Shown here one piece after another: positions 1 through 64,000 of a stretch of 64,000 bases of DNA. Position 1 is the first letter of the stretch; the number at the start of each line of letters is the position of its first letter. Source of the DNA: Ornithinibacillus sp. 4-3 (GTDB taxonomy: Bacteria > Bacillota > Bacilli > Bacillales > Amphibacillaceae). The DNA is taken from positions 778,001 to 842,000 of the forward strand of contig NZ_CP162599.1 in NCBI RefSeq assembly GCF_040958695.1, read 5' to 3'. A program made the translations under genes and the position numbers. The notes under the pieces are model-generated. The model searched no databases. It saw only the letters and a program-made list of their open reading frames with translations, and had not been told where the DNA came from.

Positions 1-495
1 ACCATCCAGCTAAAGCAGAAAAAATAATGATTAAAATCACTAAAGAGCTACTTAAATAAGTAAATAGGAGAATACCATGTAACAGTCCGAATAGGAGGGC
101 TTGAATAACATTACCAGCTCCAAATCCCCACCAATTTGAAAAGTTTTTTAATAAGAGTCCACGAAATAATAATTCTTCCGATAAACCTGTTTGTACAATG
201 GCATAAATCAAAATAAGTAAAATACTCTGTATACCCATAGAGGCAAATTGTGCATTTGCTATCATTGTTTTGTCATCAATAACAGAGAGCAAGATAAATC
301 CTGAAAATAGTAATAAAATAAGAGACAGGGCAGAAAGTATAAAGGCCTTTGTTTTATTGTGAAAAGTTATTTTTTTAACCCAATCCATGGAAGGAATTTT
401 TCATGTTTTCTAAATGCGATTGTCCAATACAAGAAGGAAATAATAGCGAAAATAACTACTTGTATCAATCCATCTATAACCGTTTGAATAAACAA
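1..495 (-). pseudogene. CPBP-family intramembrane metalloprotease, frameshifted and cut by the window edge
   Basis: The reverse strand encodes a hydrophobic protein with the CPBP (type II CAAX prenyl endopeptidase/bacteriocin-processing) motif EELLFRG, followed about 30 residues later by GLLHG. These are the glutamates and histidine of the membrane active site. The natural start is probably TTG at 495, eight bases after AAGGAGG. That frame gives a first membrane helix and then LPWIGLKK, but runs into TAA at a run of seven A (plus strand 370-376). The homologous sequence continues in the next frame, where an ATG at 388 has no good ribosome site. One more A would restore a single gene. The C-terminus lies outside the window. 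Family members act in the membrane, often in peptide self-immunity or prenyl-protein processing; the role here is unknown. The break is either a real mutation or a homopolymer error. Confidence 0.75.
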
Positions 496-681
496 TAGAT
501 ATTCCTCCTTTGTACACGTTAATAAAGTTTAGCAAATAATGGAAAACAGGGATATAAATAAGCTTAATGTCCGGCTTAACTAACTTTATGAAGAGGTAAT
601 TATTCAATGGTTTTTTGGATTTAATACATCGTTTTTCGTATGTTAGAATAAAGGTATAGAGTTTGAAAAGGTGGGAGAGGT

Positions 682-1110
682 ATGAGATATCGAGGTAGGC
701 TGCTATTTGTGATGATTGCATTTATTGCCTTAACTGGTTGCTCAGAAATTCTTAATTCAGAAGAATTATTGGGAGAAGATGTACAAAGTGCTTTGGAAGT
801 GGCGATAGAAAATGATACTGGTCAAGGGGCACTTGAATTAGTAACACCAAACATTACTACTGAAGATACTAAAATTGAAGTCAAGACGATAGACATAGAT
901 GAGGATAAAACTACTTTTATTTTCATAGCTAATGAGCCAGTTTTTGAAGGACAAATCAAAAATAATGAAATTTACACTTTGGATATCAGTGATATTAAAG
1001 ATGCACTCAGAACGGATTACAATCCTAAAGTTCAGTTAATGCAAACAAGCAATGACAAAGAATCAGGAGATATTACCACCTTTAAACAAGTTAGATATTC
1101 TGTAGAGTAA
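682..1110 (+). CDS. Small secreted lipoprotein of unknown function
   Basis: The 142-residue product begins with a basic n-region, a hydrophobic stretch and the lipobox LTGC (Cys at about residue 20). It should therefore be lipidated and anchored to the outer face of the membrane. The mature part is acidic (many D and E), shows no motif I recognise and has no further membrane segment. A GGGAG ribosome site lies just before the ATG. The gene stands alone and is followed by an inverted repeat. I can support a lipoprotein but no function. Confidence 0.7.
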   Translation: MRYRGRLLFVMIAFIALTGCSEILNSEELLGEDVQSALEVAIENDTGQGALELVTPNITTEDTKIEVKTIDIDEDKTTFIFIANEPVFEGQIKNNEIYTLDISDIKDALRTDYNPKVQLMQTSNDKESGDITTFKQVRYSVE

Positions 1111-1121
1111 GAAGAACGGAC

Positions 1122-1161
1122 AACAGGTCCTTCCCTAAAAATAAATGGGAGGGGCCTGTTT
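1122..1161. terminator. Inverted repeat between convergent genes, possible terminator
   Basis: AACAGGTCCTTCCC and GGGAGGGGCCTGTT can pair around an A-rich loop of about ten bases. No long T run follows on either strand, so intrinsic termination is only moderately likely. It lies between the lipoprotein gene and the convergent oxidoreductase gene. Confidence 0.45.
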
Positions 1162-1215
1162 GTGAGTTATTAATGAGAAAAATGACGGGGTTTCTACATC
1201 TGGCAAAAGGTATTT

Positions 1216-1884
1216 TTAAGTTGGTAAATTTTCCCCAGCAATGAAATGTACTCCTTCCCAGCGCTCTCTTACCGCGTCACAAACTGCCGTAGCAAAATCT
1301 TCATAGCTAATACTTTTCTTTAAAAAACTCATTTCATCGTTTGAAGCGTCCCAGCGCTGGTAAGATCCAACACGTAATCCATTAGGAATATATGCTGGTG
1401 GTGGGATTAAGTAAGCCCATGATTTTGGGGAAGGTAATGTTTCCAGATAATCACGTAATCGGCTATGAGCTCTTCCTCTAGGTAATGTACGTTCTGGAAA
1501 AGCAACGTCTTGCCAAAATCGCTTGCCATTACTCATTTTTAGACTTCCGGCTCCTCCTACTGTAATAATCACTAAATTCTTTCTACCGTCAGCTGCTTTT
1601 CGAATTCGTTTGTCGAATTCAAGTAACGTAGTTTCAGGAATATCTCCACGCATGCGAATGGCATTTACAACTATATCAGCTTTCTCTACCGCACAATGCA
1701 AGCTAGAGATATTATTTATATCTACAGGCTTCGTCTGAATAGGGGATTTCGTCTTTGGTAGTCTAGAAATATCACTATCCTGTCGTACTGCTGCAATAAC
1801 TTGGATATACTCATATGTTGATAATTGTTGTAAGACGGAGACCCCAGTACGTCCAGTTGCCCCTAAAATAAGTACATTTGTCAT
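1216..1884 (-). CDS. NAD(P)-binding Rossmann-fold protein, atypical SDR (NmrA-like)
   Basis: The protein starts MTNVLILGATGRTG; the glycine motif GATGRTG at residues 8-14 is that of atypical short-chain dehydrogenases binding NAD(P)H. I chose ATG at 1884 (222 residues) because AAGGAG stands ten bases upstream; a start at 1926 would add 14 residues lacking family character and would overlap the upstream gene. No YxxxK catalytic pair is obvious, so it may be a sensor or reductase of unknown substrate. It lies directly downstream of, and probably in one operon with, the MFS exporter gene. Confidence 0.75.
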   Translation of the reverse strand: MTNVLILGATGRTGVSVLQQLSTYEYIQVIAAVRQDSDISRLPKTKSPIQTKPVDINNISSLHCAVEKADIVVNAIRMRGDIPETTLLEFDKRIRKAADGRKNLVIITVGGAGSLKMSNGKRFWQDVAFPERTLPRGRAHSRLRDYLETLPSPKSWAYLIPPPAYIPNGLRVGSYQRWDASNDEMSFLKKSISYEDFATAVCDAVRERWEGVHFIAGENLPT

Positions 1885-1912
1885 CACCGATCGACTCCTT
1901 GAAATAGAATTT

Positions 1913-3100
1913 TTATGATGGCTCATTCTTTATACAAAACGAGATAATCAAGCTGACACTAAGTAATATGGCCAAGCATACAAAAGCCATCCCATAATTT
2001 ATGATATTTAATAAAAATACAGCAATTATTGGGCCAAGACTTGCACCAACAAATAAAATAAAGGTGTAAAGTGAAACAGCTGCTCCATGATTTTTTCCGC
2101 CAAGCTGACCTACTAACGAGATAAGTGTTGGGACAGTCAACGCAATTCCAGTAACAAAGATGACACTCATTAAAACTAAAAATACTAAATTAGAACTAAT
2201 TCCAATGATTAAGGAACCTAGCACTGCAATAACTAATGCACCTCGTAAAATGTTCATTAAGCCGAATTGATTGGACAACTTTCCTGCAAATGGGGCGAAT
2301 AGCATTCCGATGATTCCAATGATACGAACATAAAGAATCCCGTCTGCACTCATAGAAAATTCCTCTGTTAAATATTCACCAAGAATAGTATAAAAAGCTA
2401 CGAAAGTAAGTAGTAAGGTAATAGCGATACTATATACCTGGATTAAGCTTTTATTGGTTAATAAACGATAGAACTGAATGAACATGAGCTTCATGTTATT
2501 GTTATCCTGCCTAATGACTGCTTTTGGAAGTAGGGTAAGAACCAATATAGCGGTTATAAAATAAATTCCGCCAAAGTAATAAAAAACACTTTGCCAATTA
2601 AATTCTTGACTAATATAACTGCTGAATATTTGACCAACGATAGCAGAGATTAAAAAGCTGGAGCTAATAAACCCAATGGCTGTCACTCTTTTAGTAGCAG
2701 GAAATTGATCCACTACATAAGCAATGGCAACTGGTGCAAAGGTTGCTGCAGCAAATCCTTGAAAAGAACGCCAGACAATGACCCAAGCCAAAGAGCTGAA
2801 AATCGGTAGCATAAAAGTCACCACCGTCAACAACAACAAACCGGTTAAGATAACCTGTTTTCTGCCATAACGATCAGATAGAGGGCCGGTAAATAAACTT
2901 CCGATTGCATAGCAAAGTGAGAAGGCGCTTCCTGTCCATGCTACATTTGTCATGCTAGTGTTAAAATCTAGACTAAATATTGACATTAATGGAATGGTTA
3001 AATAATTGCTTGCTACAACTACTAACCCGCACCAAAATAATACGGCAGTTAATAAAGAATATTTCGGCTGCAGGTTCACGTTATCTTTACTAAAATTCAT
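1913..3100 (-). CDS. MFS transporter, DHA1-type drug exporter
   Basis: This 395-residue protein has about 12 hydrophobic helices and the MFS loop 2-3 motif GPLSDRYGRKQ at residues 72-82, typical of proton-driven drug or metabolite exporters (12-TM DHA1 group). The start is supported by AAAGGAG a few bases upstream. Length and topology fit a complete carrier. It is transcribed away from a MerR-type regulator gene and followed by an SDR gene, so regulator, exporter and possibly enzyme form one small detoxification unit. The substrate cannot be read from sequence. Confidence 0.85.
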   Translation of the reverse strand: MNFSKDNVNLQPKYSLLTAVLFWCGLVVVASNYLTIPLMSIFSLDFNTSMTNVAWTGSAFSLCYAIGSLFTGPLSDRYGRKQVILTGLLLLTVVTFMLPIFSSLAWVIVWRSFQGFAAATFAPVAIAYVVDQFPATKRVTAIGFISSSFLISAIVGQIFSSYISQEFNWQSVFYYFGGIYFITAILVLTLLPKAVIRQDNNNMKLMFIQFYRLLTNKSLIQVYSIAITLLLTFVAFYTILGEYLTEEFSMSADGILYVRIIGIIGMLFAPFAGKLSNQFGLMNILRGALVIAVLGSLIIGISSNLVFLVLMSVIFVTGIALTVPTLISLVGQLGGKNHGAAVSLYTFILFVGASLGPIIAVFLLNIINYGMAFVCLAILLSVSLIISFCIKNEPS

Positions 3101-3153
3101 AACTAATCTCCTTTGTGAAACATATTTACTTATTTTGTAATTTATTTACATTA

Positions 3154-3228
3154 ATAATAGTTTAGTTACAAAAATGAGTCAATAGGTAATTTGTAGATTA
3201 GCTACTTTTATTGTAAAATAGTTACAAA
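3154..3228 (-). promoter_or_regulatory. Promoter of the MFS operon with duplicated operator-like sites
   Basis: On the reverse strand TTGACT (plus 3177-3182) and TATTAT (plus 3154-3159) are exactly 17 bases apart. The ten-base sequence TTTGTAACTA occurs once in this spacer and once upstream of the -35 (plus 3219-3228), a likely binding site for the divergent MerR-type regulator. The promoter is seen directly; the regulator assignment is inferred. Confidence 0.65.
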
Positions 3229-3376
3229 CTTAATTGGATAACATGGGCTCCACATGCTCACTAAAAAATGTATAATAATCAATCTTAAGCGTAAAAAAAG
3301 CTGCGGATTTTGTTAATGATATATAATGCTTGCTTTAATTCAAAAAATATTTTGATAGAAGTTAGGAGAATGAGAG

Positions 3377-3718
3377 ATGAACGAAGATGCCCAAAAATTA
3401 AATGCTTTATTGGATTTTGATCTATTAAAAAAATTAGTAGTTGGAATAGGAGAGGTATCTGAGATCACAGGTATTCCAACGCGTAAAATCCGTTATTGGG
3501 AAGAAAAAGGAGCTATCCAATCTGAAACCAATACAGAAGGTTCCACACGTAGATATAATTATTTGAACGTGAAGAAAATGCTCCTTATTCAAGAAATGAT
3601 TGACGAAGGATTCACATTAGATGCAGCGATTAAAAAGGTAGATAAACGTATGATTATCTTAAACGATGCATTTCGCAAATTAGCGGATATCATACCAGAT
3701 ACAGAAGAAAAGGAATAG
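3377..3718 (+). CDS. MerR-family transcriptional regulator
   Basis: The 113-residue protein contains a MerR winged helix-turn-helix at about residues 23-46 (IGEVSEITGIPTRKIRYWEE), then the family wing with STRRYNY and a short C-terminal helix. It lacks a large effector domain, so it is a minimal MerR regulator. It is divergent from the MFS gene, with a 276-bp intergenic region carrying repeated TTTGTAACTA sites, and probably controls that gene. Such regulators twist the promoter DNA to activate transcription when a ligand binds; the ligand is unknown. AGGAG precedes the start at a usable distance. Confidence 0.85.
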   Translation: MNEDAQKLNALLDFDLLKKLVVGIGEVSEITGIPTRKIRYWEEKGAIQSETNTEGSTRRYNYLNVKKMLLIQEMIDEGFTLDAAIKKVDKRMIILNDAFRKLADIIPDTEEKE

Positions 3719-3785
3719 CGGAATAATTTTTTAGGAGAGTTCAGTATATCCAAGGAATATCCTGGTAGGGAGTAAGTGGTAAGTG

Positions 3786-4577
3786 ATGCTGACAACCTTT
3801 GAGAATGAAGAAAATATTAGGCTGACTTTTAGCTGGGATGACGTCTATAAATTGAAGGCGGTTTTGAATATGGAATATGAAATAATAGTGCAAAAGGAAC
3901 TTTGGGTCTGGCGAAATAAAGTTTTGAAAAAATCCAGTCTTTTCAACCAGTTATCGAAAAAAGCACAAAAGAAAATAAATAGCATAATTCCTGAAAAGGC
4001 TCACCACATCATTACAGAAAGCATCAAAAACATGGTGAAAGCGACGTTGGTCGGATCTCATCTGACAACAAAGAAACCAAAACCAACAGAACTTACCTTG
4101 TACGAAAGGGATGAGATGGCCAAAGAAAAACTCATTTCCTATCGTAAAACGGCAGTAATTGAAGGAGCAGGAACAGGTGCAGGAGGCATTTTCCTTGGAC
4201 TTGCAGATTTTCCATTGCTATTGTCGATCAAGATGAAGTTTTTGTTTGAGTTGGCAGCGGTTTATGGCTATGATGCAAATGAATATGAGGAAAGACTATT
4301 TATTCTCCATGTTTTTCAGCTAGCTTTTTCCAGCGATGAAAAACGAAAGGAAACGTTTTATATAATCGAAAATTGGGAGCAGGAGAAGGGAGGGCTGGTT
4401 GATATGGATTGGCGTGTTTTCCAGCAGGAGTATCGTGATTATATTGATTTGGTTAAAATGCTTCAGCTCATTCCAGGATTTGGGGCAATAGTAGGTGCAT
4501 ATGCGAATCATAACCTGATGGATACCCTTGGAGAAACGGCAATGAATGCGTACAGATTACGTCATCTTGAAATATAG
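3786..4577 (+). CDS. EcsC-family protein
   Basis: The protein (263 residues from ATG) has the central EcsC pattern: a glycine-rich hairpin, GAGTGAGGIFLGLADFP, at about residues 128-143, followed by long amphipathic helices and a glycine-rich IPGFGAIVGAYAN near the C-terminus. EcsC is named from the Bacillus ecsABC operon, where EcsAB is an ABC transporter that supports secretion and intramembrane proteolysis; the biochemical role of EcsC is not established. Here the gene is not next to an ABC transporter. A GTG immediately before the ATG could also be used. It lies 67 bp after the MerR gene in the same direction and may be cotranscribed. Confidence 0.8.
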   Translation: MLTTFENEENIRLTFSWDDVYKLKAVLNMEYEIIVQKELWVWRNKVLKKSSLFNQLSKKAQKKINSIIPEKAHHIITESIKNMVKATLVGSHLTTKKPKPTELTLYERDEMAKEKLISYRKTAVIEGAGTGAGGIFLGLADFPLLLSIKMKFLFELAAVYGYDANEYEERLFILHVFQLAFSSDEKRKETFYIIENWEQEKGGLVDMDWRVFQQEYRDYIDLVKMLQLIPGFGAIVGAYANHNLMDTLGETAMNAYRLRHLEI

Positions 4578-4622
4578 ATCGAAGAATGAATAATCGGTGA
4601 CAGCCATTATTTTTTTTGCTTA

Positions 4623-4660
4623 CGCCAATACTAATTTTGCTTGGTATTGGCGGCGGTTTT
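4623..4660 (+). terminator. Terminator-like hairpin after the EcsC-family gene
   Basis: CGCCAATAC and GTATTGGCG form a nine-base stem with a loop of about 12 bases, followed by GCGG and four T. It lies between convergent genes. Confidence 0.6.
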
Positions 4661-4699
4661 AGAGAATTCGTTTGGAACGCAATAAACAGTCTATAAAAA

Positions 4700-5299
4700 T
4701 TAACTAATAATCATTCGTAGTCCATCATTAAAGAGATCATCAATTGTTTTTCCTGCCGAAAAATATTCTTCTATGCTTGCTGTAAGAGTAGGATGTTTCT
4801 GATGGAATGGTTCAAAATGAAAGTCTTGGATCTCCTGTTCAGAGACACTTGTTTGTTCTTCAATCACATGACCGAAAGTAAAGCGGGTTGCAGTCAAAAT
4901 AATTAGACGTGATTGACGCATGCTCATTCCAGCATCCACTAAGGTTTTCATTGCCAGCTCAGATAGATCTGCCATTGTTAAGGATAGATGTGCTCCTGCA
5001 ACAACCCTTCCTCCATCAGTATGCGAGAGTAATGCTTTGCGCAAACGATTAAATATTTTTACCAACCAATCTTGCCAAGATTCATTATTCTTTCGTCCAG
5101 TCAAATTATGGAACTCCATTTGCAAAATAGTCTCTGCCATTTCATTGACCAATGCTTTTTTATTTTTAAAATGCCAATATAATGCGGGAGCTTTAACATC
5201 TAATCTGCTTGCTAATTTTCTTAGTGTTACTCCTTCAAGACCACTATCATTGAGCAACTCCAATGCTACTTTTATAATGTGTTGTTTGTTAAGTGTCAT
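4700..5299 (-). CDS. TetR-family repressor, probably controlling the adjacent quinone oxidoreductase
   Basis: The N-terminus has a TetR helix-turn-helix (about residues 24-43, LRKLASRLDVKAPALYWHF), close to the pattern of the tetracycline repressor class itself. The remaining 150 residues form the helical ligand-binding and dimerisation part. I chose ATG at 5299 (199 residues), since the alternative start at 5341 would run into promoter DNA. The gene is divergent from the oxidoreductase, and a 42-bp palindrome lies over the shared promoter region, so self-repression and repression of the neighbour are likely. The inducer is unknown. Confidence 0.85.
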   Translation of the reverse strand: MTLNKQHIIKVALELLNDSGLEGVTLRKLASRLDVKAPALYWHFKNKKALVNEMAETILQMEFHNLTGRKNNESWQDWLVKIFNRLRKALLSHTDGGRVVAGAHLSLTMADLSELAMKTLVDAGMSMRQSRLIILTATRFTFGHVIEEQTSVSEQEIQDFHFEPFHQKHPTLTASIEEYFSAGKTIDDLFNDGLRMIIS

Positions 5300-5334
5300 A
5301 CTATGTATACCCCTTTCATTATATTTATGTACGC

Positions 5335-5403
5335 TTGACATTATATCATAAGTATCGTATAAACTTACTTAACAGTGTTAAATTTAACGATGTTAAATAA
5401 GTT
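5335..5403 (+). promoter_or_regulatory. Promoter of the quinone oxidoreductase gene overlapped by a 42-bp TetR-type palindrome
   Basis: TTGACA at 5335-5340 and TATAAA at 5358-5363 are 17 bases apart. A palindrome at 5362-5403, centred on AAATTT, matches in 18 of 21 base pairs per half and overlaps the end of the -10. Each half contains a TTAACA/TGTTAA core. A repressor bound here would block RNA polymerase. It is the obvious operator for the divergent TetR protein. Confidence 0.8.
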
Positions 5404-5424
5404 TTATTTTGGGGAGGTTTTACC

Positions 5425-6390
5425 ATGAAAGCTGCAGTATTACACAAAATTGGAGAAATTCCACGTTATGAAGACTTTACTGATCCGTCTCCAGGAAAAG
5501 ATGAAGTTTTGATTCATGTGAAAGCCATAGCGCTTGAAAACGTTGATCAGATGATAGTAAGAGGAGAACATTTTGCGAGTCGCCAATTTCTTTCTGAATT
5601 ACCAGCTATCGTTGGAATCAAAGGAGTAGGGGAACGTTCCGATGGAAAACTGGTTGGATTTTCAGGTATGAAATCTCCATATGGTGCCATGGCTGAAAAA
5701 GCGGTTGTCCCTAATGAATCTACAGTTCTGATTCCTGATGGGGTTAGTGCCGAAGAAGCGGTAGCACTTCCATCTGCATTAACTTCACTTTTTCCACTTA
5801 AATGGGGGGTGAAGATGGAACCTGGCAAGACTGTTCTTATAAATGGTGCTACTGGGATTGCAGGTAAGCTTGCTATCCAAATTGCTAATCTCCTTGGTGC
5901 TAGGCGTGTCATCGGTACTGGTAGGAATGAGGGATCTTTGCAACGCATCAAGGAATTAGGTGCAGACGCAGTTATAAGCCTTAAGCAGTCTGAGGATGAT
6001 TTATTCGCGTTATTTAAAAAGGAGGCAGATCAGGGTATAGACATTATTTTAGATTTTTTATGGGGACATCCAACAGAAATACTCATAAAATCGATTGTAC
6101 CAAATGAAATAAGCTTAAACGGGCAACAAACTCAGCTTGTTCAAATAGGAGAAAAAGCGGGAGTGGATATCGTACTTCCTGCAAACGCTGTGCGAACCTC
6201 AGGGCTTGAAATTTCAGGTGCTGCTGCAGGTATAACTCCAGCATTAATCCAAGAGGGAACTGATTTGATATGGGAGTGGTTAAAGGAAGATAAACTTCAT
6301 ATGGATATTGAAAGAGTTCCACTTGAAGATATTGAGAATGTATGGAGCTGCTCGGATTTTCAAGGAAAAAGGATTGTAATTAATCCTTAA
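5425..6390 (+). CDS. Zinc-independent alcohol dehydrogenase/quinone oxidoreductase (MDR superfamily)
   Basis: The 321-residue protein has the GroES-like N-terminal fold and a Rossmann domain with INGATGIAG at residues 139-147, which binds NADPH. The zinc-ligand cysteines and GHE motif of zinc alcohol dehydrogenases are absent, so it belongs to the zeta-crystallin/QOR branch that reduces quinones or enones in the cytosol. A GGGGAGG ribosome site precedes the start. With the divergent TetR gene and operator, this looks like an inducible response to an electrophile or quinone. The true substrate is unknown. Confidence 0.85.
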   Translation: MKAAVLHKIGEIPRYEDFTDPSPGKDEVLIHVKAIALENVDQMIVRGEHFASRQFLSELPAIVGIKGVGERSDGKLVGFSGMKSPYGAMAEKAVVPNESTVLIPDGVSAEEAVALPSALTSLFPLKWGVKMEPGKTVLINGATGIAGKLAIQIANLLGARRVIGTGRNEGSLQRIKELGADAVISLKQSEDDLFALFKKEADQGIDIILDFLWGHPTEILIKSIVPNEISLNGQQTQLVQIGEKAGVDIVLPANAVRTSGLEISGAAAGITPALIQEGTDLIWEWLKEDKLHMDIERVPLEDIENVWSCSDFQGKRIVINP

Positions 6391-6696
6391 GTTATTGTGT
6401 GATTAGCTTAGAAGCAAAAGCAATGAACGAAAACTGTATTGATGATTGAATTGCACCCAAATATTTGGATGCAATTCAAATGAATTACAAAGCTACTTTC
6501 TTTCTGAAAATATTATATGATAAATGATTTTCTTAGTTAACAGTATCAAACTCAAGTTGTAGTTTATGTTTTCAAGGATATAAATGATGGATTGAATACA
6601 TAAACATTTGTATACTGCTTATTGATTTTATTGTTTCTATAGTTTTTCTTAATAAGAATTCAGTGGTTTATTATCTAGATTTTTATATTAAATTCT
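6391..6696. other. Intergenic region with a 30-bp palindrome
   Basis: Convergent intergenic DNA, AT-rich and without a supported gene. A near-perfect palindrome at 6448-6477 (GAATTGCACCCAAATATTTG and onward) can form a 15-bp stem-type structure with one mismatch. It has no T run but may help end transcription. Confidence 0.5.
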
Positions 6697-8477
6697 TTAC
6701 TCCTCATCAAATAAATGATCGCCTCGATGCAAGCGTATAGCAATTTGTACAGTGTGTGGTAATTCTCTTGAAGTCGGTGCATGACCTGCCAAATATCGTG
6801 TTACGGCAAGGATAAGTGTCTCTTGAGCGTGTTTGGATAATTCACTGTCTTCCTTTTGCCAATGCTCATATTCTATAAATGCAGCCTCAAGCATTTGAAA
6901 GGAATGAAACTCTGCATCTTCACGTAATAAAGCATGACCAAGCGTAGCAAATAATGTATTCATATCTCCATTATTTTCGAGATATTGCATCACCCAAGTA
7001 GCGGCTTCTTCTACTTTCTGTTGACTATCTAATAATTCGAGCAATTGCTGTGGATCTGAAGGAGGTGACCCTTTAGAGACATTTGGACGTTTTGCAGAAG
7101 GAATATTTAAAAAGCGATCTTGATAAACGGTCATCGCAGCATGAAATACGCCTCGAATCAGCTCTGGTGTAACGGAACGACGTAATGACTCATGAACTGC
7201 ATGAGCATGTGTGAATGTATGCAATACGGTTATCCAATCTCTAAATTCATTTTGAGTATGAAAGCGAGCAATGCGTTCTGCAGCAGCTAAGGCAACAAGC
7301 TGAGCAAGTCGAATTGGTGATACACTTTTCTCTAATGCATCAGTTAAATATGAAATTGTTTCTATTGGGTGATCACTCAAAAGTTGATCTAAAAGTGCAG
7401 ACTCATCAACGGATGATTCATTTTGTACTGGTTCATTTTGATGGGAGAGTAGCTGTGGCAATGATGTAAATGCCTGCTCTAGTGGTGTAACTAAATTAAC
7501 TGGAGATTGCCAGCTATGCAGCTCTTCACTTCTTGTTGCATTTCCCAGTCCAGGAAGCAACGAGGTTAATACATATGGGCGGTGTTCATCACCTATTTGT
7601 TCCAATGTCTCGAAAGCTTTATTATGAAAATCTAACGTATGTCCTGTATTCATATAAACATGATCTGTTATTGCTGTTAGCATCATATCAGATAATTGTT
7701 CAACGGAAGCTCCATGATTTATAGCTGTTAGTAATATTCGCTCCGCTCCTTGCTCATCACGTACTTCCAGACAATGAGACGATACCATTTTTGTAATTGA
7801 TCTATGGTTGGTTGTGTACCAGAATTCTTATCTGAAAGCGAACCAAGTAAGAATCGAGTACCCATTCCCGCACTTTCTCGGCTGATATGAACTAATCCTT
7901 GATACAGGGCTAATATTTTCCCCATATGATCAAGTTTATGCAAGATATTGGTCATTGCTGTCAAAATTGTCAAGCCTGATCTCCAGCCGCTGCGTCGGTG
8001 TTTCGTACCAAATTCAATGCCAATACGGACAATCTCCGTCGATGATTCCCCGGCTTCCATTAAACCAACAACCGATTTAGCAATAATCAAACGAATATTT
8101 TGTTCCATACCTTCCCGTAATCGATCATACAAATCCTGTACGGTTCTTTTCTGGTAAGGCTGTGGATCTACCCACACCTCATCGTCAATTATCTTTACGG
8201 GATATGTTGTCGCATCATCTGCCCATGGGTCAAGTGTTCCACCGCTTTTTAGATCAAATCTAGCCTGATGCCAGTGACATGTTAAAATTCCATCACACCA
8301 GCTTCCTTTATGCAATGGAAATCCCATATGTGGACATCGATTATCGATGGCAAAAAGCCTGTTTTCATTCTCGCTACGGTCAACAACTACGGCAATTCCG
8401 TGTTTACCACCTTTGACAACCTTTACTCCTGACTCACATAATGCGTGGAACTTATCTACATAGATCATTTCACTCAC
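6697..8477 (-). pseudogene. Rieske [2Fe-2S] domain protein split by a frameshift
   Basis: The first part (8477 to 7728) starts with GTG eight bases after AGGAGG. It carries a Rieske domain with both cluster-binding motifs: CPHMG (Cys48, His50) and CHWH (Cys67, His70). After the helical stretch ending WYRLIV the frame goes to an unrelated tail and stops. The second part (from 7788) has an ATG without a ribosome site, and only its reading from LEVRDEQGAERILLTA onward looks like a protein continuation. Removing two bases near plus 7770 would join the halves into one protein of about 590 residues. The C-terminal part is a long helical domain of unknown role. The Rieske half may still fold; whether the gene works is doubtful. 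Confidence 0.75.
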
Positions 8478-8642
8478 ATTGTGTTCCTCCTTTGTATACG
8501 TAAGTTGTCTATTTTTATTTACTTGGGCATTATTATCTCACTTTTCAATCATATTATAAAAAGATATGATTCAGAATAGTGAATATTTGCATGAGGTGAA
8601 TGCTATACTTTCAGAAATATGATTAGGGTGGAACTTTGAGTT

Positions 8643-9539
8643 TTATTCATTTTGATTATGTCTTTCAATATTATATCGAATTTGTTCTAAAAACTTGCTT
8701 GCTGCGCTGGAGAATACTTGGTGTTTTTTCCAGATAATATTTAAGCCTGCTGTTAATTTAGGGTTCAAAGGTTTAAAGCAAAGTTCAGATTCTCCTGATG
8801 TGTTAATAATTTTATCTAAACATAAAGCATATCCAAGACCTTGTTCCACCATAAGTGCAGCATTATAAAGTAAATTATAGGTGCCAGCAATATTTAAATC
8901 TTTCACATTTTGTCCAAACCATCCAGAAATTTCATTATCAACAGTTGTTTGTCTAGAGATGATTAAAGATTTATCGATTAGATCGGCTGCTTGAATTGAC
9001 TTTTTATGCGCCAATGGACTATCCCTGCGCATTAATACGCCCCAAACATCTTTATCTGGTAACTGCATATAATCATATTTTTGTTTATCAGTTGGTTCAA
9101 TCACGATACCAAAGTCTAATAAACCGCTATCTAATTTATCCGTAATATCATCTGCATTTCCACTGTATAAATGAAATTGAATAGCTGAGTGATCCTTCCT
9201 TAGATCTTTTAAAGTTTCAGCAATAAAATGCATTGCTTCTGTTTCACCGCCACCGATATATATTTCTCCGCTAATAAATTCTTCCGGCTGGTTAAAATTT
9301 GCTTCTGTTTTATCGACTAAATCGACAATTTCTTTTGCCTTTGTTAGCAAAAATACGCCTTCCTCTGTTAAGGTGATTTTTCTGTTGCCTCTGATGAATA
9401 AAGAAGTGTCTAATTCAGCTTCTAAATCACTTAATTGTCTTGATAATGTAGGTTGGGATATATGTAAAGACTTTGCTGCTGCTGAAATATTTTGCTCATT
9501 TGCAACTGCAATAAAGTAACGTAATAAACGGATTTCCAT
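8643..9539 (-). CDS. LysR-family transcriptional regulator
   Basis: The 298-residue protein has the LysR winged helix-turn-helix at the N-terminus (about residues 16-40, NISAAAKSLHISQPTLSRQL) and a two-lobed effector domain from about residue 90, starting SGEIYIGGGET. AGGAGG precedes the start. The upstream gene at 9843 reads away from it, so the 300-bp region between may hold sites for both. The effector and target are not evident. LysR proteins usually act as tetramers with a small-molecule co-inducer. Confidence 0.88.
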   Translation of the reverse strand: MEIRLLRYFIAVANEQNISAAAKSLHISQPTLSRQLSDLEAELDTSLFIRGNRKITLTEEGVFLLTKAKEIVDLVDKTEANFNQPEEFISGEIYIGGGETEAMHFIAETLKDLRKDHSAIQFHLYSGNADDITDKLDSGLLDFGIVIEPTDKQKYDYMQLPDKDVWGVLMRRDSPLAHKKSIQAADLIDKSLIISRQTTVDNEISGWFGQNVKDLNIAGTYNLLYNAALMVEQGLGYALCLDKIINTSGESELCFKPLNPKLTAGLNIIWKKHQVFSSAASKFLEQIRYNIERHNQNE

Positions 9540-9842
9540 GATGAATCCTCCTATGCTTTTTATGTATAATTTATCATCTAATATAGGTATTTGGATTGTA
9601 TCATCTTTATGCTGTCATTGAAAAGGTAAGGAGTAGTGGAAAAATGATATAAAACAAATAGATGGATACCAATGCATTTATTGATGATACATGCTCTGCT
9701 ATACATTTAGAAAAGATGGGAAATTTGCAAAAAAACCTTGGAATTATGCTACTATTTGTATATAGAAGCGGAACTAGAAAGTAGATTATTAGAGTAGCTC
9801 AATAGGAAGTATTTATGAGAAATATATTGAGGTGAAGGGACA
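9540..9842. other. Divergent intergenic region between the LysR and DUF4303 genes
   Basis: No coding sequence is supported. The DNA is AT-rich and presumably contains promoters for both flanking genes, but I did not find a convincing -35/-10 pair or a clear LysR box. Confidence 0.4.
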
Positions 9843-10424
9843 GTGAACGAGATGGAGGAACTTGCAACAGTGATTGCCAATGCAGCAAGAAAAGCTTTTA
9901 AAAATCTTTTTGCGAATGGTGAATCCTTTTACTATTGCACGTTGTTCACAACAGGGGAAGGACACGAACCATACATATCAGCTTGGTCGTGGGAGGCATT
10001 AGAGCGAGAAGCTAATAATCCAACAACTTGGTCAAGAGATAGTCTGCACAAAGGCAAAATTGATAATGTAGTGTTATCTAAAAGGAAAGAATTAATGAAG
10101 TGGTCTTATGTAGATTCTCCATATTACTGTTCAGGTGAAGAACATTTTCAATATGTGAAAAAGCTTTTTGAAGCTCGTCCATCGAGTGCACAACTTGATG
10201 AAGAGAAGTGGTTGATAGAATGGCAATTACGTTTAGAGGCAATGGAGCTAGCCATGAAAATACTCGATAAAGAAGGTTTGTTTTCCCTGAATCAAGCAAG
10301 AGAATTGATTTGTATCTTAGTTGAAGTCATGCCCCCAGATGAAATAAATACGCAAATAGCCAAACGTTTGAACGAAGCATACAATCTAGCATTACAATCA
10401 TGGCTATCAGAAGCTGCAGAATGA
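9843..10424 (+). CDS. DUF4303 protein, immunity-like
   Basis: The 193-residue soluble protein matches the DUF4303 pattern: an N-terminal helix, a strand with FYYCTLFTTGEGHEPYISAWS, then conserved aromatic residues in the middle (KWSYVDSPYYC). It starts with GTG behind a GGTGAAGGG ribosome site. DUF4303 proteins are of unknown biochemical role but recur among immunity genes of bacterial polymorphic-toxin systems. It is followed at 65 bp by a DUF5713 gene and then a YwqG-like gene in the same direction, a group consistent with orphan immunity genes. No toxin gene is adjacent. Confidence 0.7.
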   Translation: MNEMEELATVIANAARKAFKNLFANGESFYYCTLFTTGEGHEPYISAWSWEALEREANNPTTWSRDSLHKGKIDNVVLSKRKELMKWSYVDSPYYCSGEEHFQYVKKLFEARPSSAQLDEEKWLIEWQLRLEAMELAMKILDKEGLFSLNQARELICILVEVMPPDEINTQIAKRLNEAYNLALQSWLSEAAE

Positions 10425-10489
10425 TATTAGCTGGAAGTCACACAGGATTTCGTAAATAATTAATAAAACCATAAAAGGAGCTAGATAAG

Positions 10490-10804
10490 ATGAAAGAGAT
10501 AAACTACTTAGAAATTATGTATAAAGATGATTATTATCCGAATTTTTTAGTGGATAAAATTAAAGTATTATTGGAAGACGGTGTTCAATATTTACAGCAA
10601 GGTACTCATTCTTTAGAGGAAATTCAGGCTAAATTTGATGAAATCACACGCTCTATTAATGATTTAGAAGATGAATTTGATCAACATCATAGTGAAATTG
10701 AGACCGTTGCAAGAGATAGTATTGCAGTAACAGTCATGGAGATATTGCAAGCATACAATATTGAGCTTGATATAGAGGATGCAATAAGAGAACGTGAATG
10801 GTGA
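10490..10804 (+). CDS. DUF5713 protein
   Basis: The 104-residue acidic helical protein has the family start YKDDYYPNFLVDKIK, a middle segment with LEDEFDQHHSEIETVARD and the terminal REREW. I recognise this as DUF5713 from memory of the family. It is cytosolic and without membrane segments. AAAAGGAG stands at proper distance from the ATG. It lies between the DUF4303 and YwqG-like genes with short gaps (65 and 24 bp), so the three are probably one operon. Molecular function is unknown. Confidence 0.65.
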   Translation: MKEINYLEIMYKDDYYPNFLVDKIKVLLEDGVQYLQQGTHSLEEIQAKFDEITRSINDLEDEFDQHHSEIETVARDSIAVTVMEILQAYNIELDIEDAIREREW

Positions 10805-10828
10805 AGATATTGTTAGAAGAGGAGGAAT

Positions 10829-11794
10829 ATGATGCGGGCTGCTTGGAGGAAACAAGCAATTATAAATATTCTAGAAAAATATGATCTTAACTTGAAATTA
10901 GAAATTATGGGAAAGAAAGAGCTAAAAACATTACTAATAGAATATGCTGAGGTGGCGCTGCGTTTAGACCTTGAAGCAGAGGAGAATTATGCACAAGTAG
11001 GTAATAGTCGTATAGCAGGGCGGCCAGATTTACCACCATCAATCAAATGGCCATGTACTGCGGATGGGGAAGCTTATACTTTTTTGGCGCAAATTAATTT
11101 AAGTGAATTGCCATTTCTGCCTTCAGATAGCTGGCCGACAGCAGGGATGCTTTATTTCTTTTTAGGTTTAGATGAACCAGCCTATAATATTGATCATCAG
11201 GTCATGTATTATAATGGCGATTTCGCAGATTTAACTTTAGCTAATTTCCCAGAGGGAGTAGAGGAAGTCAATGCAGATGAGCGTGAATTTATTGCGCATC
11301 GTATTACATGGCAACCTCAGTTATCATTACCTGATTTGGGCGAGGATTCAGATGTGCTACTTCAGGAATATGAGGAGCTTTATACAGAGATATGCGATGT
11401 GAGTGATGCACTGGGAGGAGGCTTACAAACATGGGCGGGAGAAACGCAGCTCGATGCCTATTTATGTCGTAATGGAATGGCTGAGCTATTATTTCAAACG
11501 CATAAAACACCAGAAAGAGTTGATCAGCAAGCGGTAGAAGCATTTACTGATGGGCGTGATCAATATGGTATGCATCTTTTAGAAGAAGTATTGCCACTTT
11601 TACGGAAGTATAAGGAACATGAAGAACAACATCAACAGGCTGCAAAAAATTGGCAAGTGTTGTTCTCTTTATCCTCTGTAGATGAAGTAAATATGTGCTG
11701 GTGGGACGCTGGATATTTAGAGTTTTTAATTAATGTGGAAGACTTAAAAGAAGGTCGTTTTAACAATACTTATCTTAATTTAGCAACAAGTTAA
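10829..11794 (+). CDS. YwqG-family (DUF1963) protein
   Basis: The 321-residue protein has the DUF1963 hallmarks: SRIAGRPDLPPSIKWP near residues 54-69, then FLAQINLSELP and GMLYFFLG, and a late WWDAGYLEFLINVEDL. B. subtilis YwqG lies beside the YwqJ toxin locus, and the family is often found among immunity genes. GAGGAGG precedes the ATG. As the third gene of a tight plus-strand group it supports an immunity or stress-related cassette. The activity of the family is not known. Confidence 0.75.
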   Translation: MMRAAWRKQAIINILEKYDLNLKLEIMGKKELKTLLIEYAEVALRLDLEAEENYAQVGNSRIAGRPDLPPSIKWPCTADGEAYTFLAQINLSELPFLPSDSWPTAGMLYFFLGLDEPAYNIDHQVMYYNGDFADLTLANFPEGVEEVNADEREFIAHRITWQPQLSLPDLGEDSDVLLQEYEELYTEICDVSDALGGGLQTWAGETQLDAYLCRNGMAELLFQTHKTPERVDQQAVEAFTDGRDQYGMHLLEEVLPLLRKYKEHEEQHQQAAKNWQVLFSLSSVDEVNMCWWDAGYLEFLINVEDLKEGRFNNTYLNLATS

Positions 11795-11914
11795 GAAGTG
11801 GAAATCGCTCTTTCTAGTAAAAAAATCTTTCTTATTCCCACTTTGAAATTAATCTTTCTTTTTAGGTAAATTGAAATATATTACAATCATTTCAGGGAGG
11901 AAGGGGTGTGCATA

Positions 11915-12511
11915 ATGAGTAACGGATGGGAAGGCAGACGAGAAACACGTCAGTATGGCAATGGATGGATTAGTTTTGATCTGCCTGTATTGACTAATAT
12001 CACGATCACTCAAGCATTGACCGCCATCCGTGATTCGTCCATTCAGGATCAGTGTCTAGACTTTGGCAAAGTGCATCTGGGTCCCTCTGGAAATCCACCA
12101 AGATATTTAACAGCACTTGACCATAAGACCCAAATTCCTCTTTCACCACAGCTGCAAGAGTTCTATTCATTTGCAAGATGGTGGCGTAACAGCATATTGT
12201 TAATGGAAGTGATCGATCCTGATGCCTATTTCGAGCATCTTACAAACCCTAACTTGCATTTGGGCGAGGTGCTTGCTAACGAATTCTCTCATCCATATGT
12301 ACTCGTCGATGAGGACGAATGTGCAATAGATCCGGCTCGATGCGTACTGTTCAGTCTGGATACGCTCGATAGATATCCCTATAATCGGGTTTACCTTGTG
12401 TTTGGTGATAAAGAAGAACCTGAAGTTTGGGGATTCCGTGAAGAGCATTTCCATTCGCCAAATTTGCTGGCATATCTTGTGAATGGAGTACCACATGATG
12501 GGATTCTCTAA
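11915..12511 (+). CDS. Hypothetical protein, weakly SMI1/KNR4-like
   Basis: The 199-residue soluble acidic protein has LSPQLQEFYSFARWWRNS near the middle and a C-terminal block with RVYLVFGDKEEPEVWGF. This resembles the layout of SMI1/KNR4 (SUKH) domain immunity proteins, but the match is weak and made by eye. ATG at 11915 fits the GGAGGAAGGGG site; a GTG at 11906 is also possible. Its base composition is visibly richer in G and C than the neighbouring genes, which may point to transfer. The position after the YwqG-like gene favours an immunity-like role. Confidence 0.5.
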   Translation: MSNGWEGRRETRQYGNGWISFDLPVLTNITITQALTAIRDSSIQDQCLDFGKVHLGPSGNPPRYLTALDHKTQIPLSPQLQEFYSFARWWRNSILLMEVIDPDAYFEHLTNPNLHLGEVLANEFSHPYVLVDEDECAIDPARCVLFSLDTLDRYPYNRVYLVFGDKEEPEVWGFREEHFHSPNLLAYLVNGVPHDGIL

Positions 12512-12559
12512 ACTTCGTTGCGTCTAGCTTGTTCACGATAAGTTAAGCGTGTCTGTCGT

Positions 12560-12880
12560 TTATAGGTTTTCATACGCTTTAGTGATTGCAAGCCATTCAA
12601 ACAGAATGAAGAGAATAGTCAGCGTAATCCAGGCTACTTGTGAGATTTGCTTTTCCATTTCTTGCTTCTTTTTAATCCCATAAATGCCCAAGATAATGGT
12701 GATTGCTGAGGGGAGGTATAGTATCCACAATCCGTAATTATTAGTACCAGTACCTCTTCGATTTATAAAGGTTACGACTGTTCCTTCTGGTACATTCCAT
12801 ACGACCCAGCTTGCAATTCCAAGCAATATCACCCCAACACTAAGCGTTACCACACTTATCCACTGCCCACGACTACTCAT
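12560..12880 (-). CDS. Small three-helix membrane protein
   Basis: The 106-residue protein has three hydrophobic segments (about residues 8-28, 50-68 and 82-102), with a short polar loop containing NRRGTGTNNYG between the first two. GAGGTGAAGG precedes the ATG. It is convergent with the preceding hypothetical gene and has no partner on its strand nearby. I do not recognise the family. Confidence 0.6.
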   Translation of the reverse strand: MSSRGQWISVVTLSVGVILLGIASWVVWNVPEGTVVTFINRRGTGTNNYGLWILYLPSAITIILGIYGIKKKQEMEKQISQVAWITLTILFILFEWLAITKAYENL

Positions 12881-13078
12881 ACCTTCACCTCATTCGCTTA
12901 TCCCTTTTATAATCAGTTTATTATATTTATCTTGTAGGCTCAAAGAAAGTCTGTAATTCTTGTAAGGTGGTAACTCTTATTAAACAATAAAGAAATTGAT
13001 AAATATAAACTTATTTTCTCAACGGAGTGCTCTATTTACTAGGACTTTTAAGTAGAAACAGCCTTTTAATCAAAACAC

Positions 13079-13112
13079 AAAAAAGAGATAATGCTTTTGG
13101 CAATATCTCTTT
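13079..13112. terminator. Terminator downstream of the PadR operon
   Basis: AAAAAGAGATAATGC pairs with GGCAATATCTCTTT around a short loop, leaving A-rich and T-rich flanks on either side. It lies seven bases beyond the stop of the four-repeat membrane protein and can act on that strand. Confidence 0.65.
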
Positions 13113-13118
13113 ATCTTC

Positions 13119-13760
13119 CTAGTTATAAACTTTTTTCTTCTTTTCAGCTCCGTAAAAATACATACTTAATGGCCACCATAAAACCGCAAATATTGGATAA
13201 ACTTCCCAGATGACATTTGGTGTGGAAACAACACTTACAACAATAAAAAAGATGCTAGTCAGTAAGGTTCCAAAAAGAGATAAACCAAAATATTTCTTGG
13301 CTCTGATAAAATATAAAAGAATTGGCCACCAAAGAACAACATAAGCTGGATAGATTGCCCATGGATATCCAGGTGAAAGATAATAATTTAGCACCGAATA
13401 ATATAAAATTGTACTAGCACTTCCAATGAATGCAACGGATAGCTTTTTGCTATTTTTTCCTAGAAATGCAAGGATGACCCATAAAATAATTGGGAAAATA
13501 GCATATAGAAACCATGGATGATCTGACTCATTTGTATAGTTAGCGGCAACTAAGAAAAAGATTGTTACTATCCCAACGAAAAGAGCGAAAAACTTATATT
13601 GATTTTTACTTAAAAAATATAGGCTCATTGGCCATAGAATAATTACATAAGAAGGGTATAGAAACCAGAGATGCCCTGGGCTAGTTAGATAATTAACTAT
13701 GATTAAAAATAAAATACTCATCGCACTTCCAATTGTGGCAAAGGTAATCTTATGTTCCAT
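13119..13760 (-). CDS. Membrane protein built of four internal two-helix repeats
   Basis: The 213-residue protein consists almost entirely of four copies of a unit of about 50 residues. Each is a helix, a short NYLTSPGHLW-type loop, the aromatic motif W-x-x-YP, and a second helix rich in W and P such as VVLWWPILLYF. Eight membrane segments result. The unit resembles two-helix (2TM-type) domains seen in PadR operons. ATG at 13760 is favoured because GAGGAG lies nine bases upstream. It follows the permease-prefix gene by a few bases and is surely in its operon. Function is unknown; oligomeric membrane sensing or envelope stress are guesses. Confidence 0.75.
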   Translation of the reverse strand: MEHKITFATIGSAMSILFLIIVNYLTSPGHLWFLYPSYVIILWPMSLYFLSKNQYKFFALFVGIVTIFFLVAANYTNESDHPWFLYAIFPIILWVILAFLGKNSKKLSVAFIGSASTILYYSVLNYYLSPGYPWAIYPAYVVLWWPILLYFIRAKKYFGLSLFGTLLTSIFFIVVSVVSTPNVIWEVYPIFAVLWWPLSMYFYGAEKKKKVYN

Positions 13761-13773
13761 ATTCACCAGCTCC

Positions 13774-14184
13774 TCATTTTATTTTCAGCCATCTGTAAAA
13801 CATAGAAAGGGGCCACCATAAAATCGCAAACACTGGATAAACAAACCAAATGTTGTCAGGTGAATAATAGAAATTAATAAAAATGAACAATGCGATAATT
13901 AAAATAGCTCCCCATATGGAAAAATTCAAGTCAATTTTTGCTCTCTTTTTTCTATCAGGTCTCTTGCTTGGTTTGCTGATACCAAGCTCCATTTTTAATT
14001 CTTCAATATTTCCAAATTCTACAATCGCCTTATTGATGGCATCTTCTTCTTCCTTCCCTTGTGCCATAAGATCATAGACTTTTTCTTCGAGATTTTGAAA
14101 GATTTCTTGTTTAATTCTTTCTTTTTCCTCACTATTAGGAATATCTTTAAATAATTCATCTACATGGTTTTTAATCTTTCTCAC
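13774..14184 (-). CDS. Permease-prefix/DUF1700-like protein with one two-helix repeat
   Basis: Residues 1-75 form a helical cytosolic domain (LFKDIPNSEEKERIKQEI, then INKAIVEFGNIEELKMELG) of the kind that partners PadR regulators. Residues 92-136 form one two-helix unit ending WFVYPVFAILWWPLSMFY, the same unit that occurs four times in the next gene. It starts with GTG inside the end of the padR gene (4-bp overlap, GTGA) behind GGAGGG, so translation is coupled. Such proteins are thought to work with PadR in envelope-stress circuits. Confidence 0.75.
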   Translation of the reverse strand: MRKIKNHVDELFKDIPNSEEKERIKQEIFQNLEEKVYDLMAQGKEEEDAINKAIVEFGNIEELKMELGISKPSKRPDRKKRAKIDLNFSIWGAILIIALFIFINFYYSPDNIWFVYPVFAILWWPLSMFYRWLKIK

Positions 14185-14510
14185 TCTAATCCCTCCATAA
14201 ATAAATCAATGATTTCTTTTAATTCTTTCCACTCTTTAACGGTTTCTTTGAAATAGGCTTTTCCTAAAGTGGTAATTCTGTAATATTTTCTCTTTCCCCC
14301 ATGAGACACATCGCCATAATAAGACTCAATTAATTCCTTTTTTTCAAGGCGCTGAAAAACAGCATATAATGTAGCCTCTTTAATTTGGAAACGATTTTCT
14401 GTCCTCAAGCTAATTTGTTTTGAGATTTCATAACCATATTGATCATTTTCATAAATTAATCGCAAAATAATGGATTCCAGATGACCACGAATAATATCAC
14501 TTCTAATCAT
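14181..14510 (-). CDS. PadR-family transcriptional repressor
   Basis: The 109-residue protein is a typical short PadR: RGHLESIILRLIYENDQYGYEI at the start, then KEATLYAVFQRLEKKELIESYY and the wing with GGKRKYYRIT. It binds DNA as a dimer and releases it on ligand binding or through a partner. AGGAAGGG precedes its ATG. It is the first gene of a three-gene operon with membrane proteins, and its own promoter carries an inverted repeat, so autorepression is likely. Confidence 0.88.
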   Translation of the reverse strand: MIRSDIIRGHLESIILRLIYENDQYGYEISKQISLRTENRFQIKEATLYAVFQRLEKKELIESYYGDVSHGGKRKYYRITTLGKAYFKETVKEWKELKEIIDLFMEGLE

Positions 14511-14548
14511 AACGTCCCTTCCTCGCTTAGGATGATAGTTCTATCTGA

Positions 14549-14583
14549 TAGAGTAATGTTAAAATCATTTACTCTATGTGTCA
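14549..14583 (-). promoter_or_regulatory. padR promoter with PadR-type inverted repeat
   Basis: On the reverse strand TTGACA (plus 14578-14583) and TAACAT (plus 14555-14560) are 17 bases apart. An inverted repeat AGAGTAATG / CATTTACTCT (14549-14574) covers the spacer and the -10, as expected for an autorepressing PadR. A further AGAGTAAT lies near 14683-14690. Confidence 0.65.
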
Positions 14584-14828
14584 AAGTAATTTTAGGATGA
14601 CTAATAAAATGGCTGTAACTATTGGTAATAAAGGGATATTTATAAAAAAATGATTCTAATATAAGAAATATTTTTATGAGGTAGAGTAATATTAAAGAGT
14701 TTGTATACATAATCTCGAGAGAGAAATTGAAATAATTAACGGAGATTTTAATGGGTATCTATTAAATTTTTATTAGGAATAATGATATAATTATTTAACA
14801 AAAAATTCTGATATAAAGGGAGAAATAT
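14584..14828. other. Upstream region of the ankyrin-protein gene
   Basis: AT-rich DNA between the divergent padR and ankyrin-repeat genes. Apart from a second AGAGTAAT half-site, nothing coding or clearly structured is visible. Confidence 0.4.
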
Positions 14829-15536
14829 ATGAACTGGACAACGATTAGTAAATCCAAAAATATCTCTCAGGTCCAAGAAGCTTTAACAAAATTGGATATT
14901 CATGAACGTGATGCGCGAGGAAGGACACCTTTATTGATTTTTATCACAAACCGAGCACCAGTTGAATCAATTAAATTATTATTAGATCATGGAGCAGAAC
15001 TGGAAGTAGCAGATAGATTAGGAGAGACTCCATTAAAAAAAGCAGTCAAGTTTCAACATAGGGAGACGATCGAACTTCTGCTTGATTACGGAGCTAAATT
15101 AGATGCACCTGGCGGAATCTTGGAATCTGCATGGAATATTGCCCGTTTTCGAGATTTTTCATTAGCCGATTTATTGATTGAAACAAGAGGAGCTGTGCGC
15201 TTAACTTTAACAAATGAGGAAAATCAATTAGTAGATGATATACTACATCAAGAATCTGAAAAAATATGTCATGAAATTAAGCAATTATCCTCAACGGAAC
15301 TCTTACATGCCGTTGTGCAGCGATATAATTGGGATAATGGGATAGAAGCGATGTTAACTGTTTTTGAACATCCGGCGTGTGCCGAAATTACGGTGCTTGA
15401 TATGTATGATTTGTTGGAAGGAGATTCCTGGCTAGAAATGGAAGGAGATCTTTATACAGAGGCACAAGCTTGTAAGAAGTTTGCCGAAAAGTTGAAGCCA
15501 GCTATTGATACCTATTATGAACGCTTTAAGGTATAA
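14829..15536 (+). CDS. Ankyrin-repeat protein
   Basis: The 235-residue cytosolic protein has at least two clear ankyrin repeats at about residues 30-95 (RDARGRTPLLIFITNRAP with IKLLLDHGAELEVADRLGET, then VKFQHRETIELLLDYGAKLD) and a weaker third. Its C-terminal half is helical, acidic and not recognised. AAAGGGAG precedes the ATG. Ankyrin repeats bind protein partners. Bacterial genes of this type are often immunity or stress proteins, and the nearby DUF4303/YwqG-like genes make an immunity role conceivable. There is no direct evidence for a partner. Confidence 0.8.
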   Translation: MNWTTISKSKNISQVQEALTKLDIHERDARGRTPLLIFITNRAPVESIKLLLDHGAELEVADRLGETPLKKAVKFQHRETIELLLDYGAKLDAPGGILESAWNIARFRDFSLADLLIETRGAVRLTLTNEENQLVDDILHQESEKICHEIKQLSSTELLHAVVQRYNWDNGIEAMLTVFEHPACAEITVLDMYDLLEGDSWLEMEGDLYTEAQACKKFAEKLKPAIDTYYERFKV

Positions 15537-15638
15537 TGCTCTTTTTCATTTGGATCAGGTTTAGTATCGAAAATTTCTAATAAATGAAGTTTCATTTTAT
15601 AAAGGGGATCATTTTGAAGTATAGAGAGGAGCAATATT

Positions 15639-16163
15639 TTGGAATTTAATACAGAAAGATTAGTCATTAGACCATTTCAGTATGATGACTTACAGGATGT
15701 GTTTAATATTTATAATAACGATGACATTTGTAAATATCTCTTACATGATAAGTGGACACAGGAAAATATGTGTGAAGAATTTAGTCCAAAGCTAGAAAAT
15801 AATCTGCTGACAGAAGGGACACCTTTAAGTTTAGCAGTAGTAAGTGATGCTAAAGTAATTGGTGATTTATCTGTATGGTATACAGGAATGAAGGATACTG
15901 TTGAAATTGGTTATAGTTTTTCTAAAGAGGCTTCTGGAAAAGGCTATGCAACAGAAGCGGTGAGTGCTTTAGTGAAGAAGTTGTTTATCGATTTTAATGT
16001 ACACAGGATACAAGCTAATCTTGACGCAAGAAATAAGGCATCGCAGAAATTATGTGAACGTGTAGGAATGAGGAAAGAAGCTCATTTTATTCAGGATTTC
16101 TGGAATAAAGGTGAATGGACAGATAGTATTGTGTTTGGAATGCTGGCTTCTGATTTAAATTAA
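15639..16163 (+). CDS. GNAT-family N-acetyltransferase, RimJ/RimL type
   Basis: The 174-residue protein begins TERLVIRPFQYDDLQ and has the acetyl-CoA loop region EIGYSFSKEASGKGYATEA followed by NVHRIQANLDARNKASQKLCERVGM. This is the full order of RimJ/RimL-like GNAT enzymes that acetylate N-terminal amines or small amines. The start is TTG, eight bases after GAGAGGA; no ATG is suitably placed. It stands alone and ends before a strong bidirectional terminator. The substrate is unknown. Confidence 0.85.
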   Translation: MEFNTERLVIRPFQYDDLQDVFNIYNNDDICKYLLHDKWTQENMCEEFSPKLENNLLTEGTPLSLAVVSDAKVIGDLSVWYTGMKDTVEIGYSFSKEASGKGYATEAVSALVKKLFIDFNVHRIQANLDARNKASQKLCERVGMRKEAHFIQDFWNKGEWTDSIVFGMLASDLN

Positions 16164-16185
16164 GGGAATTAAGGAATAAATAATT

Positions 16186-16228
16186 ATATCAGGCTGTCAA
16201 GAAATCCCGACAGCCTGATATTTCTTTT
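16186..16228. terminator. Strong bidirectional terminator
   Basis: ATATCAGGCTGTC and GACAGCCTGATAT form a perfect 13-bp stem around a ten-base loop, followed by TTTCTTTT. It separates the GNAT gene from the convergent ABC transporter operon. Confidence 0.9.
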
Positions 16229-16304
16229 AAAGTAGCGTTTTTTATCATATAAGTTTGGGGAAGATTAAAAATGCCACTTCATACCCTTCGAATTCCACTA
16301 CCAC

Positions 16305-17069
16305 TTATCGTAAATCCTCTTTCATTTTATATTTGATAGCTATCACAGAAAATACAGCTAAGAAAATGACTGCCACACCAGCAACATGAATAACATCATT
16401 TGTATGATGTAAGTCTTTTGTGCTCGTAATTGTGTTCACTAATAAGTAGGAAGATAGATTTGTGTTGCTAATAAGAGACTCTAATGCACTTATGACCATT
16501 CCCAAGGCATTCAATGAGAGGACGATTCCAATTACAATAATGGCGATTACATTTTTAATAATCATGGCTACACACATTACTACAATGGAAAATGCCCAAT
16601 GGAGTAAAAACTGTCCGATTAGTAGCTTTATGAAGTACCCTAAATCTCCGATAGTAGCATGACCAAAGAACAATGATCTTCCAATTAAATCAGCCATAAG
16701 CATCGCAAGGAATATAAGCATGGTGAATATTCCTAGGATCAGGATTTTTGAAAGGACAGAATTCCTTCGCGCGTTTTTCATGGATATATAATTTTTATAA
16801 AAGCCAGAGTTGTATTCAGTGATATAAAAGTAGACGCTGAATACAGCAATATACATTAATACCCATGATGGAGTTTGACCTAGCATCATTTGGATAAATT
16901 GACTTTCATTCATACTGCTGATTAGCATTTCTCCTTGGACAGCAGGCTGGGCATATTGTTTCAGCATAAATATGCCAAAGATTTGAAAAGCAATAAAGAC
17001 AAGTAATAATACATACATTATTTTATTTGAAAAGAAACGGTTTAGATCCATTTTGAGTAGATTAATCAT
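16305..17069 (-). CDS. ABC-2 type permease, bacitracin/lantibiotic-export type
   Basis: The 254-residue protein has six hydrophobic helices, begins MINLLKMDLNRFFSNK, and has the layout of BcrB/LanE-type permeases that expel or exclude membrane-active peptides. ATG at 17069 lies within the end of the ATPase gene, so the two are translationally coupled; a GTG at 17078 is an alternative. It is the last gene of an operon of histidine kinase, response regulator, ATPase and permease. The likely role is self-defence against a cell-wall-directed peptide, inferred from the operon and not from a specific motif. Confidence 0.85.
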   Translation of the reverse strand: MINLLKMDLNRFFSNKIMYVLLLVFIAFQIFGIFMLKQYAQPAVQGEMLISSMNESQFIQMMLGQTPSWVLMYIAVFSVYFYITEYNSGFYKNYISMKNARRNSVLSKILILGIFTMLIFLAMLMADLIGRSLFFGHATIGDLGYFIKLLIGQFLLHWAFSIVVMCVAMIIKNVIAIIVIGIVLSLNALGMVISALESLISNTNLSSYLLVNTITSTKDLHHTNDVIHVAGVAVIFLAVFSVIAIKYKMKEDLR

Positions 17070-17988
17070 GTGTATCACCGCCGCTTCCTGTCCGTTCCAA
17101 AAAGTATTGTTCTAAACTCTGTTTATGTTTTGTAATGTAGTGAACAAAGACCCCGTTTTCAGCAAGTGTTTTAACGATTTGTTGGCTTTCCACATGTGTA
17201 TCATGGATATGAATGATACGTTCATTGATTACTTTGTATCTTTGAATTCCTAGATTTTTTTCCAAAATAGGAATAGCCATTTTAGCTTCGTCAACTTCTA
17301 ATTCAATACGATTTTCACATTGAAGCAATAATTCTTCTTTAGAAATATTTTCAATAACCTTACCATGATGAAGGATTACATATTTGGTTGCCACCTTTGA
17401 TAACTCCTCCAATATATGGCTGGAAATAATGATAGTAATTCCTGTCTTATTCAAATCCAAAATCAACTTCCGGATTTCAGAAATACCTTGTGGATCAAGT
17501 CCATTAATGGGTTCATCCAAAATTAACACATCTGGACTTCCTATTAATGCAACTGCTATCCCTAATCTTTGCTTCATACCCATGGAAAAGTTTTTGACCT
17601 TCTTCTTGTGAGTTCTATCCAAACCAACTAGCTTTAGTAGGTCGTTAATATATCTCTGACGATCTTTTAGCCCATAGGAAATGGCTATTAAATCAAGATT
17701 TTTATAAGCAGAATAATTTGGGTATACTCCTGTATTTTCAATTAATAAACCCATTCGCTCGAAATAAGAATGGTTTTCTTGTACTGCATGATCAAATAAA
17801 TGAATTTTTCCAGATGAAGGATAGATCAATCCCCCAATCATTTTCAGCAAAGTAGATTTTCCAGCTCCATTTGGACCGATCAATCCGAAGATTTCACCCT
17901 TCCGTATTTTGAAATCTACGTTATCTACGGCTACTTTTGCTTTAAATTTTTTGGTTAGCTGTTTCACTTCAATAATTTCACTCGACAT
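17062..17988 (-). CDS. ABC transporter ATPase, BcrA-type
   Basis: The 308-residue ATPase has Walker A GPNGAGKST (residues 38-46), signature NFSMGMKQRLG (about 133-143), Walker B VLILDEP (154-160), and a C-terminal extension of about 90 residues as in BcrA/LanF proteins for bacitracin and lantibiotic resistance. GGAGGG precedes the ATG. It overlaps the permease gene by eight bases, and the two presumably make the exporter. The two-component genes upstream on the same strand probably control expression. Confidence 0.9.
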   Translation of the reverse strand: MSSEIIEVKQLTKKFKAKVAVDNVDFKIRKGEIFGLIGPNGAGKSTLLKMIGGLIYPSSGKIHLFDHAVQENHSYFERMGLLIENTGVYPNYSAYKNLDLIAISYGLKDRQRYINDLLKLVGLDRTHKKKVKNFSMGMKQRLGIAVALIGSPDVLILDEPINGLDPQGISEIRKLILDLNKTGITIIISSHILEELSKVATKYVILHHGKVIENISKEELLLQCENRIELEVDEAKMAIPILEKNLGIQRYKVINERIIHIHDTHVESQQIVKTLAENGVFVHYITKHKQSLEQYFLERTGSGGDTHD

Positions 17989-18072
17989 ATTGGTTACCCT
18001 CCTTAGAAATTAATGTAATAAAAGAAAGCTAATATAACGTCAAGAAAAGGTTAAGAAAGTTCAAAGAAACAT

Positions 18073-18771
18073 TTATTTGCTTAACCGAAAACCAATCCCC
18101 CATACTGTTTCAATATAATTCTCATCATCAAAGGCTTTGATTTTATTACGAATATTACTGATGTGAACAGTAATGGTCTTATCTTCTCCAACATATATTT
18201 CATCCCAAGCTAGCTCATATAAGTCCTGTCTAGTAAACACACGTGTTGGATTTTTTATTAAGAGTTCAATGATTTTATATTCTTGCCTAGTAAGATTTAA
18301 TTCTGATTGATGAACGGTAACACTCATTGTGTCACTATCTAAAGTTAAGTTTTTATGTCTGTAGGATGTAGTGGTTCTAATTTTAGTATTTCTTTTGAGA
18401 TGTACATGGATTCTGGCGAGCAATTCTTCTACTTCAAACGGCTTGGTGACATAATCGTCAGCTCCCAAATCAAATAAGTTTAATTTGTGATCGAGCTTTT
18501 CTTTGGCAGATAGTACAATCACTGGTGTGTCATACTGTAAATCTGTTCTTAGTTCATTCATAAAAGCTTCTCCTGATAAACCTGGAAGCATAAGGTCTAA
18601 GATAATAAGGTCATAGGCTTGCTGACTAACATTTATTTTCCCTTCACTACCAGAAAAGGCTTGTGTACATAGGAAATTCTCTTTCTGCAGGACATCATAG
18701 ATAATATTATTGATATGCTCATCATCCTCAATAATTAGGATATGAGGTTGTCTACTTTCATTCTCTAGCAT
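18073..18771 (-). CDS. OmpR-family response regulator
   Basis: The 232-residue protein has a receiver domain with acidic pocket EDD (residues 15-17), phospho-acceptor Asp59 (IILDLMLPG) and Lys110 (VTKPF), followed by an OmpR-type winged helix from about residue 135 with the terminal YIETVWGIGFRL motif. It is a complete transcription factor. AAGGAGG stands before the start. It is encoded just after its kinase and just before the BcrAB-type transporter, which is the probable target. Confidence 0.92.
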   Translation of the reverse strand: MLENESRQPHILIIEDDEHINNIIYDVLQKENFLCTQAFSGSEGKINVSQQAYDLIILDLMLPGLSGEAFMNELRTDLQYDTPVIVLSAKEKLDHKLNLFDLGADDYVTKPFEVEELLARIHVHLKRNTKIRTTTSYRHKNLTLDSDTMSVTVHQSELNLTRQEYKIIELLIKNPTRVFTRQDLYELAWDEIYVGEDKTITVHISNIRNKIKAFDDENYIETVWGIGFRLSK

Positions 18772-18792
18772 GCTTATCCTCCTTTTTAAATA

Positions 18793-19671
18793 TCACACTG
18801 ATACAAAATTGATTGCCTCTAAATCAGCATGGACATGGCCATCCATTTTCTCAACAAGTGATTTTACAATGGAAAGACCTAATCCCGAAGAAGGATGGCT
18901 ACGCGAGGAATCTTCTTTATAAAAACGAGTAAATATCTTGTTGAAATTAATCAATTGGCTTTGTTTCAGCAGGTTACGAAAATGTAGTCGAGCTTCATTT
19001 TGACTTTCTTCATACTGGATTGTTAAAGTTCCTTCTCCGTGGGAAAAATAATTTCTAATAATATTTTCATAGACTCTCTCTAATGCATTCTGATCACCCA
19101 TCATATAGACAGGGAGCTCTGGGAGACTAATGTCTGGTTCCTCACCATTTTGATTAAATTCATCGATGAAAAAGAATAAACGTTTCTTCAGTGTATTAAC
19201 TAAATCAACGGATTCAAGCTTTAAATGATAATCTGGGTTTTGCAATTTTGTATATAAGAACAGTTCATCTACAAGTGTAATAATCTGTTTTATTCTAGTC
19301 TGAGCCAAAGAAACATAATGTGCTTTCTCATCGGGATTTTCAGAGCGCTCAGCTAGCTGTAGGTAACCGTCAAGTGAGGTGAGTGGAGTTCGTATGTCAT
19401 GGGATAAGCTAACAATTGTCTGATTGATTTCTTCATTTTTCTTTATAAATGCTTGGTTTTGGTCTCTTTGCTTGCGAAGAAATGTATTGCATACTTCCAT
19501 CAGTTGATAAATTTCTTTAGGTTTAATTTGAGACTGAATAAACTTGAAGGAATGATGCTTTGAAATAAAGGTTAGCTGATTTCCAATATCCTTTACCTGG
19601 TTTTTGTAGTACAGCAAGTAAACTGTCTGAATGATAAATGCGATGGATATTAGGATTAAGGCAATAAGCAT
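18793..19671 (-). CDS. Sensor histidine kinase with one or few membrane segments
   Basis: The 292-residue kinase has an N-terminal membrane helix (about residues 2-21), H-box SLSHDIRTPLTSL with phospho-acceptor His91, N-box YENIIRNY (201-208) and a glycine box SSGLGLSIVK (261-270). The usual DxGxG between them is replaced by a HFRNLL-like segment, as in other small peptide-sensing kinases. It has almost no extracellular domain, so, like the intramembrane-sensing kinases, it may read the state of its ABC transporter. Unusually it is the first gene of the operon, before its regulator. Confidence 0.9.
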   Translation of the reverse strand: MLIALILISIAFIIQTVYLLYYKNQVKDIGNQLTFISKHHSFKFIQSQIKPKEIYQLMEVCNTFLRKQRDQNQAFIKKNEEINQTIVSLSHDIRTPLTSLDGYLQLAERSENPDEKAHYVSLAQTRIKQIITLVDELFLYTKLQNPDYHLKLESVDLVNTLKKRLFFFIDEFNQNGEEPDISLPELPVYMMGDQNALERVYENIIRNYFSHGEGTLTIQYEESQNEARLHFRNLLKQSQLINFNKIFTRFYKEDSSRSHPSSGLGLSIVKSLVEKMDGHVHADLEAINFVSV

Positions 19672-20310
19672 TTCTCCACTTCCTTTTTAAATAATGACGA
19701 AAATTTTCTTTGTCATCATTGTATATCAAAAATCTGTTATTTTCGATATGAAGCTGCTCAAGATATGAAAATAAGAGGTTAATAATATTCTTTTGAATTG
19801 TTACTAGAAAAGGTTTTTCATAAAATAATATGAAATTATTCTCGCGTTACAATTACTTTCTATGCGAAATCTTCACTTATCCCACTTTATATGAAATTCG
19901 GCTTAAATTATTAACCTTCTTTCGCTTTAATATAATAGAAAGCTAATACTTGAACAGAAAATCAAAAAGAGAAGCATTCTAAGAAGAAACCTAACAAAAG
20001 GGAATATTTACAGAGTTATTTAATAAAATAGGAGGAAGAAATTCAATGAAATAACCTTGGAAAAATTAATGAAAATTTCCACAACACACTTGTTTAAACT
20101 CGATGCAGGGATATTTTTAGAGATAATCGAATTATAGAATAACAATAGTAGAATTATTTAATGGTACCGATTGAAAATCAGGAATTTGATTATATTTAAG
20201 TGTAAGTAATTCTTATTCTATAGAAATAGCAGGAAAAGTTCAGATGAATCAAAAAATTAGAAAAAAACTTTGATTTTCTCATCTTTTTCTAAATAGGAGT
20301 AGTTTTTTTT
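19672..20310. other. Long intergenic region between the two ABC systems, with inverted repeat and decayed starts
   Basis: About 640 bp without a supported gene. AAGAGGTTAATAAT near 19772-19785 recurs inverted as ATTATTAACCTTCT near 19907-19920, possibly a binding site for the adjacent response regulator. At about 20030-20050 a good GGAGG site is followed by ATG AAA TAA, which looks like a decayed gene start. Confidence 0.45.
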
Positions 20311-20359
20311 GTGTATTAATACTATAATACGGTTTAATGGTGTATTAATAACATAATAC
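20311..20359 (+). promoter_or_regulatory. Twin 20-bp operator-like repeats before the PASTA/ABC operon
   Basis: GTGTATTAATACTATAATAC (20311-20330) is repeated at 20340-20359 with three differences, 29 bp apart. Each copy is a partial palindrome GTATTA/TAATAC, and the first contains TATAAT, a possible -10. The arrangement resembles paired operators of GntR-type (YtrA-like) repressors, but no such regulator gene is present here. Confidence 0.6.
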
Positions 20360-20388
20360 AATTTGGTACCCAGGTAGGGAGGTGGAAT

Positions 20389-20424
20389 ATGTTAAATAAG
20401 AAAATTATGGGCAATTATTTTTAA
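20389..20424 (+). CDS. Possible 11-codon leader peptide or remnant
   Basis: ATG with a very good GGGAGGTGG ribosome site begins the 11-codon frame MLNKKIMGNYF, ending 30 bp before the FtsX-like permease. It may be a leader peptide or the vestige of a lost regulator gene. No other evidence supports translation. Confidence 0.3.
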   Translation: MLNKKIMGNYF

Positions 20425-20454
20425 AATAACAGTAGATTTGTAGGGGGGTCAATT

Positions 20455-21918
20455 ATGAATTTTATTAAACGGGGATTTTTAGGAATTACAAGAAAAAAGG
20501 GAAAATCTCTTATTCTATTAGCAGTTATTTTTATTTTAGGGAATCTAATATCTGGTGCTATTTCGATTCAACAGGCAACAGGGAATGTAGAAGCAACCAT
20601 TAAGGAAAGACTAGGTACAGCAGCAACTGTTGATATGGATTATGAAGCATTTGAGAAATTACCTGAAGAAGAACAAATGGAAGTAGAATGGGCACCGCTA
20701 AAACCTGATATGATTAAGCAAATCGGTGACCTTTCATATGTGAAATACTATGATTATAGTATGTCTCAATGGATGAGCTCAGATAGTATTAGTCCGGTTC
20801 AGAGCGAAGATATGATGATGATGGAAGACTATTATCAGTTTGTCCTTAAAGGAATTAATTATGCTCCAGTTATTGATTTTGAAGAAGGGAAAGCCAAATT
20901 AATTGATGGGCGTGTATTTACAGATGAAGAGATTGAGAATGGTACGCCTGTAACTATTATTTCTGAAGCACTAGCAGCTGAAAATAATCTTGCGGTTGGA
21001 GACAATTTTACTTTAGTAAAGAACGTACTAACTTATGATGATGAAACAGGCGAAGAGAGCGTAGTTGCTTCTCGTGATCTAGTCTTAGAGATTATTGGGG
21101 TATTTGACCCGCAGTTAGTAAGAAATGATGAAAACGATAGTAGTACTAGTAGTGCTACGATGATGTTTGTGGACGATACAGAGAAACAGAATATGATGTA
21201 TGTCGCAAATGAGATTGTTATTCAAGAGACAGAATTTGAATGGACTGAAATGTTAAAAGCAGATCCTGAATGGGCAGATATGATGTCAGACGAGGATACA
21301 TTTGAATACTACGAGCCAATTTTTTATTTAAATAATCCAGAAGATGTTGAACCGTTTAGAGAAGAGGTTTTACCTTTATTACCAGAATACTATACGGTAA
21401 TCAGTGCAAGTGATCAATATGATCGAATTGCAGGACCAATGGAGTCCATGTCGAAACTATCAAAATATGTTTTAATTGCGGCAGTAGGAGCGACAATCTT
21501 AATTACAGGTTTAGTAGTGTTACTTTTCTTGCGAGATCGTAAACGTGAATTAGGTATTTACCTATCGTTAGGTGAGAAGCGCAGTAAAGTAATTGGACAA
21601 ATCTTAATTGAAGTAATTGTTGTTGCATTTGTAGGAATTACGATATCCCTATTCAGTGGAAACCTTTTAGCTGGACAGGTCTCAGATACAATGATGAAAT
21701 CGGACAATAATCAAGAGGACTACTACGGTGGTTATGTTTATTATGATGCATTGGAAAGTAATATAACTACAGATGATGTATTAGATTCTTATGAAGTACA
21801 ATTAGATTTAGGCTATGTATTAGCTTTCTATGGAATTGGCTTATTAACTATCCTAATGGCAACGATTATTCCGTTAGTTTATATTGTACGTTTGAATCCG
21901 AAGAAAATTTTAATGTGA
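20455..21918 (+). CDS. FtsX/MacB-type ABC permease
   Basis: The 487-residue protein starts with a membrane helix (about residues 16-37) and a large acidic extracellular domain to about residue 335. It ends with three helices (about 340-362, 385-405 and 455-480), including the FtsX-type loop RDRKRELGIYLSLGEKRSKV. This is the MacB topology, in which the machine works on extracellular or membrane substrates mechanically and not by channel transport. GGGGGG stands before the ATG. The ATPase and PASTA-protein genes follow directly, so the three should form one complex. Such modules serve peptide resistance, signalling or wall remodelling; which one applies here is unknown. Confidence 0.88.
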   Translation: MNFIKRGFLGITRKKGKSLILLAVIFILGNLISGAISIQQATGNVEATIKERLGTAATVDMDYEAFEKLPEEEQMEVEWAPLKPDMIKQIGDLSYVKYYDYSMSQWMSSDSISPVQSEDMMMMEDYYQFVLKGINYAPVIDFEEGKAKLIDGRVFTDEEIENGTPVTIISEALAAENNLAVGDNFTLVKNVLTYDDETGEESVVASRDLVLEIIGVFDPQLVRNDENDSSTSSATMMFVDDTEKQNMMYVANEIVIQETEFEWTEMLKADPEWADMMSDEDTFEYYEPIFYLNNPEDVEPFREEVLPLLPEYYTVISASDQYDRIAGPMESMSKLSKYVLIAAVGATILITGLVVLLFLRDRKRELGIYLSLGEKRSKVIGQILIEVIVVAFVGITISLFSGNLLAGQVSDTMMKSDNNQEDYYGGYVYYDALESNITTDDVLDSYEVQLDLGYVLAFYGIGLLTILMATIIPLVYIVRLNPKKILM

Positions 21919-21936
21919 CGGTAAGGGGGGAACATA

Positions 21937-22608
21937 ATGATATTAGAAGCGAAAGGTTTAAATTATTATTATCAAGATGGTGAACAGCGTCGTTATATTT
22001 TAAAGGATACATCCATTTCTTTTGAAAAAGGAAAATTCTATACAATATTAGGCCAATCTGGTTCTGGAAAAACTACTTTATTATCCTTACTCAGTGCATT
22101 AGAAACACCGCATAGTGGGGAAGTATTATTCAATAATCAAGATATTAAAAAAATTGGCTATGAAAAATATCGTCGGAATAATATCGGAATTATTTTTCAA
22201 AGCTATAATTTAATTCCAACATTCACTGCTGTTGAGAATGTCTTAGTTCCAATGGCTATTACAGAAAATGAATTGCCAAGTGAAAAACACACAGTTGCAT
22301 ATAATTTACTGGATTATATTGGAATTGTAAAAAGCAAAGCAGATCGTCTTGTTAACAAGCTATCTGGTGGAGAACAGCAGCGTGTAGCTATTGCTCGTGC
22401 ATTAGCTACAAACGTAGAGTTAATTTTTGCCGATGAGCCTACTGGGAACTTAGATGAAGAGATGGAACAGGAAATCATTGATATATTTAAGAAATTAGCA
22501 CATGAACATGGAAAATGCGTTATCGTAGTAACACACTCTAATGAAATTGCTGTACAATCTGATCAGGCTTTTCGCTTAAGGAAGGGTGTACTATCTCCTT
22601 ATGAGTGA
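21937..22608 (+). CDS. MacB/LolD-type ABC ATPase
   Basis: The 223-residue protein has Walker [10 protein letters not shown] (39-47), Q-loop [10 protein letters not shown], signature [15 protein letters not shown] (142-156) and Walker [14 protein letters not shown] (161-173). This is the usual signature of ATPases pairing with FtsX-like permeases. GGGGGG lies 7 bases before the start. It follows the permease by 18 bp and overlaps the PASTA-protein gene by 8 bp, so all three are translated together. Confidence 0.93.
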
Positions 22609-24103
22609 TTTTTTATCAAAATTTAATAAAGATAATTATGATGATATGGTAGACGAGAAAGGCCAAAAAGATCAGAAAGATGTACAAGAAAATAATGTAG
22701 AGAAACAGCAAGAAGAGCAATTAGAGTTGAATCAGGCAGAATATGAGGAAACTGAGGAACAAGTAGATTTAAGTCCTAAACAGGATACATCAACTAACAC
22801 CTCACCGTTAGTTTCTTCAAGAAGTACGCGAAGACAAGATTCTGAAGAAGAAGTAGAGATTGATTTAGACTATCGCAAGAAAAAGAAACAAAAAATGATT
22901 ATACTGATAGCGGGTTCTGTTGTAGCCGCTATCTTCCTATTCTTTATCTATCATATGCTTGTCCATGTGAAGCTAGAAAATTTCGTAGATAGACCAGTTT
23001 CAGAGGTGCGTGCTTGGGCCACAGAAAATGATGTTGAAGTTGAATTGGAACAAGAATATAGCATGGAGCATGATGCAAATGAAGTTATTCTGCAAAGTGT
23101 TTCTGAAGGGGACAAAATCAGAAAAGGAAAGACTCTTACAATAACAAGTAGTTTAGGAGCTGACCCAGATGAAACACTTCCACTGCCGGAATTCTCGGAA
23201 ATGAATCAAGAAGAAGCAAGAGTTTGGATTGATGAAAATAAAGCAGAAAATCTACAAATGGTGACAGAGTTTAGTGATGATATTGAAGAAGGAAGCTTTA
23301 TTAAACTTACTATCAAGAATAGTGATATTGATCCATCAGAATATACTAGAAAAGATAGTGCCGCTGTTTATTATTCCAAAGGAAAAGAAGTTTTTGAGAA
23401 GAATATTACAATCCCTGATTTTGTTGGTCAGCCTAAAGAAGAAGTGGAGAAATGGGTAGAGACAAATGAGATTGAAATGACTTATGAAGAAGCAGATTCA
23501 GATAGCGTAGAAGCTGGAAATATTATCAGTCAAAGTGAAGCAGCAGAAGGGAAGATTGCAAAAAGAGATAAAATGACAGTTGTTGTTTCAGCAGGAAAAG
23601 CAATTGTTGTACCTAATTTTACTGAATTAACTCCAGACGAAGCAGCGATGAATTATCCTGATTTAAATGTGACAGTAAAGCAAAGATTTCATGGAGAAGT
23701 GGCTTATGGGACAATGATCTCGCAGTCCGTTGACGCAGGTACAAAGCTGTTAGAAAGTGATGATAAAAATGTCACTGTTACATATTCACAAGGAAGACCA
23801 TATTTACAGGATTTCCGTGGACAATCAGAGGGCGACCTGCCAAGACTATTTTATGAGCAGTATAAGTCAAAAGGTGCTGATATTAACTATATTGTAAAAT
23901 ATGTTGATTCTGATGAAATCAAAGGTACAGTAGTTGGTATGGGTAACTTTAATGAATTTGTCGCAATGAAATACACCGTAGAAATTCGGATTAGCAATAA
24001 TAAGTATGCACCACCAAATCCACCAGACTTTTCTGAAGAGGGTGGAGACATCTATCCAGAGCCAGATGATGAAGAAATACCAGAAGAAGTTCCGGAAAAA
24101 TAA
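22601..24103 (+). CDS. Membrane-anchored PASTA-repeat protein of the ABC operon
   Basis: The 500-residue protein has an acidic, glutamine-rich cytosolic part (about 1-95), one membrane helix (about 99-121) and an extracellular part of about four or five PASTA repeats. These are marked by I-P-D-F-V-G-Q, VPNFTELTPDEA and repeated VVSAGK-like ends. The tail is rich in P, D and E. PASTA repeats are known mostly from PrkC/StkP kinases and penicillin-binding proteins, where they bind muropeptides or lipid II; here no kinase or transpeptidase domain is present. ATG at 22601 overlaps the ATPase stop (ATGAGTGA); GTG at 22586 is possible. I infer a wall-sensing or substrate-delivering subunit of the FtsX-type transporter. 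Confidence 0.85.
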   Translation: MSDFLSKFNKDNYDDMVDEKGQKDQKDVQENNVEKQQEEQLELNQAEYEETEEQVDLSPKQDTSTNTSPLVSSRSTRRQDSEEEVEIDLDYRKKKKQKMIILIAGSVVAAIFLFFIYHMLVHVKLENFVDRPVSEVRAWATENDVEVELEQEYSMEHDANEVILQSVSEGDKIRKGKTLTITSSLGADPDETLPLPEFSEMNQEEARVWIDENKAENLQMVTEFSDDIEEGSFIKLTIKNSDIDPSEYTRKDSAAVYYSKGKEVFEKNITIPDFVGQPKEEVEKWVETNEIEMTYEEADSDSVEAGNIISQSEAAEGKIAKRDKMTVVVSAGKAIVVPNFTELTPDEAAMNYPDLNVTVKQRFHGEVAYGTMISQSVDAGTKLLESDDKNVTVTYSQGRPYLQDFRGQSEGDLPRLFYEQYKSKGADINYIVKYVDSDEIKGTVVGMGNFNEFVAMKYTVEIRISNNKYAPPNPPDFSEEGGDIYPEPDDEEIPEEVPEK

Positions 24104-24140
24104 AGTACATTGATTTGAACTAGAAAAATATAAATCGCTG

Positions 24141-24206
24141 AACTGCTCTCTGTTAGAAGATAGATTTGAAAGTGAAATCTGTTTATCTGATAGGGAGCAG
24201 TTTTAG
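24141..24206 (+). terminator. Terminator of the PASTA/ABC operon
   Basis: AACTGCTC near 24141 and GAGCAGTT near 24200 enclose a longer imperfect stem (AGATAGATTT with AAATCTGTTTATCT) and are followed by TTTTAG. It stands 38 bp after the PASTA-protein stop. Confidence 0.7.
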
Positions 24207-24229
24207 TATTTCCTATTTTGAAATGTAGT

Positions 24230-24322
24230 TCAATCAAACATAATTGCTTCTATAATTCCCATGACCTGTTCGATTACTTCTTGTGGTGCCTCTTCTACGA
24301 ATTTATAATTTCTCGCTTTTAA
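24230..24322 (-). pseudogene. Fragment of a protein-coding sequence
   Basis: A stretch of about 30 codons on the reverse strand reads like a real C-terminus (KFVEEAPQEVIEQVMGII, then EAIMFD and stop). It is preceded in frame by TAA and has no start. I do not recognise the parent protein. It is best seen as debris of a lost gene. Confidence 0.35.
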
Positions 24323-24435
24323 GGTTTAGAGAAATTACAGCAGGAAAAATAGGAGAGGTTTGTAAAGATGAGTTGAAAGAAAACGATTTATATTTTGAAT
24401 TAAAGGGAATTACAATTATTACGAGGAGGTTCACT

Positions 24436-24462
24436 ATGGAAAACGGTACTAATTCCGTTTAG
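24436..24462 (+). other. Eight-codon frame with strong ribosome site
   Basis: GAGGAGG is followed by ATG and the frame MENGTNSV ending in TAG, with AACGG and CCGTT as a small inverted repeat inside. It precedes the DUF308 gene by 95 bp. It could be a leader peptide or the start of a dead gene. Confidence 0.25.
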
Positions 24463-24556
24463 GATATATTCGTCTTGTTAAAATTATCCATTCCTATAGT
24501 AAAAAAACGATTTTTACATTAAAATAATAAAAAAACATATAAGGAGGTAATACTAA

Positions 24557-25084
24557 ATGATCAAGATTAGGGAGTTCAAAGAAAACTTTCAACGTCATGC
24601 GATTCTCCGAGCTGTTATATTTATATTCATTGGAGTAGCTATTTTTATTAACCCAAATGGCTTTCTTCATTTTATCGGTTATTTGATTGCTGGATATCTG
24701 ACCTTACTAGGTGTGATTAAAATATATCAAAGCTACAAATTTAAACAGCAGACTGGTACTTATGATATAGCTTTAGCAATTGGTATTATCTTGATTATAT
24801 TAGCAGCTATCTTCATTTACTTTGCACCAACTATTTTCTCCATTTTGCCATTCGTACTAGGTTTAGCGATTATTATCAATGGATTAATGCACCTGATTGT
24901 AGCATTGAATCTAAAGAGTACAGGCTGGACTATTTTTTGTATCCTACTCATGGCCGGGGGAGCTGTCCTTGTTTTTAACCCTTTCCAAAGTACATTAGTA
25001 TTATTTCAAGCGTTTGGAGTTATCTTGACATGTATAGGTATCTCTGAAATTGTTGGACATTTTCAAAATAGAGAAAACAATTAG
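24557..25084 (+). CDS. DUF308 (HdeD-like) membrane protein
   Basis: The 175-residue protein has six hydrophobic helices in pairs, with repeated patterns such as GVAIFINPNGFL and GGAVLVFNPFQS that mark the DUF308 repeats (HdeD family). HdeD of E. coli supports acid resistance at high cell density, but for Firmicute members the role is unknown. A perfect AAGGAGG site precedes the ATG. It is a single gene ended by a terminator shared with the convergent binding-protein gene. Confidence 0.8.
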   Translation: MIKIREFKENFQRHAILRAVIFIFIGVAIFINPNGFLHFIGYLIAGYLTLLGVIKIYQSYKFKQQTGTYDIALAIGIILIILAAIFIYFAPTIFSILPFVLGLAIIINGLMHLIVALNLKSTGWTIFCILLMAGGAVLVFNPFQSTLVLFQAFGVILTCIGISEIVGHFQNRENN

Positions 25085-25120
25085 AGTAATAGAATTATAT
25101 GTCTTCCTATTAGCATGAAA

Positions 25121-25157
25121 AACTCACCTTCATCTTTTTATAAGAAGAAGGTGAGTT
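25121..25157. terminator. Bidirectional terminator
   Basis: AACTCACCTTC and GAAGGTGAGTT form an 11-bp stem around a loop of about 15 bases. It lies between the convergent DUF308 and binding-protein genes. Confidence 0.8.
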
Positions 25158-25167
25158 AGTATATTAT

Positions 25168-26811
25168 CTATTCTTTTTTACTTGTATTCCATAAAACGAG
25201 TGATTGGTATAATGTTATACCTTCAACATTATCTCTAGCTGCATTTAGAGAGTAGGTATTACCTGTTTTCACTGCTGGCATATACTCTGACCATGCATAT
25301 TCTTGTAATTCAGCCCACAGCTCTTTTGCTTCTTCATCAGAAGCAGCGCTAAGAATCCTTTCATGAAGATCGACTAAATGTTCATCATCTGCAGATCCCC
25401 AACCCATGCCTGTGCCTAGAACTAGCACTTGTGCAGGGATATTTACTTCAGCCGCACTGTTGACATAAAAGCCCCATTCCGTTGGATCTTCACGTAGCTC
25501 AGATACAGTAGCCCAATCATAATCACCTAATTTTACATTAACACCAATTTGTTTCATTTGTTCCTGAATTACAACTGCAGCACTATAGTTAGTTGGAACA
25601 TCTGAACTTGTTAACATTGTGAATTCTTCGCCATCATAGCTAGATTCTTCTAAAAGCTCTCTTGCCTTATCTAAATCATTTTGATTGTAATGCTCTAATC
25701 CTGCTTCACTGTACCAATCGGTATGTTTAGACATATATCCATGATCAAGCTCATAGAAGTCCTCATTTACATATCCTGCAAGTAAAATTTCTTCTACATT
25801 CAATGCTGTCGCAACAGCTTGTCTCAATTTCTGATCAGAAAATAACTCATTCTTCTTATTGAAAATTAGAAATTGAGGACTACCTAATGCAATAAGAGAA
25901 TTAATATTTTCATTTGCTTCCATTTGATCATAGTTGTCATATGGAATACTATATGCGACATCATAATCACCCGAAGTGATACCAGCTACTCGTGTAGATG
26001 CATCTGTTACAAATTCAAAAAAGATATTATCTACTAACGCTTCTTTTTTACCTGATAAACCACTTGGCTCTATATCTACTGGTTGATAATCGTCAAATTT
26101 AGATATGTGAACATGCTGATCTGTTAACCATTCTTCAAACTTAAATGGTCCTGTACCTATAAATTCCGATACACCTGATGCATCTGCATTATCAATAACC
26201 TCTTTTGGCATTATCACAGGTGCCTGTAGAACTGCTGACATGGTGTCAAGTACACCAATTGTCGGCTTTTCTAATTGAAGTAAAACAGTTTGATCATCTT
26301 CCGCTGTCCATGTAGACCCTTCATAAACTAGTGATATAGATGAATTATATTCTAGCCAACGCTCCATTGAAGCAACAACGTCTTCTGATGTTAATGGGCT
26401 CCCATTATGAAAGGTTACTCCCTGTCTTAAATTAAATGTATACGTTAATCCATCATCACTTACATCAACAGATTCCGCTAACATTGGTACAGGCTGACCA
26501 CTTTCATTTGGCGCCATTAAGCCTTCAAAAATATGTCTTGTGATCATGTTGTTTGCTGCTGATGTAGATACATGGGGATCTAATGCTGGTGGACGCTGAT
26601 AGAAAGCAACACGCAAATCTCCACCTTCACTTGTTACTTCTGCATTATTCTCACTGTCATCATCGCTGTCTGCATCTGTGTCAGTGTTGTCTACATCGGT
26701 ATCCTCATTCTCTGAACTGGTGTCTTTATCAGAAGAACACCCTGCTACCATAATAACTGCAAAGAACAGTAAGACGGCAAGTAGATAAAACTTGTTTTTT
26801 GTTCTCTTCAT
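25168..26811 (-). CDS. Peptide-type ABC substrate-binding lipoprotein (SBP family 5)
   Basis: The 547-residue protein has a lipoprotein signal with lipobox VAGC (Cys25), a linker of about 35 residues made almost wholly of D, E, S, N and T, then a family 5 solute-binding domain (LDPHVSTSAANNM, LTYTFNLRQGVTFHNGSPLT, FIGTGPFKFEEW). Such proteins deliver peptides, opines, glutathione or nickel chelates to Opp/Dpp-like transporters. No permease or ATPase genes are adjacent. It resembles the binding protein at 33654 along its whole length (for example DGLSGKKEALVD-type blocks), so the two are paralogues flanking the scavenging operon. A small hairpin lies in its leader (about 26837-26858). Confidence 0.88.
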   Translation of the reverse strand: MKRTKNKFYLLAVLLFFAVIMVAGCSSDKDTSSENEDTDVDNTDTDADSDDDSENNAEVTSEGGDLRVAFYQRPPALDPHVSTSAANNMITRHIFEGLMAPNESGQPVPMLAESVDVSDDGLTYTFNLRQGVTFHNGSPLTSEDVVASMERWLEYNSSISLVYEGSTWTAEDDQTVLLQLEKPTIGVLDTMSAVLQAPVIMPKEVIDNADASGVSEFIGTGPFKFEEWLTDQHVHISKFDDYQPVDIEPSGLSGKKEALVDNIFFEFVTDASTRVAGITSGDYDVAYSIPYDNYDQMEANENINSLIALGSPQFLIFNKKNELFSDQKLRQAVATALNVEEILLAGYVNEDFYELDHGYMSKHTDWYSEAGLEHYNQNDLDKARELLEESSYDGEEFTMLTSSDVPTNYSAAVVIQEQMKQIGVNVKLGDYDWATVSELREDPTEWGFYVNSAAEVNIPAQVLVLGTGMGWGSADDEHLVDLHERILSAASDEEAKELWAELQEYAWSEYMPAVKTGNTYSLNAARDNVEGITLYQSLVLWNTSKKE

Positions 26812-27480
26812 TCTGTACTTCCCCCTATATATAATTTTAGGCTTGGTTTTAAGCCTTTAGCCTCTGAATCATATGTTGAAAATATTTTCTGAGATGAGAA
26901 TTTTACATTGAAGTAGTATGCCTTTTGTAAATAATAATTTGTTATTTTGCTTACTTAATATCTTCCGTAAAGATATAAAGAAACGGATTGGAATTTTAGT
27001 TAAAAAAGGAAGGCAATACTTTCTCAACATTTTGTAGAGATTGTGGATTTTTACTCGAGATTAATCAAAAAGCATAGGTGTATTTTCTTTGAGGTAAGAT
27101 TGATTACTTTATAAGTAAATCATAATAGATGAGTCTTTGTAATCATCATAGATTATACACTATTCGCTAATTAATTTCCAATTTTATAAAAATTCGGGAT
27201 ATATGGAGGAGGATAAAGATGTTAAGTATTTTATATAGGAGTATTACTACTCACTAGAAGCTCACTTGAGATCACTATGTATGAGAGATTAATAAAAGTC
27301 CTAAAATCCTTTAATTAAAAGAGCTTTAGGACCTTGATTCATGTTAAGAAAGTATAAGTGCACCCAAGAGAAATTTCACAGCTTTTCAATTTTATAATCT
27401 ACTCTACGGCAAGATTAAATAGAAGAAATTGATCTCTAGTAGAAACTTTTTTAACAGTATTTATATCTCTTTCCAATCCA
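26812..27480. other. Intergenic region with a 12-codon frame and terminator-like hairpin
   Basis: AT-rich region of 670 bp with no recognisable gene. At 27219 an ATG behind GGAGGAGG opens a 12-codon frame (MLSILYRSITTH). At 27298-27332 GTCCTAAA and TTTAGGAC can pair, a possible terminator for it. It may be a small peptide gene or debris. Confidence 0.35.
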
Positions 27481-28338
27481 TTAAGATTCTGTTAATTGAA
27501 ATCTTTCGTTTAACACTTTCATTTCCTCAAGTGGTTTGAGTAACTCTCCCTGTTTATTAATTGTTAATAAATAAATCAAAGTATCAATTAAAAACATTGT
27601 TGCTAAATGAGAATTTGAAAAAGATAATGAATCAGCGCTTGTGAGCAAAGTACATTTTGCATTCTTTCCAAATGGATTAGAATTGGAGTTTGTGATTGCA
27701 GCTTGGGTAATCTTCTTTTCAGCTAGAAAATTACTATACTGTATCATCCGTTTTGAATAAGTAGGGATTGCAATGAATATAACCAAATCTTTATTGGTGA
27801 ATCCACGGATAATGTCTAGTGCAGTAACACTTTCACCATCTAAAACCATAGATTTTGAGAAAACCTCATTAATATGAGCGTTTAATACATGAGCTGGTCC
27901 TAATGAGTTCTTACGTGCTAAAATGACAATTCTTTTAGCCGTTATAATATTTTCTAACATTTCATTGAAAGTAGCAATCGTATTTCGGTTATATACTTCA
28001 GTTAAGTTTTCAATTGATTTTTCATATACCTTGTAAATGTTATTGTGTACATTATTAGAAGTGGTTTTTAAGTCTTGATTTTTCTGAATAGAATCAGTAC
28101 TAACTAATCTGGATTTAAGAATTTCTTGTAATTCCTTTTGAAGCTCTGGAAATCCTGAATATCCTAAATCTTGTGAGAGTCTGACAACAACTGATTCGCT
28201 AACATCAACTTCTTTAGCGACTCTAGAAGCTGGCAAAAAGGCAGCATCTAGCCACTGATCCATTAAATAATATGCAACATTTTTTTTGGCATCACTGAGA
28301 TGTTCTAATGAGTTTTGTATTTTGTCGAAGAAAGACAT
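27481..28338 (-). CDS. MurR/RpiR-family regulator with SIS domain
   Basis: The 285-residue protein has an RpiR helix-turn-helix at residues 1-75 (LPASRVAKEVDVSESVVVRLSQDLGY) and a SIS sugar-isomerase-like domain from about 115 (AKRIVILARKNSLGPAH) that senses a phosphosugar or another small metabolite. I chose ATG at 28338 because AGGAGGG stands six bases upstream; the frame extends ten codons further without a site. It is divergent from the cyclodeaminase/oxoprolinase operon, which it probably controls. RpiR regulators can be repressors or activators. Confidence 0.87.
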   Translation of the reverse strand: MSFFDKIQNSLEHLSDAKKNVAYYLMDQWLDAAFLPASRVAKEVDVSESVVVRLSQDLGYSGFPELQKELQEILKSRLVSTDSIQKNQDLKTTSNNVHNNIYKVYEKSIENLTEVYNRNTIATFNEMLENIITAKRIVILARKNSLGPAHVLNAHINEVFSKSMVLDGESVTALDIIRGFTNKDLVIFIAIPTYSKRMIQYSNFLAEKKITQAAITNSNSNPFGKNAKCTLLTSADSLSFSNSHLATMFLIDTLIYLLTINKQGELLKPLEEMKVLNERFQLTES

Positions 28339-28635
28339 TGTGTTCCCTCCTGATAAATTTATTATCAATTATTTTAAAAATAAAATTGCCAAAGATAATT
28401 TGGTTTGAAGTAGAGAATAAAGTACTTTAGAAGCAATTTATATCATACTACCACGAATATCTATATTCCTCTTGAGTAAGTTAAAAATACTTTTTATATG
28501 CTAAAAAATTTTTCAAAAACAATTGAATGGTAACATACTATCTTATTTTTAATAGAATAAAAATCTTTTAATTATACATTATTTAAAACTGGGGATTGAA
28601 ATTTCTAATAATTCTATATTCAGCAAGATTAAATG

Positions 28636-28664
28636 TTGACAAACAATATTTATTGCTGCATAAT
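28636..28664 (+). promoter_or_regulatory. Promoter of the scavenging operon
   Basis: TTGACA at 28636-28641 and CATAAT at 28659-28664 with a 17-base spacer stand 40 bp before the TTG start of the cyclodeaminase-like gene. A GAAATTTC palindrome about 30 bp upstream could be part of an RpiR site. The 365-bp divergent region holds no gene. Confidence 0.7.
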
Positions 28665-28703
28665 GTGATTGTATCATAATTGGTCATAAAAGGAGAGATT
28701 TTT

Positions 28704-29759
28704 TTGAGTACAAAAATTTTATTTCTTAATCAAGATGATATTTTAAAATGCGGTGGAGGAGAAATGTCTTTAGCAGTTGATGCGATGGAAAAAGTCTTTT
28801 CGCTTCATCAAAAAAAAGAGTACATATTACCAAATAAATCTGTTTTGCGCTGGGGAGGTATGGAATCTGAGAGTACAAGAGGAAGAATTAATTCTATGCC
28901 TGCTTCTATTGGCGGGGATTTTAACTCAGTAGGTATTAAATGGATTTCAAGTGCTCCACAAAATCCAGAAAAATATGGAATGCCTCGGGCAACAGGGGTT
29001 ATTATTCTGAATGATTATGAGACATTGATGCCGATTGCAATCATGGATGGAATGTTATTAAGTGCGATGCGTACGGGTGCAAATTCTGGAGTAGTTGCAA
29101 AATATCTTGCTAAAGAGAATTCTGAGGTTTTAGGGTTAATAGGTGCAGGAGTTCAAAATAAAACCCAACTTCTAGCAATGAAACATGTCATGGGAAATCT
29201 AAAAAAGGTGAAAATTGCCGATTTAAATAAAGAACGAGCAGAAAGCTTTGCAGATGAAATGAGTAAAAAAGTTAATTTGCCAATTGAAGTAGTGGACAAA
29301 GCTGAAGAAGCGGTAAGAAATTCAGATGTAATTATTACTGCAACAGTAACAAAGAAACCAATTGTTCAAGCGGATTGGATTAGTGAGGGTGCTCTCTATA
29401 TTCATGTGGGAAGTCATGAATGTGAGTTTGATGTAATTGAGAAAGCAGATAAAGTAGTGGTGGATGATTGGGAAGAACTGAAACATCGTGGTGTTGAAAC
29501 AATCTCAATAATGTATGCTGAAGGAAAATTCCAAGAAAATGAAATCCATGCTCATCTAGGAGAAGTAGTTAATGCAGTTAAACCGGCGAGAACTAATGAT
29601 AAAGAGTTTATTTATTTTAGCAGTGTAGGACTAGGTATTCAAGATGTTGCTTTAGCTTCTGTAATATATGAAAGAGCACGAGAAAAAAATATCGGAAAAG
29701 AATTAGATTTATGGGGAGAATCAACCTATTTACATCAGGCTAAAAAAGTAATGAAATAA
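28704..29759 (+). CDS. Ornithine cyclodeaminase/mu-crystallin family enzyme
   Basis: The 351-residue protein has RINSMPASIGGD and GIKWISSAPQNP near the N-terminus, MRTGANSGVVAKYLA, and a Rossmann fold with LGLIGAGVQNKTQ (about 143-155). This is the order of the OCD/mu-crystallin family, which covers ornithine cyclodeaminase, ketimine reductases and NAD-dependent amino-acid dehydrogenases. The start is TTG at 28704 behind AAAGGAGAG. It heads an operon with the oxoprolinase subunits. A cyclic imine or amino-acid product of that pathway is a reasonable substrate, but sequence does not decide it. Confidence 0.85.
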   Translation: MSTKILFLNQDDILKCGGGEMSLAVDAMEKVFSLHQKKEYILPNKSVLRWGGMESESTRGRINSMPASIGGDFNSVGIKWISSAPQNPEKYGMPRATGVIILNDYETLMPIAIMDGMLLSAMRTGANSGVVAKYLAKENSEVLGLIGAGVQNKTQLLAMKHVMGNLKKVKIADLNKERAESFADEMSKKVNLPIEVVDKAEEAVRNSDVIITATVTKKPIVQADWISEGALYIHVGSHECEFDVIEKADKVVVDDWEELKHRGVETISIMYAEGKFQENEIHAHLGEVVNAVKPARTNDKEFIYFSSVGLGIQDVALASVIYERAREKNIGKELDLWGESTYLHQAKKVMK

Positions 29760-29861
29760 GTAGATAATTTATTATTCTACTAAAAATTTTATGCGATAAA
29801 TAGACTGAAAAATCGAACTTGAAATAATTTTTGTGAAAACATACTACAAGGAGGAGAAATT

Positions 29862-31916
29862 TTGGGATACAGAATAGGAGTGGATGTAGGAGGAACGTTT
29901 ACAGATATTTGTTTATTTGATGAAGAATCTTTAAAAACGATAATTCATAAACTTCCATCTACCAATAAAGATCCTTCAGCAGCAATTATTAAAGGAATTA
30001 GTGAAATAATTCAAACTAATAATTTGCCAATGCAGAAAATAACTTCCTTAGTTCATGGAACAACAGTAGGGACAAATGCGGCAATACAAAGAAGAGGAGC
30101 GAAAACAGCACTTTTAACAACAGAAGGTTTTCGGGATTTATTAGAAATTGGCAGACAGGTGAGACCATCTTTATATAACTTGCAAGCAGATAAGCCTGAA
30201 CAACTTGTTAAACGAAAGTGGAGAAAGGAAATTAAGGAAAGAATTTTATATGACGGTGGAATTTACCAAGATATAGACCTTCAAGAAGCAGAGAGCATTA
30301 TTGATGAATTAATAAATGAAGGTGTTGAAGCTATATCTGTATGTTTTTTACATTCTTATGTAAATGCAAAACATGAAAAAGAAATTAAAGCTTTATTAAA
30401 AGAGAAATATCCTAATGTGTATATTTCTCTTTCATCTGAAGTATTACCAGAATATCGAGAGTATGAGAGATTAAGTACCACGATTCTTAACAGCTATATT
30501 GGGCCAGTGATTAGCGATTATATGAACAATCTTGAAAAAGAATTGAAGGGTATTGGTGTTCAAGTAAGACCATATATTAGCCATTCTAGTGGAGGATTAA
30601 TGTCTGTTTCAACAACAAAATCTAATCCAGTTAAGACTGCTTTATCTGGACCAAGTGCTGGAGTTTCTGGAGTAGTACATGTTGCTAAACTAGCGGGGTT
30701 TAATAATCTAATAACTTTAGATATGGGTGGAACAAGTGCGGATGTATCCTTAATACAGGATTTGAAAGTAAAAGTTGCTACTGGAAAAAAAGTGGCAGGA
30801 TTCCCGTTAAATATACCCATGACTGATATCCACGCAGTAGGAGCTGGAGGAGGAAGTATTGCATGGATAGATAGTGGAGGAATGCTTAAGGTGGGTCCAC
30901 AAAGTGCTGGTGCAGACCCAGGACCAGTTAGTTACGGGGGAAGTGGAACTGAACCTACAGTAACAGATGCGAATGTGCTTTTAAAAAGACTTAATCCAGA
31001 ATGGCTTCTAGGTGGGAAAATGAAGGTCAATTATGGTGGGGCAGAGATTGCTGTAAATGAAAAACTTGCTAAGCATCTTCATCTGGAAACGACAGATGTT
31101 GCTTATGGAATAATTAAGGTGACTAATTCAAATCTAGTCAGGGCAATTAGAGTTGTTTCTGTTGAGCAAGGACATGATCCTAGAGACTTTACACTTGTAG
31201 CATACGGAGGGGCAGGTCCCTTACATGCTGCGGAGGTTGCAAAGGAACTTGGTATGAAATATGTTTTAATACCAGAAAGTCCAGGAATTCTTTGTGCGAT
31301 GGGTCTTTTAGCTACAGATTTAAAAATGGACTATGTGCAAACAAAAATAATTACAGCGAATTCTACTAATCTACACATCATAAAATCTGAAATTGCAGAA
31401 TTAGAGAAGAAAGCTATGAATTGGTTCGTAGAAGAAAATATATCCAGTGAAAAACAAGGAATAGAGCGAAGTTTTAGCATGCGTTATAAAGGTCAAAATT
31501 ATGAATTAACAGTAGATGCTGATTTTAATATAAATGAAGAACAAGATCTTAATAAATTAATAGAAAAATTTCATGATACACATAAAAAGATCTATGGTTA
31601 TGCAAATAATGATGAAGACGTTCAGATTGTGAACTTTAGAATTACTGCTTCAGGACAAATAGATAAAGTTGTATTAAAAAAATACGATGAACACATTGAT
31701 TCTAATCAGGCAATTATTGATTCAAGAGAGGTTTACTTTGATGAAGAAAAAGACTTTGTAAAGACAAATATTTACAAGCGAGAATTAATGGGTGTAAATG
31801 ATAGTATTTCAGGACCGGCAATCATAGAACAAGTAGATACTACTATTGTTGTACCGTCAAATGTTACGGCAAAAATGGATTCGTACAGAAATATTATTTT
31901 GGAATTAGGAGGTTAA
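29862..31916 (+). CDS. hyuA: Hydantoinase/5-oxoprolinase subunit A (HyuA)
   Basis: The 684-residue protein has the ATP-binding fold of the family: GVDVGGTFTDICLFD at the N-terminus, VHGTTVGTNAAIQRRGA, and a second phosphate loop LDMGGTSADVSLI near residue 290, with a terminal domain ending GPAIIEQVDTTIVVP. It forms with HyuB an ATP-dependent enzyme that opens 5-oxoproline, hydantoins or related lactams in the cytosol. TTG start with GGAGGAG. The stop is four bases before the next start, which means strict coexpression. The exact ring substrate is not given by the sequence; the adjacent gamma-glutamyltransferase favours oxoproline. Confidence 0.9.
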   Translation: MGYRIGVDVGGTFTDICLFDEESLKTIIHKLPSTNKDPSAAIIKGISEIIQTNNLPMQKITSLVHGTTVGTNAAIQRRGAKTALLTTEGFRDLLEIGRQVRPSLYNLQADKPEQLVKRKWRKEIKERILYDGGIYQDIDLQEAESIIDELINEGVEAISVCFLHSYVNAKHEKEIKALLKEKYPNVYISLSSEVLPEYREYERLSTTILNSYIGPVISDYMNNLEKELKGIGVQVRPYISHSSGGLMSVSTTKSNPVKTALSGPSAGVSGVVHVAKLAGFNNLITLDMGGTSADVSLIQDLKVKVATGKKVAGFPLNIPMTDIHAVGAGGGSIAWIDSGGMLKVGPQSAGADPGPVSYGGSGTEPTVTDANVLLKRLNPEWLLGGKMKVNYGGAEIAVNEKLAKHLHLETTDVAYGIIKVTNSNLVRAIRVVSVEQGHDPRDFTLVAYGGAGPLHAAEVAKELGMKYVLIPESPGILCAMGLLATDLKMDYVQTKIITANSTNLHIIKSEIAELEKKAMNWFVEENISSEKQGIERSFSMRYKGQNYELTVDADFNINEEQDLNKLIEKFHDTHKKIYGYANNDEDVQIVNFRITASGQIDKVVLKKYDEHIDSNQAIIDSREVYFDEEKDFVKTNIYKRELMGVNDSISGPAIIEQVDTTIVVPSNVTAKMDSYRNIILELGG

Positions 31917-31920
31917 AAAT

Positions 31921-33576
31921 TTGAAGAATAGAAAAGTGGATCCAATCATGGTTGAAGTTTTAAGTAATGCTCTACTTTCGATAGCGGAAGAAATGGGAGT
32001 AACATTAGTAAAAACCTCTTATTCAACAAATATTAAAGAAAGAAAAGATTCTTCAACAGCCATATTTAATGAAAAGGGAGAAACGATTGCACAAGCAGCA
32101 GCCATTCCAATCCATCTTGGTTCAATGCTAGGAATTTGTAAAGAAATATTAACCAAATTTGATGTGGATGAGATTCATGAAGGCGATATGTTTGTAGCTA
32201 ATGATCCTTATAATGGGGGAGGAACACATCTCCCTGATATTACTATTGCTCAGCCAGTTTTTAGTAATGGAAAAATTATCGCATTTGTTGCTAATATCGC
32301 TCACCATTCTGATGTAGGTGGAATGGTACCAGGAAGTTCATCAGGGAATTGTACTAGTATTTTTCAAGAAGGAATAAGAATACCTCCAATAAAGTTGATA
32401 GAAAAGGGAGAAATATCTCAGTCTATTATAGATTTAATTTTGCTTAACTGTAGGACTCCAGAAGAAAGATTAGGGGATCTAAAAGCACAAATTGCTTCTA
32501 ATAAGCTAGGGGCAAAGAGGTTATTTGAGTTAATTGATAAATATGGAGAACAAACCTATAAAAATAGTTTAAATGAGTTGTTATTATACACAGAGAGAAA
32601 AGTTAAAGCAGGTATAAAAGATATTCCGAATGGTGTTTATACATTTACAGATTATCTTGATGATGATGGGATTAATCTGAATATTAAAATTCCAATTAAA
32701 GTAAAGATTGAGGTATTTGATGAGTCGATTCATCTTGATTTTACAGGCTCTAGTCCTCAGGTAACTGGTGGAATAAACGTTGTGAAAACTGCTTTATTAG
32801 CGACAATTTATTATGCTTTAAAAGTTGTCATTGATCCAACAGTCCCATCTAATGCTGGATATTACAAGGCAATTAAAGTGACTGCACCTCGAAAGTCAAT
32901 TGTCAATGCTGAATCACCAGCAGCTGTTGGGGGAAGGACAGATTCATGTCAAAGGATAGTCGATGTGATTTTTGGAGCTCTTTCTGAAGCAGTACCTGAG
33001 AGAATTGTTGCTGGTTGTAATAGTGCTGTTACAACTGTATTGTTTTCAGGATATGACAATTATAGAGATAAGACGTTTGTTTATCCAGAATCATTAGGTG
33101 GAGGGCTAGGTGCAAGATATAACAAGGATGGACTGGATGGGGTTCATGTGCATGTAACTAACTCCTCAAACTTACCTATCGAATGTTTGGAGATGGAATA
33201 CCCATTAATGATTGAAAGGTTTGAATTGAGAAAAGACTCTGGAGGTGCTGGTAAATATAGAGGAGGACTAGGCATACGACGAGATTATAAAGTGCTATTT
33301 GATATGGAGTTTGCGACTCATGGTGACCGACAAGTGATTCCACCGTGGGGGTTATTTGATGGATTAGACGGCGTTGGTGGAGAGTTTGTCATCAATCCAG
33401 GAACAAAAACTGAAAGAAAATTAAATACTGGTAAAGTTTCCGGAATTGCACTGAAAAAAGGAGACATTTTGAGTGTGCGTACACCTGGTTCTGGTGGTTA
33501 TGGTAATCCGAATGAAAGAGATCAAAGTAAAATAATTGAGGATCTTTCTGAAGGGAAGATAAGTAAATTCAACTAA
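31921..33576 (+). CDS. hyuB: Hydantoinase/5-oxoprolinase subunit B (HyuB)
   Basis: The 551-residue protein has the classical B-subunit motifs: VLSNALLSIAEEMG, RKDSSTAIFNEKGE, FVANDPYNGGGTHLPDI, FVANIAHHSDVGG and the C-terminal GDRQVIPPWGLFDG. It is complete in length. The TTG start lies behind AGGAGG, which is itself inside the end of hyuA. With HyuA it makes the ring-opening enzyme. HyuB homologues contribute the hydrolytic half, with a metal or water site around the conserved histidines and aspartates. Confidence 0.9.
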   Translation: MKNRKVDPIMVEVLSNALLSIAEEMGVTLVKTSYSTNIKERKDSSTAIFNEKGETIAQAAAIPIHLGSMLGICKEILTKFDVDEIHEGDMFVANDPYNGGGTHLPDITIAQPVFSNGKIIAFVANIAHHSDVGGMVPGSSSGNCTSIFQEGIRIPPIKLIEKGEISQSIIDLILLNCRTPEERLGDLKAQIASNKLGAKRLFELIDKYGEQTYKNSLNELLLYTERKVKAGIKDIPNGVYTFTDYLDDDGINLNIKIPIKVKIEVFDESIHLDFTGSSPQVTGGINVVKTALLATIYYALKVVIDPTVPSNAGYYKAIKVTAPRKSIVNAESPAAVGGRTDSCQRIVDVIFGALSEAVPERIVAGCNSAVTTVLFSGYDNYRDKTFVYPESLGGGLGARYNKDGLDGVHVHVTNSSNLPIECLEMEYPLMIERFELRKDSGGAGKYRGGLGIRRDYKVLFDMEFATHGDRQVIPPWGLFDGLDGVGGEFVINPGTKTERKLNTGKVSGIALKKGDILSVRTPGSGGYGNPNERDQSKIIEDLSEGKISKFN

Positions 33577-33653
33577 ATTGATTGTAGTAGATTTTAACTT
33601 ATTTACGCTAGCTTGTTTTTGCCAAATATAAAGTGAAGGAAGGCGTTTTGGAT

Positions 33654-35240
33654 ATGATTAGTAAAAAATATATATCTAAAATTATTGCATTGTCACTAAT
33701 AATGTTTGCTAGTGTATTAGTGGGGTGTAGTGATGATTCTACAAAATCAAATACCACTTCCGATTCTGATAACAGTGGTGGTCAATTAAAAGTGGCATTG
33801 GAATCTCAACCTAATACACTTGATCCACTAATGAGTTCGGCAGTAGTAAGGGCAAGGGTTGCTCAAAATATTTTCGAATCGCTAGTGACATTAAATTCAG
33901 ACTTTGAACCTACACCAATGTTGGCTGAATCGATAGAACAAAGTGAAGACGGATTAACATATACATTCCATTTAAGAAAAGGAGTTAACTTCCATAATGG
34001 AAAAGAAATGACTGCTGAGGATGTTTTAGCTTCTATGAATAGATGGGCGGAAAAATCAACACAAGCACTTGCATACTTTGAAGGAATAACATTTGAAATG
34101 GAAGATGACTATACGGTGATTATGAAATTAAAGGAGAAGTATAAGGATATCCTAGTTTTTCTTGCTGAGCGAGATGATTCTTCCATAATGCCTAAAGAAG
34201 TTATTGAATCAGAAGAAACAACTGGTGTTACAGAGTATATTGGTACAGGCCCTTTTAAATTCGACGACTGGAAGCAAGATCAATATATTAAATTATCAAA
34301 ATTTGAAGATTACACACAGTCAGACTTACCGACAGATGGATTGTCTGGAAAGAAGGAAGCACTTGTAGATGATCTCTATTTTTATTTTGTTACAGATACT
34401 TCTACACGATTAATGGGACTTAAAACAGGTGAATATGATATTGTTAACTTCTTACCAGAAGATAATTATGAGGAGCTAAAATCAGATCCCAATATAAATA
34501 CACTAATATCCTACAAGGGAGCTATTGAAATATCATTTAATAAAAAAGAAGGATTATTTTCTGATTTTAAAATGCGTGAAGCAGTAAATACAGCTGTAGA
34601 TGCAGAAATGATTATGAAAAGTACTTATCCTGATGAAGATCTTTATAAATTAAATCCAGGATATATAAATGACCAAATAGTTAATTGGTATGTGGATGCG
34701 GGAAAAGAAAAATATAACCAGGGAGATCCAGAAAAAGCTAGAGAGTTATTAGAAGAAGCTGGTTATGATGGAGAGGAAATCACAGTCTTATCTACCCGAG
34801 ATTATGACTATAATTATAATACTGCAGTTATCTTACAACAGCAATTAGAAGAAGCCGGAATGAATGTTAAAATTGAAATTTATGATTGGTCATCATTATT
34901 AGACCTTCAACATGATCCAGGAGTCTGGGATATTAGTATTTTAGGTCCAGATTATAAAACCTCGCCACCACAAATGCTAGCATTAGATCCTAAATGGCCT
35001 GGTTGGACGGATGATCCAAAAATCACAGATTTAAAAGATAAAATTAGAACAGCTGAAACTCAAGAACAAGCTAAAGCACATTGGGAAACTTTACAAGAAT
35101 TCTTATGGACAGAATACTTACCAATATCAAGAGTAGGTGACTATGCAGTAATAGTTGGAACAACAGATAAAGTAGAAGGTTTCAAAGTTTTTGATAGCCC
35201 TGGAGGCTATATATTTTGGAATACAAAAGTATCAGAATAA
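33654..35240 (+). CDS. Peptide-type ABC substrate-binding lipoprotein (SBP family 5), operon copy
   Basis: The protein (528 residues from ATG 33654) has a lipoprotein signal with lipobox VGC (LVGCSDD), a short serine/threonine linker and a family 5 binding domain (NTLDPLMSSAVVRARVAQN, YIGTGPFKFDDWKQDQ). I chose ATG at 33654 because GGAAGG lies ten bases upstream; TTG 33648 and GTG 33633 are alternatives. It follows hyuB in the same direction and is similar throughout to the binding protein at 25168. No transporter core is encoded, so it must feed a permease elsewhere. The likely cargo is a small gamma-glutamyl or cyclic peptide. Confidence 0.87.
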   Translation: MISKKYISKIIALSLIMFASVLVGCSDDSTKSNTTSDSDNSGGQLKVALESQPNTLDPLMSSAVVRARVAQNIFESLVTLNSDFEPTPMLAESIEQSEDGLTYTFHLRKGVNFHNGKEMTAEDVLASMNRWAEKSTQALAYFEGITFEMEDDYTVIMKLKEKYKDILVFLAERDDSSIMPKEVIESEETTGVTEYIGTGPFKFDDWKQDQYIKLSKFEDYTQSDLPTDGLSGKKEALVDDLYFYFVTDTSTRLMGLKTGEYDIVNFLPEDNYEELKSDPNINTLISYKGAIEISFNKKEGLFSDFKMREAVNTAVDAEMIMKSTYPDEDLYKLNPGYINDQIVNWYVDAGKEKYNQGDPEKARELLEEAGYDGEEITVLSTRDYDYNYNTAVILQQQLEEAGMNVKIEIYDWSSLLDLQHDPGVWDISILGPDYKTSPPQMLALDPKWPGWTDDPKITDLKDKIRTAETQEQAKAHWETLQEFLWTEYLPISRVGDYAVIVGTTDKVEGFKVFDSPGGYIFWNTKVSE

Positions 35241-35335
35241 AAGATATGCTTATAGAAAGTTTTAACAAATAATAGTGCATTGTTTTACAAAGAATAATTT
35301 TTCACTATCATTTAATTATACTGGAGTGAATAACT

Positions 35336-36946
35336 ATGAATGGAATGGTAGTTGCACCAGAACCTTATTCAGTAGAAGCTGGAGAGTATATTCTAGCGAA
35401 AGGTGGAAATGCAGTAGATGCTGCTATCTCAGCTGCATTTGTTCAAGGAGTAATAAATCCTTTTTATAGTGGAATAGGAGGGAGTGGATATTTACTTGTC
35501 CATATTGCTTCAACAGGTGAATCTTTTCATCTAGATTGTTCATGTACAATGGGTTCTAAATCAATTCCAGAATATTGGGCTGATGAATACATTAGTCGTT
35601 CGGAAGCATATGGTAGGTACATCATAAAGAGTGAAGAAAATCAGTATGGTTATAAATCAATAATGGTGCCTGGCTTTGTATTAGGTGCTTGGGAAGCATT
35701 TCAAAAATACGGAAGCGGAAATATTTCTTGGAAAGAAATTATAGAACCGTCTATACAATTAGCAACAGAAGGCTTTGAAAATTACCCTTATCTGTTTCGA
35801 TTATGGTCTGATAAAGCAGATACCCCAGGACACCCAAGCTTTTATCGGAAAATTTCTGAAAATGAAGATTCTATAAAGATTTATGGGACACCGAAGAAAA
35901 CAGGGAAAAGATTTATACAAAAAGAGTATGGTAAGACATTGAGCCGGATTGCAAATAATGGAGGATTAGACTTCTATAAAGGAGATATTGGTGAACAAAT
36001 TGCAAAGGATTTTCAAAGTAATGATTCACTAATAACTAAAGAGGATATAGAAAATTATAATGTTTTAGAAACAGAAACGATAGTAGGACATTACAAAGGC
36101 TATGAATTACGAGGTGCTGTAAGTGGTAGTACAAGCAGTGCTCAAGTAATTGCTATGTTACAAATATTAGAAGGTTTTGATGTGAAAGGACTTATTCATA
36201 ATAGTCCGGCATATATAGAGCTTATTGCAAGTGTAATGCGCGCAGGATTTAAAGATCATCTTCAATTAAAAGGTGATCCTCCTTATTCAGTAGTAATAAA
36301 TTTGTTACGTAAATATACTTCCATAGAACGAGCTAAATATTGGCAAGAACAGATTAATCATGGAGACACTATTATTGGTCCAGATACACCTACAGGATTA
36401 GGTTCGGATACTACTCATGTATCCGTAATTGATAAAGAAGGATCGGCTGTAAGCTGGACACATACCCTGGGTTCAATGGGAGGATCTGGGATGGTAACTA
36501 GTAATTTAGGATTTTTATACAATAATTTTGTTGGACATTTTAACCCTGTTCACGGAAATTGGAATTCTATTCTTCCTGGTAAACGTGGTGGTGGCGGTGC
36601 TCCCCTTTTTCTTTATAAAAATGGTAAGTTAGTTATGGTGATAGGAGCTCCAGGAGGAAGTCGTATTATTACAGCAGTACTTCAAACAATCCTTAATGTG
36701 ATTGATCATGGCATGTCCATGCAAGAAGCGGTTAATGCTCCAAGGTTTCATTCAGAAGAGCAGGATAAAATTTTTCTTGAGCCACTTATCCCGGAGGAGA
36801 CCAGTCGTACATTACGAAATAAATATGATGTGCAACGCTCTACTTATATGTCAAGAGTACAAGCTATATGGATAGATCCAGATACAGGAATCCTGTCAGG
36901 GGGCTCAGATCCAAGAGGATTAGACGGACAAAAGGTAATCTCTTGA
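35336..36946 (+). CDS. Gamma-glutamyltransferase-family enzyme without signal peptide
   Basis: The 536-residue protein begins directly with the mature fold (VVAPEPYSVEAGEYILAKGG, then NAVDAAISAAF) and contains the autoprocessing site GLGSDTTHVSVID. The catalytic threonine should be Thr359, followed by Thr360 and His361. Later come SMGGSGMVTSN and GGGGAPLF. It lacks any signal peptide, as in B. subtilis YwrD, so it should act inside the cell. It could cut gamma-glutamyl peptides brought in by the adjacent binding protein, giving glutamate or 5-oxoproline for HyuAB. It is the last gene of the operon, with a strong terminator 35 bp downstream. Whether it self-processes is not shown. Confidence 0.87.
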   Translation: MNGMVVAPEPYSVEAGEYILAKGGNAVDAAISAAFVQGVINPFYSGIGGSGYLLVHIASTGESFHLDCSCTMGSKSIPEYWADEYISRSEAYGRYIIKSEENQYGYKSIMVPGFVLGAWEAFQKYGSGNISWKEIIEPSIQLATEGFENYPYLFRLWSDKADTPGHPSFYRKISENEDSIKIYGTPKKTGKRFIQKEYGKTLSRIANNGGLDFYKGDIGEQIAKDFQSNDSLITKEDIENYNVLETETIVGHYKGYELRGAVSGSTSSAQVIAMLQILEGFDVKGLIHNSPAYIELIASVMRAGFKDHLQLKGDPPYSVVINLLRKYTSIERAKYWQEQINHGDTIIGPDTPTGLGSDTTHVSVIDKEGSAVSWTHTLGSMGGSGMVTSNLGFLYNNFVGHFNPVHGNWNSILPGKRGGGGAPLFLYKNGKLVMVIGAPGGSRIITAVLQTILNVIDHGMSMQEAVNAPRFHSEEQDKIFLEPLIPEETSRTLRNKYDVQRSTYMSRVQAIWIDPDTGILSGGSDPRGLDGQKVIS

Positions 36947-36980
36947 GCTAAGTTTTACGACAGGAACGAGATTATATCAT

Positions 36981-37030
36981 AAAGTCCCCTAAAGGTAGTT
37001 TTATTATCTACCTTTAGGGGACTTTGTTGT
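36981..37030 (+). terminator. Strong terminator of the scavenging operon
   Basis: AAAGTCCCCTAAAGGTAG and CTACCTTTAGGGGACTTT form an 18-bp perfect stem around a short loop, followed by GTTGTTG. It separates the operon from the convergent HAD gene. Confidence 0.9.
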
Positions 37031-37140
37031 TGACTATAGGGTTTTATTAATAATAAATTCATTAAAGAGATTTTAGGAATGAGAGGAGAAAATGTATATG
37101 GAAATCATTTTAATAAACAAGAAAGTCTAGCTAACACCAT

Positions 37141-37932
37141 TTAAACTGTACTCCTATTATCAATGTTTGTTCTATACATCGTTCCTAATTCCTCAAGCTT
37201 TTCTACAATAATATTTTCTACATCCTCGCTTAATATAACATTTTCAGATGCAAATGGAGATAATTGTAGATTTTCCCCAATCATGACAGAGTGTAGCGCA
37301 TGCTGAAACATGGAAATATCATTTATGTCATTGCCAAATGCAATATATTCTCCCTCTTTAATACCAAGTTGCTGTAATCCGCTCCATTTATCAATGCCTT
37401 TAGGACTTATATCTAAAACACCTTCACCTCTGTGAGTATGGACAACAATCTCCATCTTCTTAAGCTTTTCTTCAACTTCTTTCATATTGGATGAAGTGAG
37501 CATTAAAATTTTAATAAAGGACTGTAGTTGATCTAATGGTACATTTTTAGCACGTTTTTGTGGATCAAGACTATTAAAAATAGGGTGTGTGTCCGATCCT
37601 GTATAAGAATAATTCCAATCACTATCTATTAAATAGGATACATGGTAAGTATCAATTAATTGAATAATCTCCTTAAGCGTATCATGTTGGAAATTTACTG
37701 TTGATATGATATTTCCATGGTTTGCAACCATGGAACCATTGCCACCAATCATTGGATATTTATGAAAACGCTCATGTAGAACAGGAAGTAAATCCCGTAT
37801 TGACCTAGCTGATGCAAAAATAACTTTATGTCCTTCTTGATCTACCAATCTCTCTAATGCATTTAATAATTTTTCAGAAATGGGCTGGCCGTTGAAACAA
37901 ATAGTTCCATCTAAATCAAAAACAAAGTTCAT
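37141..37932 (-). CDS. HAD-superfamily hydrolase, Cof type
   Basis: The 263-residue protein has motif I FDLDGTIC (Asp6 nucleophile, Asp8), motif II in VIFASARS, a lysine near SPKGIDKWSGL and motif IV FGNDINDISMF. This is the order of Cof-type (IIB) phosphatases, which dephosphorylate sugar phosphates, FMN or pyridoxal phosphate in the cytosol. GAGGTGAT precedes the start. It is a single gene convergent with the scavenging operon. The substrate is unknown; these enzymes are broad. Confidence 0.88.
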   Translation of the reverse strand: MNFVFDLDGTICFNGQPISEKLLNALERLVDQEGHKVIFASARSIRDLLPVLHERFHKYPMIGGNGSMVANHGNIISTVNFQHDTLKEIIQLIDTYHVSYLIDSDWNYSYTGSDTHPIFNSLDPQKRAKNVPLDQLQSFIKILMLTSSNMKEVEEKLKKMEIVVHTHRGEGVLDISPKGIDKWSGLQQLGIKEGEYIAFGNDINDISMFQHALHSVMIGENLQLSPFASENVILSEDVENIIVEKLEELGTMYRTNIDNRSTV

Positions 37933-38360
37933 GATGTATCACCTCTATAACCTTTAATACTCTTATCATATCAGATTGAAGGATTAAATAGAAAACGTAG
38001 TTGAGATGTTACTAAAACCTCTATAATTTACAAAAGAAAATGATTAAACAATCTCTTTTGATGAAAAATTCCTGTTGATATCTTCGCGGATGGACATAAT
38101 CGAACCAATACAATAATGAAGAAACTTGGCTATTTTCCTATTTTAATATAGGTTAACTGATAGTCTATTCAGCCTTGTTAAAACTTGAAAAGATATATTT
38201 TTAAAACTACAAATAGATTTCAAACAGCATAGGATAAATATACTGAAAAAACAATTTGCAAATTTATGTAAATTATGAGAAAGTTTGAATTAGTATGATT
38301 AAAAGTGCAGGTACTAATGAAAGACCAAATAGCAATATTCAAAAAGAAAGGGGAAACGAG
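37933..38360. other. Divergent intergenic region
   Basis: About 430 bp between the HAD gene and the aminotransferase gene. It is AT-rich, and I see no gene, hairpin or clear promoter. An upstream in-frame ATG at 38295 exists, but the ribosome site favours 38361. Confidence 0.4.
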
Positions 38361-39701
38361 ATGGAAACGAAAACGATTGAGAAGGCACAAGAAAAATATG
38401 AGGAATTGGCGGGCATTGACAAGAAGCATTTTATGCATCCAACGACCTCATTCAAACAACATCAAGAACAGGGACCCGGCTTTATTTTTACGGAGGGTAA
38501 AGGAGTTTACTTAAAAGATATTAGAGGAAAACAGGTGATTGATGGCTTATCGTCTTTATGGAATGTTAATATCGGTCACGGTCGAGAGGAACTCGGGTTA
38601 GCGGCAATGGAACAAATGAAGAAATTAGCATTCAGTTCAACATTTGCAACGAATAGTCATGAACCTGCAATTAAGCTGGCTGAAAAGGTAGCACAAATGA
38701 CACCAGGAGATTTGACAATGACTTTCTTTACTTCAGGTGGATCAGAGGCCAATGATACAGCATTTAAAACAGCACGCTATTATTGGCAATTAAAAGGAAA
38801 ATATGAGAAGAAAAAGATTATTTCCCGTAAAAAATCGTATCATGGAATATCCATGGGAGCTACGAGTGCAACAGGCTTGCCTGCATTCAGAGAATTTCCT
38901 TCCTTATCACCAGATTTTCACTATGTCGATTCTTCCATTGAATCACTAAAGGAAATGATAGCACTTCAAGGGGCAGAGACGATTGCCGCTTTTATTTCAG
39001 AGCCTGTACAGGGATCAGGTGGTGTCAATATGCCGCCAGAAAATTACTTTAAAGAGGTTAGGGAAATATGTGATGAAAATGACATTCTGTTCATTACAGA
39101 TGAAGTTATAACAGGTTTTGGCAGAACAGGAACCAACTTCGGAATAGAGAATTTCGGTGTCGTTCCAGATATGATGGTGATCGCTAAAGGGATTTCAAGT
39201 GGTTATGCTCCTCTAGGTGGGATGGTCATTTCAGAGAAGCTTAAAAATGAACTAATTGAGTTATCAGATGGTGTTTATATGCACGGATACACTTATAGTG
39301 GTCATCCAATGTGCTGTGCAGTTGCATTGAAGAATTTAGAAATCATTGAAGAAGAAAATTTAATCGAAAATGTGCGCAATATGGGAGCAGAATTTCAAAA
39401 AGGATTCAAATGGTTGGAAGAGCGTCATGAGGAGATTGGTAATATAAGAGGCATTGGATTGCTGAGAGCTTTTGAAATCTTAAAAGATAAAGAAAAGAAT
39501 ATACGCTACTCTGAGCCAGTATCCGTTAAAGTAGTTGAAGAAGCGTTGAAACTTGGCTTGTTAGGCAGAAGTATTATTTATGAAGGACAGGATACACTAG
39601 CCTTCGCTCCACCATTCTGTATTAATAGGGAAGAAGTGGAAACGATCATTTCAATTATTGATAAATCCTTAACCAAGGTTAAAAAGAAAGGGCTTAAATA
39701 A
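38361..39701 (+). CDS. Class III PLP-dependent aminotransferase
   Basis: The 446-residue protein (from METKTIEK, behind AAAGGGG) has the class III order: GKGVYLKDIRGKQVIDGLSS near the N-terminus, FTSGGSEANDTAFKTAR for phosphate binding, FISEPVQGSGGV, FITDEVITGFGRTGT, and the PLP lysine in MVIAKGISSGYAPLGG. Family members transaminate omega-amino compounds such as beta-alanine, taurine, GABA or diaminobutyrate. The next gene is a DoeA-like ectoine hydrolase, and in ectoine catabolism a class III enzyme (DoeD) transaminates the resulting diaminobutyrate, so DoeD-like activity is a plausible assignment. DoeB and DoeC are not present here. Confidence 0.85.
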   Translation: METKTIEKAQEKYEELAGIDKKHFMHPTTSFKQHQEQGPGFIFTEGKGVYLKDIRGKQVIDGLSSLWNVNIGHGREELGLAAMEQMKKLAFSSTFATNSHEPAIKLAEKVAQMTPGDLTMTFFTSGGSEANDTAFKTARYYWQLKGKYEKKKIISRKKSYHGISMGATSATGLPAFREFPSLSPDFHYVDSSIESLKEMIALQGAETIAAFISEPVQGSGGVNMPPENYFKEVREICDENDILFITDEVITGFGRTGTNFGIENFGVVPDMMVIAKGISSGYAPLGGMVISEKLKNELIELSDGVYMHGYTYSGHPMCCAVALKNLEIIEEENLIENVRNMGAEFQKGFKWLEERHEEIGNIRGIGLLRAFEILKDKEKNIRYSEPVSVKVVEEALKLGLLGRSIIYEGQDTLAFAPPFCINREEVETIISIIDKSLTKVKKKGLK

Positions 39702-39708
39702 ACAATAC

Positions 39709-39753
39709 AAACGGCCAGTCTCTGCGATCGTGATGAGTAATAGACCGTTTTTT
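39709..39753 (+). terminator. Weak terminator-like hairpin
   Basis: AACGG and CCGTT enclose an imperfect structure that is followed by seven T. It may reduce read-through from the aminotransferase to the M24 gene. Confidence 0.4.
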
Positions 39754-39837
39754 ATCCAATAGGACATTGCTAAGAAAAATGAATCGATCAAAGATTTTGC
39801 ACAACGAAGTAACAAAGGTGGTAAGGGGGAATATGGA

Positions 39838-41004
39838 ATGGTTTTTAAGAAATCTGAATTCGTCCAACGACTAAATAAGACGAAAGAAAGTATGCAAAAG
39901 CTAGGGATTGATGTATTGCTTACTACGAATCCTGCTAATATGAATTATTTGTCAGGCTACGATGGATATTCATATTATGTAGAACAGGGTGTCATTGTAA
40001 TCCTGGATCAGGAAGAGCCAATTTGGGTGGGCAGAAGAATGGATGTCAATGGTGCCAAATTAACGACTTGGATTCAAGAGAATAATATAAAGGGCTACAG
40101 TGACGATTATGTACAATCTTCTACTAAACATCCGATGAACTTTTTTGCGGATATTTTAAAAGAGTTAGATTGTGATAAAAAGCGGATTGGATTTGAAATG
40201 AACCAGGAGTTCTTTTCACATCGTGCTTATCTGGAGCTGGAAAAAGATTTACCCAATGCGACATTTAAAGATGCCTCATACCTTGTGAATCATATACGAA
40301 TGATAAAATCAGAACAAGAAATTGAGCATATGAAGATTGCTGGACGCATAACAGAGAGGGCAATGCAAACAGCTATTGATCATATTGAGGTTGGAGTTAG
40401 AGAAGCGGATGTTGCTGCAAAAGTATATCAGCAATTGATTAGTGGTGTAGATGGATTGGCAGGTCATTATCCAGCAATTATCCCCTTGATGCCTTCAGGT
40501 GAAAGAACGTCAACACCTCATTTGTCTTGGACAGATAAAAAATATGAGAAAAATGAGGTTGTCTTTATGGAATTATCTGGGTGTAGGTATCGATATCATG
40601 CTCCTCTTGCCAGAACTATATTCTTGGGACAACCTACTCATGAATTTGAAGAAGTGTCAAAAGTTGTTTTAGAAGGCCTAGATATTATTTTAGACTTTAT
40701 TAAACCAGGCATTCTTTGTGAAGAGGTTGAACTAAAATGGAGAAATGCTATTGAAAAAACAGGCTTGGCAAAGGAATCCCGTGTAGGTTATCCAATTGGA
40801 TTAGGCTATCCACCTGATTGGGGAGAACAGACATTAAGCTTCAGACCAGGTGATCGAACGGTATTGGAACCAAACATGACGATTCATGTCCTACCAGCTA
40901 TTTGGATGGATGAACAGGGGTTTGAAGTGAGTGAGACGATTAGAATAACGGAAAATGGATGTGAACCTTTTTCAAATATAGAGAGGGCGCTATTTTTGAA
41001 ATGA
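39838..41004 (+). CDS. M24-family hydrolase, ectoine hydrolase (DoeA)-like
   Basis: The 388-residue protein has the creatinase-type N-domain with NPANMNYLSGYDGYSYYVEQG and a pita-bread C-domain with GHYPAIIPLMPSG, FMELSGCRYRYHAPLARTIFLG and IHVLPAIW. These are close to the pattern I know for ectoine hydrolase DoeA/EutD. The metal-binding aspartates of true aminopeptidases P (DxGxxxxGYxSD) are replaced by ELSGCRYRYHAPLART, as in creatinase and DoeA, so a metal-independent ring or amide hydrolysis is expected. It follows an aminotransferase gene. DoeA opens ectoine to N-acetyl-diaminobutyrate. Xaa-Pro dipeptidase annotation would be the naive alternative. Confidence 0.75.
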   Translation: MVFKKSEFVQRLNKTKESMQKLGIDVLLTTNPANMNYLSGYDGYSYYVEQGVIVILDQEEPIWVGRRMDVNGAKLTTWIQENNIKGYSDDYVQSSTKHPMNFFADILKELDCDKKRIGFEMNQEFFSHRAYLELEKDLPNATFKDASYLVNHIRMIKSEQEIEHMKIAGRITERAMQTAIDHIEVGVREADVAAKVYQQLISGVDGLAGHYPAIIPLMPSGERTSTPHLSWTDKKYEKNEVVFMELSGCRYRYHAPLARTIFLGQPTHEFEEVSKVVLEGLDIILDFIKPGILCEEVELKWRNAIEKTGLAKESRVGYPIGLGYPPDWGEQTLSFRPGDRTVLEPNMTIHVLPAIWMDEQGFEVSETIRITENGCEPFSNIERALFLK

Positions 41005-41018
41005 TAAGCTAGGTGATG

Positions 41019-41306
41019 TGAGGCTGGGACAAAAGAAATTATTACTTAGATAATTCCAAACATAAATTGTGCAAATAACCGCTTCGGAAATATACTCCGC
41101 TTTCCATGGGCGGCTGGAGAGCCTCGACGGACAGGACGTCCTAATGCAGACGTTGCCACAGGACGTGGCGTACTCGTCTGCCTCGTGCTACGCACTCCGG
41201 GGTCTCACCTAGGCCATCTTCCCATAGGAGTCTACGTATATTTCCTACGCTTCATTTGAATATTATTCGGATTTCAAGCTTAATTTTTCCTTTTGTCCCA
41301 GCCTCA
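41019..41306. repeat. Interspersed repeat element with palindromic ends (GAGGCTGGGACAAAA type)
   Basis: The 288-bp element is bounded by perfect inverted ends TGAGGCTGGGACAAAAG and CTTTTGTCCCAGCCTCA. Inside is a GC-rich non-coding core (CTTTCCATGGGCGGCTGGAG through CTCCGGGGTCTCACC), unlike the AT-rich surroundings. Elements of this pattern occur in many copies between genes of Bacillaceae. It has no open frame, so it must be mobilised or spread by other means. It lies between the DoeA-like gene and a broken IS110. Confidence 0.75.
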
Positions 41307-41409
41307 TTTCCTACGATTAGTCAAGTCTTTTTTAATATGTAAGCATGCTAAATAGACCTCAAGTATTCTATATTTTTTTGAGGGAGTATCTGTGTTATAA
41401 TTTAAGAGA

Positions 41410-42631
41410 TTATTGGTCCACCGAGACCGTGTGCGAGTAATCGTACTTTGTATTGTTCCTGACCATGGAATAAATACATTTTAGTAGTTTGTTCATGCAA
41501 GCTACTACCGCAACCTTGTCCTTTTTGGGATGAGGCTGCTTTTTTAATTTATAATAATAATCGACAATGTGATTTGGTGCTGCTTTTTGTTGACGAATCA
41601 TATTTCGAACAATGAAGTATAAGACTTTCCTTCCTTTCGGATTTCCGCGCTTATTAATGTGATCTTGACCTGCATATTTACCTGATTGATATCTTCGAAT
41701 ATCAATCCCAATAAAAGCATTGACTTTTTATGATTGGAAAAGCGAGAAAGATCCCCAATTTCACCAATAAATAGGGATGCACTAATTTCACCAATCCCTG
41801 GAAAGCTTGTGAGAATCTCGAATTCAAAAAGTGTCTTTGCCTTTTCAATCATTTGCTTTGAAATATTTCCCTTTTCTTGTAATAGTTGTAAAAGTTGTTG
41901 CGCATAATATTGGACTTTTTGAGTTATGACACTAGTTGAAGAAACAGCTGGGTAAGACTCTTGGGCGTATACCATAATGTCGCTTGCTTTTTGCTTTGCC
42001 CGATTCTCTGAAATCTTTTTGATCGTACTTTTCATCAAAAGGTTTTTGACTTTTGTTTTACTTGTTTGTAATACAAAATCTGGGTGTGGAAATAAATTGA
42101 TTAGAGTGAGTGCATAAGGCGTGACTCGACTAGAAAAGAATCTCTCCAATTCTGGAAAACTTAACTGTAATGCATTATGCAAATGCATTCGTGTACGCTT
42201 TATATCATATCCTCTTCTACTTCTTGATAAAAGCGAGATAAATCACGTATTTCATGATAAACACTAGGTTGTTGTATTTTTTTTAGACGAATATTTTGTT
42301 GATGCACTTGTGCCAATTTATGGGCATCATGTTTATCCGTTTTCCAACTTCTTAATGTTCCTTGTTCTAATTGTTTTTTAGCTGCTAAGGGATTTAATAA
42401 GCAATAATGCAACTGATTTTTTCGGCAGAATGTTTCTACTGGTTTAGAGTAAATACCCGTCGCTTCAAAGACCAACATCATATCATCTGGGAGCGTACGA
42501 ATTTCGTCCAGGAGGCCCTGAAAACCAACTTGACTATGAATGACTTCACCTTCAGAAAGACACTGTTGACCATCGTAAACAACTTTATAGCTTTTCCCCA
42601 TCGAAACATCCAAAGCCATTACTGTTCCCAT
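41410..42631 (-). mobile_element. IS110-family transposase, broken by at least two frameshifts
   Basis: Three consecutive frames on the reverse strand encode one IS110 transposase in pieces. The first has the DEDD catalytic core (ALDVSMGKSYK, VFEATGIYS, KTDKHDAHKLA). The second has the transposase_20-type part (TSFPGIGEISASLFIGEIGD). The last carries the C-terminus (NMIRQQKAAPNHIVDYYYK). The reading frame changes near plus 42200 and again near 41720, where NAFIGIDIRRYQSGKY continues only in another frame. The start is taken at ATG 42631 (MGTVMALDV). The transposase is therefore inactive unless supplied in trans. The exact ends of the element cannot be fixed; IS110 elements have no terminal repeats. 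Confidence 0.85.
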
Positions 42632-42984
42632 TTTACTACCTCTCTCTTCTTTTTTATGAAAGATCTTCACCTGTTCATTTCGATTCCAATTTCCTTTACA
42701 CGAGCTCTATGGCCCCAACATACTTAAACCTGATTCAAAAATGAAAGTGAAGAAGCCCTGTTTTTAATTCGGATTCGTAATCCCAGAGACTTCGGTCGGG
42801 CTTTCTTTCACTTCTCACTATATCTTAAAAAAAGAAATAGTGGGTAAGGTCATCCGTCGATGATCTTACCCACTAATCTTAGTATGTTTTATATGACAAA
42901 AAATAATGAAGCAGGTAAATTGACATCTTCTTCTAGCTTTTTTGATATGAATTTTTTTTAAGTGTTTATCCAGGCATAATCAAG
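42632..42984. other. Structured non-coding region beside IS110, possible bridge-RNA locus
   Basis: Upstream of the transposase start lie two strong inverted repeats: GAAAGTGAAGAAGCCC (about 42744) with GGGCTTTCTTTCACTTC (about 42798), and a 16-bp stem AGTGGGTAAGGTCATC/GATGATCTTACCCACT at 42839-42874 with loop CGTC. In the IS110 group the non-coding end before the transposase gene encodes the bridge RNA, so this region is the natural candidate. No gene is supported. Confidence 0.5.
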
Positions 42985-43030
42985 AAAATCACCACTTTGT
43001 ATAAATCAAAAATACAAAGTAGTGATTTTA
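42985..43030 (-). terminator. Terminator of the P-type ATPase gene
   Basis: AAAATCACCACTTTGTA pairs with TACAAAGTAGTGATTTT in a 17-bp stem with one wobble, eight bases past the ATPase stop. Confidence 0.85.
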
Positions 43031-43037
43031 CTATAAC

Positions 43038-44912
43038 TTACTCTGTCTTTAACATCCGTAAGCCATTCAGAATAACAAGAATAGTACTTCCTTCGTGACC
43101 AATGACACCTAATGGCATATTAATAATTTGTAAGAAGTTACTAACAATTAGAATTCCGATGACAGCAAGGGAAAAGATAATATTCTGCTTAATAATAGCA
43201 TTCATTTTCTTAGAAATCCGAATGGCATTTACCATTTTGGCTAGATTATTTTTCATTAATACGATATTTGCTGTTTCTAAAGCAATGTCACTTCCTGCTC
43301 CCATGGCAACACCAATGTTTGCTGTTGCTAGGGCTGGTGCGTCATTTACGCCATCACCAACCATTGCGGTTTGTTGGCTTTCCTGTCTTAACTGTTTTAA
43401 ATGGTTTACTTTATCTTCAGGCAAACAATTTGCGTGATATTCCGTTATTCCAGCATCCTGGGCAATGCTTTTTGCTGTTGCTTCATTATCTCCTGTTAAC
43501 ATCATTGTTCTTAGGCCGAGCTGATGCAGCTCGTGAATTGCTTCAACTGCCTCTTGACGGAGCGTATCCTTTAACAGAAAAACAGCGATAATTTCTGTAT
43601 CTTTCTTTACAAAGATATTTGTTTTGGCTTGTTCTACAGTATAATGAGTTTGAAAAAACTCATTAGCTGCTTGCTTTCCTACCATTTCTGCATTCCCAAT
43701 GAGCCAATGGACGCCATTAATTTCTGCTGCAAGACCTCGACCGTTATGATGCTGTACAGTTGTTGCTAACCCTAATCTTTCACCAGCTTGTGCTTCTGCC
43801 CAATTTTTCATTGCTAGAGCAAGTGGGTGGATTGATTCATTTTCAATTGTATAAATGATATCTGCTAGTTCTTCTAAATTCTGTTTTGGAACAATAAAAG
43901 AATCAACGACAGCGGGTTCGCCTTTTGTTAATGTTCCTGTTTTGTCTAAGGCAATCACATTTAACTTAGCTAATGCTTCTACATACACACCGCCCTTAAA
44001 AAGAATACCTTGACGTGCCCCAGAAGAAATAGCAGATAGAGTTGCTGGCATAATTGAAGCAACTAGTGCACATGGTGAAGCGACAACTAATAAAATCATG
44101 GCACGATAAATTGTATCGGTCCAAGACCAACCAAATAAATAATGAGGAAGGAACATCATCACAGCAACTGTAATGAGAACAATTTTTACATATAAACCTT
44201 CAAATCTTTCAATAAATTGCTGGGATGGGGAGCGTTCTTCATGCGCATTTTGAACTAACTTAATGATTTTTTGAAACATTGTTTCATTTGGTAATGTATT
44301 TATTTCAATATGAAGACTTCCATTTAAATTTACTGTTCCTGCAAATACTTCAGCTCCAATTCTTTTAGAGATTGGAACGGATTCTCCAGATAACGCACTT
44401 TCATCAATGGTTGTTTCGCCTTTTATAATCAGACCATCAGCTGGGATTCTTTCACCTGCTTTTACCGCAATTTGATCACCGGGCTGTAATTGTTCAATAT
44501 GAATGACTTTTCCATCTAATAATGTAGCTGTCTCTGGCTGTAATTTCATAAGACTTTGTAATTCGTTTTTGTTTTTATTTTCTGTATAGCTCTCTAAAGC
44601 CCCAGATAAAGAGAAAATGAAAATTAAAATAGCACCTTCTGCCCAATAGCCTATGGATGCTGCGCCAATTGCAGCAATAATCATTAATAATTCTACGTTG
44701 AGTTGTTTAGTTTTGATGGTCTCTGTAATACCTTCTTTTGCTTTGGCAAAACCACCAATAAGAAAAGCGGCAATGAGTAATCCAATCCATAAAGCATGAT
44801 GAATATGACTAGATAGTATCCAGGCGATTAGAATCAAAATTCCACTGATAGCTGCAGCGATTATTTCTCCATGTATTTTAAAAAAAGAGACAATCTGATT
44901 TATTTTGCTCAT
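43038..44912 (-). CDS. P1B-type metal-exporting ATPase, PfeT/ZosA-like
   Basis: The 624-residue pump has LSGES (174-178), the metal-site motif SPC (279-281), phosphorylation motif DKTGTLT with Asp323, the GDGVNDAPAL hinge and a C-terminal helix with HEGSTILVILNGLRML (from 606). SPC plus HEGS is the P1B-4 signature (Fe2+, Co2+ or Zn2+ efflux), closest in my memory to B. subtilis PfeT (formerly ZosA). It lacks N-terminal metal-binding domains. A perfect PerR box lies 38 bp upstream, fitting PerR control as known for pfeT. It thus should export ferrous iron under peroxide stress; cobalt or zinc export is possible. Confidence 0.85.
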   Translation of the reverse strand: MSKINQIVSFFKIHGEIIAAAISGILILIAWILSSHIHHALWIGLLIAAFLIGGFAKAKEGITETIKTKQLNVELLMIIAAIGAASIGYWAEGAILIFIFSLSGALESYTENKNKNELQSLMKLQPETATLLDGKVIHIEQLQPGDQIAVKAGERIPADGLIIKGETTIDESALSGESVPISKRIGAEVFAGTVNLNGSLHIEINTLPNETMFQKIIKLVQNAHEERSPSQQFIERFEGLYVKIVLITVAVMMFLPHYLFGWSWTDTIYRAMILLVVASPCALVASIMPATLSAISSGARQGILFKGGVYVEALAKLNVIALDKTGTLTKGEPAVVDSFIVPKQNLEELADIIYTIENESIHPLALAMKNWAEAQAGERLGLATTVQHHNGRGLAAEINGVHWLIGNAEMVGKQAANEFFQTHYTVEQAKTNIFVKKDTEIIAVFLLKDTLRQEAVEAIHELHQLGLRTMMLTGDNEATAKSIAQDAGITEYHANCLPEDKVNHLKQLRQESQQTAMVGDGVNDAPALATANIGVAMGAGSDIALETANIVLMKNNLAKMVNAIRISKKMNAIIKQNIIFSLAVIGILIVSNFLQIINMPLGVIGHEGSTILVILNGLRMLKTE

Positions 44913-44950
44913 TATTATGTATTTCCTTTCAAATTATAATAAGTATTAAT

Positions 44951-44965
44951 TTATAATAATTATAA
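44951..44965 (-). promoter_or_regulatory. PerR box
   Basis: TTATAATAATTATAA is an exact match to the Bacillus PerR consensus TTATAATnATTATAA and stands 38 bp before the ATPase start. The DNA around is very AT-rich, so chance occurrence is not negligible, but the known PerR control of pfeT supports it. Confidence 0.75.
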
Positions 44966-45039
44966 TTATAGTTGATTTTATTTTTACTGTCTAGGATTAT
45001 ATGAAGAATAGTGATAAAAATCTTTTGAAATAATCTCAC

Positions 45040-45068
45040 TTGATAAATCGTAACGATTACGATATAGT
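45040..45068 (+). promoter_or_regulatory. Promoter with a Zur box filling its spacer
   Basis: TTGATA (45040-45045) and TATAGT (45063-45068) are 17 bases apart. The spacer contains TCGTAACGATTACGA (45048-45062), which differs from the Zur consensus TCGTAATnATTACGA in one base. A zinc-loaded Zur dimer would occlude this promoter. It drives the flavin reductase gene at 45119. Confidence 0.75.
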
Positions 45069-45118
45069 GGGTGAGGAATAATGAAAATTAGTTCTGTACA
45101 AAAAAGGAGGGAAATATT

Positions 45119-46015
45119 TTGTATTATGATTGCGCTGTGATTGGGGGAGGACCTGCTGGATTAAATGCTTCTCTCATTTTAGGAAGAGGGAGAAAAGAAG
45201 TTATTTTATTTGATAATGATGCACCACGTAATTCTGTAGCGCAGGAATCTCATAATTTTATTACGAGAGATGGGATCAAACCATCTGAGTTTAGAAACTT
45301 AGCTCATATAGATTTAAGAAAATACCCTACCATATCCATTCAAAAGAATCGGGTATTGGATATTATACAGGCTGATTCTACCTTCCAGATTAAAACAGAG
45401 GATGGCCGGAATTACAAAGTTACAACCATTATTCTGGCAGCAGGATTAAAAGATGTATTGCCTGAGATAGAGGGAATTCATGATGTTTATGGAACTAGCC
45501 TATTTCCTTGTCCTTTCTGTGATGGATGGGAGCTAAAAGATCTTCCATTGGTCTATATTGCTAATGGTGCACATGCCTTTCATGGTCTAAAAATGATTTC
45601 TAATTGGAGTGAGGACATCATTGTTTGCACAAATGGAAAAGCAAGCTTCAGTTCTGATGAAAAAGAAATATTAAAAGAGAAGCAAATCGAGATTATAGAA
45701 GATGTGATTTTAAGGTTAGAAGGGGAAAATGGACAATTAAAAACGATTCATTTTCAAAATGGTAAAGAACTTCATAGGGAAGTGGGATTTGTCTCTTATC
45801 AAATGAAGCAAGCTACACCTTTTGGTAAGCGTTTAGGGTTAGAGTTGAATGAAATGGGCGGAATTAAAACAGATTTATATGGACGTACAAGTATGAAGGG
45901 AATTTATGCAGCTGGAGATAATGCAAATGGTCCTCCACAGCTGATTATTGCAGCAGGTGAAGGAGCTAAAGCAGCAATAGGAGTAATTAGTGATTTCGTA
46001 GAAGAAGTATTTTAG
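45119..46015 (+). CDS. Thioredoxin-reductase-like FAD/NAD(P) oxidoreductase
   Basis: The 298-residue protein has the FAD motif GGGPAG (9-14), a redox-active pair CPFC (Cys131, Cys134) and the terminal FAD motif YAAGDNANGPPQ. This is the thioredoxin-reductase fold, though the NADPH region is degenerate, as in related Bacillus reductases of unknown partner. The TTG start lies behind GGAGGG. Its promoter carries a Zur box, and the genes downstream include zinc-independent S14 and a CobW GTPase, so it is probably induced by zinc starvation. A role in reducing thiols that normally bind zinc is a guess. Confidence 0.8.
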   Translation: MYYDCAVIGGGPAGLNASLILGRGRKEVILFDNDAPRNSVAQESHNFITRDGIKPSEFRNLAHIDLRKYPTISIQKNRVLDIIQADSTFQIKTEDGRNYKVTTIILAAGLKDVLPEIEGIHDVYGTSLFPCPFCDGWELKDLPLVYIANGAHAFHGLKMISNWSEDIIVCTNGKASFSSDEKEILKEKQIEIIEDVILRLEGENGQLKTIHFQNGKELHREVGFVSYQMKQATPFGKRLGLELNEMGGIKTDLYGRTSMKGIYAAGDNANGPPQLIIAAGEGAKAAIGVISDFVEEVF

Positions 46016-46043
46016 TAAGTATATAGAGAAAATAATAATTGAA

Positions 46044-46072
46044 AAAACCGCATAAATATGAGGTCTTTTTTT
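46044..46072 (+). terminator. Terminator of the reductase gene
   Basis: ACCGCAT and ATGAGGT form a seven-base stem with one mismatch, followed by eight T. Confidence 0.65.
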
Positions 46073-46083
46073 TATTCCTTAAA

Positions 46084-46098
46084 TCGTAATTATTACGT
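46084..46098 (+). promoter_or_regulatory. Second Zur box
   Basis: TCGTAATTATTACGT matches the Zur consensus TCGTAATnATTACGA in all but the last base. It follows the reductase terminator and lies 350 bp before rpsN, with no gene between. It may have served a gene now lost, or may govern read-through into rpsN. Confidence 0.7.
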
Positions 46099-46447
46099 TT
46101 TGTGTGGTGGAGAAAAAAGTAGTGAGTAAGAGTGCTACATAAATAAAGAGCATTTTTAAATATTAAATTGCAATATTTATAATTTCATTTATGGAAGCTT
46201 GACGAAAGAACGCCTAAAGAAGAATGGCAAAGTTTAAAAGGCGCATTTTTTAGAAGCAGAAGCTTTGATGGAATGATCTATTGCACTTCAAGAAATAAAA
46301 ATACAAGTTTGAAATAGAGTTACATTTTATGGAAATAGCAGAGAAGTCTGTCATTTTAGGAGACTTCTTCATTTCCTGATATTAATCATAATGACACCGA
46401 TTTATTCGCTGAAAATAAATAATCAATAATGAAGGGAGCAAGTTAAA
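46099..46447. other. Intergenic region with coding debris before rpsN
   Basis: A GGAG site at about 46110 is followed by a GTG frame of only six codons. At about 46190-46320 a plus-strand frame without start reads WKLDERTPKEEWQSLKG and then FFRSRSFDGMIYCTSRN to a stop, which looks like a gene remnant. A hairpin GAAGTCT/AGACTTC (46343-46367) may be its old terminator. I see no promoter directly before rpsN. Confidence 0.4.
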
Positions 46448-46717
46448 ATGGCTAAAAAATCAAAAATAGCTAAAGAGAAAAAACGTCAACAAATGGTTAA
46501 ACAATATGCAGAGCGAAGAAAAGAGCTGAAAGCAAAAGGGGATTACGAAGAATTGCGTAAATTACCAGTAGATTCTTCACCAACCCGCCTAAAAAATCGT
46601 TGTGAGATTACAGGGAGACCACATGGCTATCTACGAAAATTCAAGATGTCCCGTATTTCTTTTAGAGAATATGCTCACAAAGGACAAATACCCGGCGTGA
46701 GAAAAGCTAGCTGGTAA
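46448..46717 (+). CDS. rpsN: 30S ribosomal protein S14, zinc-independent paralogue
   Basis: The 89-residue protein is a complete bacterial S14 of the long type: [13 protein letters not shown] at the start and [22 protein letters not shown] at the end. It lacks the CxxC...CxxC zinc ribbon of the short S14; the only cysteine is in NRCEITGRP. This is the C-minus form (B. subtilis RpsN2/YhzA), made when zinc is scarce and belonging to the Zur regulon. GAAGGGAG precedes the ATG. A Zur box lies 350 bp upstream and a CobW GTPase gene follows, both fitting zinc control. Confidence 0.93.
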
Positions 46718-46782
46718 TAGAATCTCCAGAAAATGAATACTTTTGGTAAAAATTTTTCTTTTATGGATAAGGAGGAAAAGCA

Positions 46783-47751
46783 TTGTCAATTGAAAAACCA
46801 ATTCCTGTAACTATTTTAACTGGTTTCTTAGGCGCTGGGAAAACGACATTGTTAAATAAATTACTACATGATATGTCAGATCAGAAGGTTGCTGTTATCA
46901 TCAATGAATTTGGTGATACATCCATTGACGGTCAACTGGTGATACCGACAAGAGAAGAAATCATCGAAATAAACAGTGGCTGTATTTGTTGTAATGTGCG
47001 AGGAGATTTAATCCATTTATTAGATAATTTGATCAAACAAGAGAAAAAATTGGATCGAGTAATCATTGAAACAACAGGCATGGCTAATCCTGCTCCAGTT
47101 ATTCAAACATTTTTAATGGATGAAAAAACGGCAGATTATTTTGAAATCGACAGTGTGATTACAATGGTCGATGCCCTGCATATAGGGCAACATTTACAAG
47201 AGGAGGAGCCGCAGCAGCAAATTGCGTTTGCAGATATTTTGCTTATCAATAAGGTAGATTTAATCACAGAAGCTGAAAAAATAAAGCTAGAAAAACAGCT
47301 GATTCAAATGAATCCAAATGCACAGCGATTCTATACCACTTATGGAGATGTTGATACTAAAGATTTAATCGGTCATAGATCGTTTGAACTGGATCATGTA
47401 TTAAATATTGATCCTAATTTGTTAACTGAAACACATCACCATCATCATAATCATGAAGTAACATCTTTTGTATTACAGGAGGATCGTCCGCTTGATTTAG
47501 ATAAAGTAAATAGGTGGTTTGCTTATTTAGTCCGTGTTAAAGGAGAAAGTTTATATCGCTACAAAGGTATCCTTAATATCAAACAATTGGAGCAAAAGGT
47601 AGCTTTTCAGGGAGTGCATATGTTGTTCGCAGGAACAGAAGAAGAGCTTTGGGGAAAAGAAGAGAAAAGGAAAAGCGAGGTCGTATTTATTGGGAAAAAC
47701 CTAGATCATGAGGAATTGAAAAAAGGCTTTCAAAAGTGCCTTGCTATATAA
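46783..47751 (+). CDS. CobW/COG0523-family GTPase, probable zinc metallochaperone
   Basis: The 322-residue protein has Walker A GFLGAGKTT (14-22), the metal motif CICC (Cys67, Cys69, Cys70), the guanine motif NKVD (156-159), a histidine cluster HHHHHNH (218-224) and a CobW C-terminal domain. These are the features of COG0523 proteins such as B. subtilis ZagA (YciC), which deliver zinc to client enzymes using GTP. TTG start behind AAGGAGG. It lies 65 bp after rpsN and is probably cotranscribed. Induction by zinc starvation is inferred from the neighbours. Confidence 0.88.
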   Translation: MSIEKPIPVTILTGFLGAGKTTLLNKLLHDMSDQKVAVIINEFGDTSIDGQLVIPTREEIIEINSGCICCNVRGDLIHLLDNLIKQEKKLDRVIIETTGMANPAPVIQTFLMDEKTADYFEIDSVITMVDALHIGQHLQEEEPQQQIAFADILLINKVDLITEAEKIKLEKQLIQMNPNAQRFYTTYGDVDTKDLIGHRSFELDHVLNIDPNLLTETHHHHHNHEVTSFVLQEDRPLDLDKVNRWFAYLVRVKGESLYRYKGILNIKQLEQKVAFQGVHMLFAGTEEELWGKEEKRKSEVVFIGKNLDHEELKKGFQKCLAI

Positions 47752-47804
47752 TTACTCCATTCATTTTTTATAAGAACTCTGATTTAAAAAGAGCCTGTTA
47801 TTTA

Positions 47805-47850
47805 GGAGCTATGCTGTCTTGCCTTCATGCAGCACATGCTCCATTTTTAT
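47805..47850 (+). terminator. Terminator-like hairpin after the CobW-type gene
   Basis: GGAGC with ATG and CTG pairs imperfectly with CAG, CAT and GCTCC, followed by ATTTTTAT. The stem has two small bulges. Confidence 0.5.
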
Positions 47851-48299
47851 TATTTCTAGTGATAGATAGCAAGCATTTAGAGCGGAATTTATATTATCGA
47901 TTTTAGCTGTTTAAATTATATGGATATGGGGAATAGGAAATTAGCTTGGTTTTAACTAACATGTTGTCAAATATTTGTTTTATGGTGTCTTTGCTAAATC
48001 TTGATTTAACAAGAGGCTCTCCCTCCCAGATTATGAGAGACATGCTTGTTTTTCTTTTCTGTCTAGCAGGATTAAGACTAGACATAATAAATACAAGATA
48101 TTGAACATGCTATTAGATTTCCATATGTATCACCTAGTAAAAAAATCGATTAATATCTTGGTACAGCTCTGCTTGCATCAAATCTTTCCATTGATTAGAA
48201 AAGTGAAAGAGGATTTTACCATATCACTTTTATTTCATGATTTTTGGAAAGAGTTTTTGTATTTCTATTTATTATTTATTAAATAAGGAGTGTAAGCAG
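47851..48299. other. Intergenic region before dcd
   Basis: About 450 bp with no supported gene. A 60-codon reverse frame at 47903-48085 has plausible composition (MSLIIWEGEPLVKSRFSKD) but no ribosome site and no recognised homology; it may be a remnant. Only an AAGGAG site for dcd is clear. Confidence 0.4.
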
Positions 48300-48848
48300 A
48301 TGATTTTATCGGGAAAAACAATTCAAGACCATGTAAATGACAATTTGATATCTATTACTCCGTTTCAAGAAATAAGTATTCAACCTGCTTCTGTTGATTT
48401 GCGTCTTGGTAAGGAATTTTTAATCGTTGATGATGTTTCTAGTCCTTATTTGTCTACTGAACAGCCTGCAAATTATCGGGAAATGGAAGTGACGGAGGAA
48501 GGGGTTATCATGATTCCTCCACAAACTTTTGTACTTGGAACTACATTAGAGCAAATTAGCTTACCTAATCAATTAACTGCTTTTGTAGAGGGTAGAAGTT
48601 CTATAGGAAGACTTGGTGTTTTTATTCAAAATGCAGGATGGATTGATCCAGGGTTCTCTGGGCAAATTACGCTAGAGTTATTTAACGCAAATCGTGTACC
48701 AGTAAAGCTAGAAGTAGGCATGCGTGTTTGCCAATTAGTTATTGCACAAGTGGATCAAGAAACAGAAGGATACCAAGGGAAATACTTATTTCAAAAAGGA
48801 ACTACACCAAGTAGAGTGTATTTGGATCCCGAAAAAAAGAAGCAATAA
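48300..48848 (+). CDS. dcd: dCTP deaminase
   Basis: The 182-residue protein starts [12 protein letters not shown] behind AAGGAG (an upstream in-frame ATG at 48237 has no site). It has [32 protein letters not shown] with the phosphate and catalytic residues, and [14 protein letters not shown] with the conserved glutamate of the deaminase/dUTPase trimer family. It converts dCTP to dUTP, or in bifunctional members directly to dUMP, for thymidylate synthesis. It stands alone, and a hairpin follows. The bifunctional form cannot be decided by eye. Confidence 0.9.
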
Positions 48849-49008
48849 ATAATTTTGAATGGATTTATAAAAATTATTTTTTGGACCACGCTGAATGCTA
48901 AAGATATTTCTTATATGTAATTAGAATTTTTTCTTGGTCAAAGGGAAAAATAAAATAATTCACTGGTGAAATAAGCTGGAAAAAGTAAAAGATTAATGAA
49001 AGTTTATT

Positions 49009-49052
49009 GGCTTTGTGCAAAATTATATAAAAATTTTAATTTGCGCAAAGCC
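49009..49052. terminator. Long hairpin after dcd
   Basis: GGCTTTGTGCAAA pairs with TTTGCGCAAAGCC (one wobble) with an AT-rich continuation. There is no T run, so it may be a structural element rather than a terminator. Confidence 0.5.
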
Positions 49053-49097
49053 TAGTAATAGAGCGAGTAATCAAATATGTTCAGCAGGCGAGAAACT

Positions 49098-49125
49098 TGA
49101 ATCGTCTTCTAGGTATGTTACAATG
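49098..49125 (+). promoter_or_regulatory. Promoter of the BCCT transporter gene
   Basis: TTGAAT (49098-49103) and TACAAT (49120-49125) are 16 bases apart and stand 55 bp before the ATG. No further operator is apparent. Confidence 0.55.
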
Positions 49126-49180
49126 GAAAACATGTTGTTAAAAATGAGAACAGATAAGAACAGAGAGGACATATTTTTTT

Positions 49181-50788
49181 ATGGATCAAAGTGACAAGAA
49201 ATTCTCAACGGTATTTACATATGCGGCATCTTTTGTTGGCATATTAGTGGTTTTAGGTGTAGTTTTTCCTGATCAATTTGGAGAAGTATCTGGAGCAATT
49301 GGGTCATGGATTACAGAACACTTCGGTTGGTATTATCTTACAGTTTTTACCTTCATTTTACTTTTCTGCATCTTCTTAGGACTTAGTCCAATTGGAAAAC
49401 TTAGACTAGGTCAACCTACAGATAGACCGGAATTTAAAACCGTATCATGGTTAGCTATGTTGTTCAGTGCAGGTATGGGAATTGGTTTGGTTTTCTATGG
49501 AACCCATGAACCTATTGCGCATTACTTAGCTCCACCTACTGCTGATCCGGAAACTACAGCAGCAGTGGTTGAAGCCATGCGTGCTTCTTTTCTTCATTAT
49601 GGATTACACCCTTGGGCGATTTACGCTATAGTTGGGCTTGCTTTAGCTTATGCGCAGTTTAGAAAAGGTGAAGTAGGTTTACTTTCTAAAACTTTACGAC
49701 CTATTTTTGGAGATAAAGTTGATGGAACCTTAGGAAATGTTGTTGATATTTTAGCTGTATTTGCGACAGTTATTGGAGTAGCTGTATCCTTAGGTGTTGG
49801 TACTATTCAAATTAATGGTGGACTGAACTATCTTTTTGGTCTTCCAGTTAATGGAATAGTTCAAGGAATCATTATTGCTGTTATTACTGCGCTATTTTTA
49901 TATAGTGCTTGGAGTGGATTAAGTAAAGGAATTCAATATTTAAGTAATTTAAATATGATTTTAGCCGGATTATTATTTACGGCTATTATGATTATTGGTC
50001 CAACCGTGTTAATCATGAATATAGCAACAAGTGCAACAGGAGATTATTTAACAACCTTCTTTTACACGAGTTTAGACCCTGCACCATTGAATGCGCAAAA
50101 GCATGAATGGTTGGAGAACTGGACGATTTATTATTGGGGTTGGTGGATGAGCTGGAGTCCTTTTGTAGGTATATTTATTGCTAGGGTATCAAAAGGGCGT
50201 ACCATTCGCGAATTCGTATTTGCTGTATTATTAGTTCCAACCGTTGTAGCTATCCTTTGGTTCAGTGCTTTCGGGATTACTGGAATTAGTACAGGAGTAG
50301 ATGCGCCAGAAATATTTAATTTACCACCTGAAACACAGTTATTTGGTGTCTTTAATGAGTTGCCATTTGGCTTTCTTTTATCTACATTTGCCGTGTTATT
50401 AATTATGTCGTTCTTTATTACATCTGCAGATTCTGCAACATTTGTTTTGGGAATGCAGACTTCATTTGGAAGATTAACCCCTGCAAATGCAATAAAAATT
50501 ATTTGGGGATTATCTTTAGCAGCTATTGCTTATGTATTATTATTAGCAGGTGGAGAAACAGGATTGAATGCTTTACAATCAGCAGCCATTATATCTGCAT
50601 TTCCATTTAGTATCGTAGTGATATTAATGGCTATAGCTTTCTACAAAGATGCGGACGCAGAGAGAAAAAGAGTATTTCCACCAAGGCAGCCGAGAACAAG
50701 AACACCAAAAGCGCCGAAGCCACCGAAGCCTAGAGCGCCAAAACCGCCAAAAGTATCTAGAAAATCAAGAAAACAAACTGAAGTATAA
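49181..50788 (+). CDS. BCCT-family carrier, glycine-betaine type
   Basis: The 535-residue protein has 12 hydrophobic helices, the glycine-rich GMGIGLVFYG (98-107) of the sodium site and the BCCT signature WTIYYWGWWMSWSPFVG (314-330), as in OpuD/BetP, which import betaine with sodium during osmotic stress. After the last helix (about residue 490) there is a tail of about 40 residues rich in P, K and R (PKPPKPRAPKPPK). Charged C-terminal tails sense osmotic state in BetP, so this tail may be regulatory. It is a single gene with its own promoter and terminator. The exact compatible solute is not certain. Confidence 0.9.
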   Translation: MDQSDKKFSTVFTYAASFVGILVVLGVVFPDQFGEVSGAIGSWITEHFGWYYLTVFTFILLFCIFLGLSPIGKLRLGQPTDRPEFKTVSWLAMLFSAGMGIGLVFYGTHEPIAHYLAPPTADPETTAAVVEAMRASFLHYGLHPWAIYAIVGLALAYAQFRKGEVGLLSKTLRPIFGDKVDGTLGNVVDILAVFATVIGVAVSLGVGTIQINGGLNYLFGLPVNGIVQGIIIAVITALFLYSAWSGLSKGIQYLSNLNMILAGLLFTAIMIIGPTVLIMNIATSATGDYLTTFFYTSLDPAPLNAQKHEWLENWTIYYWGWWMSWSPFVGIFIARVSKGRTIREFVFAVLLVPTVVAILWFSAFGITGISTGVDAPEIFNLPPETQLFGVFNELPFGFLLSTFAVLLIMSFFITSADSATFVLGMQTSFGRLTPANAIKIIWGLSLAAIAYVLLLAGGETGLNALQSAAIISAFPFSIVVILMAIAFYKDADAERKRVFPPRQPRTRTPKAPKPPKPRAPKPPKVSRKSRKQTEV

Positions 50789-50833
50789 AAAAAGCTTGAT
50801 ACCTTATCAAATGATAGGTATCAAGCTTTTTTA
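50789..50833 (+). terminator. Terminator of the BCCT gene
   Basis: AAAAGCTTGATACC and GGTATCAAGCTTTTTT form a 14-bp stem followed by T residues, directly after the stop. Confidence 0.9.
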
Positions 50834-50993
50834 TTGATTAAATTTTTTGCATAAAGAGATCTTAAAAAAATGCTGAAGAATATTAATATTTTCTGAAATA
50901 ATTGCGAAACTATTAATACTCATCAAATATTCAATTTGAAAATATAAAAGATGAATGGAAAGATATACCTTCAGAAAAGAAAGGGTGAAATTA

Positions 50994-52295
50994 TTGAAAA
51001 AAATAATTATGAAGTCGCGAATATTGCCTATGATATTCGCTCTATTAATTATATGGACACCAATGACAGTGCTAGCAGAGAAAAGGGAAAAGATAGAAAT
51101 TCATTATATTTCATTGGGTGATTCTTTGGCTGCGGGGCTATTATATGATGGAGAACACGGCGATGGTTATGTTGGTGATATTGTTAAGACTTTAATTACT
51201 AATGGATATCAGGTAAATATGGTCAATAAAGGCGTATCAGGTTTTACGTCATCAGAAGTTTTAGAGACATTACCAAATAATAAAGAGCTCTCTAAAGCAG
51301 ATATTGTCACAATCAGTGTTGGTGCAAATGATTTACTAAAAGCATTAGATATACCAAAATTTATCATGTTTAATTCAAAATATTTGAATGCAGCATCTAA
51401 TGAAAAAATGAAAAGAGAAATTAAAAATACTTTAGTAGAAGCGATTAAGGTAGCAGAAGGATCTTTAGATAAAGTATCCATAGATAAAATTGAAAGAAAA
51501 GTAATGGATCTTCTAGAAAAATATCCAGATTTATTATCTCCAAATATAAGCGCAGCACTACAATTGATTATAGATAATCTAGAAAACACGGAAGAAAATA
51601 TAGAAGCTGCAAAGTTAAAAATAGCTGAAACAAAAGGAAATCTTGAAGGAAATGGAGTAGATGATGTAGGCATATTAAAGGCCGCATTGATTAATCTGGA
51701 AGCTGCTTCAAGTAATATGCAGACAATCATTGAAATATTAAATATATCGGAAGAACTTAAAAATGAAGTAGAAGAACTTAAAAATATGGCTTCTCCTTTA
51801 AAAGCAGCTATAGATGATATAAAAGGTTTAGAAGATGATTTAAATAAATATTTGGAGCAAGTAGCAGAAATCGAGTATTTAATAAATAATGCACAAGAGG
51901 TACAGCAAATCATGTTGAATATTCCATCCACTATAGCAAATGTTGGTCAAAATCTTGAACAAACAATAGCTACTATCCAGCAAGCAAATCCAAATGTTCA
52001 TATTTATGTGTTAGGCTATTATAATGCATTACCTTATTTACCAGCAAATCTACAACAAATTATCCTGCCATTAATAAATGCTTTAAATCAAGAAATACAA
52101 GAAACTACAACTGCAACAGGATCAATGTTTGTACCTACTTTTGCATTCTTTGAAAAAAATTATGAGACATACCTTCCTAACAAATTTGATATTCATCCAA
52201 ATAATGAGGGATACCAAGTAATTGCAGGTGCATTTATGAGTAAGATAAGTCAAGCTTTCCCAGATATTACAGAACCTTCAACACCAGAACAGTAA
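50994..52295 (+). CDS. Secreted SGNH/GDSL hydrolase with long helical insertion
   Basis: The 433-residue protein has a signal peptide (hydrophobic to about residue 28, TVLAEK), block I GDSLAAG (42-48, nucleophile Ser44), block III GAND (about 108-111) and block V DIHPNNEGY (His near residue 403). Between blocks III and V lies a helical, coiled-coil-like insertion of about 200 residues (for example LENTEENIEAAKLKIAETK). The TTG at 50994 follows GAAAGGGTG; an upstream GTG or ATG has no site. SGNH enzymes act as esterases or deacylases on lipids or wall glycans, and this one should act outside the membrane. The insertion makes it nearly twice the usual length. Confidence 0.85.
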   Translation: MKKIIMKSRILPMIFALLIIWTPMTVLAEKREKIEIHYISLGDSLAAGLLYDGEHGDGYVGDIVKTLITNGYQVNMVNKGVSGFTSSEVLETLPNNKELSKADIVTISVGANDLLKALDIPKFIMFNSKYLNAASNEKMKREIKNTLVEAIKVAEGSLDKVSIDKIERKVMDLLEKYPDLLSPNISAALQLIIDNLENTEENIEAAKLKIAETKGNLEGNGVDDVGILKAALINLEAASSNMQTIIEILNISEELKNEVEELKNMASPLKAAIDDIKGLEDDLNKYLEQVAEIEYLINNAQEVQQIMLNIPSTIANVGQNLEQTIATIQQANPNVHIYVLGYYNALPYLPANLQQIILPLINALNQEIQETTTATGSMFVPTFAFFEKNYETYLPNKFDIHPNNEGYQVIAGAFMSKISQAFPDITEPSTPEQ

Positions 52296-52342
52296 TGCTA
52301 GCTGCTTTATTGAGGTTTAAAAGCGTAAAAAAAGCTTAGACT

Positions 52343-52381
52343 AACCCAGCTTGAAGAGATTTTTCTTCAAGCTGGGTTTTG
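52343..52381 (+). terminator. Terminator of the SGNH hydrolase gene
   Basis: AACCCAGCTTGAAGA and TCTTCAAGCTGGGTT form a 15-bp perfect stem with a short loop and are followed by TTTG. Confidence 0.9.
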
Positions 52382-52426
52382 TTGAAAAACGTATACATAC
52401 TGATCACAAGCTTTCCATATCAAGTC

Positions 52427-52804
52427 TTATGGAATAATAACTAGTGAAACAGTGCGCTCTCTGTTATCATCATTTTGCGATTCATCGTAATATTTTTTTA
52501 CTAAAGCATCAAGTTCTGACTGGAAATCTTCAAATTTAGATTCGTCTAAATTCAACTTTGCAATGGAGAAAGTGGATGTATCTTTATTTTCATCAAGCAT
52601 TTTATGATAACTTTGGTAGGACTGTAGGATGTACATGAAATAAAAAGTTATAAAATTTACCTTATCATGATAACTTGCTAGGTTCCACTCTGCCTCATCA
52701 ATTTTATATGTCTCCGTATTAATTGCGTATAATGATGTTAATTGTATATATAGACAATGTTTACGGGATATTACTGCTACTGATTTTAGAAATAGCGATA
52801 ATGC
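52427..52804 (-). pseudogene. C-terminal remnant of an ArsR-like/winged-helix regulator
   Basis: The reverse strand is open for about 125 codons, reading YKIDEAEWNLASYHDKVNF and then YILQSYQSYHKMLDEN to SLVIIP and stop. This has the look of the C-terminal dimer domain of winged-helix (ArsR-type) regulators. No start or ribosome site exists, and the DNA-binding half is missing; an in-frame TAA at 52805 bounds it. An internal ATG at 52636 lacks a site. I regard it as a truncated gene. Confidence 0.5.
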
Positions 52805-52858
52805 TTAGAATGATGAAGAAAATATCAAATAGTAACATGATGTTAAAATAAAATTATG

Positions 52859-52900
52859 TGGTTTTGAGAAGAAAAGAAAACTCAAAACCGCTATTTTTTA
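52859..52900 (+). terminator. Terminator-like hairpin upstream of the glycan locus
   Basis: GGTTTTGAG and CTCAAAACC form a nine-base stem followed by GCTATTTTTTA. It has no complete plus-strand gene before it, which suggests a lost gene, and it insulates the glycosyltransferase genes. Confidence 0.65.
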
Positions 52901-53022
52901 TTTTGAAAATGAGCTTTATAAAATCCCACTGAATAAAGTTTCATTTTATGATTCAAGCTCCCTTACTTTCACAGCTTTGTATTCATATACTACTATATCT
53001 TGTTTATTGGTGGTGTAGAGAT

Positions 53023-54126
53023 ATGGTAAATATAAGTCTTTGTATGATTGTTAAAAATGAGGAAGAGGTGTTGTGTCAATGTTTGGATAGTGTAAAGGGA
53101 ATCTGTGATGAAATAATTATTGTAGATACTGGTTCAACCGATAGTACGAAGGAAATTGCAAAGAAATACACAGATAAAGTCATTGATTTCACATGGGTAG
53201 ATGATTTCTCCGCTGCGAGAAACTTTGCATTTGATCAAGCAACCTCTTCCTATATTTTATGGCTGGATGCAGATGATGTATTGGAAAGGGAAGAACAAAA
53301 GAAATTCCAAAAATTAAAGGAAGAGCTAGATGATTCAGTGGATGCGGTATCGATGCTTTACCATATTGCTTTTGATGAATTTGGTAATCCAACCTTTAGT
53401 TATCGAAGAAATCGTTTAGTAAAACGGGAATGTTGTTTTAAATGGATTGAACCTGTACATGAATATTTGGACGTGTCTGGAAATATTATCGCTTCTGATA
53501 TTGCTATTACACATCGTAAATCAGATAAATCGAATATAGATCCCGCGAACGATCGCAATTTGAAAATATATGAAAGACGATTGGAACAAGGAGAAGTATT
53601 TAGTCCAAGAGCTTTATTTTATTATGCAAATGAATTAAAGGATCATGGGTTTTATCAGAAAGCGGTTATTTATTATCGGGAATTTTTGGCTACAAGAAAA
53701 GGCTGGGTGGAAGATGAAATTCGGGCTTGCATTAATATGGCTACATGTTACCGAATGTTAGGCAATGCGGAGAAAGAAATTGAGGCACTTGCACTATCTA
53801 TTGTCTATGATGTTCCAAGACCCGAGGTTTCTTGCCGAATTGGAGACTTATTCAAGGAAAAACATTTATTTCGAAAGGCAATCATTTGGTACCAATTAGC
53901 AATAGAGATAGAACTAGACGATCATCAAGGATTTCAGCAGCAGAGTTATTCCACATGGTATCCACATCTCCAGCTTTGTGTTTGTTATTGGCAGATAGGG
54001 GAGAAGGGGTTGGCTGAAGAGCATAATCAAAAAGCTAAATATTATCGTCCCAATGATGAGCAGGTTTTGTATAATGAAGCGTTCTTTAAAGCGTTTAAGG
54101 AAAAGCATGTGCAAGAGAAGATTTAA
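53023..54126 (+). CDS. GT2 glycosyltransferase with TPR-like C-terminus
   Basis: The 367-residue protein starts MVNISLCMIVKNEE and has the GT-A fold motifs VDTGSTDSTKEIAKK and WLDADD (the DxD metal site), then HRKSD. The C-terminal third is made of TPR-like helices (RALFYYANELKDHGFYQKA). The family (SPBc2 SunS-like and spore-coat GT2 enzymes) transfers a sugar, often to a protein. ATG at 53023 fits the family; a frame extension to 52948 is hydrophobic without signal features and is unlikely. A pyruvyltransferase gene follows, the same pair as at 57320-59433 on the other strand. Confidence 0.85.
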   Translation: MVNISLCMIVKNEEEVLCQCLDSVKGICDEIIIVDTGSTDSTKEIAKKYTDKVIDFTWVDDFSAARNFAFDQATSSYILWLDADDVLEREEQKKFQKLKEELDDSVDAVSMLYHIAFDEFGNPTFSYRRNRLVKRECCFKWIEPVHEYLDVSGNIIASDIAITHRKSDKSNIDPANDRNLKIYERRLEQGEVFSPRALFYYANELKDHGFYQKAVIYYREFLATRKGWVEDEIRACINMATCYRMLGNAEKEIEALALSIVYDVPRPEVSCRIGDLFKEKHLFRKAIIWYQLAIEIELDDHQGFQQQSYSTWYPHLQLCVCYWQIGEKGLAEEHNQKAKYYRPNDEQVLYNEAFFKAFKEKHVQEKI

Positions 54127-54176
54127 ATATAGATAAGAATGGGGTGAGATGACATTAAAATAAAGGTGTGTTGATA

Positions 54177-55232
54177 ATGAATAAAAAAATTTTATATATT
54201 GGCTGGATTGGCTATCGAAATTTAGGTGATGACTTGATGTGGAATAGCTTTTATTCTTTAGTCAAAAAGTATTTTGCATCTAAACCAATAACCGTTATTC
54301 CTTCCTTTCCATCTGTAAATATTCAGGAATTAGAACCTTATGATACAGTTGTTTTAGGCGGAGGTTCTTTAATTTCACCTGCGTACATCCAGCTTTTACA
54401 CAAGGCGATAAAAATGAAAAAGAAAGTAGTCATCTGGGGTAGTGGGATTGACCGTATTCCTGAGACAGTATTGCAAGCAATCCAGCAAGGAAAAAAGCCT
54501 CCAGCTATTCAACGTTTTAAGGGAGAAGAAATTAGGCAATTACGTGAAGTTCTTTTAAAAGCAGACTTTGTTGGAGTAAGAGGACCATATACAAAGAAAG
54601 TGCTTGAAGTATTAACTGGAGTAGAAACAGTTCCAATTATTGGTGATCCTGGATTATTATTAACACATTCCTCTACGGAAGCTAAAGCAAAAAAGCAAAT
54701 CGGAATTAATTGGGGAACAACCGGAAATAACTTGTATGGCACTAATGAAAAGAGATTGGAAAAAGAATTAGTGCAGGCAACAAAGAAATTAATAGCCAAG
54801 GGTTATCAAATATCTATTTATGCTGTGTGGGATAAAGATTTTCCTGCGTGTCGGAGTTTTTATAAACAAATAGATGATTCGGAAAATGTCATATTTGAAG
54901 AGAAACTCTATACAGAAGAAGAACTGATGAAGAAGTTATCTAATTGTTTGTTGACGATTAATTTTAAATTACATCCTAATTTATTATCTTTATCTGCTGG
55001 TGTGCCAGCGATTGCATTAGGGTATCGATTTAAAGTGTTTGATTTATTCTCCTCTCTTGACTTGGAACATTTTGTTTTATCAACAAGTGAAGAACAAATG
55101 GATGAAAAAATAGCTCAACTTGTTGATACAATAATTCATGAAGAAGAAAATATAAAAGAAACATATCAGGGCAAACAAGATGTTTACCAACCTCTTATTG
55201 AAAAAGCTTTTATAGAATGCTTCCTATGGTAA
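54177..55232 (+). CDS. Polysaccharide pyruvyl transferase (CsaB-like)
   Basis: The 351-residue protein has YIGWIGYRNLGDDLMWNSF at the N-terminus, VVLGGGSLISP, IWGSGID, GVRGPYTKKVLE and GDPGLLLT, then INFKLHPNLLSLSAGVPAIALGYRFKV. This is the full motif order of the pyruvyltransferase family. It transfers pyruvate from PEP to a sugar, making an acidic ketal on wall or spore-surface glycan. AAAGGTG precedes ATG 54177. It is cotranscribed with the GT2 gene and similar throughout to the enzyme at 57320. Confidence 0.88.
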   Translation: MNKKILYIGWIGYRNLGDDLMWNSFYSLVKKYFASKPITVIPSFPSVNIQELEPYDTVVLGGGSLISPAYIQLLHKAIKMKKKVVIWGSGIDRIPETVLQAIQQGKKPPAIQRFKGEEIRQLREVLLKADFVGVRGPYTKKVLEVLTGVETVPIIGDPGLLLTHSSTEAKAKKQIGINWGTTGNNLYGTNEKRLEKELVQATKKLIAKGYQISIYAVWDKDFPACRSFYKQIDDSENVIFEEKLYTEEELMKKLSNCLLTINFKLHPNLLSLSAGVPAIALGYRFKVFDLFSSLDLEHFVLSTSEEQMDEKIAQLVDTIIHEEENIKETYQGKQDVYQPLIEKAFIECFLW

Positions 55233-55242
55233 TTTGATTAGC

Positions 55243-55280
55243 AAAAAGGATTACAAGCCCTTATGGCTGTAATCCTTTTT
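55243..55280. terminator. Bidirectional terminator between convergent glycan genes
   Basis: AAAAAGGATTACAAGCC and GGCTGTAATCCTTTTT form a stem of about 15 bp. The hairpin overlaps the last codons of the reverse-strand glycosyltransferase. Confidence 0.85.
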
Positions 55281-56145
55281 CTATCCAATCTAATAAAGTT
55301 TTTGCTCTATGCTCATAGGTATGGTGGTGAAGAAGATGCTGATAACCTGCTGATGCAATTACTTGAGCTTCATCAAGATGTGTTAGATAGTAATCAATTT
55401 TCTCCATAAGGTTTTGGTGGGAATCAAACAAAACAAGATGCTTGCCATCTTCAAATAAGGAATCTAATTTAGGAACCTCATCGGTTAGTACAAGGGAACT
55501 ACAGCCTACCCCTTCAAAAATACGCATATTAAGACTTTTAATAGTATCTGCTGTATGGTTGATAATGAGCTTGGATTGCCCATAAGCTTTAGCAAGATCA
55601 TGTAGGAATACGCGTTTATTAAAAGATAATTGATAATTTGCTTGAAATTTTTCTTTTATTTTTTTAATAGCTTGTATCCGTTTTTGATACATATTAATGT
55701 CTAATGTTCCAACGGAGGTAATATCAACAGGTCTATTCTTAAGAGGTGTATCATGATTAAAAATATGCTTTGCCATTGCAAATGGAAAGAATTTGGCTGG
55801 TACAGGAAAATGTTTTGCTAAATGCAAGGAGTGTGACATTAATATAAGATCCGGCTGGTATCGGTGAATTAATCCCTTATTTGTTGTGAGTCGGTTTTCT
55901 CCATGATGAATCCAAAACAATTTTGGCAGTTTTGCCAGATGGATATTCTTTACTTTAACTGGAGGGAGAGCAGGACTTTCAATAAATAGAACAGCGTTAT
56001 ACCTATCAATGGCAATCTTTGAAAAATCAATCAAGGATGTGTATACATCTATCTTTACACCAATATTTCGAAAAGCGTCCTCTAAATATCTCCCGGGTGT
56101 GAAGCTTGTTCGCCCATAACATATCAAGAGTTTTTTCTGATCCAT
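55261..56145 (-). CDS. CgeB-like glycosyltransferase, first copy
   Basis: The 294-residue protein starts KKLLICYGRTSFTPGRYLED and has DITSVGTLDINMYQKRIQAI and NMRIFEGVGCSSLVLTDEVP. The last is the Glyco_trans_1_2 donor-site pattern in which the glutamate of FEG contacts the nucleotide sugar. CgeB of B. subtilis is such an enzyme and is needed for the outermost spore layer. The gene lies in the same direction as the second CgeB-like gene 200 bp upstream. It lacks membrane segments. The substrate sugar is unknown. Confidence 0.8.
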   Translation of the reverse strand: MDQKKLLICYGRTSFTPGRYLEDAFRNIGVKIDVYTSLIDFSKIAIDRYNAVLFIESPALPPVKVKNIHLAKLPKLFWIHHGENRLTTNKGLIHRYQPDLILMSHSLHLAKHFPVPAKFFPFAMAKHIFNHDTPLKNRPVDITSVGTLDINMYQKRIQAIKKIKEKFQANYQLSFNKRVFLHDLAKAYGQSKLIINHTADTIKSLNMRIFEGVGCSSLVLTDEVPKLDSLFEDGKHLVLFDSHQNLMEKIDYYLTHLDEAQVIASAGYQHLLHHHTYEHRAKTLLDWIEKGLQP

Positions 56146-56351
56146 AATATTTTAACCTGCCTTTATTTAGTTGCGATTTATACTGCTTATGCTTTACCAG
56201 TGTATGTGTAGTTTGAAAAAAAGGATGTATGCTTATCCAATGTAGAGAAAGGAATTGCCAGAAATGAGCAGGGAGTGGATAGAAATACATGAGAGTTGTC
56301 TAAATAGCAAAAAGTAATTTCTATGGATGCGAAAAGATCCAAAATACATGC

Positions 56352-57299
56352 TTATTTTCCTGAAGATGTTTGCTTTAAAATAGATTCTATCTTTGTCAGG
56401 AATTCCACAGCACGTATTTTGGTTGTATGTCTTTCTTTTGTCAGCATCATGCCGTTATGGGCGATTATTTTTCTTTCTTTTTCATGATTTAGATAATAAT
56501 CAATTTGTTCTTCAAAGCAGAGTTCGTCAATTGCAACAAAATTAACACCAGGTATAAATCCTAAATCACCTAATTCTTTAGAATAACTGGCAATTAGTAG
56601 GGCATTACAAGCTGTAATTTCAAAATACTTCATTAATGGATATTTAAAAACAGAATCACATGTTAAAACGATTTTAGAACGGTTCAACTCCTTAGCATAA
56701 TTTTCTCCTACGAAGACATTTTTTTCTCCCTTTAAAATTTTCCGGTAACCTGGATGTGGATAATGGACAAAGTCATCTCTATTTTTTAGGCGCATCTGCA
56801 TCATGGCACGTAACGGATAAAAATCCTCTAAAACGGAACCTGTAAGCAAGATACTTATATCTTTTTTTAATTTATAGTCTTTATAAATTTCTTCATGAGC
56901 ATGATGTGGCAGCCAGTGCATAAGGGATGCAAATTCAGGGTACCACTGCAAAAACTTATCCCGATAAAAGGTAAAAACATGCTGAATATTTTCCTTTTCA
57001 ATCATTGTTTTTCGTAAAGGCCTTTGAAAGTGTAAATCATGCAACCCAACTGCAAAGGGGAGACTTAAATCCTGAAGTCCTGTTACAATTGGAGAACCAT
57101 TTTCTAAATAATCATTAAAAAAGATAAAGTCTGGTTCAAACTGGATATCATCAAGAATCTTCTGGATGTTACCAGATTGATGAGATACATGTAATTCGGT
57201 TATTTTTTGAAGCTCTTGGATAAAGTAATATGATGCAGGAACGGTGTAGGTTTGATCATCACGTGTCATAAATAACAGCTTTAACTTTTTCATTTTCAT
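56352..57299 (-). CDS. CgeB-like glycosyltransferase, second copy
   Basis: The 315-residue protein (KKLKLLFMTRDDQTYTVPASY at the start) has ISILLTGSVLEDFYPLRAMM and PLMKYFEITACNALLIASY with the YFE(I)xAC donor-site motif of the same family. It resembles the first copy in layout but not closely in sequence. AAAGGATG precedes the start, where ATG 57299 or 57293 can be used. It follows the pyruvyltransferase gene by 20 bp and is probably in one operon with it and the GT2 gene. Confidence 0.8.
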   Translation of the reverse strand: MKMKKLKLLFMTRDDQTYTVPASYYFIQELQKITELHVSHQSGNIQKILDDIQFEPDFIFFNDYLENGSPIVTGLQDLSLPFAVGLHDLHFQRPLRKTMIEKENIQHVFTFYRDKFLQWYPEFASLMHWLPHHAHEEIYKDYKLKKDISILLTGSVLEDFYPLRAMMQMRLKNRDDFVHYPHPGYRKILKGEKNVFVGENYAKELNRSKIVLTCDSVFKYPLMKYFEITACNALLIASYSKELGDLGFIPGVNFVAIDELCFEEQIDYYLNHEKERKIIAHNGMMLTKERHTTKIRAVEFLTKIESILKQTSSGK

Positions 57300-57319
57300 C
57301 GCATCCTTTTGGAAATACT

Positions 57320-58402
57320 TTATATATATAAGCCTTGCTCAAATGGTTCTTTCAATTTTGAGCGATAGTATTGCTTATGCTTCTCCATGATTTCAATAAT
57401 ATCAGAAGACTCTTTCAAGATTTTTTCTTCCAATGAAATAATCTGATCAGCTAAATTTACCTCATCTGTTGCGATAGCCAGTTCTTCCAAAAGAATAGAA
57501 AGAGCAAAGTCAAATGCTTTAAAACGATATGCTAATGCAATAAAAGGCACTTGAGCTGCAAGGGAGAGGTAGCTTGCATGCAATTTAAAATTAATTGTAA
57601 AAACAAAATGCTTCATTAAAGCCATTAACCTGTCTGCTGAATAAAGTTTCTCATCTAATTTATAAGCAGATTGGTCAGTTAATTTAGCGGCTAAACGTTT
57701 GGTCGGCTCAAGATCTGTTTCCCACATAATATAAAAATAAATCTTATAACCTTTCTCAACCAGTTGATTTAAAGCATTGGCAAATCGATCCTCTAGCGTG
57801 AATTCATTTCCACCATAGATACGATGATAGGAAGTCCCCCAATTCACACCAATTACTTTATCGTCAGCAAGAAATGGGGGAGGGAATAAATTTTTATTCA
57901 TAGGATCTGATAATAAAAATGCAGGATCTCCACTGATGAGAACCTCATTTTTTACACCAACTTGCTGTAATACTTGTTGTGATAATGGGCCTCTGACACC
58001 ACTCCAGACACTTTGATCAAAAACCGTATTTAGCTTTTTACGAAATGACTCTGTTGTTTTTAGAAAATCGATTTTTGCATCTGAAATATAAGACTTAGGT
58101 ACCCAATCAATACCTGATCCCCAAATCATGATTTTTTTATTCAATTGTAATGCCCGATATAAAGTATCAATAATATAAGGCTGAATCGGATAATCTGCAC
58201 CACTTAAAATAGAGCCACCGCCAAGTACAATCAAATCATAATCGGCGAGGTTTGCATTATCGAGATAACGTTTTTCATTATTTACCAAATCAAGTTTATA
58301 TGAATTCCCTAGCTTGTAGAATTCTTCTTTAAAACATTCATACATTAATTCATCGCCTAAATTGTTATAACCAATCCAGCCTATATATAAAACACGTTTC
58401 AT
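57320..58402 (-). CDS. Polysaccharide pyruvyl transferase, second copy
   Basis: The 360-residue protein shares the motif order of the enzyme at 54177: YIGWIGYNNLGDELMYECF, VLGGGSILSGADYP, IWGSGIDWVP, GVRGPLSQQVLQ, GDPAFLL and FTINFKLHASYLSLAAQVP. It overlaps the preceding GT2 gene by four bases (ATGA), which means translational coupling. It should add pyruvate from PEP to a glycan made by the adjacent transferases. The repeated GT2-plus-pyruvyltransferase unit suggests two related but distinct acceptor sugars. Confidence 0.88.
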   Translation of the reverse strand: MKRVLYIGWIGYNNLGDELMYECFKEEFYKLGNSYKLDLVNNEKRYLDNANLADYDLIVLGGGSILSGADYPIQPYIIDTLYRALQLNKKIMIWGSGIDWVPKSYISDAKIDFLKTTESFRKKLNTVFDQSVWSGVRGPLSQQVLQQVGVKNEVLISGDPAFLLSDPMNKNLFPPPFLADDKVIGVNWGTSYHRIYGGNEFTLEDRFANALNQLVEKGYKIYFYIMWETDLEPTKRLAAKLTDQSAYKLDEKLYSADRLMALMKHFVFTINFKLHASYLSLAAQVPFIALAYRFKAFDFALSILLEELAIATDEVNLADQIISLEEKILKESSDIIEIMEKHKQYYRSKLKEPFEQGLYI

Positions 58403-59433
58403 TTTTTCTCTCCTTTATTTGATGCTTCTAATTTCTCTAAGCAAGTCTTTTTATAATGCGTGGCCCGAAAACTTCCAACACCTTTTAGAATTAAGTAGCT
58501 GGGATGACTTTCACCTAATTCTAGGCATTTTTCGAAGCATGTTTTTGCAGCTTCATAATCAGATTGATGAAAGAGAAAGAGGCCTTTATAAAAATGTAGA
58601 TCAACGTAATCTGGATAGAGAAGCAGTGCTTTTTCAATACCAGGGAGTGCTTGGTTCATGCTATTAGTCTGAATAAACATGTCATATTTCAGTTTATAGA
58701 GGATAGAGGGAGGTTTTTGCCCTGCTAATAAAAAATTGAAAATAGATTTATTAACATATTCGAAGGCTTGATTATATTCTTTATTACGATAATACTCACT
58801 AGCAAGATGATATTCGACCCAAGGACTATGGTTTTCCTTCTTCTCTTCTAATTTTAGAATTCTTTTATTCCGAGTTGATTTATCTTTTTCTATAGAGACC
58901 TCATTAATGTAGCCATAATGCAGGATAGGAAGGTCTAATACATCGGTTGTGAGATTTTCGCGCTCTCCGTCTAATGATTCATGAATCGGATTGATAAATT
59001 TAATGCCCTGGTGATTACGAAATAACCGAGGTTGATAATGAATATGAGCGTTGTGGTTTGGGTCGTCTATACGATCACCTGTTAAATTGGTTATAGGCAA
59101 AAAGAGTAGATTGGTATCCTTATTTTTTATTATTTCCTTATATACTTCAGCATCCTGTATATCTAAATATTCATCCGCATCCAGCCACAATATCCATTCA
59201 CCTGTAGCTTTGGCAATTCCTTTGTTTCTTGCGTTTGCAAAATGGTTATCCCACTTATAGTGAAAGATTTTCGCTTGAAATCGTTGAGCAATATCGATTG
59301 TACTATCCGTGGAACCAGTATCTATAATAATAATTTCTTCTACAAAGTTCTTTACACTGGATAAGCATTTTTCAAGAAAGGTCTCTTCGTTTTTGACAAT
59401 CATGCATAAGCTTATCATTGGTTTTGTTTCCAC
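58399..59433 (-). CDS. GT2 glycosyltransferase with TPR-like C-terminus, second copy
   Basis: The 344-residue protein starts METKPMISLCMIVKNEETF and has IDTGSTDSTIDIAQRF, WLDADEYLD (DxD) and a TPR-rich C-terminal half (YEAAKTCFEKCLELGES). It is paralogous to the enzyme at 53023. AGGAGG stands before the start. It heads a reverse-strand operon with a pyruvyltransferase and two CgeB-like transferases, directly downstream of the collagen-like and related genes, so glycosylation of those proteins is the simplest role. Confidence 0.87.
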   Translation of the reverse strand: METKPMISLCMIVKNEETFLEKCLSSVKNFVEEIIIIDTGSTDSTIDIAQRFQAKIFHYKWDNHFANARNKGIAKATGEWILWLDADEYLDIQDAEVYKEIIKNKDTNLLFLPITNLTGDRIDDPNHNAHIHYQPRLFRNHQGIKFINPIHESLDGERENLTTDVLDLPILHYGYINEVSIEKDKSTRNKRILKLEEKKENHSPWVEYHLASEYYRNKEYNQAFEYVNKSIFNFLLAGQKPPSILYKLKYDMFIQTNSMNQALPGIEKALLLYPDYVDLHFYKGLFLFHQSDYEAAKTCFEKCLELGESHPSYLILKGVGSFRATHYKKTCLEKLEASNKGEKK

Positions 59434-59467
59434 CTAAATTCCTCCTTATTTGTTATGTTGGCTCCCT

Positions 59468-59950
59468 TCATATATTTGACGAAATCGATAACCAAGGAGG
59501 GGAAGGAGCAGTGTTAATAATAGTTACTTTAGGATAATAGCTTAGCAGTAGGTGTAAAGTATCCATACATCGAATTTTATACGATTTGAGTAAGAAAGAG
59601 CACTTATCTATTAGTTCTCTTAGTTCGATGATTTGCTTACGGATATCCTCTTTAATATATTCATCCGACACATCATTATTTAGGGCGATTATAGGTACAT
59701 CGGAATAATAAATTTCTTCAATTAAATCTTTTTGGTGAAAAAAGTGATAATGAATTTTTTCAAGGGATGAGAGAGAAAGAAGCAATTTTCTCTCCAATTC
59801 CTTTCTCTCATCATCAAGTATATTTTCTCTTTCATCATGAAGTACATAAAAATATTCAATTAGGAAATATAAGAAAATGTGTGTAAAGACTATATAATTT
59901 GATTCACATTTATATAATTTGTCTTTCACAGATGAACCACTGTACTTCAT
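59468..59950 (-). CDS. Hypothetical helical protein in the spore-surface cluster
   Basis: The 160-residue protein begins MKYSGSSVKDKLYKC and is rich in long helices with many charged, Leu, Tyr and His residues (VLHDERENILDDERKELER). It has a possible amphipathic N-terminal segment but no clear signal or membrane helix. A strong AAGGAGG lies seven bases before ATG. It sits between the GT2 gene and three paralogues of the exosporium-type N-terminal domain and so probably belongs to the same sporulation programme. I do not recognise a family. Confidence 0.6.
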   Translation of the reverse strand: MKYSGSSVKDKLYKCESNYIVFTHIFLYFLIEYFYVLHDERENILDDERKELERKLLLSLSSLEKIHYHFFHQKDLIEEIYYSDVPIIALNNDVSDEYIKEDIRKQIIELRELIDKCSFLLKSYKIRCMDTLHLLLSYYPKVTIINTAPSPPWLSISSNI

Positions 59951-59965
59951 CTTCTTTTACCTCCT

Positions 59966-60391
59966 TTATTTTTTAGAACAAGGCCTGTTGTTTCTACAAT
60001 CTTCACAATCACATTTAGTTGAAGGATGATAACCTAGTTCTTCATAGAAATTATTGCTGCAATCGTGGTTCTTGTGTACTGGCTTTTTGTGTCTACATTT
60101 ACAATCACATGCTTCATCTAAAGCTGTCACATCTTCTAGTTTAAATTGAAGAAGCATCTGGGATTTAACAATTGTACGCAATGTTTTATTGACACTATCA
60201 TTAATGGTTAAGAAATCCTTTAAACCATGATGTGATTTTTTTAAAAATGCTTGAAGCTTCTCTCCTTCTGCATTTAAGATGTGAGATAGCCCTATTTCTT
60301 CTAAGGCAATAGAGGATAGAAGTAAATTTATTGTTTCACAACGTTTCAGTGAGACAATCGGAGTGATATTTGGAACATTTGGCATTGACAT
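59966..60391 (-). CDS. Exosporium-type N-terminal domain protein with cysteine-rich tail
   Basis: The 141-residue protein starts MSMPNVPNITPIVSL behind AGGAGG (the frame extends 21 codons further without a site). Residues 1-85 share the domain found at the front of the large collagen-like protein (LLLSSIALEEIGLSHILNAEGEKLQ). The tail is rich in Cys and His (CDCKCRHK, CDCEDCRNN), which could bind metal or form disulfide crosslinks in the spore coat. It has no signal peptide, as usual for coat and exosporium proteins made in the mother cell. Function is inferred from the shared domain. Confidence 0.72.
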   Translation of the reverse strand: MSMPNVPNITPIVSLKRCETINLLLSSIALEEIGLSHILNAEGEKLQAFLKKSHHGLKDFLTINDSVNKTLRTIVKSQMLLQFKLEDVTALDEACDCKCRHKKPVHKNHDCSNNFYEELGYHPSTKCDCEDCRNNRPCSKK

Positions 60392-60486
60392 AATTTTACC
60401 TCCTAGTTTTGGAAACATATAAATATCTAGAGAATAAAAGTTGATGATAATCACACAGTTATTCCTTGTTTCGGCGAGACAGTCAT

Positions 60487-60520
60487 TGAGTAAATATTTT
60501 TCAATCTACATATTTACTCA
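60487..60520 (-). terminator. Terminator-like hairpin at the end of the short paralogue
   Basis: TGAGTAAATA and TATTTACTCA pair perfectly around a loop of about 14 bases and overlap the stop of the gene at 60514. It may end transcription before the cysteine-rich paralogue. Confidence 0.45.
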
Positions 60521-60813
60521 AGTATTTCCAATATATTTTTAAGCTTTGTTTGTAGTAATAATTCTTTTTTTAATACGGTTTCTAATGTTGATTGGACACT
60601 ATTATTTATTTTAAGTAAATCCTTCAAATCTGGAAGTGCTTTAGGCGAGCTCCTTAAGGTACCTAATACATATTGAATTTTTTCTCCCTCTGCATTAATA
60701 ATATGGGCTAGACCAAGCTCTTCAAAAGCTATAGAAATCAATAATAAATTAATGACATCATCACGGTCGATCGAAATTTCAGGTGTAATATTTGGAATAT
60801 TTGCTTGTGACAA
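60514..60813 (-). CDS. Short paralogue consisting only of the exosporium-type N-terminal domain
   Basis: The 99-residue protein (MSQANIPNITPEISIDRDD) is nearly the same over its whole length as residues 1-95 of the 824-residue collagen-like protein: [33 protein letters not shown] and LLQTKLKNILEILE. It has no collagen region. A GGAGGAGG ribosome site precedes the ATG. It may act as a base or assembly partner onto which the collagen-like protein is anchored, by analogy with basal-layer proteins of the exosporium. This is inference. Confidence 0.75.
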   Translation of the reverse strand: MSQANIPNITPEISIDRDDVINLLLISIAFEELGLAHIINAEGEKIQYVLGTLRSSPKALPDLKDLLKINNSVQSTLETVLKKELLLQTKLKNILEILE

Positions 60814-60904
60814 ATCGCTTCCTCCTCCTTATTAGACATATATCTGTTAGCATACAACTATCGTATGTCTATACCATTTAGGCTGTTCCAAATGCCATTA
60901 AGAA

Positions 60905-60949
60905 AAGAAAAAAAGCTTGCGGAGAAATAATTTATTTCTCCGCAAGCCT
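60905..60949 (-). terminator. Strong terminator of the collagen-like gene
   Basis: On the reverse strand GCTTGCGGAGAAATAA pairs with TTATTTCTCCGCAAGC (plus 60916-60947) and is followed by TTTTTTTC. Confidence 0.9.
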
Positions 60950-60983
60950 GGCTATCGAGTGTTGATTTTACAATTCAGATTAT

Positions 60984-63458
60984 TTATGCAATTTGATTGA
61001 TAGACCAGAAGATTCCTTGCTGTCCGGAACCACCTAAGTCTAAGCCAATAGTTAGACCATTAGCTATATAGAATAGGCCAATCTGGTCGCCGGCAGTAAG
61101 TTCGACTTCTCTTGCAAGAGTCACGGTTCCGTTTCCTAATACAGCTCTTAATGTGAGTAGGGTAACCTGAATGTTCAGTATAGGGAATAGACCAGTTACT
61201 AATGTTGCAGGATCTGGCGTAATTCGTTGAACAGCAAATGCTGGGTTTACTCCTGCTCCTAGGCTAAGGGTAATTGCAGCAGTCGTTTGGTAGTTAATTG
61301 TTGCACTAATAGAATAACGACCTGTTTCAGGAACTGTGTAAATTCCATCTAATGCGTTAAAGTTAGGGTTAGGATAAGAACCAGGTGTCGCTACCGTCTG
61401 CCAACTGACTAATTGTTCAGAGCCTGTTACAGTCATTGTTCCTTGAGTGGCAGAAAAACCGTTTTCTGCAAATGCAGGTCCCGTAGCACCCGTAGCACCT
61501 GCTGGTCCTGTAGCACCTGCTGGTCCTGTAGGTCCTGCTGGTCCTGTAGCGCCCGCTGGTCCCGTAGCGCCCGCTGGCCCTGTAGCACCTGCTGGTCCTG
61601 TAGCACCTGCTGGCCCCGTAGCACCCGCTGGTCCTGTAGCACCTGCTGGTCCTGTAGCACCTGCTGGTCCTGTAGCGCCCGCTGGTCCCGTAGCACCTGC
61701 TGGTCCTGTAGCACCTGCTGGCCCTGTAGCACCTGCTGGTCCTGTAGCACCCGCTGGTCCTGTAGCGCCCGCTGGCCCTGTAGCACCGTCAGCACCCGTA
61801 GCACCTGCTGGCCCCGTAGCACCTGCTGGTCCTGTAGCGCCCGCTGGCCCTGTAGCACCTGCTGGCCCTGTAGCGCCCGCTGGCCCTGTAGCACCGTCAG
61901 CACCCGTAGCACCTGCTGGCCCTGTAGCGCCTGCTGGTCCTGTAGCACCTGCTGGTCCTGTAGCGCCCGCTGGTCCTGTAGCGCCCGCTGGCCCTGTAGC
62001 ACCTGCTGGTCCTGTAGCACCCGCTGGTCCCGTAGCACCTGCTGGCCCTGTAGCACCGTCAGCACCCGTAGCACCCGCTGGTCCTGTAGCGCCCGCTGGT
62101 CCCGTAGCACCTGCTGGTCCTGTAGCACCTGCTGGCCCCGTAGCACCTGCTGGTCCTGTAGGTCCTGCTGGTCCTGTAGCGCCCGCTGGTCCTGTAGCGC
62201 CCGCTGGCCCTGTAGCACCGTCAGCACCCGTAGCACCCGCTGGTCCCGTAGCACCTGCCGATCCTGTAGCACCCGCTGGTCCTGTAGGTCCTGCTGGTCC
62301 TGTAGCACCCGCTGGTCCCGTAGCACCTGCTGGTCCTGTAGCACCTGCTGGTCCCGTAGCACCCATTGGTCCTGTAGCACCTGCTGGCCCTGTAGCACCG
62401 TCAGCACCCGTAGCACCCGCTGGTCCCGTAGCGCCTGCTGGCCCTGTAGCACCCGCTGGTCCCGTAGCGCCCGCTGGCCCTGTAGCGCCCGCTGGTCCCG
62501 TAGCACCGTCAGCACCCGTAGCACCCGCTGGTCCCGTAGCACCCGCTGGTCCCGTAGCACCTGCTGGTCCTGTAGCACCCGCTGGTCCCGTAGCACCTGC
62601 TGGTCCTGTAGCACCTGCTGGTCCCGTAGCACCCATTGGTCCTGTAGCACCTGCTGGTCCTGTAGCACCTGCTGGTCCCGTAGCACCCATTGGTCCTGTA
62701 GCACCTGCTGGCCCTGTAGCACCGTCAGCACCCGTAGCACCCGCTGGTCCCGTAGCGCCTGCTGGCCCTGTAGCACCCGCTGGTCCCGTAGCGCCCGCTG
62801 GCCCTGTAGCGCCCGCTGGTCCCGTAGCACCGTCAGCACCCGTAGCACCCGCTGGTCCTGTAGCACCCGCTGGTCCCGTAGCACCTGCTGGTCCTGTAGC
62901 ACCCGCTGGTCCCGTAGCACCTGCTGGTCCTGTAGCACCTGCTGGTCCTGTAGCGCCTGCTGGCCCTGTAGCGCCTGCTGGCCCTGTAGCACCTGCTGGT
63001 CCTGTAGCACCCATTGGTCCTGTAGCACCTGCTGGTCCCGTAGCACCCATTGGTCCTGTAGCACCTGCTGGCCCTGTAGCACCTGCTGGTCCTGTAGCAC
63101 CTGCTGGTCCAGTAGGCCCCGTAGGTCCCATAGGTCCACTTGGCCCCGGTGTAGAACCTCCATCTGGAATAATGCTAGTTACTTGTTTTAATTTATTGTC
63201 CAATAGTAATTCTTTTTTCATCGCCATTGCGAGCATATCTTGAACAGCTTCATTTACTTCTAATATTTCAGGTAATGTTGCTGGTATTGTTAGACCAGGG
63301 AGAGTTCCCAATGAATATTGGATTTTTTCTCCCTCCGCATTAATAATATGGGCAAGTCCTAATTCCTCCATCGCAATGGAAGCTAATAACAGGTTAATTG
63401 CATCGTCCCTTGTTAGAGATACATTTGGGGTAAAATTTGGTAGACTGGGTTGGGACAT
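60984..63458 (-). CDS. Collagen-like exosporium/spore-surface protein (BclA-type)
   Basis: The 824-residue protein has three parts. Residues 1-100 are the anchoring domain shared with two neighbours ([19 protein letters not shown]). Residues 105-661 are about 186 Gly-X-Y triplets, mostly GPAGAT with [12 protein letters not shown] and GPAGPT variants. Residues 663-824 are a beta-rich globular domain ([32 protein letters not shown]) of the BclA/C1q-TNF type that trimerises. Threonines at every second Y position are potential O-glycosylation sites, as in BclA. AAGGAG precedes the ATG. No signal peptide fits synthesis in the mother cell. The nearby glycosyltransferases and pyruvyltransferases are likely to modify it. 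Repeat length probably varies between strains. Confidence 0.9.
61476..63146 (-). repeat. 18-bp tandem repeat tract encoding (GPAGAT)n
   Basis: About 1.67 kb of 18-bp units (reverse of GTAGCACCTGCTGGTCCT and variants) in one frame. Synonymous third-base variation (CCT/CCC, GCA/GCG) is mixed along the tract. One segment of about 300 bp (around 62323-62625) recurs 324 bp, or 18 units, further on with almost no change, which shows recent internal duplication. Confidence 0.9.
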
Positions 63459-63694
63459 TATTATTCTCCTTTCCTTAGAAATAGGTATTTCAAACAGATG
63501 TACTTGCTAAATAAGGGATTAACAAATACAACGTTCTCAAACAATATATTCAGTGCTGACAAGTCAGTATAGACAGACTACTATTATTCTTATATTCATG
63601 AAAAATGGGTTTGAAGGAGTTTTGAAATAGGATTTATATATAATGAAGAGGAAAGAGAATGTTAAGAGAAATAGAATACGAAGGAGATGTAAAG

Positions 63695-64000
63695 ATGAGG
63701 TACACAGATATTAAAGCAAAGACTGTTGAAGATATAATTTCAGAAAAACAATTTTACACTTTAAGGGAATCCTTAATTCAATCCTATTTATTAATAGATA
63801 AATTAAACCAACAAGAGGTTAAAGAACTTCTACTAAACGTTTTTAATATGAGCGAACAAGAGCTTATGGAACGTTCTACTTCTTTTCATCAACATCAAAT
63901 GAAAAAATCAATAATCACATCTACCATTGAAACAGCTGAAAAATGGATTGAAAAGTCGAATATGAAAGATGTACCTTCAATGCTTGAATTGACTCATTCA
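63695..64000 (+). CDS. Unrecognised protein, 3' end outside the window
   Basis: ATG at 63695 behind AAGGAG opens a frame of 102 codons to the window edge without a stop. It begins MRYTDIKAKTVEDIISEKQF and is helical and polar (LIDKLNQQEVKELLLNVF). It has no signal peptide or membrane segment so far and no motif I recognise. It is divergent from the collagen-like gene across 236 bp, which holds a CTGACAAGTCAG palindrome near 63556 but no clear promoter that I can assign. Confidence 0.6.
   Translation, partial: MRYTDIKAKTVEDIISEKQFYTLRESLIQSYLLIDKLNQQEVKELLLNVFNMSEQELMERSTSFHQHQMKKSIITSTIETAEKWIEKSNMKDVPSMLELTHS

What the first reader, a model, noticed from the sequence alone, without database searches (positions are those of the whole stretch)
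20311..24103. ABC transporter of the FtsX type with a dedicated PASTA-repeat subunit
Permease, ATPase and a kinase-free, membrane-anchored PASTA protein overlap or nearly touch, so they must act together. PASTA domains normally bind muropeptides or lipid II in kinases and PBPs. A mechanotransmitting ABC machine carrying them would be an uncommon cell-wall sensing, protection or remodelling system, and is my best candidate for an undescribed system here.
Basis: partly seen in the sequence, partly recalled or inferred. Interest (0 to 1): 0.7.

Follow-up and report, generated by a model that had tools for sequence, protein, structure and literature searches.

The report
ABC machine with a PASTA subunit
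Three adjacent genes look like one ATP-driven membrane machine that carries its own arm of PASTA repeats, a module known from cell-wall sensors; the trio recurs as a unit in many Gram-positive bacteria, I found no description of it, and here its promoter carries the DNA site of a repressor family tied to cell-wall stress.

Summary
At 20455-24103 lie a 4-TM MacB/YclI-type permease (487 aa), an ABC ATPase (223 aa) and a kinase-free, single-TM protein (500 aa) with five PASTA-fold units. The order permease-ATPase-PASTA occurs in 80 of 80 named loci. The PASTA-linked permeases stand apart from their nearest relatives, YclHI-type pairs without PASTA. The PASTA protein begins MSDFLSxF in 78 of 80 loci, and trio ATPases are far more conserved than YclHI-type ones at equal permease divergence; I infer that the PASTA tail docks on the ATPase. 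Upstream sit two palindromes, GTATTA-N6-TAATAC (20313-20330, 20342-20359). The only third exact copy in the genome precedes a YtrA/PmtR-like GntR regulator with an ABC-2 operon; over 16 genomes 34 of 40 exact sites lie at that operon (25) or at the trio (9). That suggests an envelope-stress regulon, though many relatives lack the site at the trio. Best reading: a type VII ABC machine with a PASTA adaptor in the place of MacA, serving or protecting the lipid II cycle. Complex, ligand and function are inferred. Five literature searches gave no description. New variant of a known kind.

The parts
20313..20330. Operator palindrome 1, GTATTA-N6-TAATAC; contains TATAAT at 20323-20328 that could serve as -10 (the consensus scan did not list it)
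   Evidence: Exact match; with palindrome 2, two of the 3 exact sites in the 3.69 Mb genome, where the reversed control pattern has 2; TATAAT position.
20342..20359 (.). Operator palindrome 2, same motif, 29 bp from palindrome 1
   Evidence: sites with at most 1 mismatch in 13 of 81 trio upstreams (window and 12 of 80 loci) against a shuffle mean of 0.55 and 1 of 2790 control windows.
20389..20424 (+). 11-codon leader mini-ORF with a Shine-Dalgarno-like sequence; significance unknown
   Evidence: not seen in the 15 relatives scanned there, two of which have other short ATG ORFs.
20455..21918 (+). Permease, 487 aa, 4 TM, MacB/YknZ-like extracellular domain about residues 55-317, FtsX C-terminal domain
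   Evidence: 28% identity to YclI; pLDDT 85.3.
21937..22608 (+). ABC ATPase, 223 aa, LolD/FtsE-like
   Evidence: unusually conserved within trios.
22601..24103 (+). PASTA subunit, 500 aa: cytosolic tail, one TM, five PASTA-fold units
22601..22639 (+). N-terminal motif [13 protein letters not shown], inferred to be cytosolic
   Evidence: M1, D3, F4, L5, S6, F8 invariant in 64 aligned sequences; 78 of 80 loci begin MSDFLSxF.
22871..22963 (+). Transmembrane helix (residues 91-121)
22964..23995 (+). Five PASTA-fold units, inferred extracellular (about residues 122-184, 188-259, 268-330, 334-396, 400-465)
   Evidence: Secondary structure; Pfam scores three stretches; unit boundaries set by me.

Best explanation
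The three genes make one type VII (MacB-fold) ABC machine: probably two permeases, two ATPases and one or more PASTA subunits. It does not pump across the membrane; ATP binding and hydrolysis move the permeases' extracellular domains. The PASTA subunit plays the part that MacA plays in MacB systems: a single-TM adaptor whose cytosolic tail (MSDFLSxF) and TM helix gate the ATPase, while its five-unit rod reaches into the wall zone and recognises nascent peptidoglycan or lipid II. In this genome it is made on demand, under a YtrA/PmtR-like GntR repressor that also controls its own ABC-2 transporter operon, when the lipid II cycle is disturbed; it then frees wall precursors of bound antimicrobial peptides, or otherwise keeps the lipid II cycle running. 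Shown by computation: genes, folds, conservation, operator distribution. Inferred: complex, topology, docking site, ligand, repression by this GntR, inducer, output.
For: Trio order in 80 of 80 named loci, in 11 of 11 copies from 10 of 398 class genomes, own genome included, and intact in 4 of 5 matching genomes of the phylum outside the class; the fifth has broken frames. In a permease-profile scan the 11 hits beyond E 1e-180 are the PASTA-linked ones; the next are 3e-111 and 6e-75 (at most 3 candidates scored per genome). Fold: MacB, pneumococcal 5xu1, LolCDE, YtrEF, YknZ extracellular domain. N-terminal motif. ATPase constraint: at permease identity 0.35-0.42 trio ATPases average 0.70 identity (942 pairs) against 0.51 (42 pairs) in 15 YclHI-like pairs. 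Precedent: pneumococcal MacA stimulates MacB ATPase, but not without its cytoplasmic region and TM helix (passage, PMC5985334). Regulation: 3 exact sites in the genome, two here, one before a GntR-ABC-2 operon; in 16 genomes 25 of 40 exact sites at that operon, 9 at the trio, 6 elsewhere. B. subtilis YtrA binds AGTGTA-13bp-TACACT and its operon answers lipid II-cycle inhibitors (passages, PMC8060467, PMC12772383). In 14 of 80 loci, all Enterococcus, an RR, an HK and an ATPase precede the trio, and in 6, all Oceanobacillus, an HK and an 863-aa-type FtsX permease do.
Against: No complex, ligand or phenotype was tested. The operator at the trio is limited to a sub-clade: 13 of 81 upstream regions at up to 1 mismatch; the same-genus locus L018/L210 and Amphibacillus, Gracilibacillus and other loci lack it. 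The reversed control pattern is nearly as frequent genome-wide (2 against 3 here; 22 against 37 in 15 genomes), so only the position of the sites is informative. The B. subtilis ytr study found no consistent role in antibiotic survival (abstract of PMC12772383). PASTA units need not bind wall ligands. ATPase conservation could have other causes; the comparison set is small and not matched by phylogeny. Enterococcal copies between frr and uppS and Vagococcus copies between glyS and dnaG have no regulator among the neighbours scanned.
Confidence: 0.45

Rival explanations
1. Sensor, not effector: the ABC machine loads or pulls the PASTA rod and passes the state of the wall inward through the cytosolic tail to a kinase or two-component system, as BceAB does for BceS.
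For: Near-invariant N-terminal motif and a conserved E/D-rich stretch before the TM; two-component genes before the trio in 14 plus 6 of 80 loci, the one Oceanobacillus kinase examined having two TM segments with a loop of about five residues; PASTA units most like those of PrkC-type kinases.
Against: Response-regulator homologues occur in only 22 of 80 loci; the enterococcal kinase examined (L044) has about 50 residues between its TM segments, so is not of the intramembrane-sensing layout; at this genome's trio the visible control is a GntR-type site.
Confidence: 0.2
2. FtsEX-like control of a wall hydrolase: the PASTA subunit holds and positions a hydrolase, and ATP cycling switches it on.
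For: Same fold superfamily as FtsEX (8tzj, 8ymc and others); PASTA is a wall-zone module by analogy.
Against: No hydrolase among the 20 representative neighbours scanned, and no neighbour family in more than 22 of 80 loci; most neighbour clusters were not annotated. The extracellular domain is MacB/YknZ-like.
Confidence: 0.15
3. Peptide exporter or self-immunity machine, with PASTA as a wall guide for the peptide.
For: One source names a YclI relative Vex3, Pep export; the ATPase scores 191 bits against the bacteriocin-export subfamily L_ocin_972_ABC, below its cut-off of 255.
Against: No peptide gene was recognised, but only 20 neighbours of the 80 loci were scanned and ORFs under 80 aa were not clustered, so this is weak.
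Confidence: 0.1
4. The PASTA gene is co-transcribed but works apart from the ABC pair.
For: YclHI-type pairs exist without one.
Against: Not seen apart from the pair in the loci examined; distance matrices of permease and PASTA agree at r 0.94 over 77 loci, though shared ancestry alone gives high r.
Confidence: 0.05

Closest known systems
B. subtilis YclHI (type VII exporter, 'Unknown' function in the table of PMC11466899, passage)
   Same: Full-length permease similarity, 28% identity, E 4e-49; 4-TM layout and separate ATPase gene
   Different: The YclI-like pairs opened have no PASTA gene; in 5 of 5 scanned by Pfam an OmpR-type RR and an HK lie beside them; the trio permeases form a separate score group
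MacAB, pneumococcal SpMacAB, YknXYZ
   Same: MacB fold of the permease; a single-TM partner with a cytosolic tail
   Different: Partner is a PASTA rod, not a MacA-type adaptor; gene order permease-ATPase-PASTA; ATPase not fused as in MacB
B. subtilis YtrBCDEF and its GntR repressor YtrA
   Same: Type VII pair YtrEF (9o9x among the fold hits); a GntR-type palindrome at the promoter
   Different: No PASTA gene in the ytrGABCDEF operon as described in PMC8060467; operator spacing N13 there, N12 here by the GTGTA...TACAC reading; here the trio lies 312 kb from the gntR operon
PASTA kinases (PrkC/StkP/PknB)
   Same: TM plus first three PASTA units align in order with the genome's own PASTA kinase, 24% identity over about 250 aa, E 1e-13
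   Different: No kinase domain; two further PASTA-fold units; different cytosolic tail

Membership tests
Type VII (MacB-fold) ABC systems | Permease with 4 TM, large extracellular domain between TM1 and TM2, FtsX-like core | tested here: met
Type VII (MacB-fold) ABC systems | Partner ABC ATPase | tested here: met
   (gene next door; partnership inferred)
MacAB proper | ATPase fused to the permease | tested here: not met
   Separate genes
MacAB proper | MacA-type adaptor in the operon | tested here: not met
   The third gene scores PASTA and no adaptor family; only the three genes and seven neighbours were scanned
YclHI | Full-length sequence similarity to YclI | tested here: met
YclHI | Two-gene system beside its own RR-HK pair | tested here: not met
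   Third gene present; the neighbouring RR and HK (292 aa, one TM by hydropathy) are on the other strand in a row with an ABC-2 pair
FtsEX | Cognate hydrolase or EnvC-like partner | tested here: inconclusive
   None seen among scanned neighbours; a distant partner is not excluded
BceAB | 10-TM single permease | tested here: not met
   4 TM by hydropathy and model
PASTA kinases | Ser/Thr kinase domain | tested here: not met
   (the kinase model NF033483 matches only its PASTA part)
PASTA kinases | PASTA domains on a single-TM protein | tested here: met
PASTA function | Binding of muropeptide, lipid II or beta-lactam | not testable with these tools
   Needs a binding assay
YtrA regulon | Operator AGTGTA-N13-TACACT and repression by YtrA | tested here: inconclusive
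   Related palindrome, one base less spacing; the regulator's best NCBIfam model is PmtR, 62 bits against a cut-off of 200; binding not tested

The most novel reading that the evidence does not exclude
A new class of envelope machine: an ATP-driven PASTA sensor-effector. The PASTA rod reads nascent wall or lipid II, its invariant cytosolic tail gates the ATPase, and the machine acts only where the lipid II cycle is blocked, making ligand-gated mechanotransmission the link between PASTA recognition and ABC power.
Probability: 0.3. Interest if true: 0.8.

Novelty: new variant of a known kind. Interest (0 to 1): 0.62.

Why it matters
PASTA modules are known from kinases and penicillin-binding proteins, type VII ABC systems from work done outside the membrane; here the two are joined in a conserved, patchily distributed cassette: 21 of 120 sampled genomes of the family, 10 of 398 of the class, and five more genomes of the phylum outside the class, one with broken frames. 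If the PASTA tail gates the ATPase, the trio gives a direct experimental handle on what PASTA rods read and on what MacB-type machines do in Gram-positive walls; the function of the nearest B. subtilis relative, YclHI, is listed as unknown.

Tried and rejected
Defence system: PADLOC matches were ATPase-containing families (best mad3, 2.6e-32) and the PASTA part of PD-T4-6 models; none for the permease. Read as shared domains; rejected. Phage or plasmid origin: tblastn gave 2 partial phage hits of 25-26% and 6 plasmid hits, five in Enterococcus raffinosus records of about 1 Mb, one of them covering 95% and four about 60% of the query. Rfam family in 19600-24800: none at gathering threshold. Sigma-70 scan: 28 sites against 22.6 in shuffles, uninformative. 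Other proteins with the N-terminal motif: a pattern scan of the loci then held gave only an unrelated protein in three loci. The two-component/ABC-2 genes at 16305-19671 as the trio's regulator: considered, no support found, not tested further. Leader element in ten relatives: aligned, not folded.

Limits and dropped rows. One search returned the best 80 of 156 relatives; 76 were not seen. Only 20 neighbours of those loci were scanned by Pfam, and one more (a response regulator of L044); other gene names there rest on clustering. L018, L025 and L036 were left out of the distance comparison, and the window was not in it. Alignments A2 and A3 hold 65 and 64 sequences chosen from window plus 80 loci. 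Of 20 non-PASTA loci L110-L129, 15 were used; L122, L123, L125, L126 and L129 were not. Frames in L011 and L036 are disturbed.

Literature. Searches were the searches for the trio. I saw passages of PMC4403809, PMC13377840 and PMC9503237; the first two do not concern it, and the last lists a 'PASTA domain-containing protein' of Enterococcus without saying which. The other papers listed (PMC5706477, PMC9765292, PMC8528326 among them) I did not open. Subscription papers are mostly outside that library. Recalled, from no call: the name YclJK and the notion of intramembrane-sensing kinases.
Full report
What is there. The window holds three same-strand genes. The permease (20455-21918, 487 aa) scores FtsX above and MacB_PCD just below the Pfam cut-offs; the ATPase (21937-22608, 223 aa) is LolD/FtsE-like; the third protein scores PASTA at 5.7e-31 with three stretches. 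The third gene's start is taken as ATG 22601, not GTG 22586, because relatives' proteins begin there: MSDFLSxF in 78 of 80 loci, MSNDFLSKF in L067, and a split frame in L036. It overlaps the ATPase gene by 8 nt, as in 77 of 80 loci. The overlap itself largely fixes the first three residues, but not FLSxF.

Conservation. The search for related loci gave the best 80 of 156 relatives. In 80 of 80 the order is permease, ATPase, PASTA on one strand, over Oceanobacillus and other Bacillaceae, Enterococcus, Vagococcus, Streptococcus and others, and one MAG labelled Coriobacteriales. The flanks differ: apart from the trio no protein cluster is shared by more than 22 loci. In an even sample of the class (Bacilli, judged from the named relatives) 10 of 398 genomes, the own one included, have the PASTA subunit; 11 copies, all with permease and ATPase beside it. 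In the family 21 of 120 genomes have it; in the 18 whose upstream I fetched the permease and ATPase are there (in L217, L219 and L220 the short piece of the PASTA gene was not itself called). In a phylum sample 7 of 398 genomes match, five of them outside the class; four of these have intact trios and one (L197) broken frames. These samples overlap each other and the named set, so they must not be added. Of the four intact trios outside the class two keep MSDFLSxF; the others read MSDFLNGF and, from an assumed start, MSSFLDKF.

Nearest relatives without PASTA. A permease-profile scan of 398 class genomes, scoring at most three candidates in each, gave 11 hits beyond E 1e-180, which are the PASTA-linked ones, then 3e-111, 6e-75 and weaker. 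Loci L110-L129 around the weaker hits have a permease and an ATPase but no PASTA hit. In five of those opened wider, an OmpR-type response regulator and a histidine kinase lie beside the pair, 5 of 5 by Pfam, four kinases with HAMP; the rest were not scanned. A sequence search from one such permease (L139) returns proteins that their sources name YclI; window permease and YclI are 28% identical end to end. The 3e-111 hit (L130) lies beside IS21 genes and a distant ATPase.

A sign that the third subunit touches the ATPase. At equal permease identity trio ATPases are much more alike than those of 15 YclHI-like pairs: 0.70 (942 pairs of systems, range 0.58-0.79) against 0.51 (42, 0.44-0.58) at permease identity 0.35-0.42, and 0.74 against 0.58 at 0.42-0.50. 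The sets differ in size (81 and 15) and in phylogeny. Twenty-one ATPase positions are nearly fixed in trios and mostly different in the pairs; these are candidates for a docking site. [quoted passage not shown]

Regulation. Two palindromes GTATTA-N6-TAATAC lie at 20313-20330 and 20342-20359, the first spanning a TATAAT. The genome has one more exact copy, about 230 bp before a GntR-family gene followed by an ABC-2-type ATPase, a membrane protein and a 433-aa protein without Pfam or NCBIfam match. In 15 further genomes with trios there are 37 exact sites: 24 at a homologous gntR operon, 7 at the trio, 6 elsewhere. With this genome the totals are 25, 9 and 6 of 40. L009's genome was not held. 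The reversed control pattern occurs 22 times in those 15 genomes and twice here, so the bare number of sites is not remarkable; their presence at one operon in all 15 and here is. Two of the 15 (G398, G411) are the same species by the titles of L010 and L048. At the trio, 13 of 81 upstream regions, window included, have a site with at most one mismatch, against a mean of 0.55 and a maximum of 3 in 300 single-base shuffles, and 1 of 2790 other windows of the same loci; several have a pair about 29-30 bp apart. One family member without a trio, G380, has three sites at its gntR operon, so that regulon exists without the trio. Sites are absent at the trio in many relatives. B. [quoted passage not shown] I take the GntR here to be of that kind, not to be YtrA itself; its best NCBIfam model is PmtR, far below the cut-off.

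Other contexts. In 14 of 80 loci, all Enterococcus, a response regulator, a kinase of the 363-aa cluster and an ATPase precede the trio; the gene between kinase and ATPase falls into two clusters in 12 of them, one member of each scanned, giving MacB_PCD above (L051) and FtsX just below (L044) the cut-off. In 6 Oceanobacillus loci a kinase of the 333-aa cluster and an 863-aa-type FtsX permease do. The L009 kinase has two hydrophobic segments with about five residues between, the layout of intramembrane-sensing kinases (recalled); the enterococcal L044 kinase has about 50 there and is not of that layout. In 8 enterococcal loci the trio sits between frr and uppS genes, and in 7 Vagococcus loci between glyS and dnaG, in some with another gene in between (one locus of each scanned by Pfam, the rest by clustering).

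Conclusion. The parts, their conservation and the operator are solid; the machine's action is not. The best reading joins them: a PASTA-armed MacB-fold machine for the lipid II cycle or against peptides that block it. Sensor, hydrolase-control and export readings remain open.

Noticed in passing
window 16305-19671, minus strand: Response regulator, histidine kinase (292 aa, one TM by hydropathy), ABC ATPase and ABC-2 permease in a row, like a peptide-immunity type module; no link to the trio seen.
   Followed up: partly
L148:7828-9129: 433-aa protein without Pfam or NCBIfam match; homologous pieces follow the gntR-ABC-2 genes in the relatives opened where the stretch reaches that far.
   Followed up: partly
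Upstream of the permease in Oceanobacillus-group loci, e.g. L031, L035, L016: A leader element AATGAGGTGA..TATCCAAG..CTTGGATA, possibly a hairpin or short ORF, shared by several relatives but not seen in the window.
   Followed up: partly
window 20389-20424: 11-codon mini-ORF with a Shine-Dalgarno-like sequence between operator and permease.
   Followed up: no
L055, L063, L073, L078, L080, L081, L085, L086: Enterococcal trio copies between frr and uppS, the latter encoding undecaprenyl diphosphate synthase.
   Followed up: partly
L197: A trio with broken frames in a 1.6 Mb genome outside the class; described only.
   Followed up: no
L130: A YclI-like permease beside IS21 genes, with a 728-aa protein of no Pfam family next to an ATPase.
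   Followed up: no
window 24557-25084: DUF308 protein, the next same-strand gene downstream of the trio.
   Followed up: no
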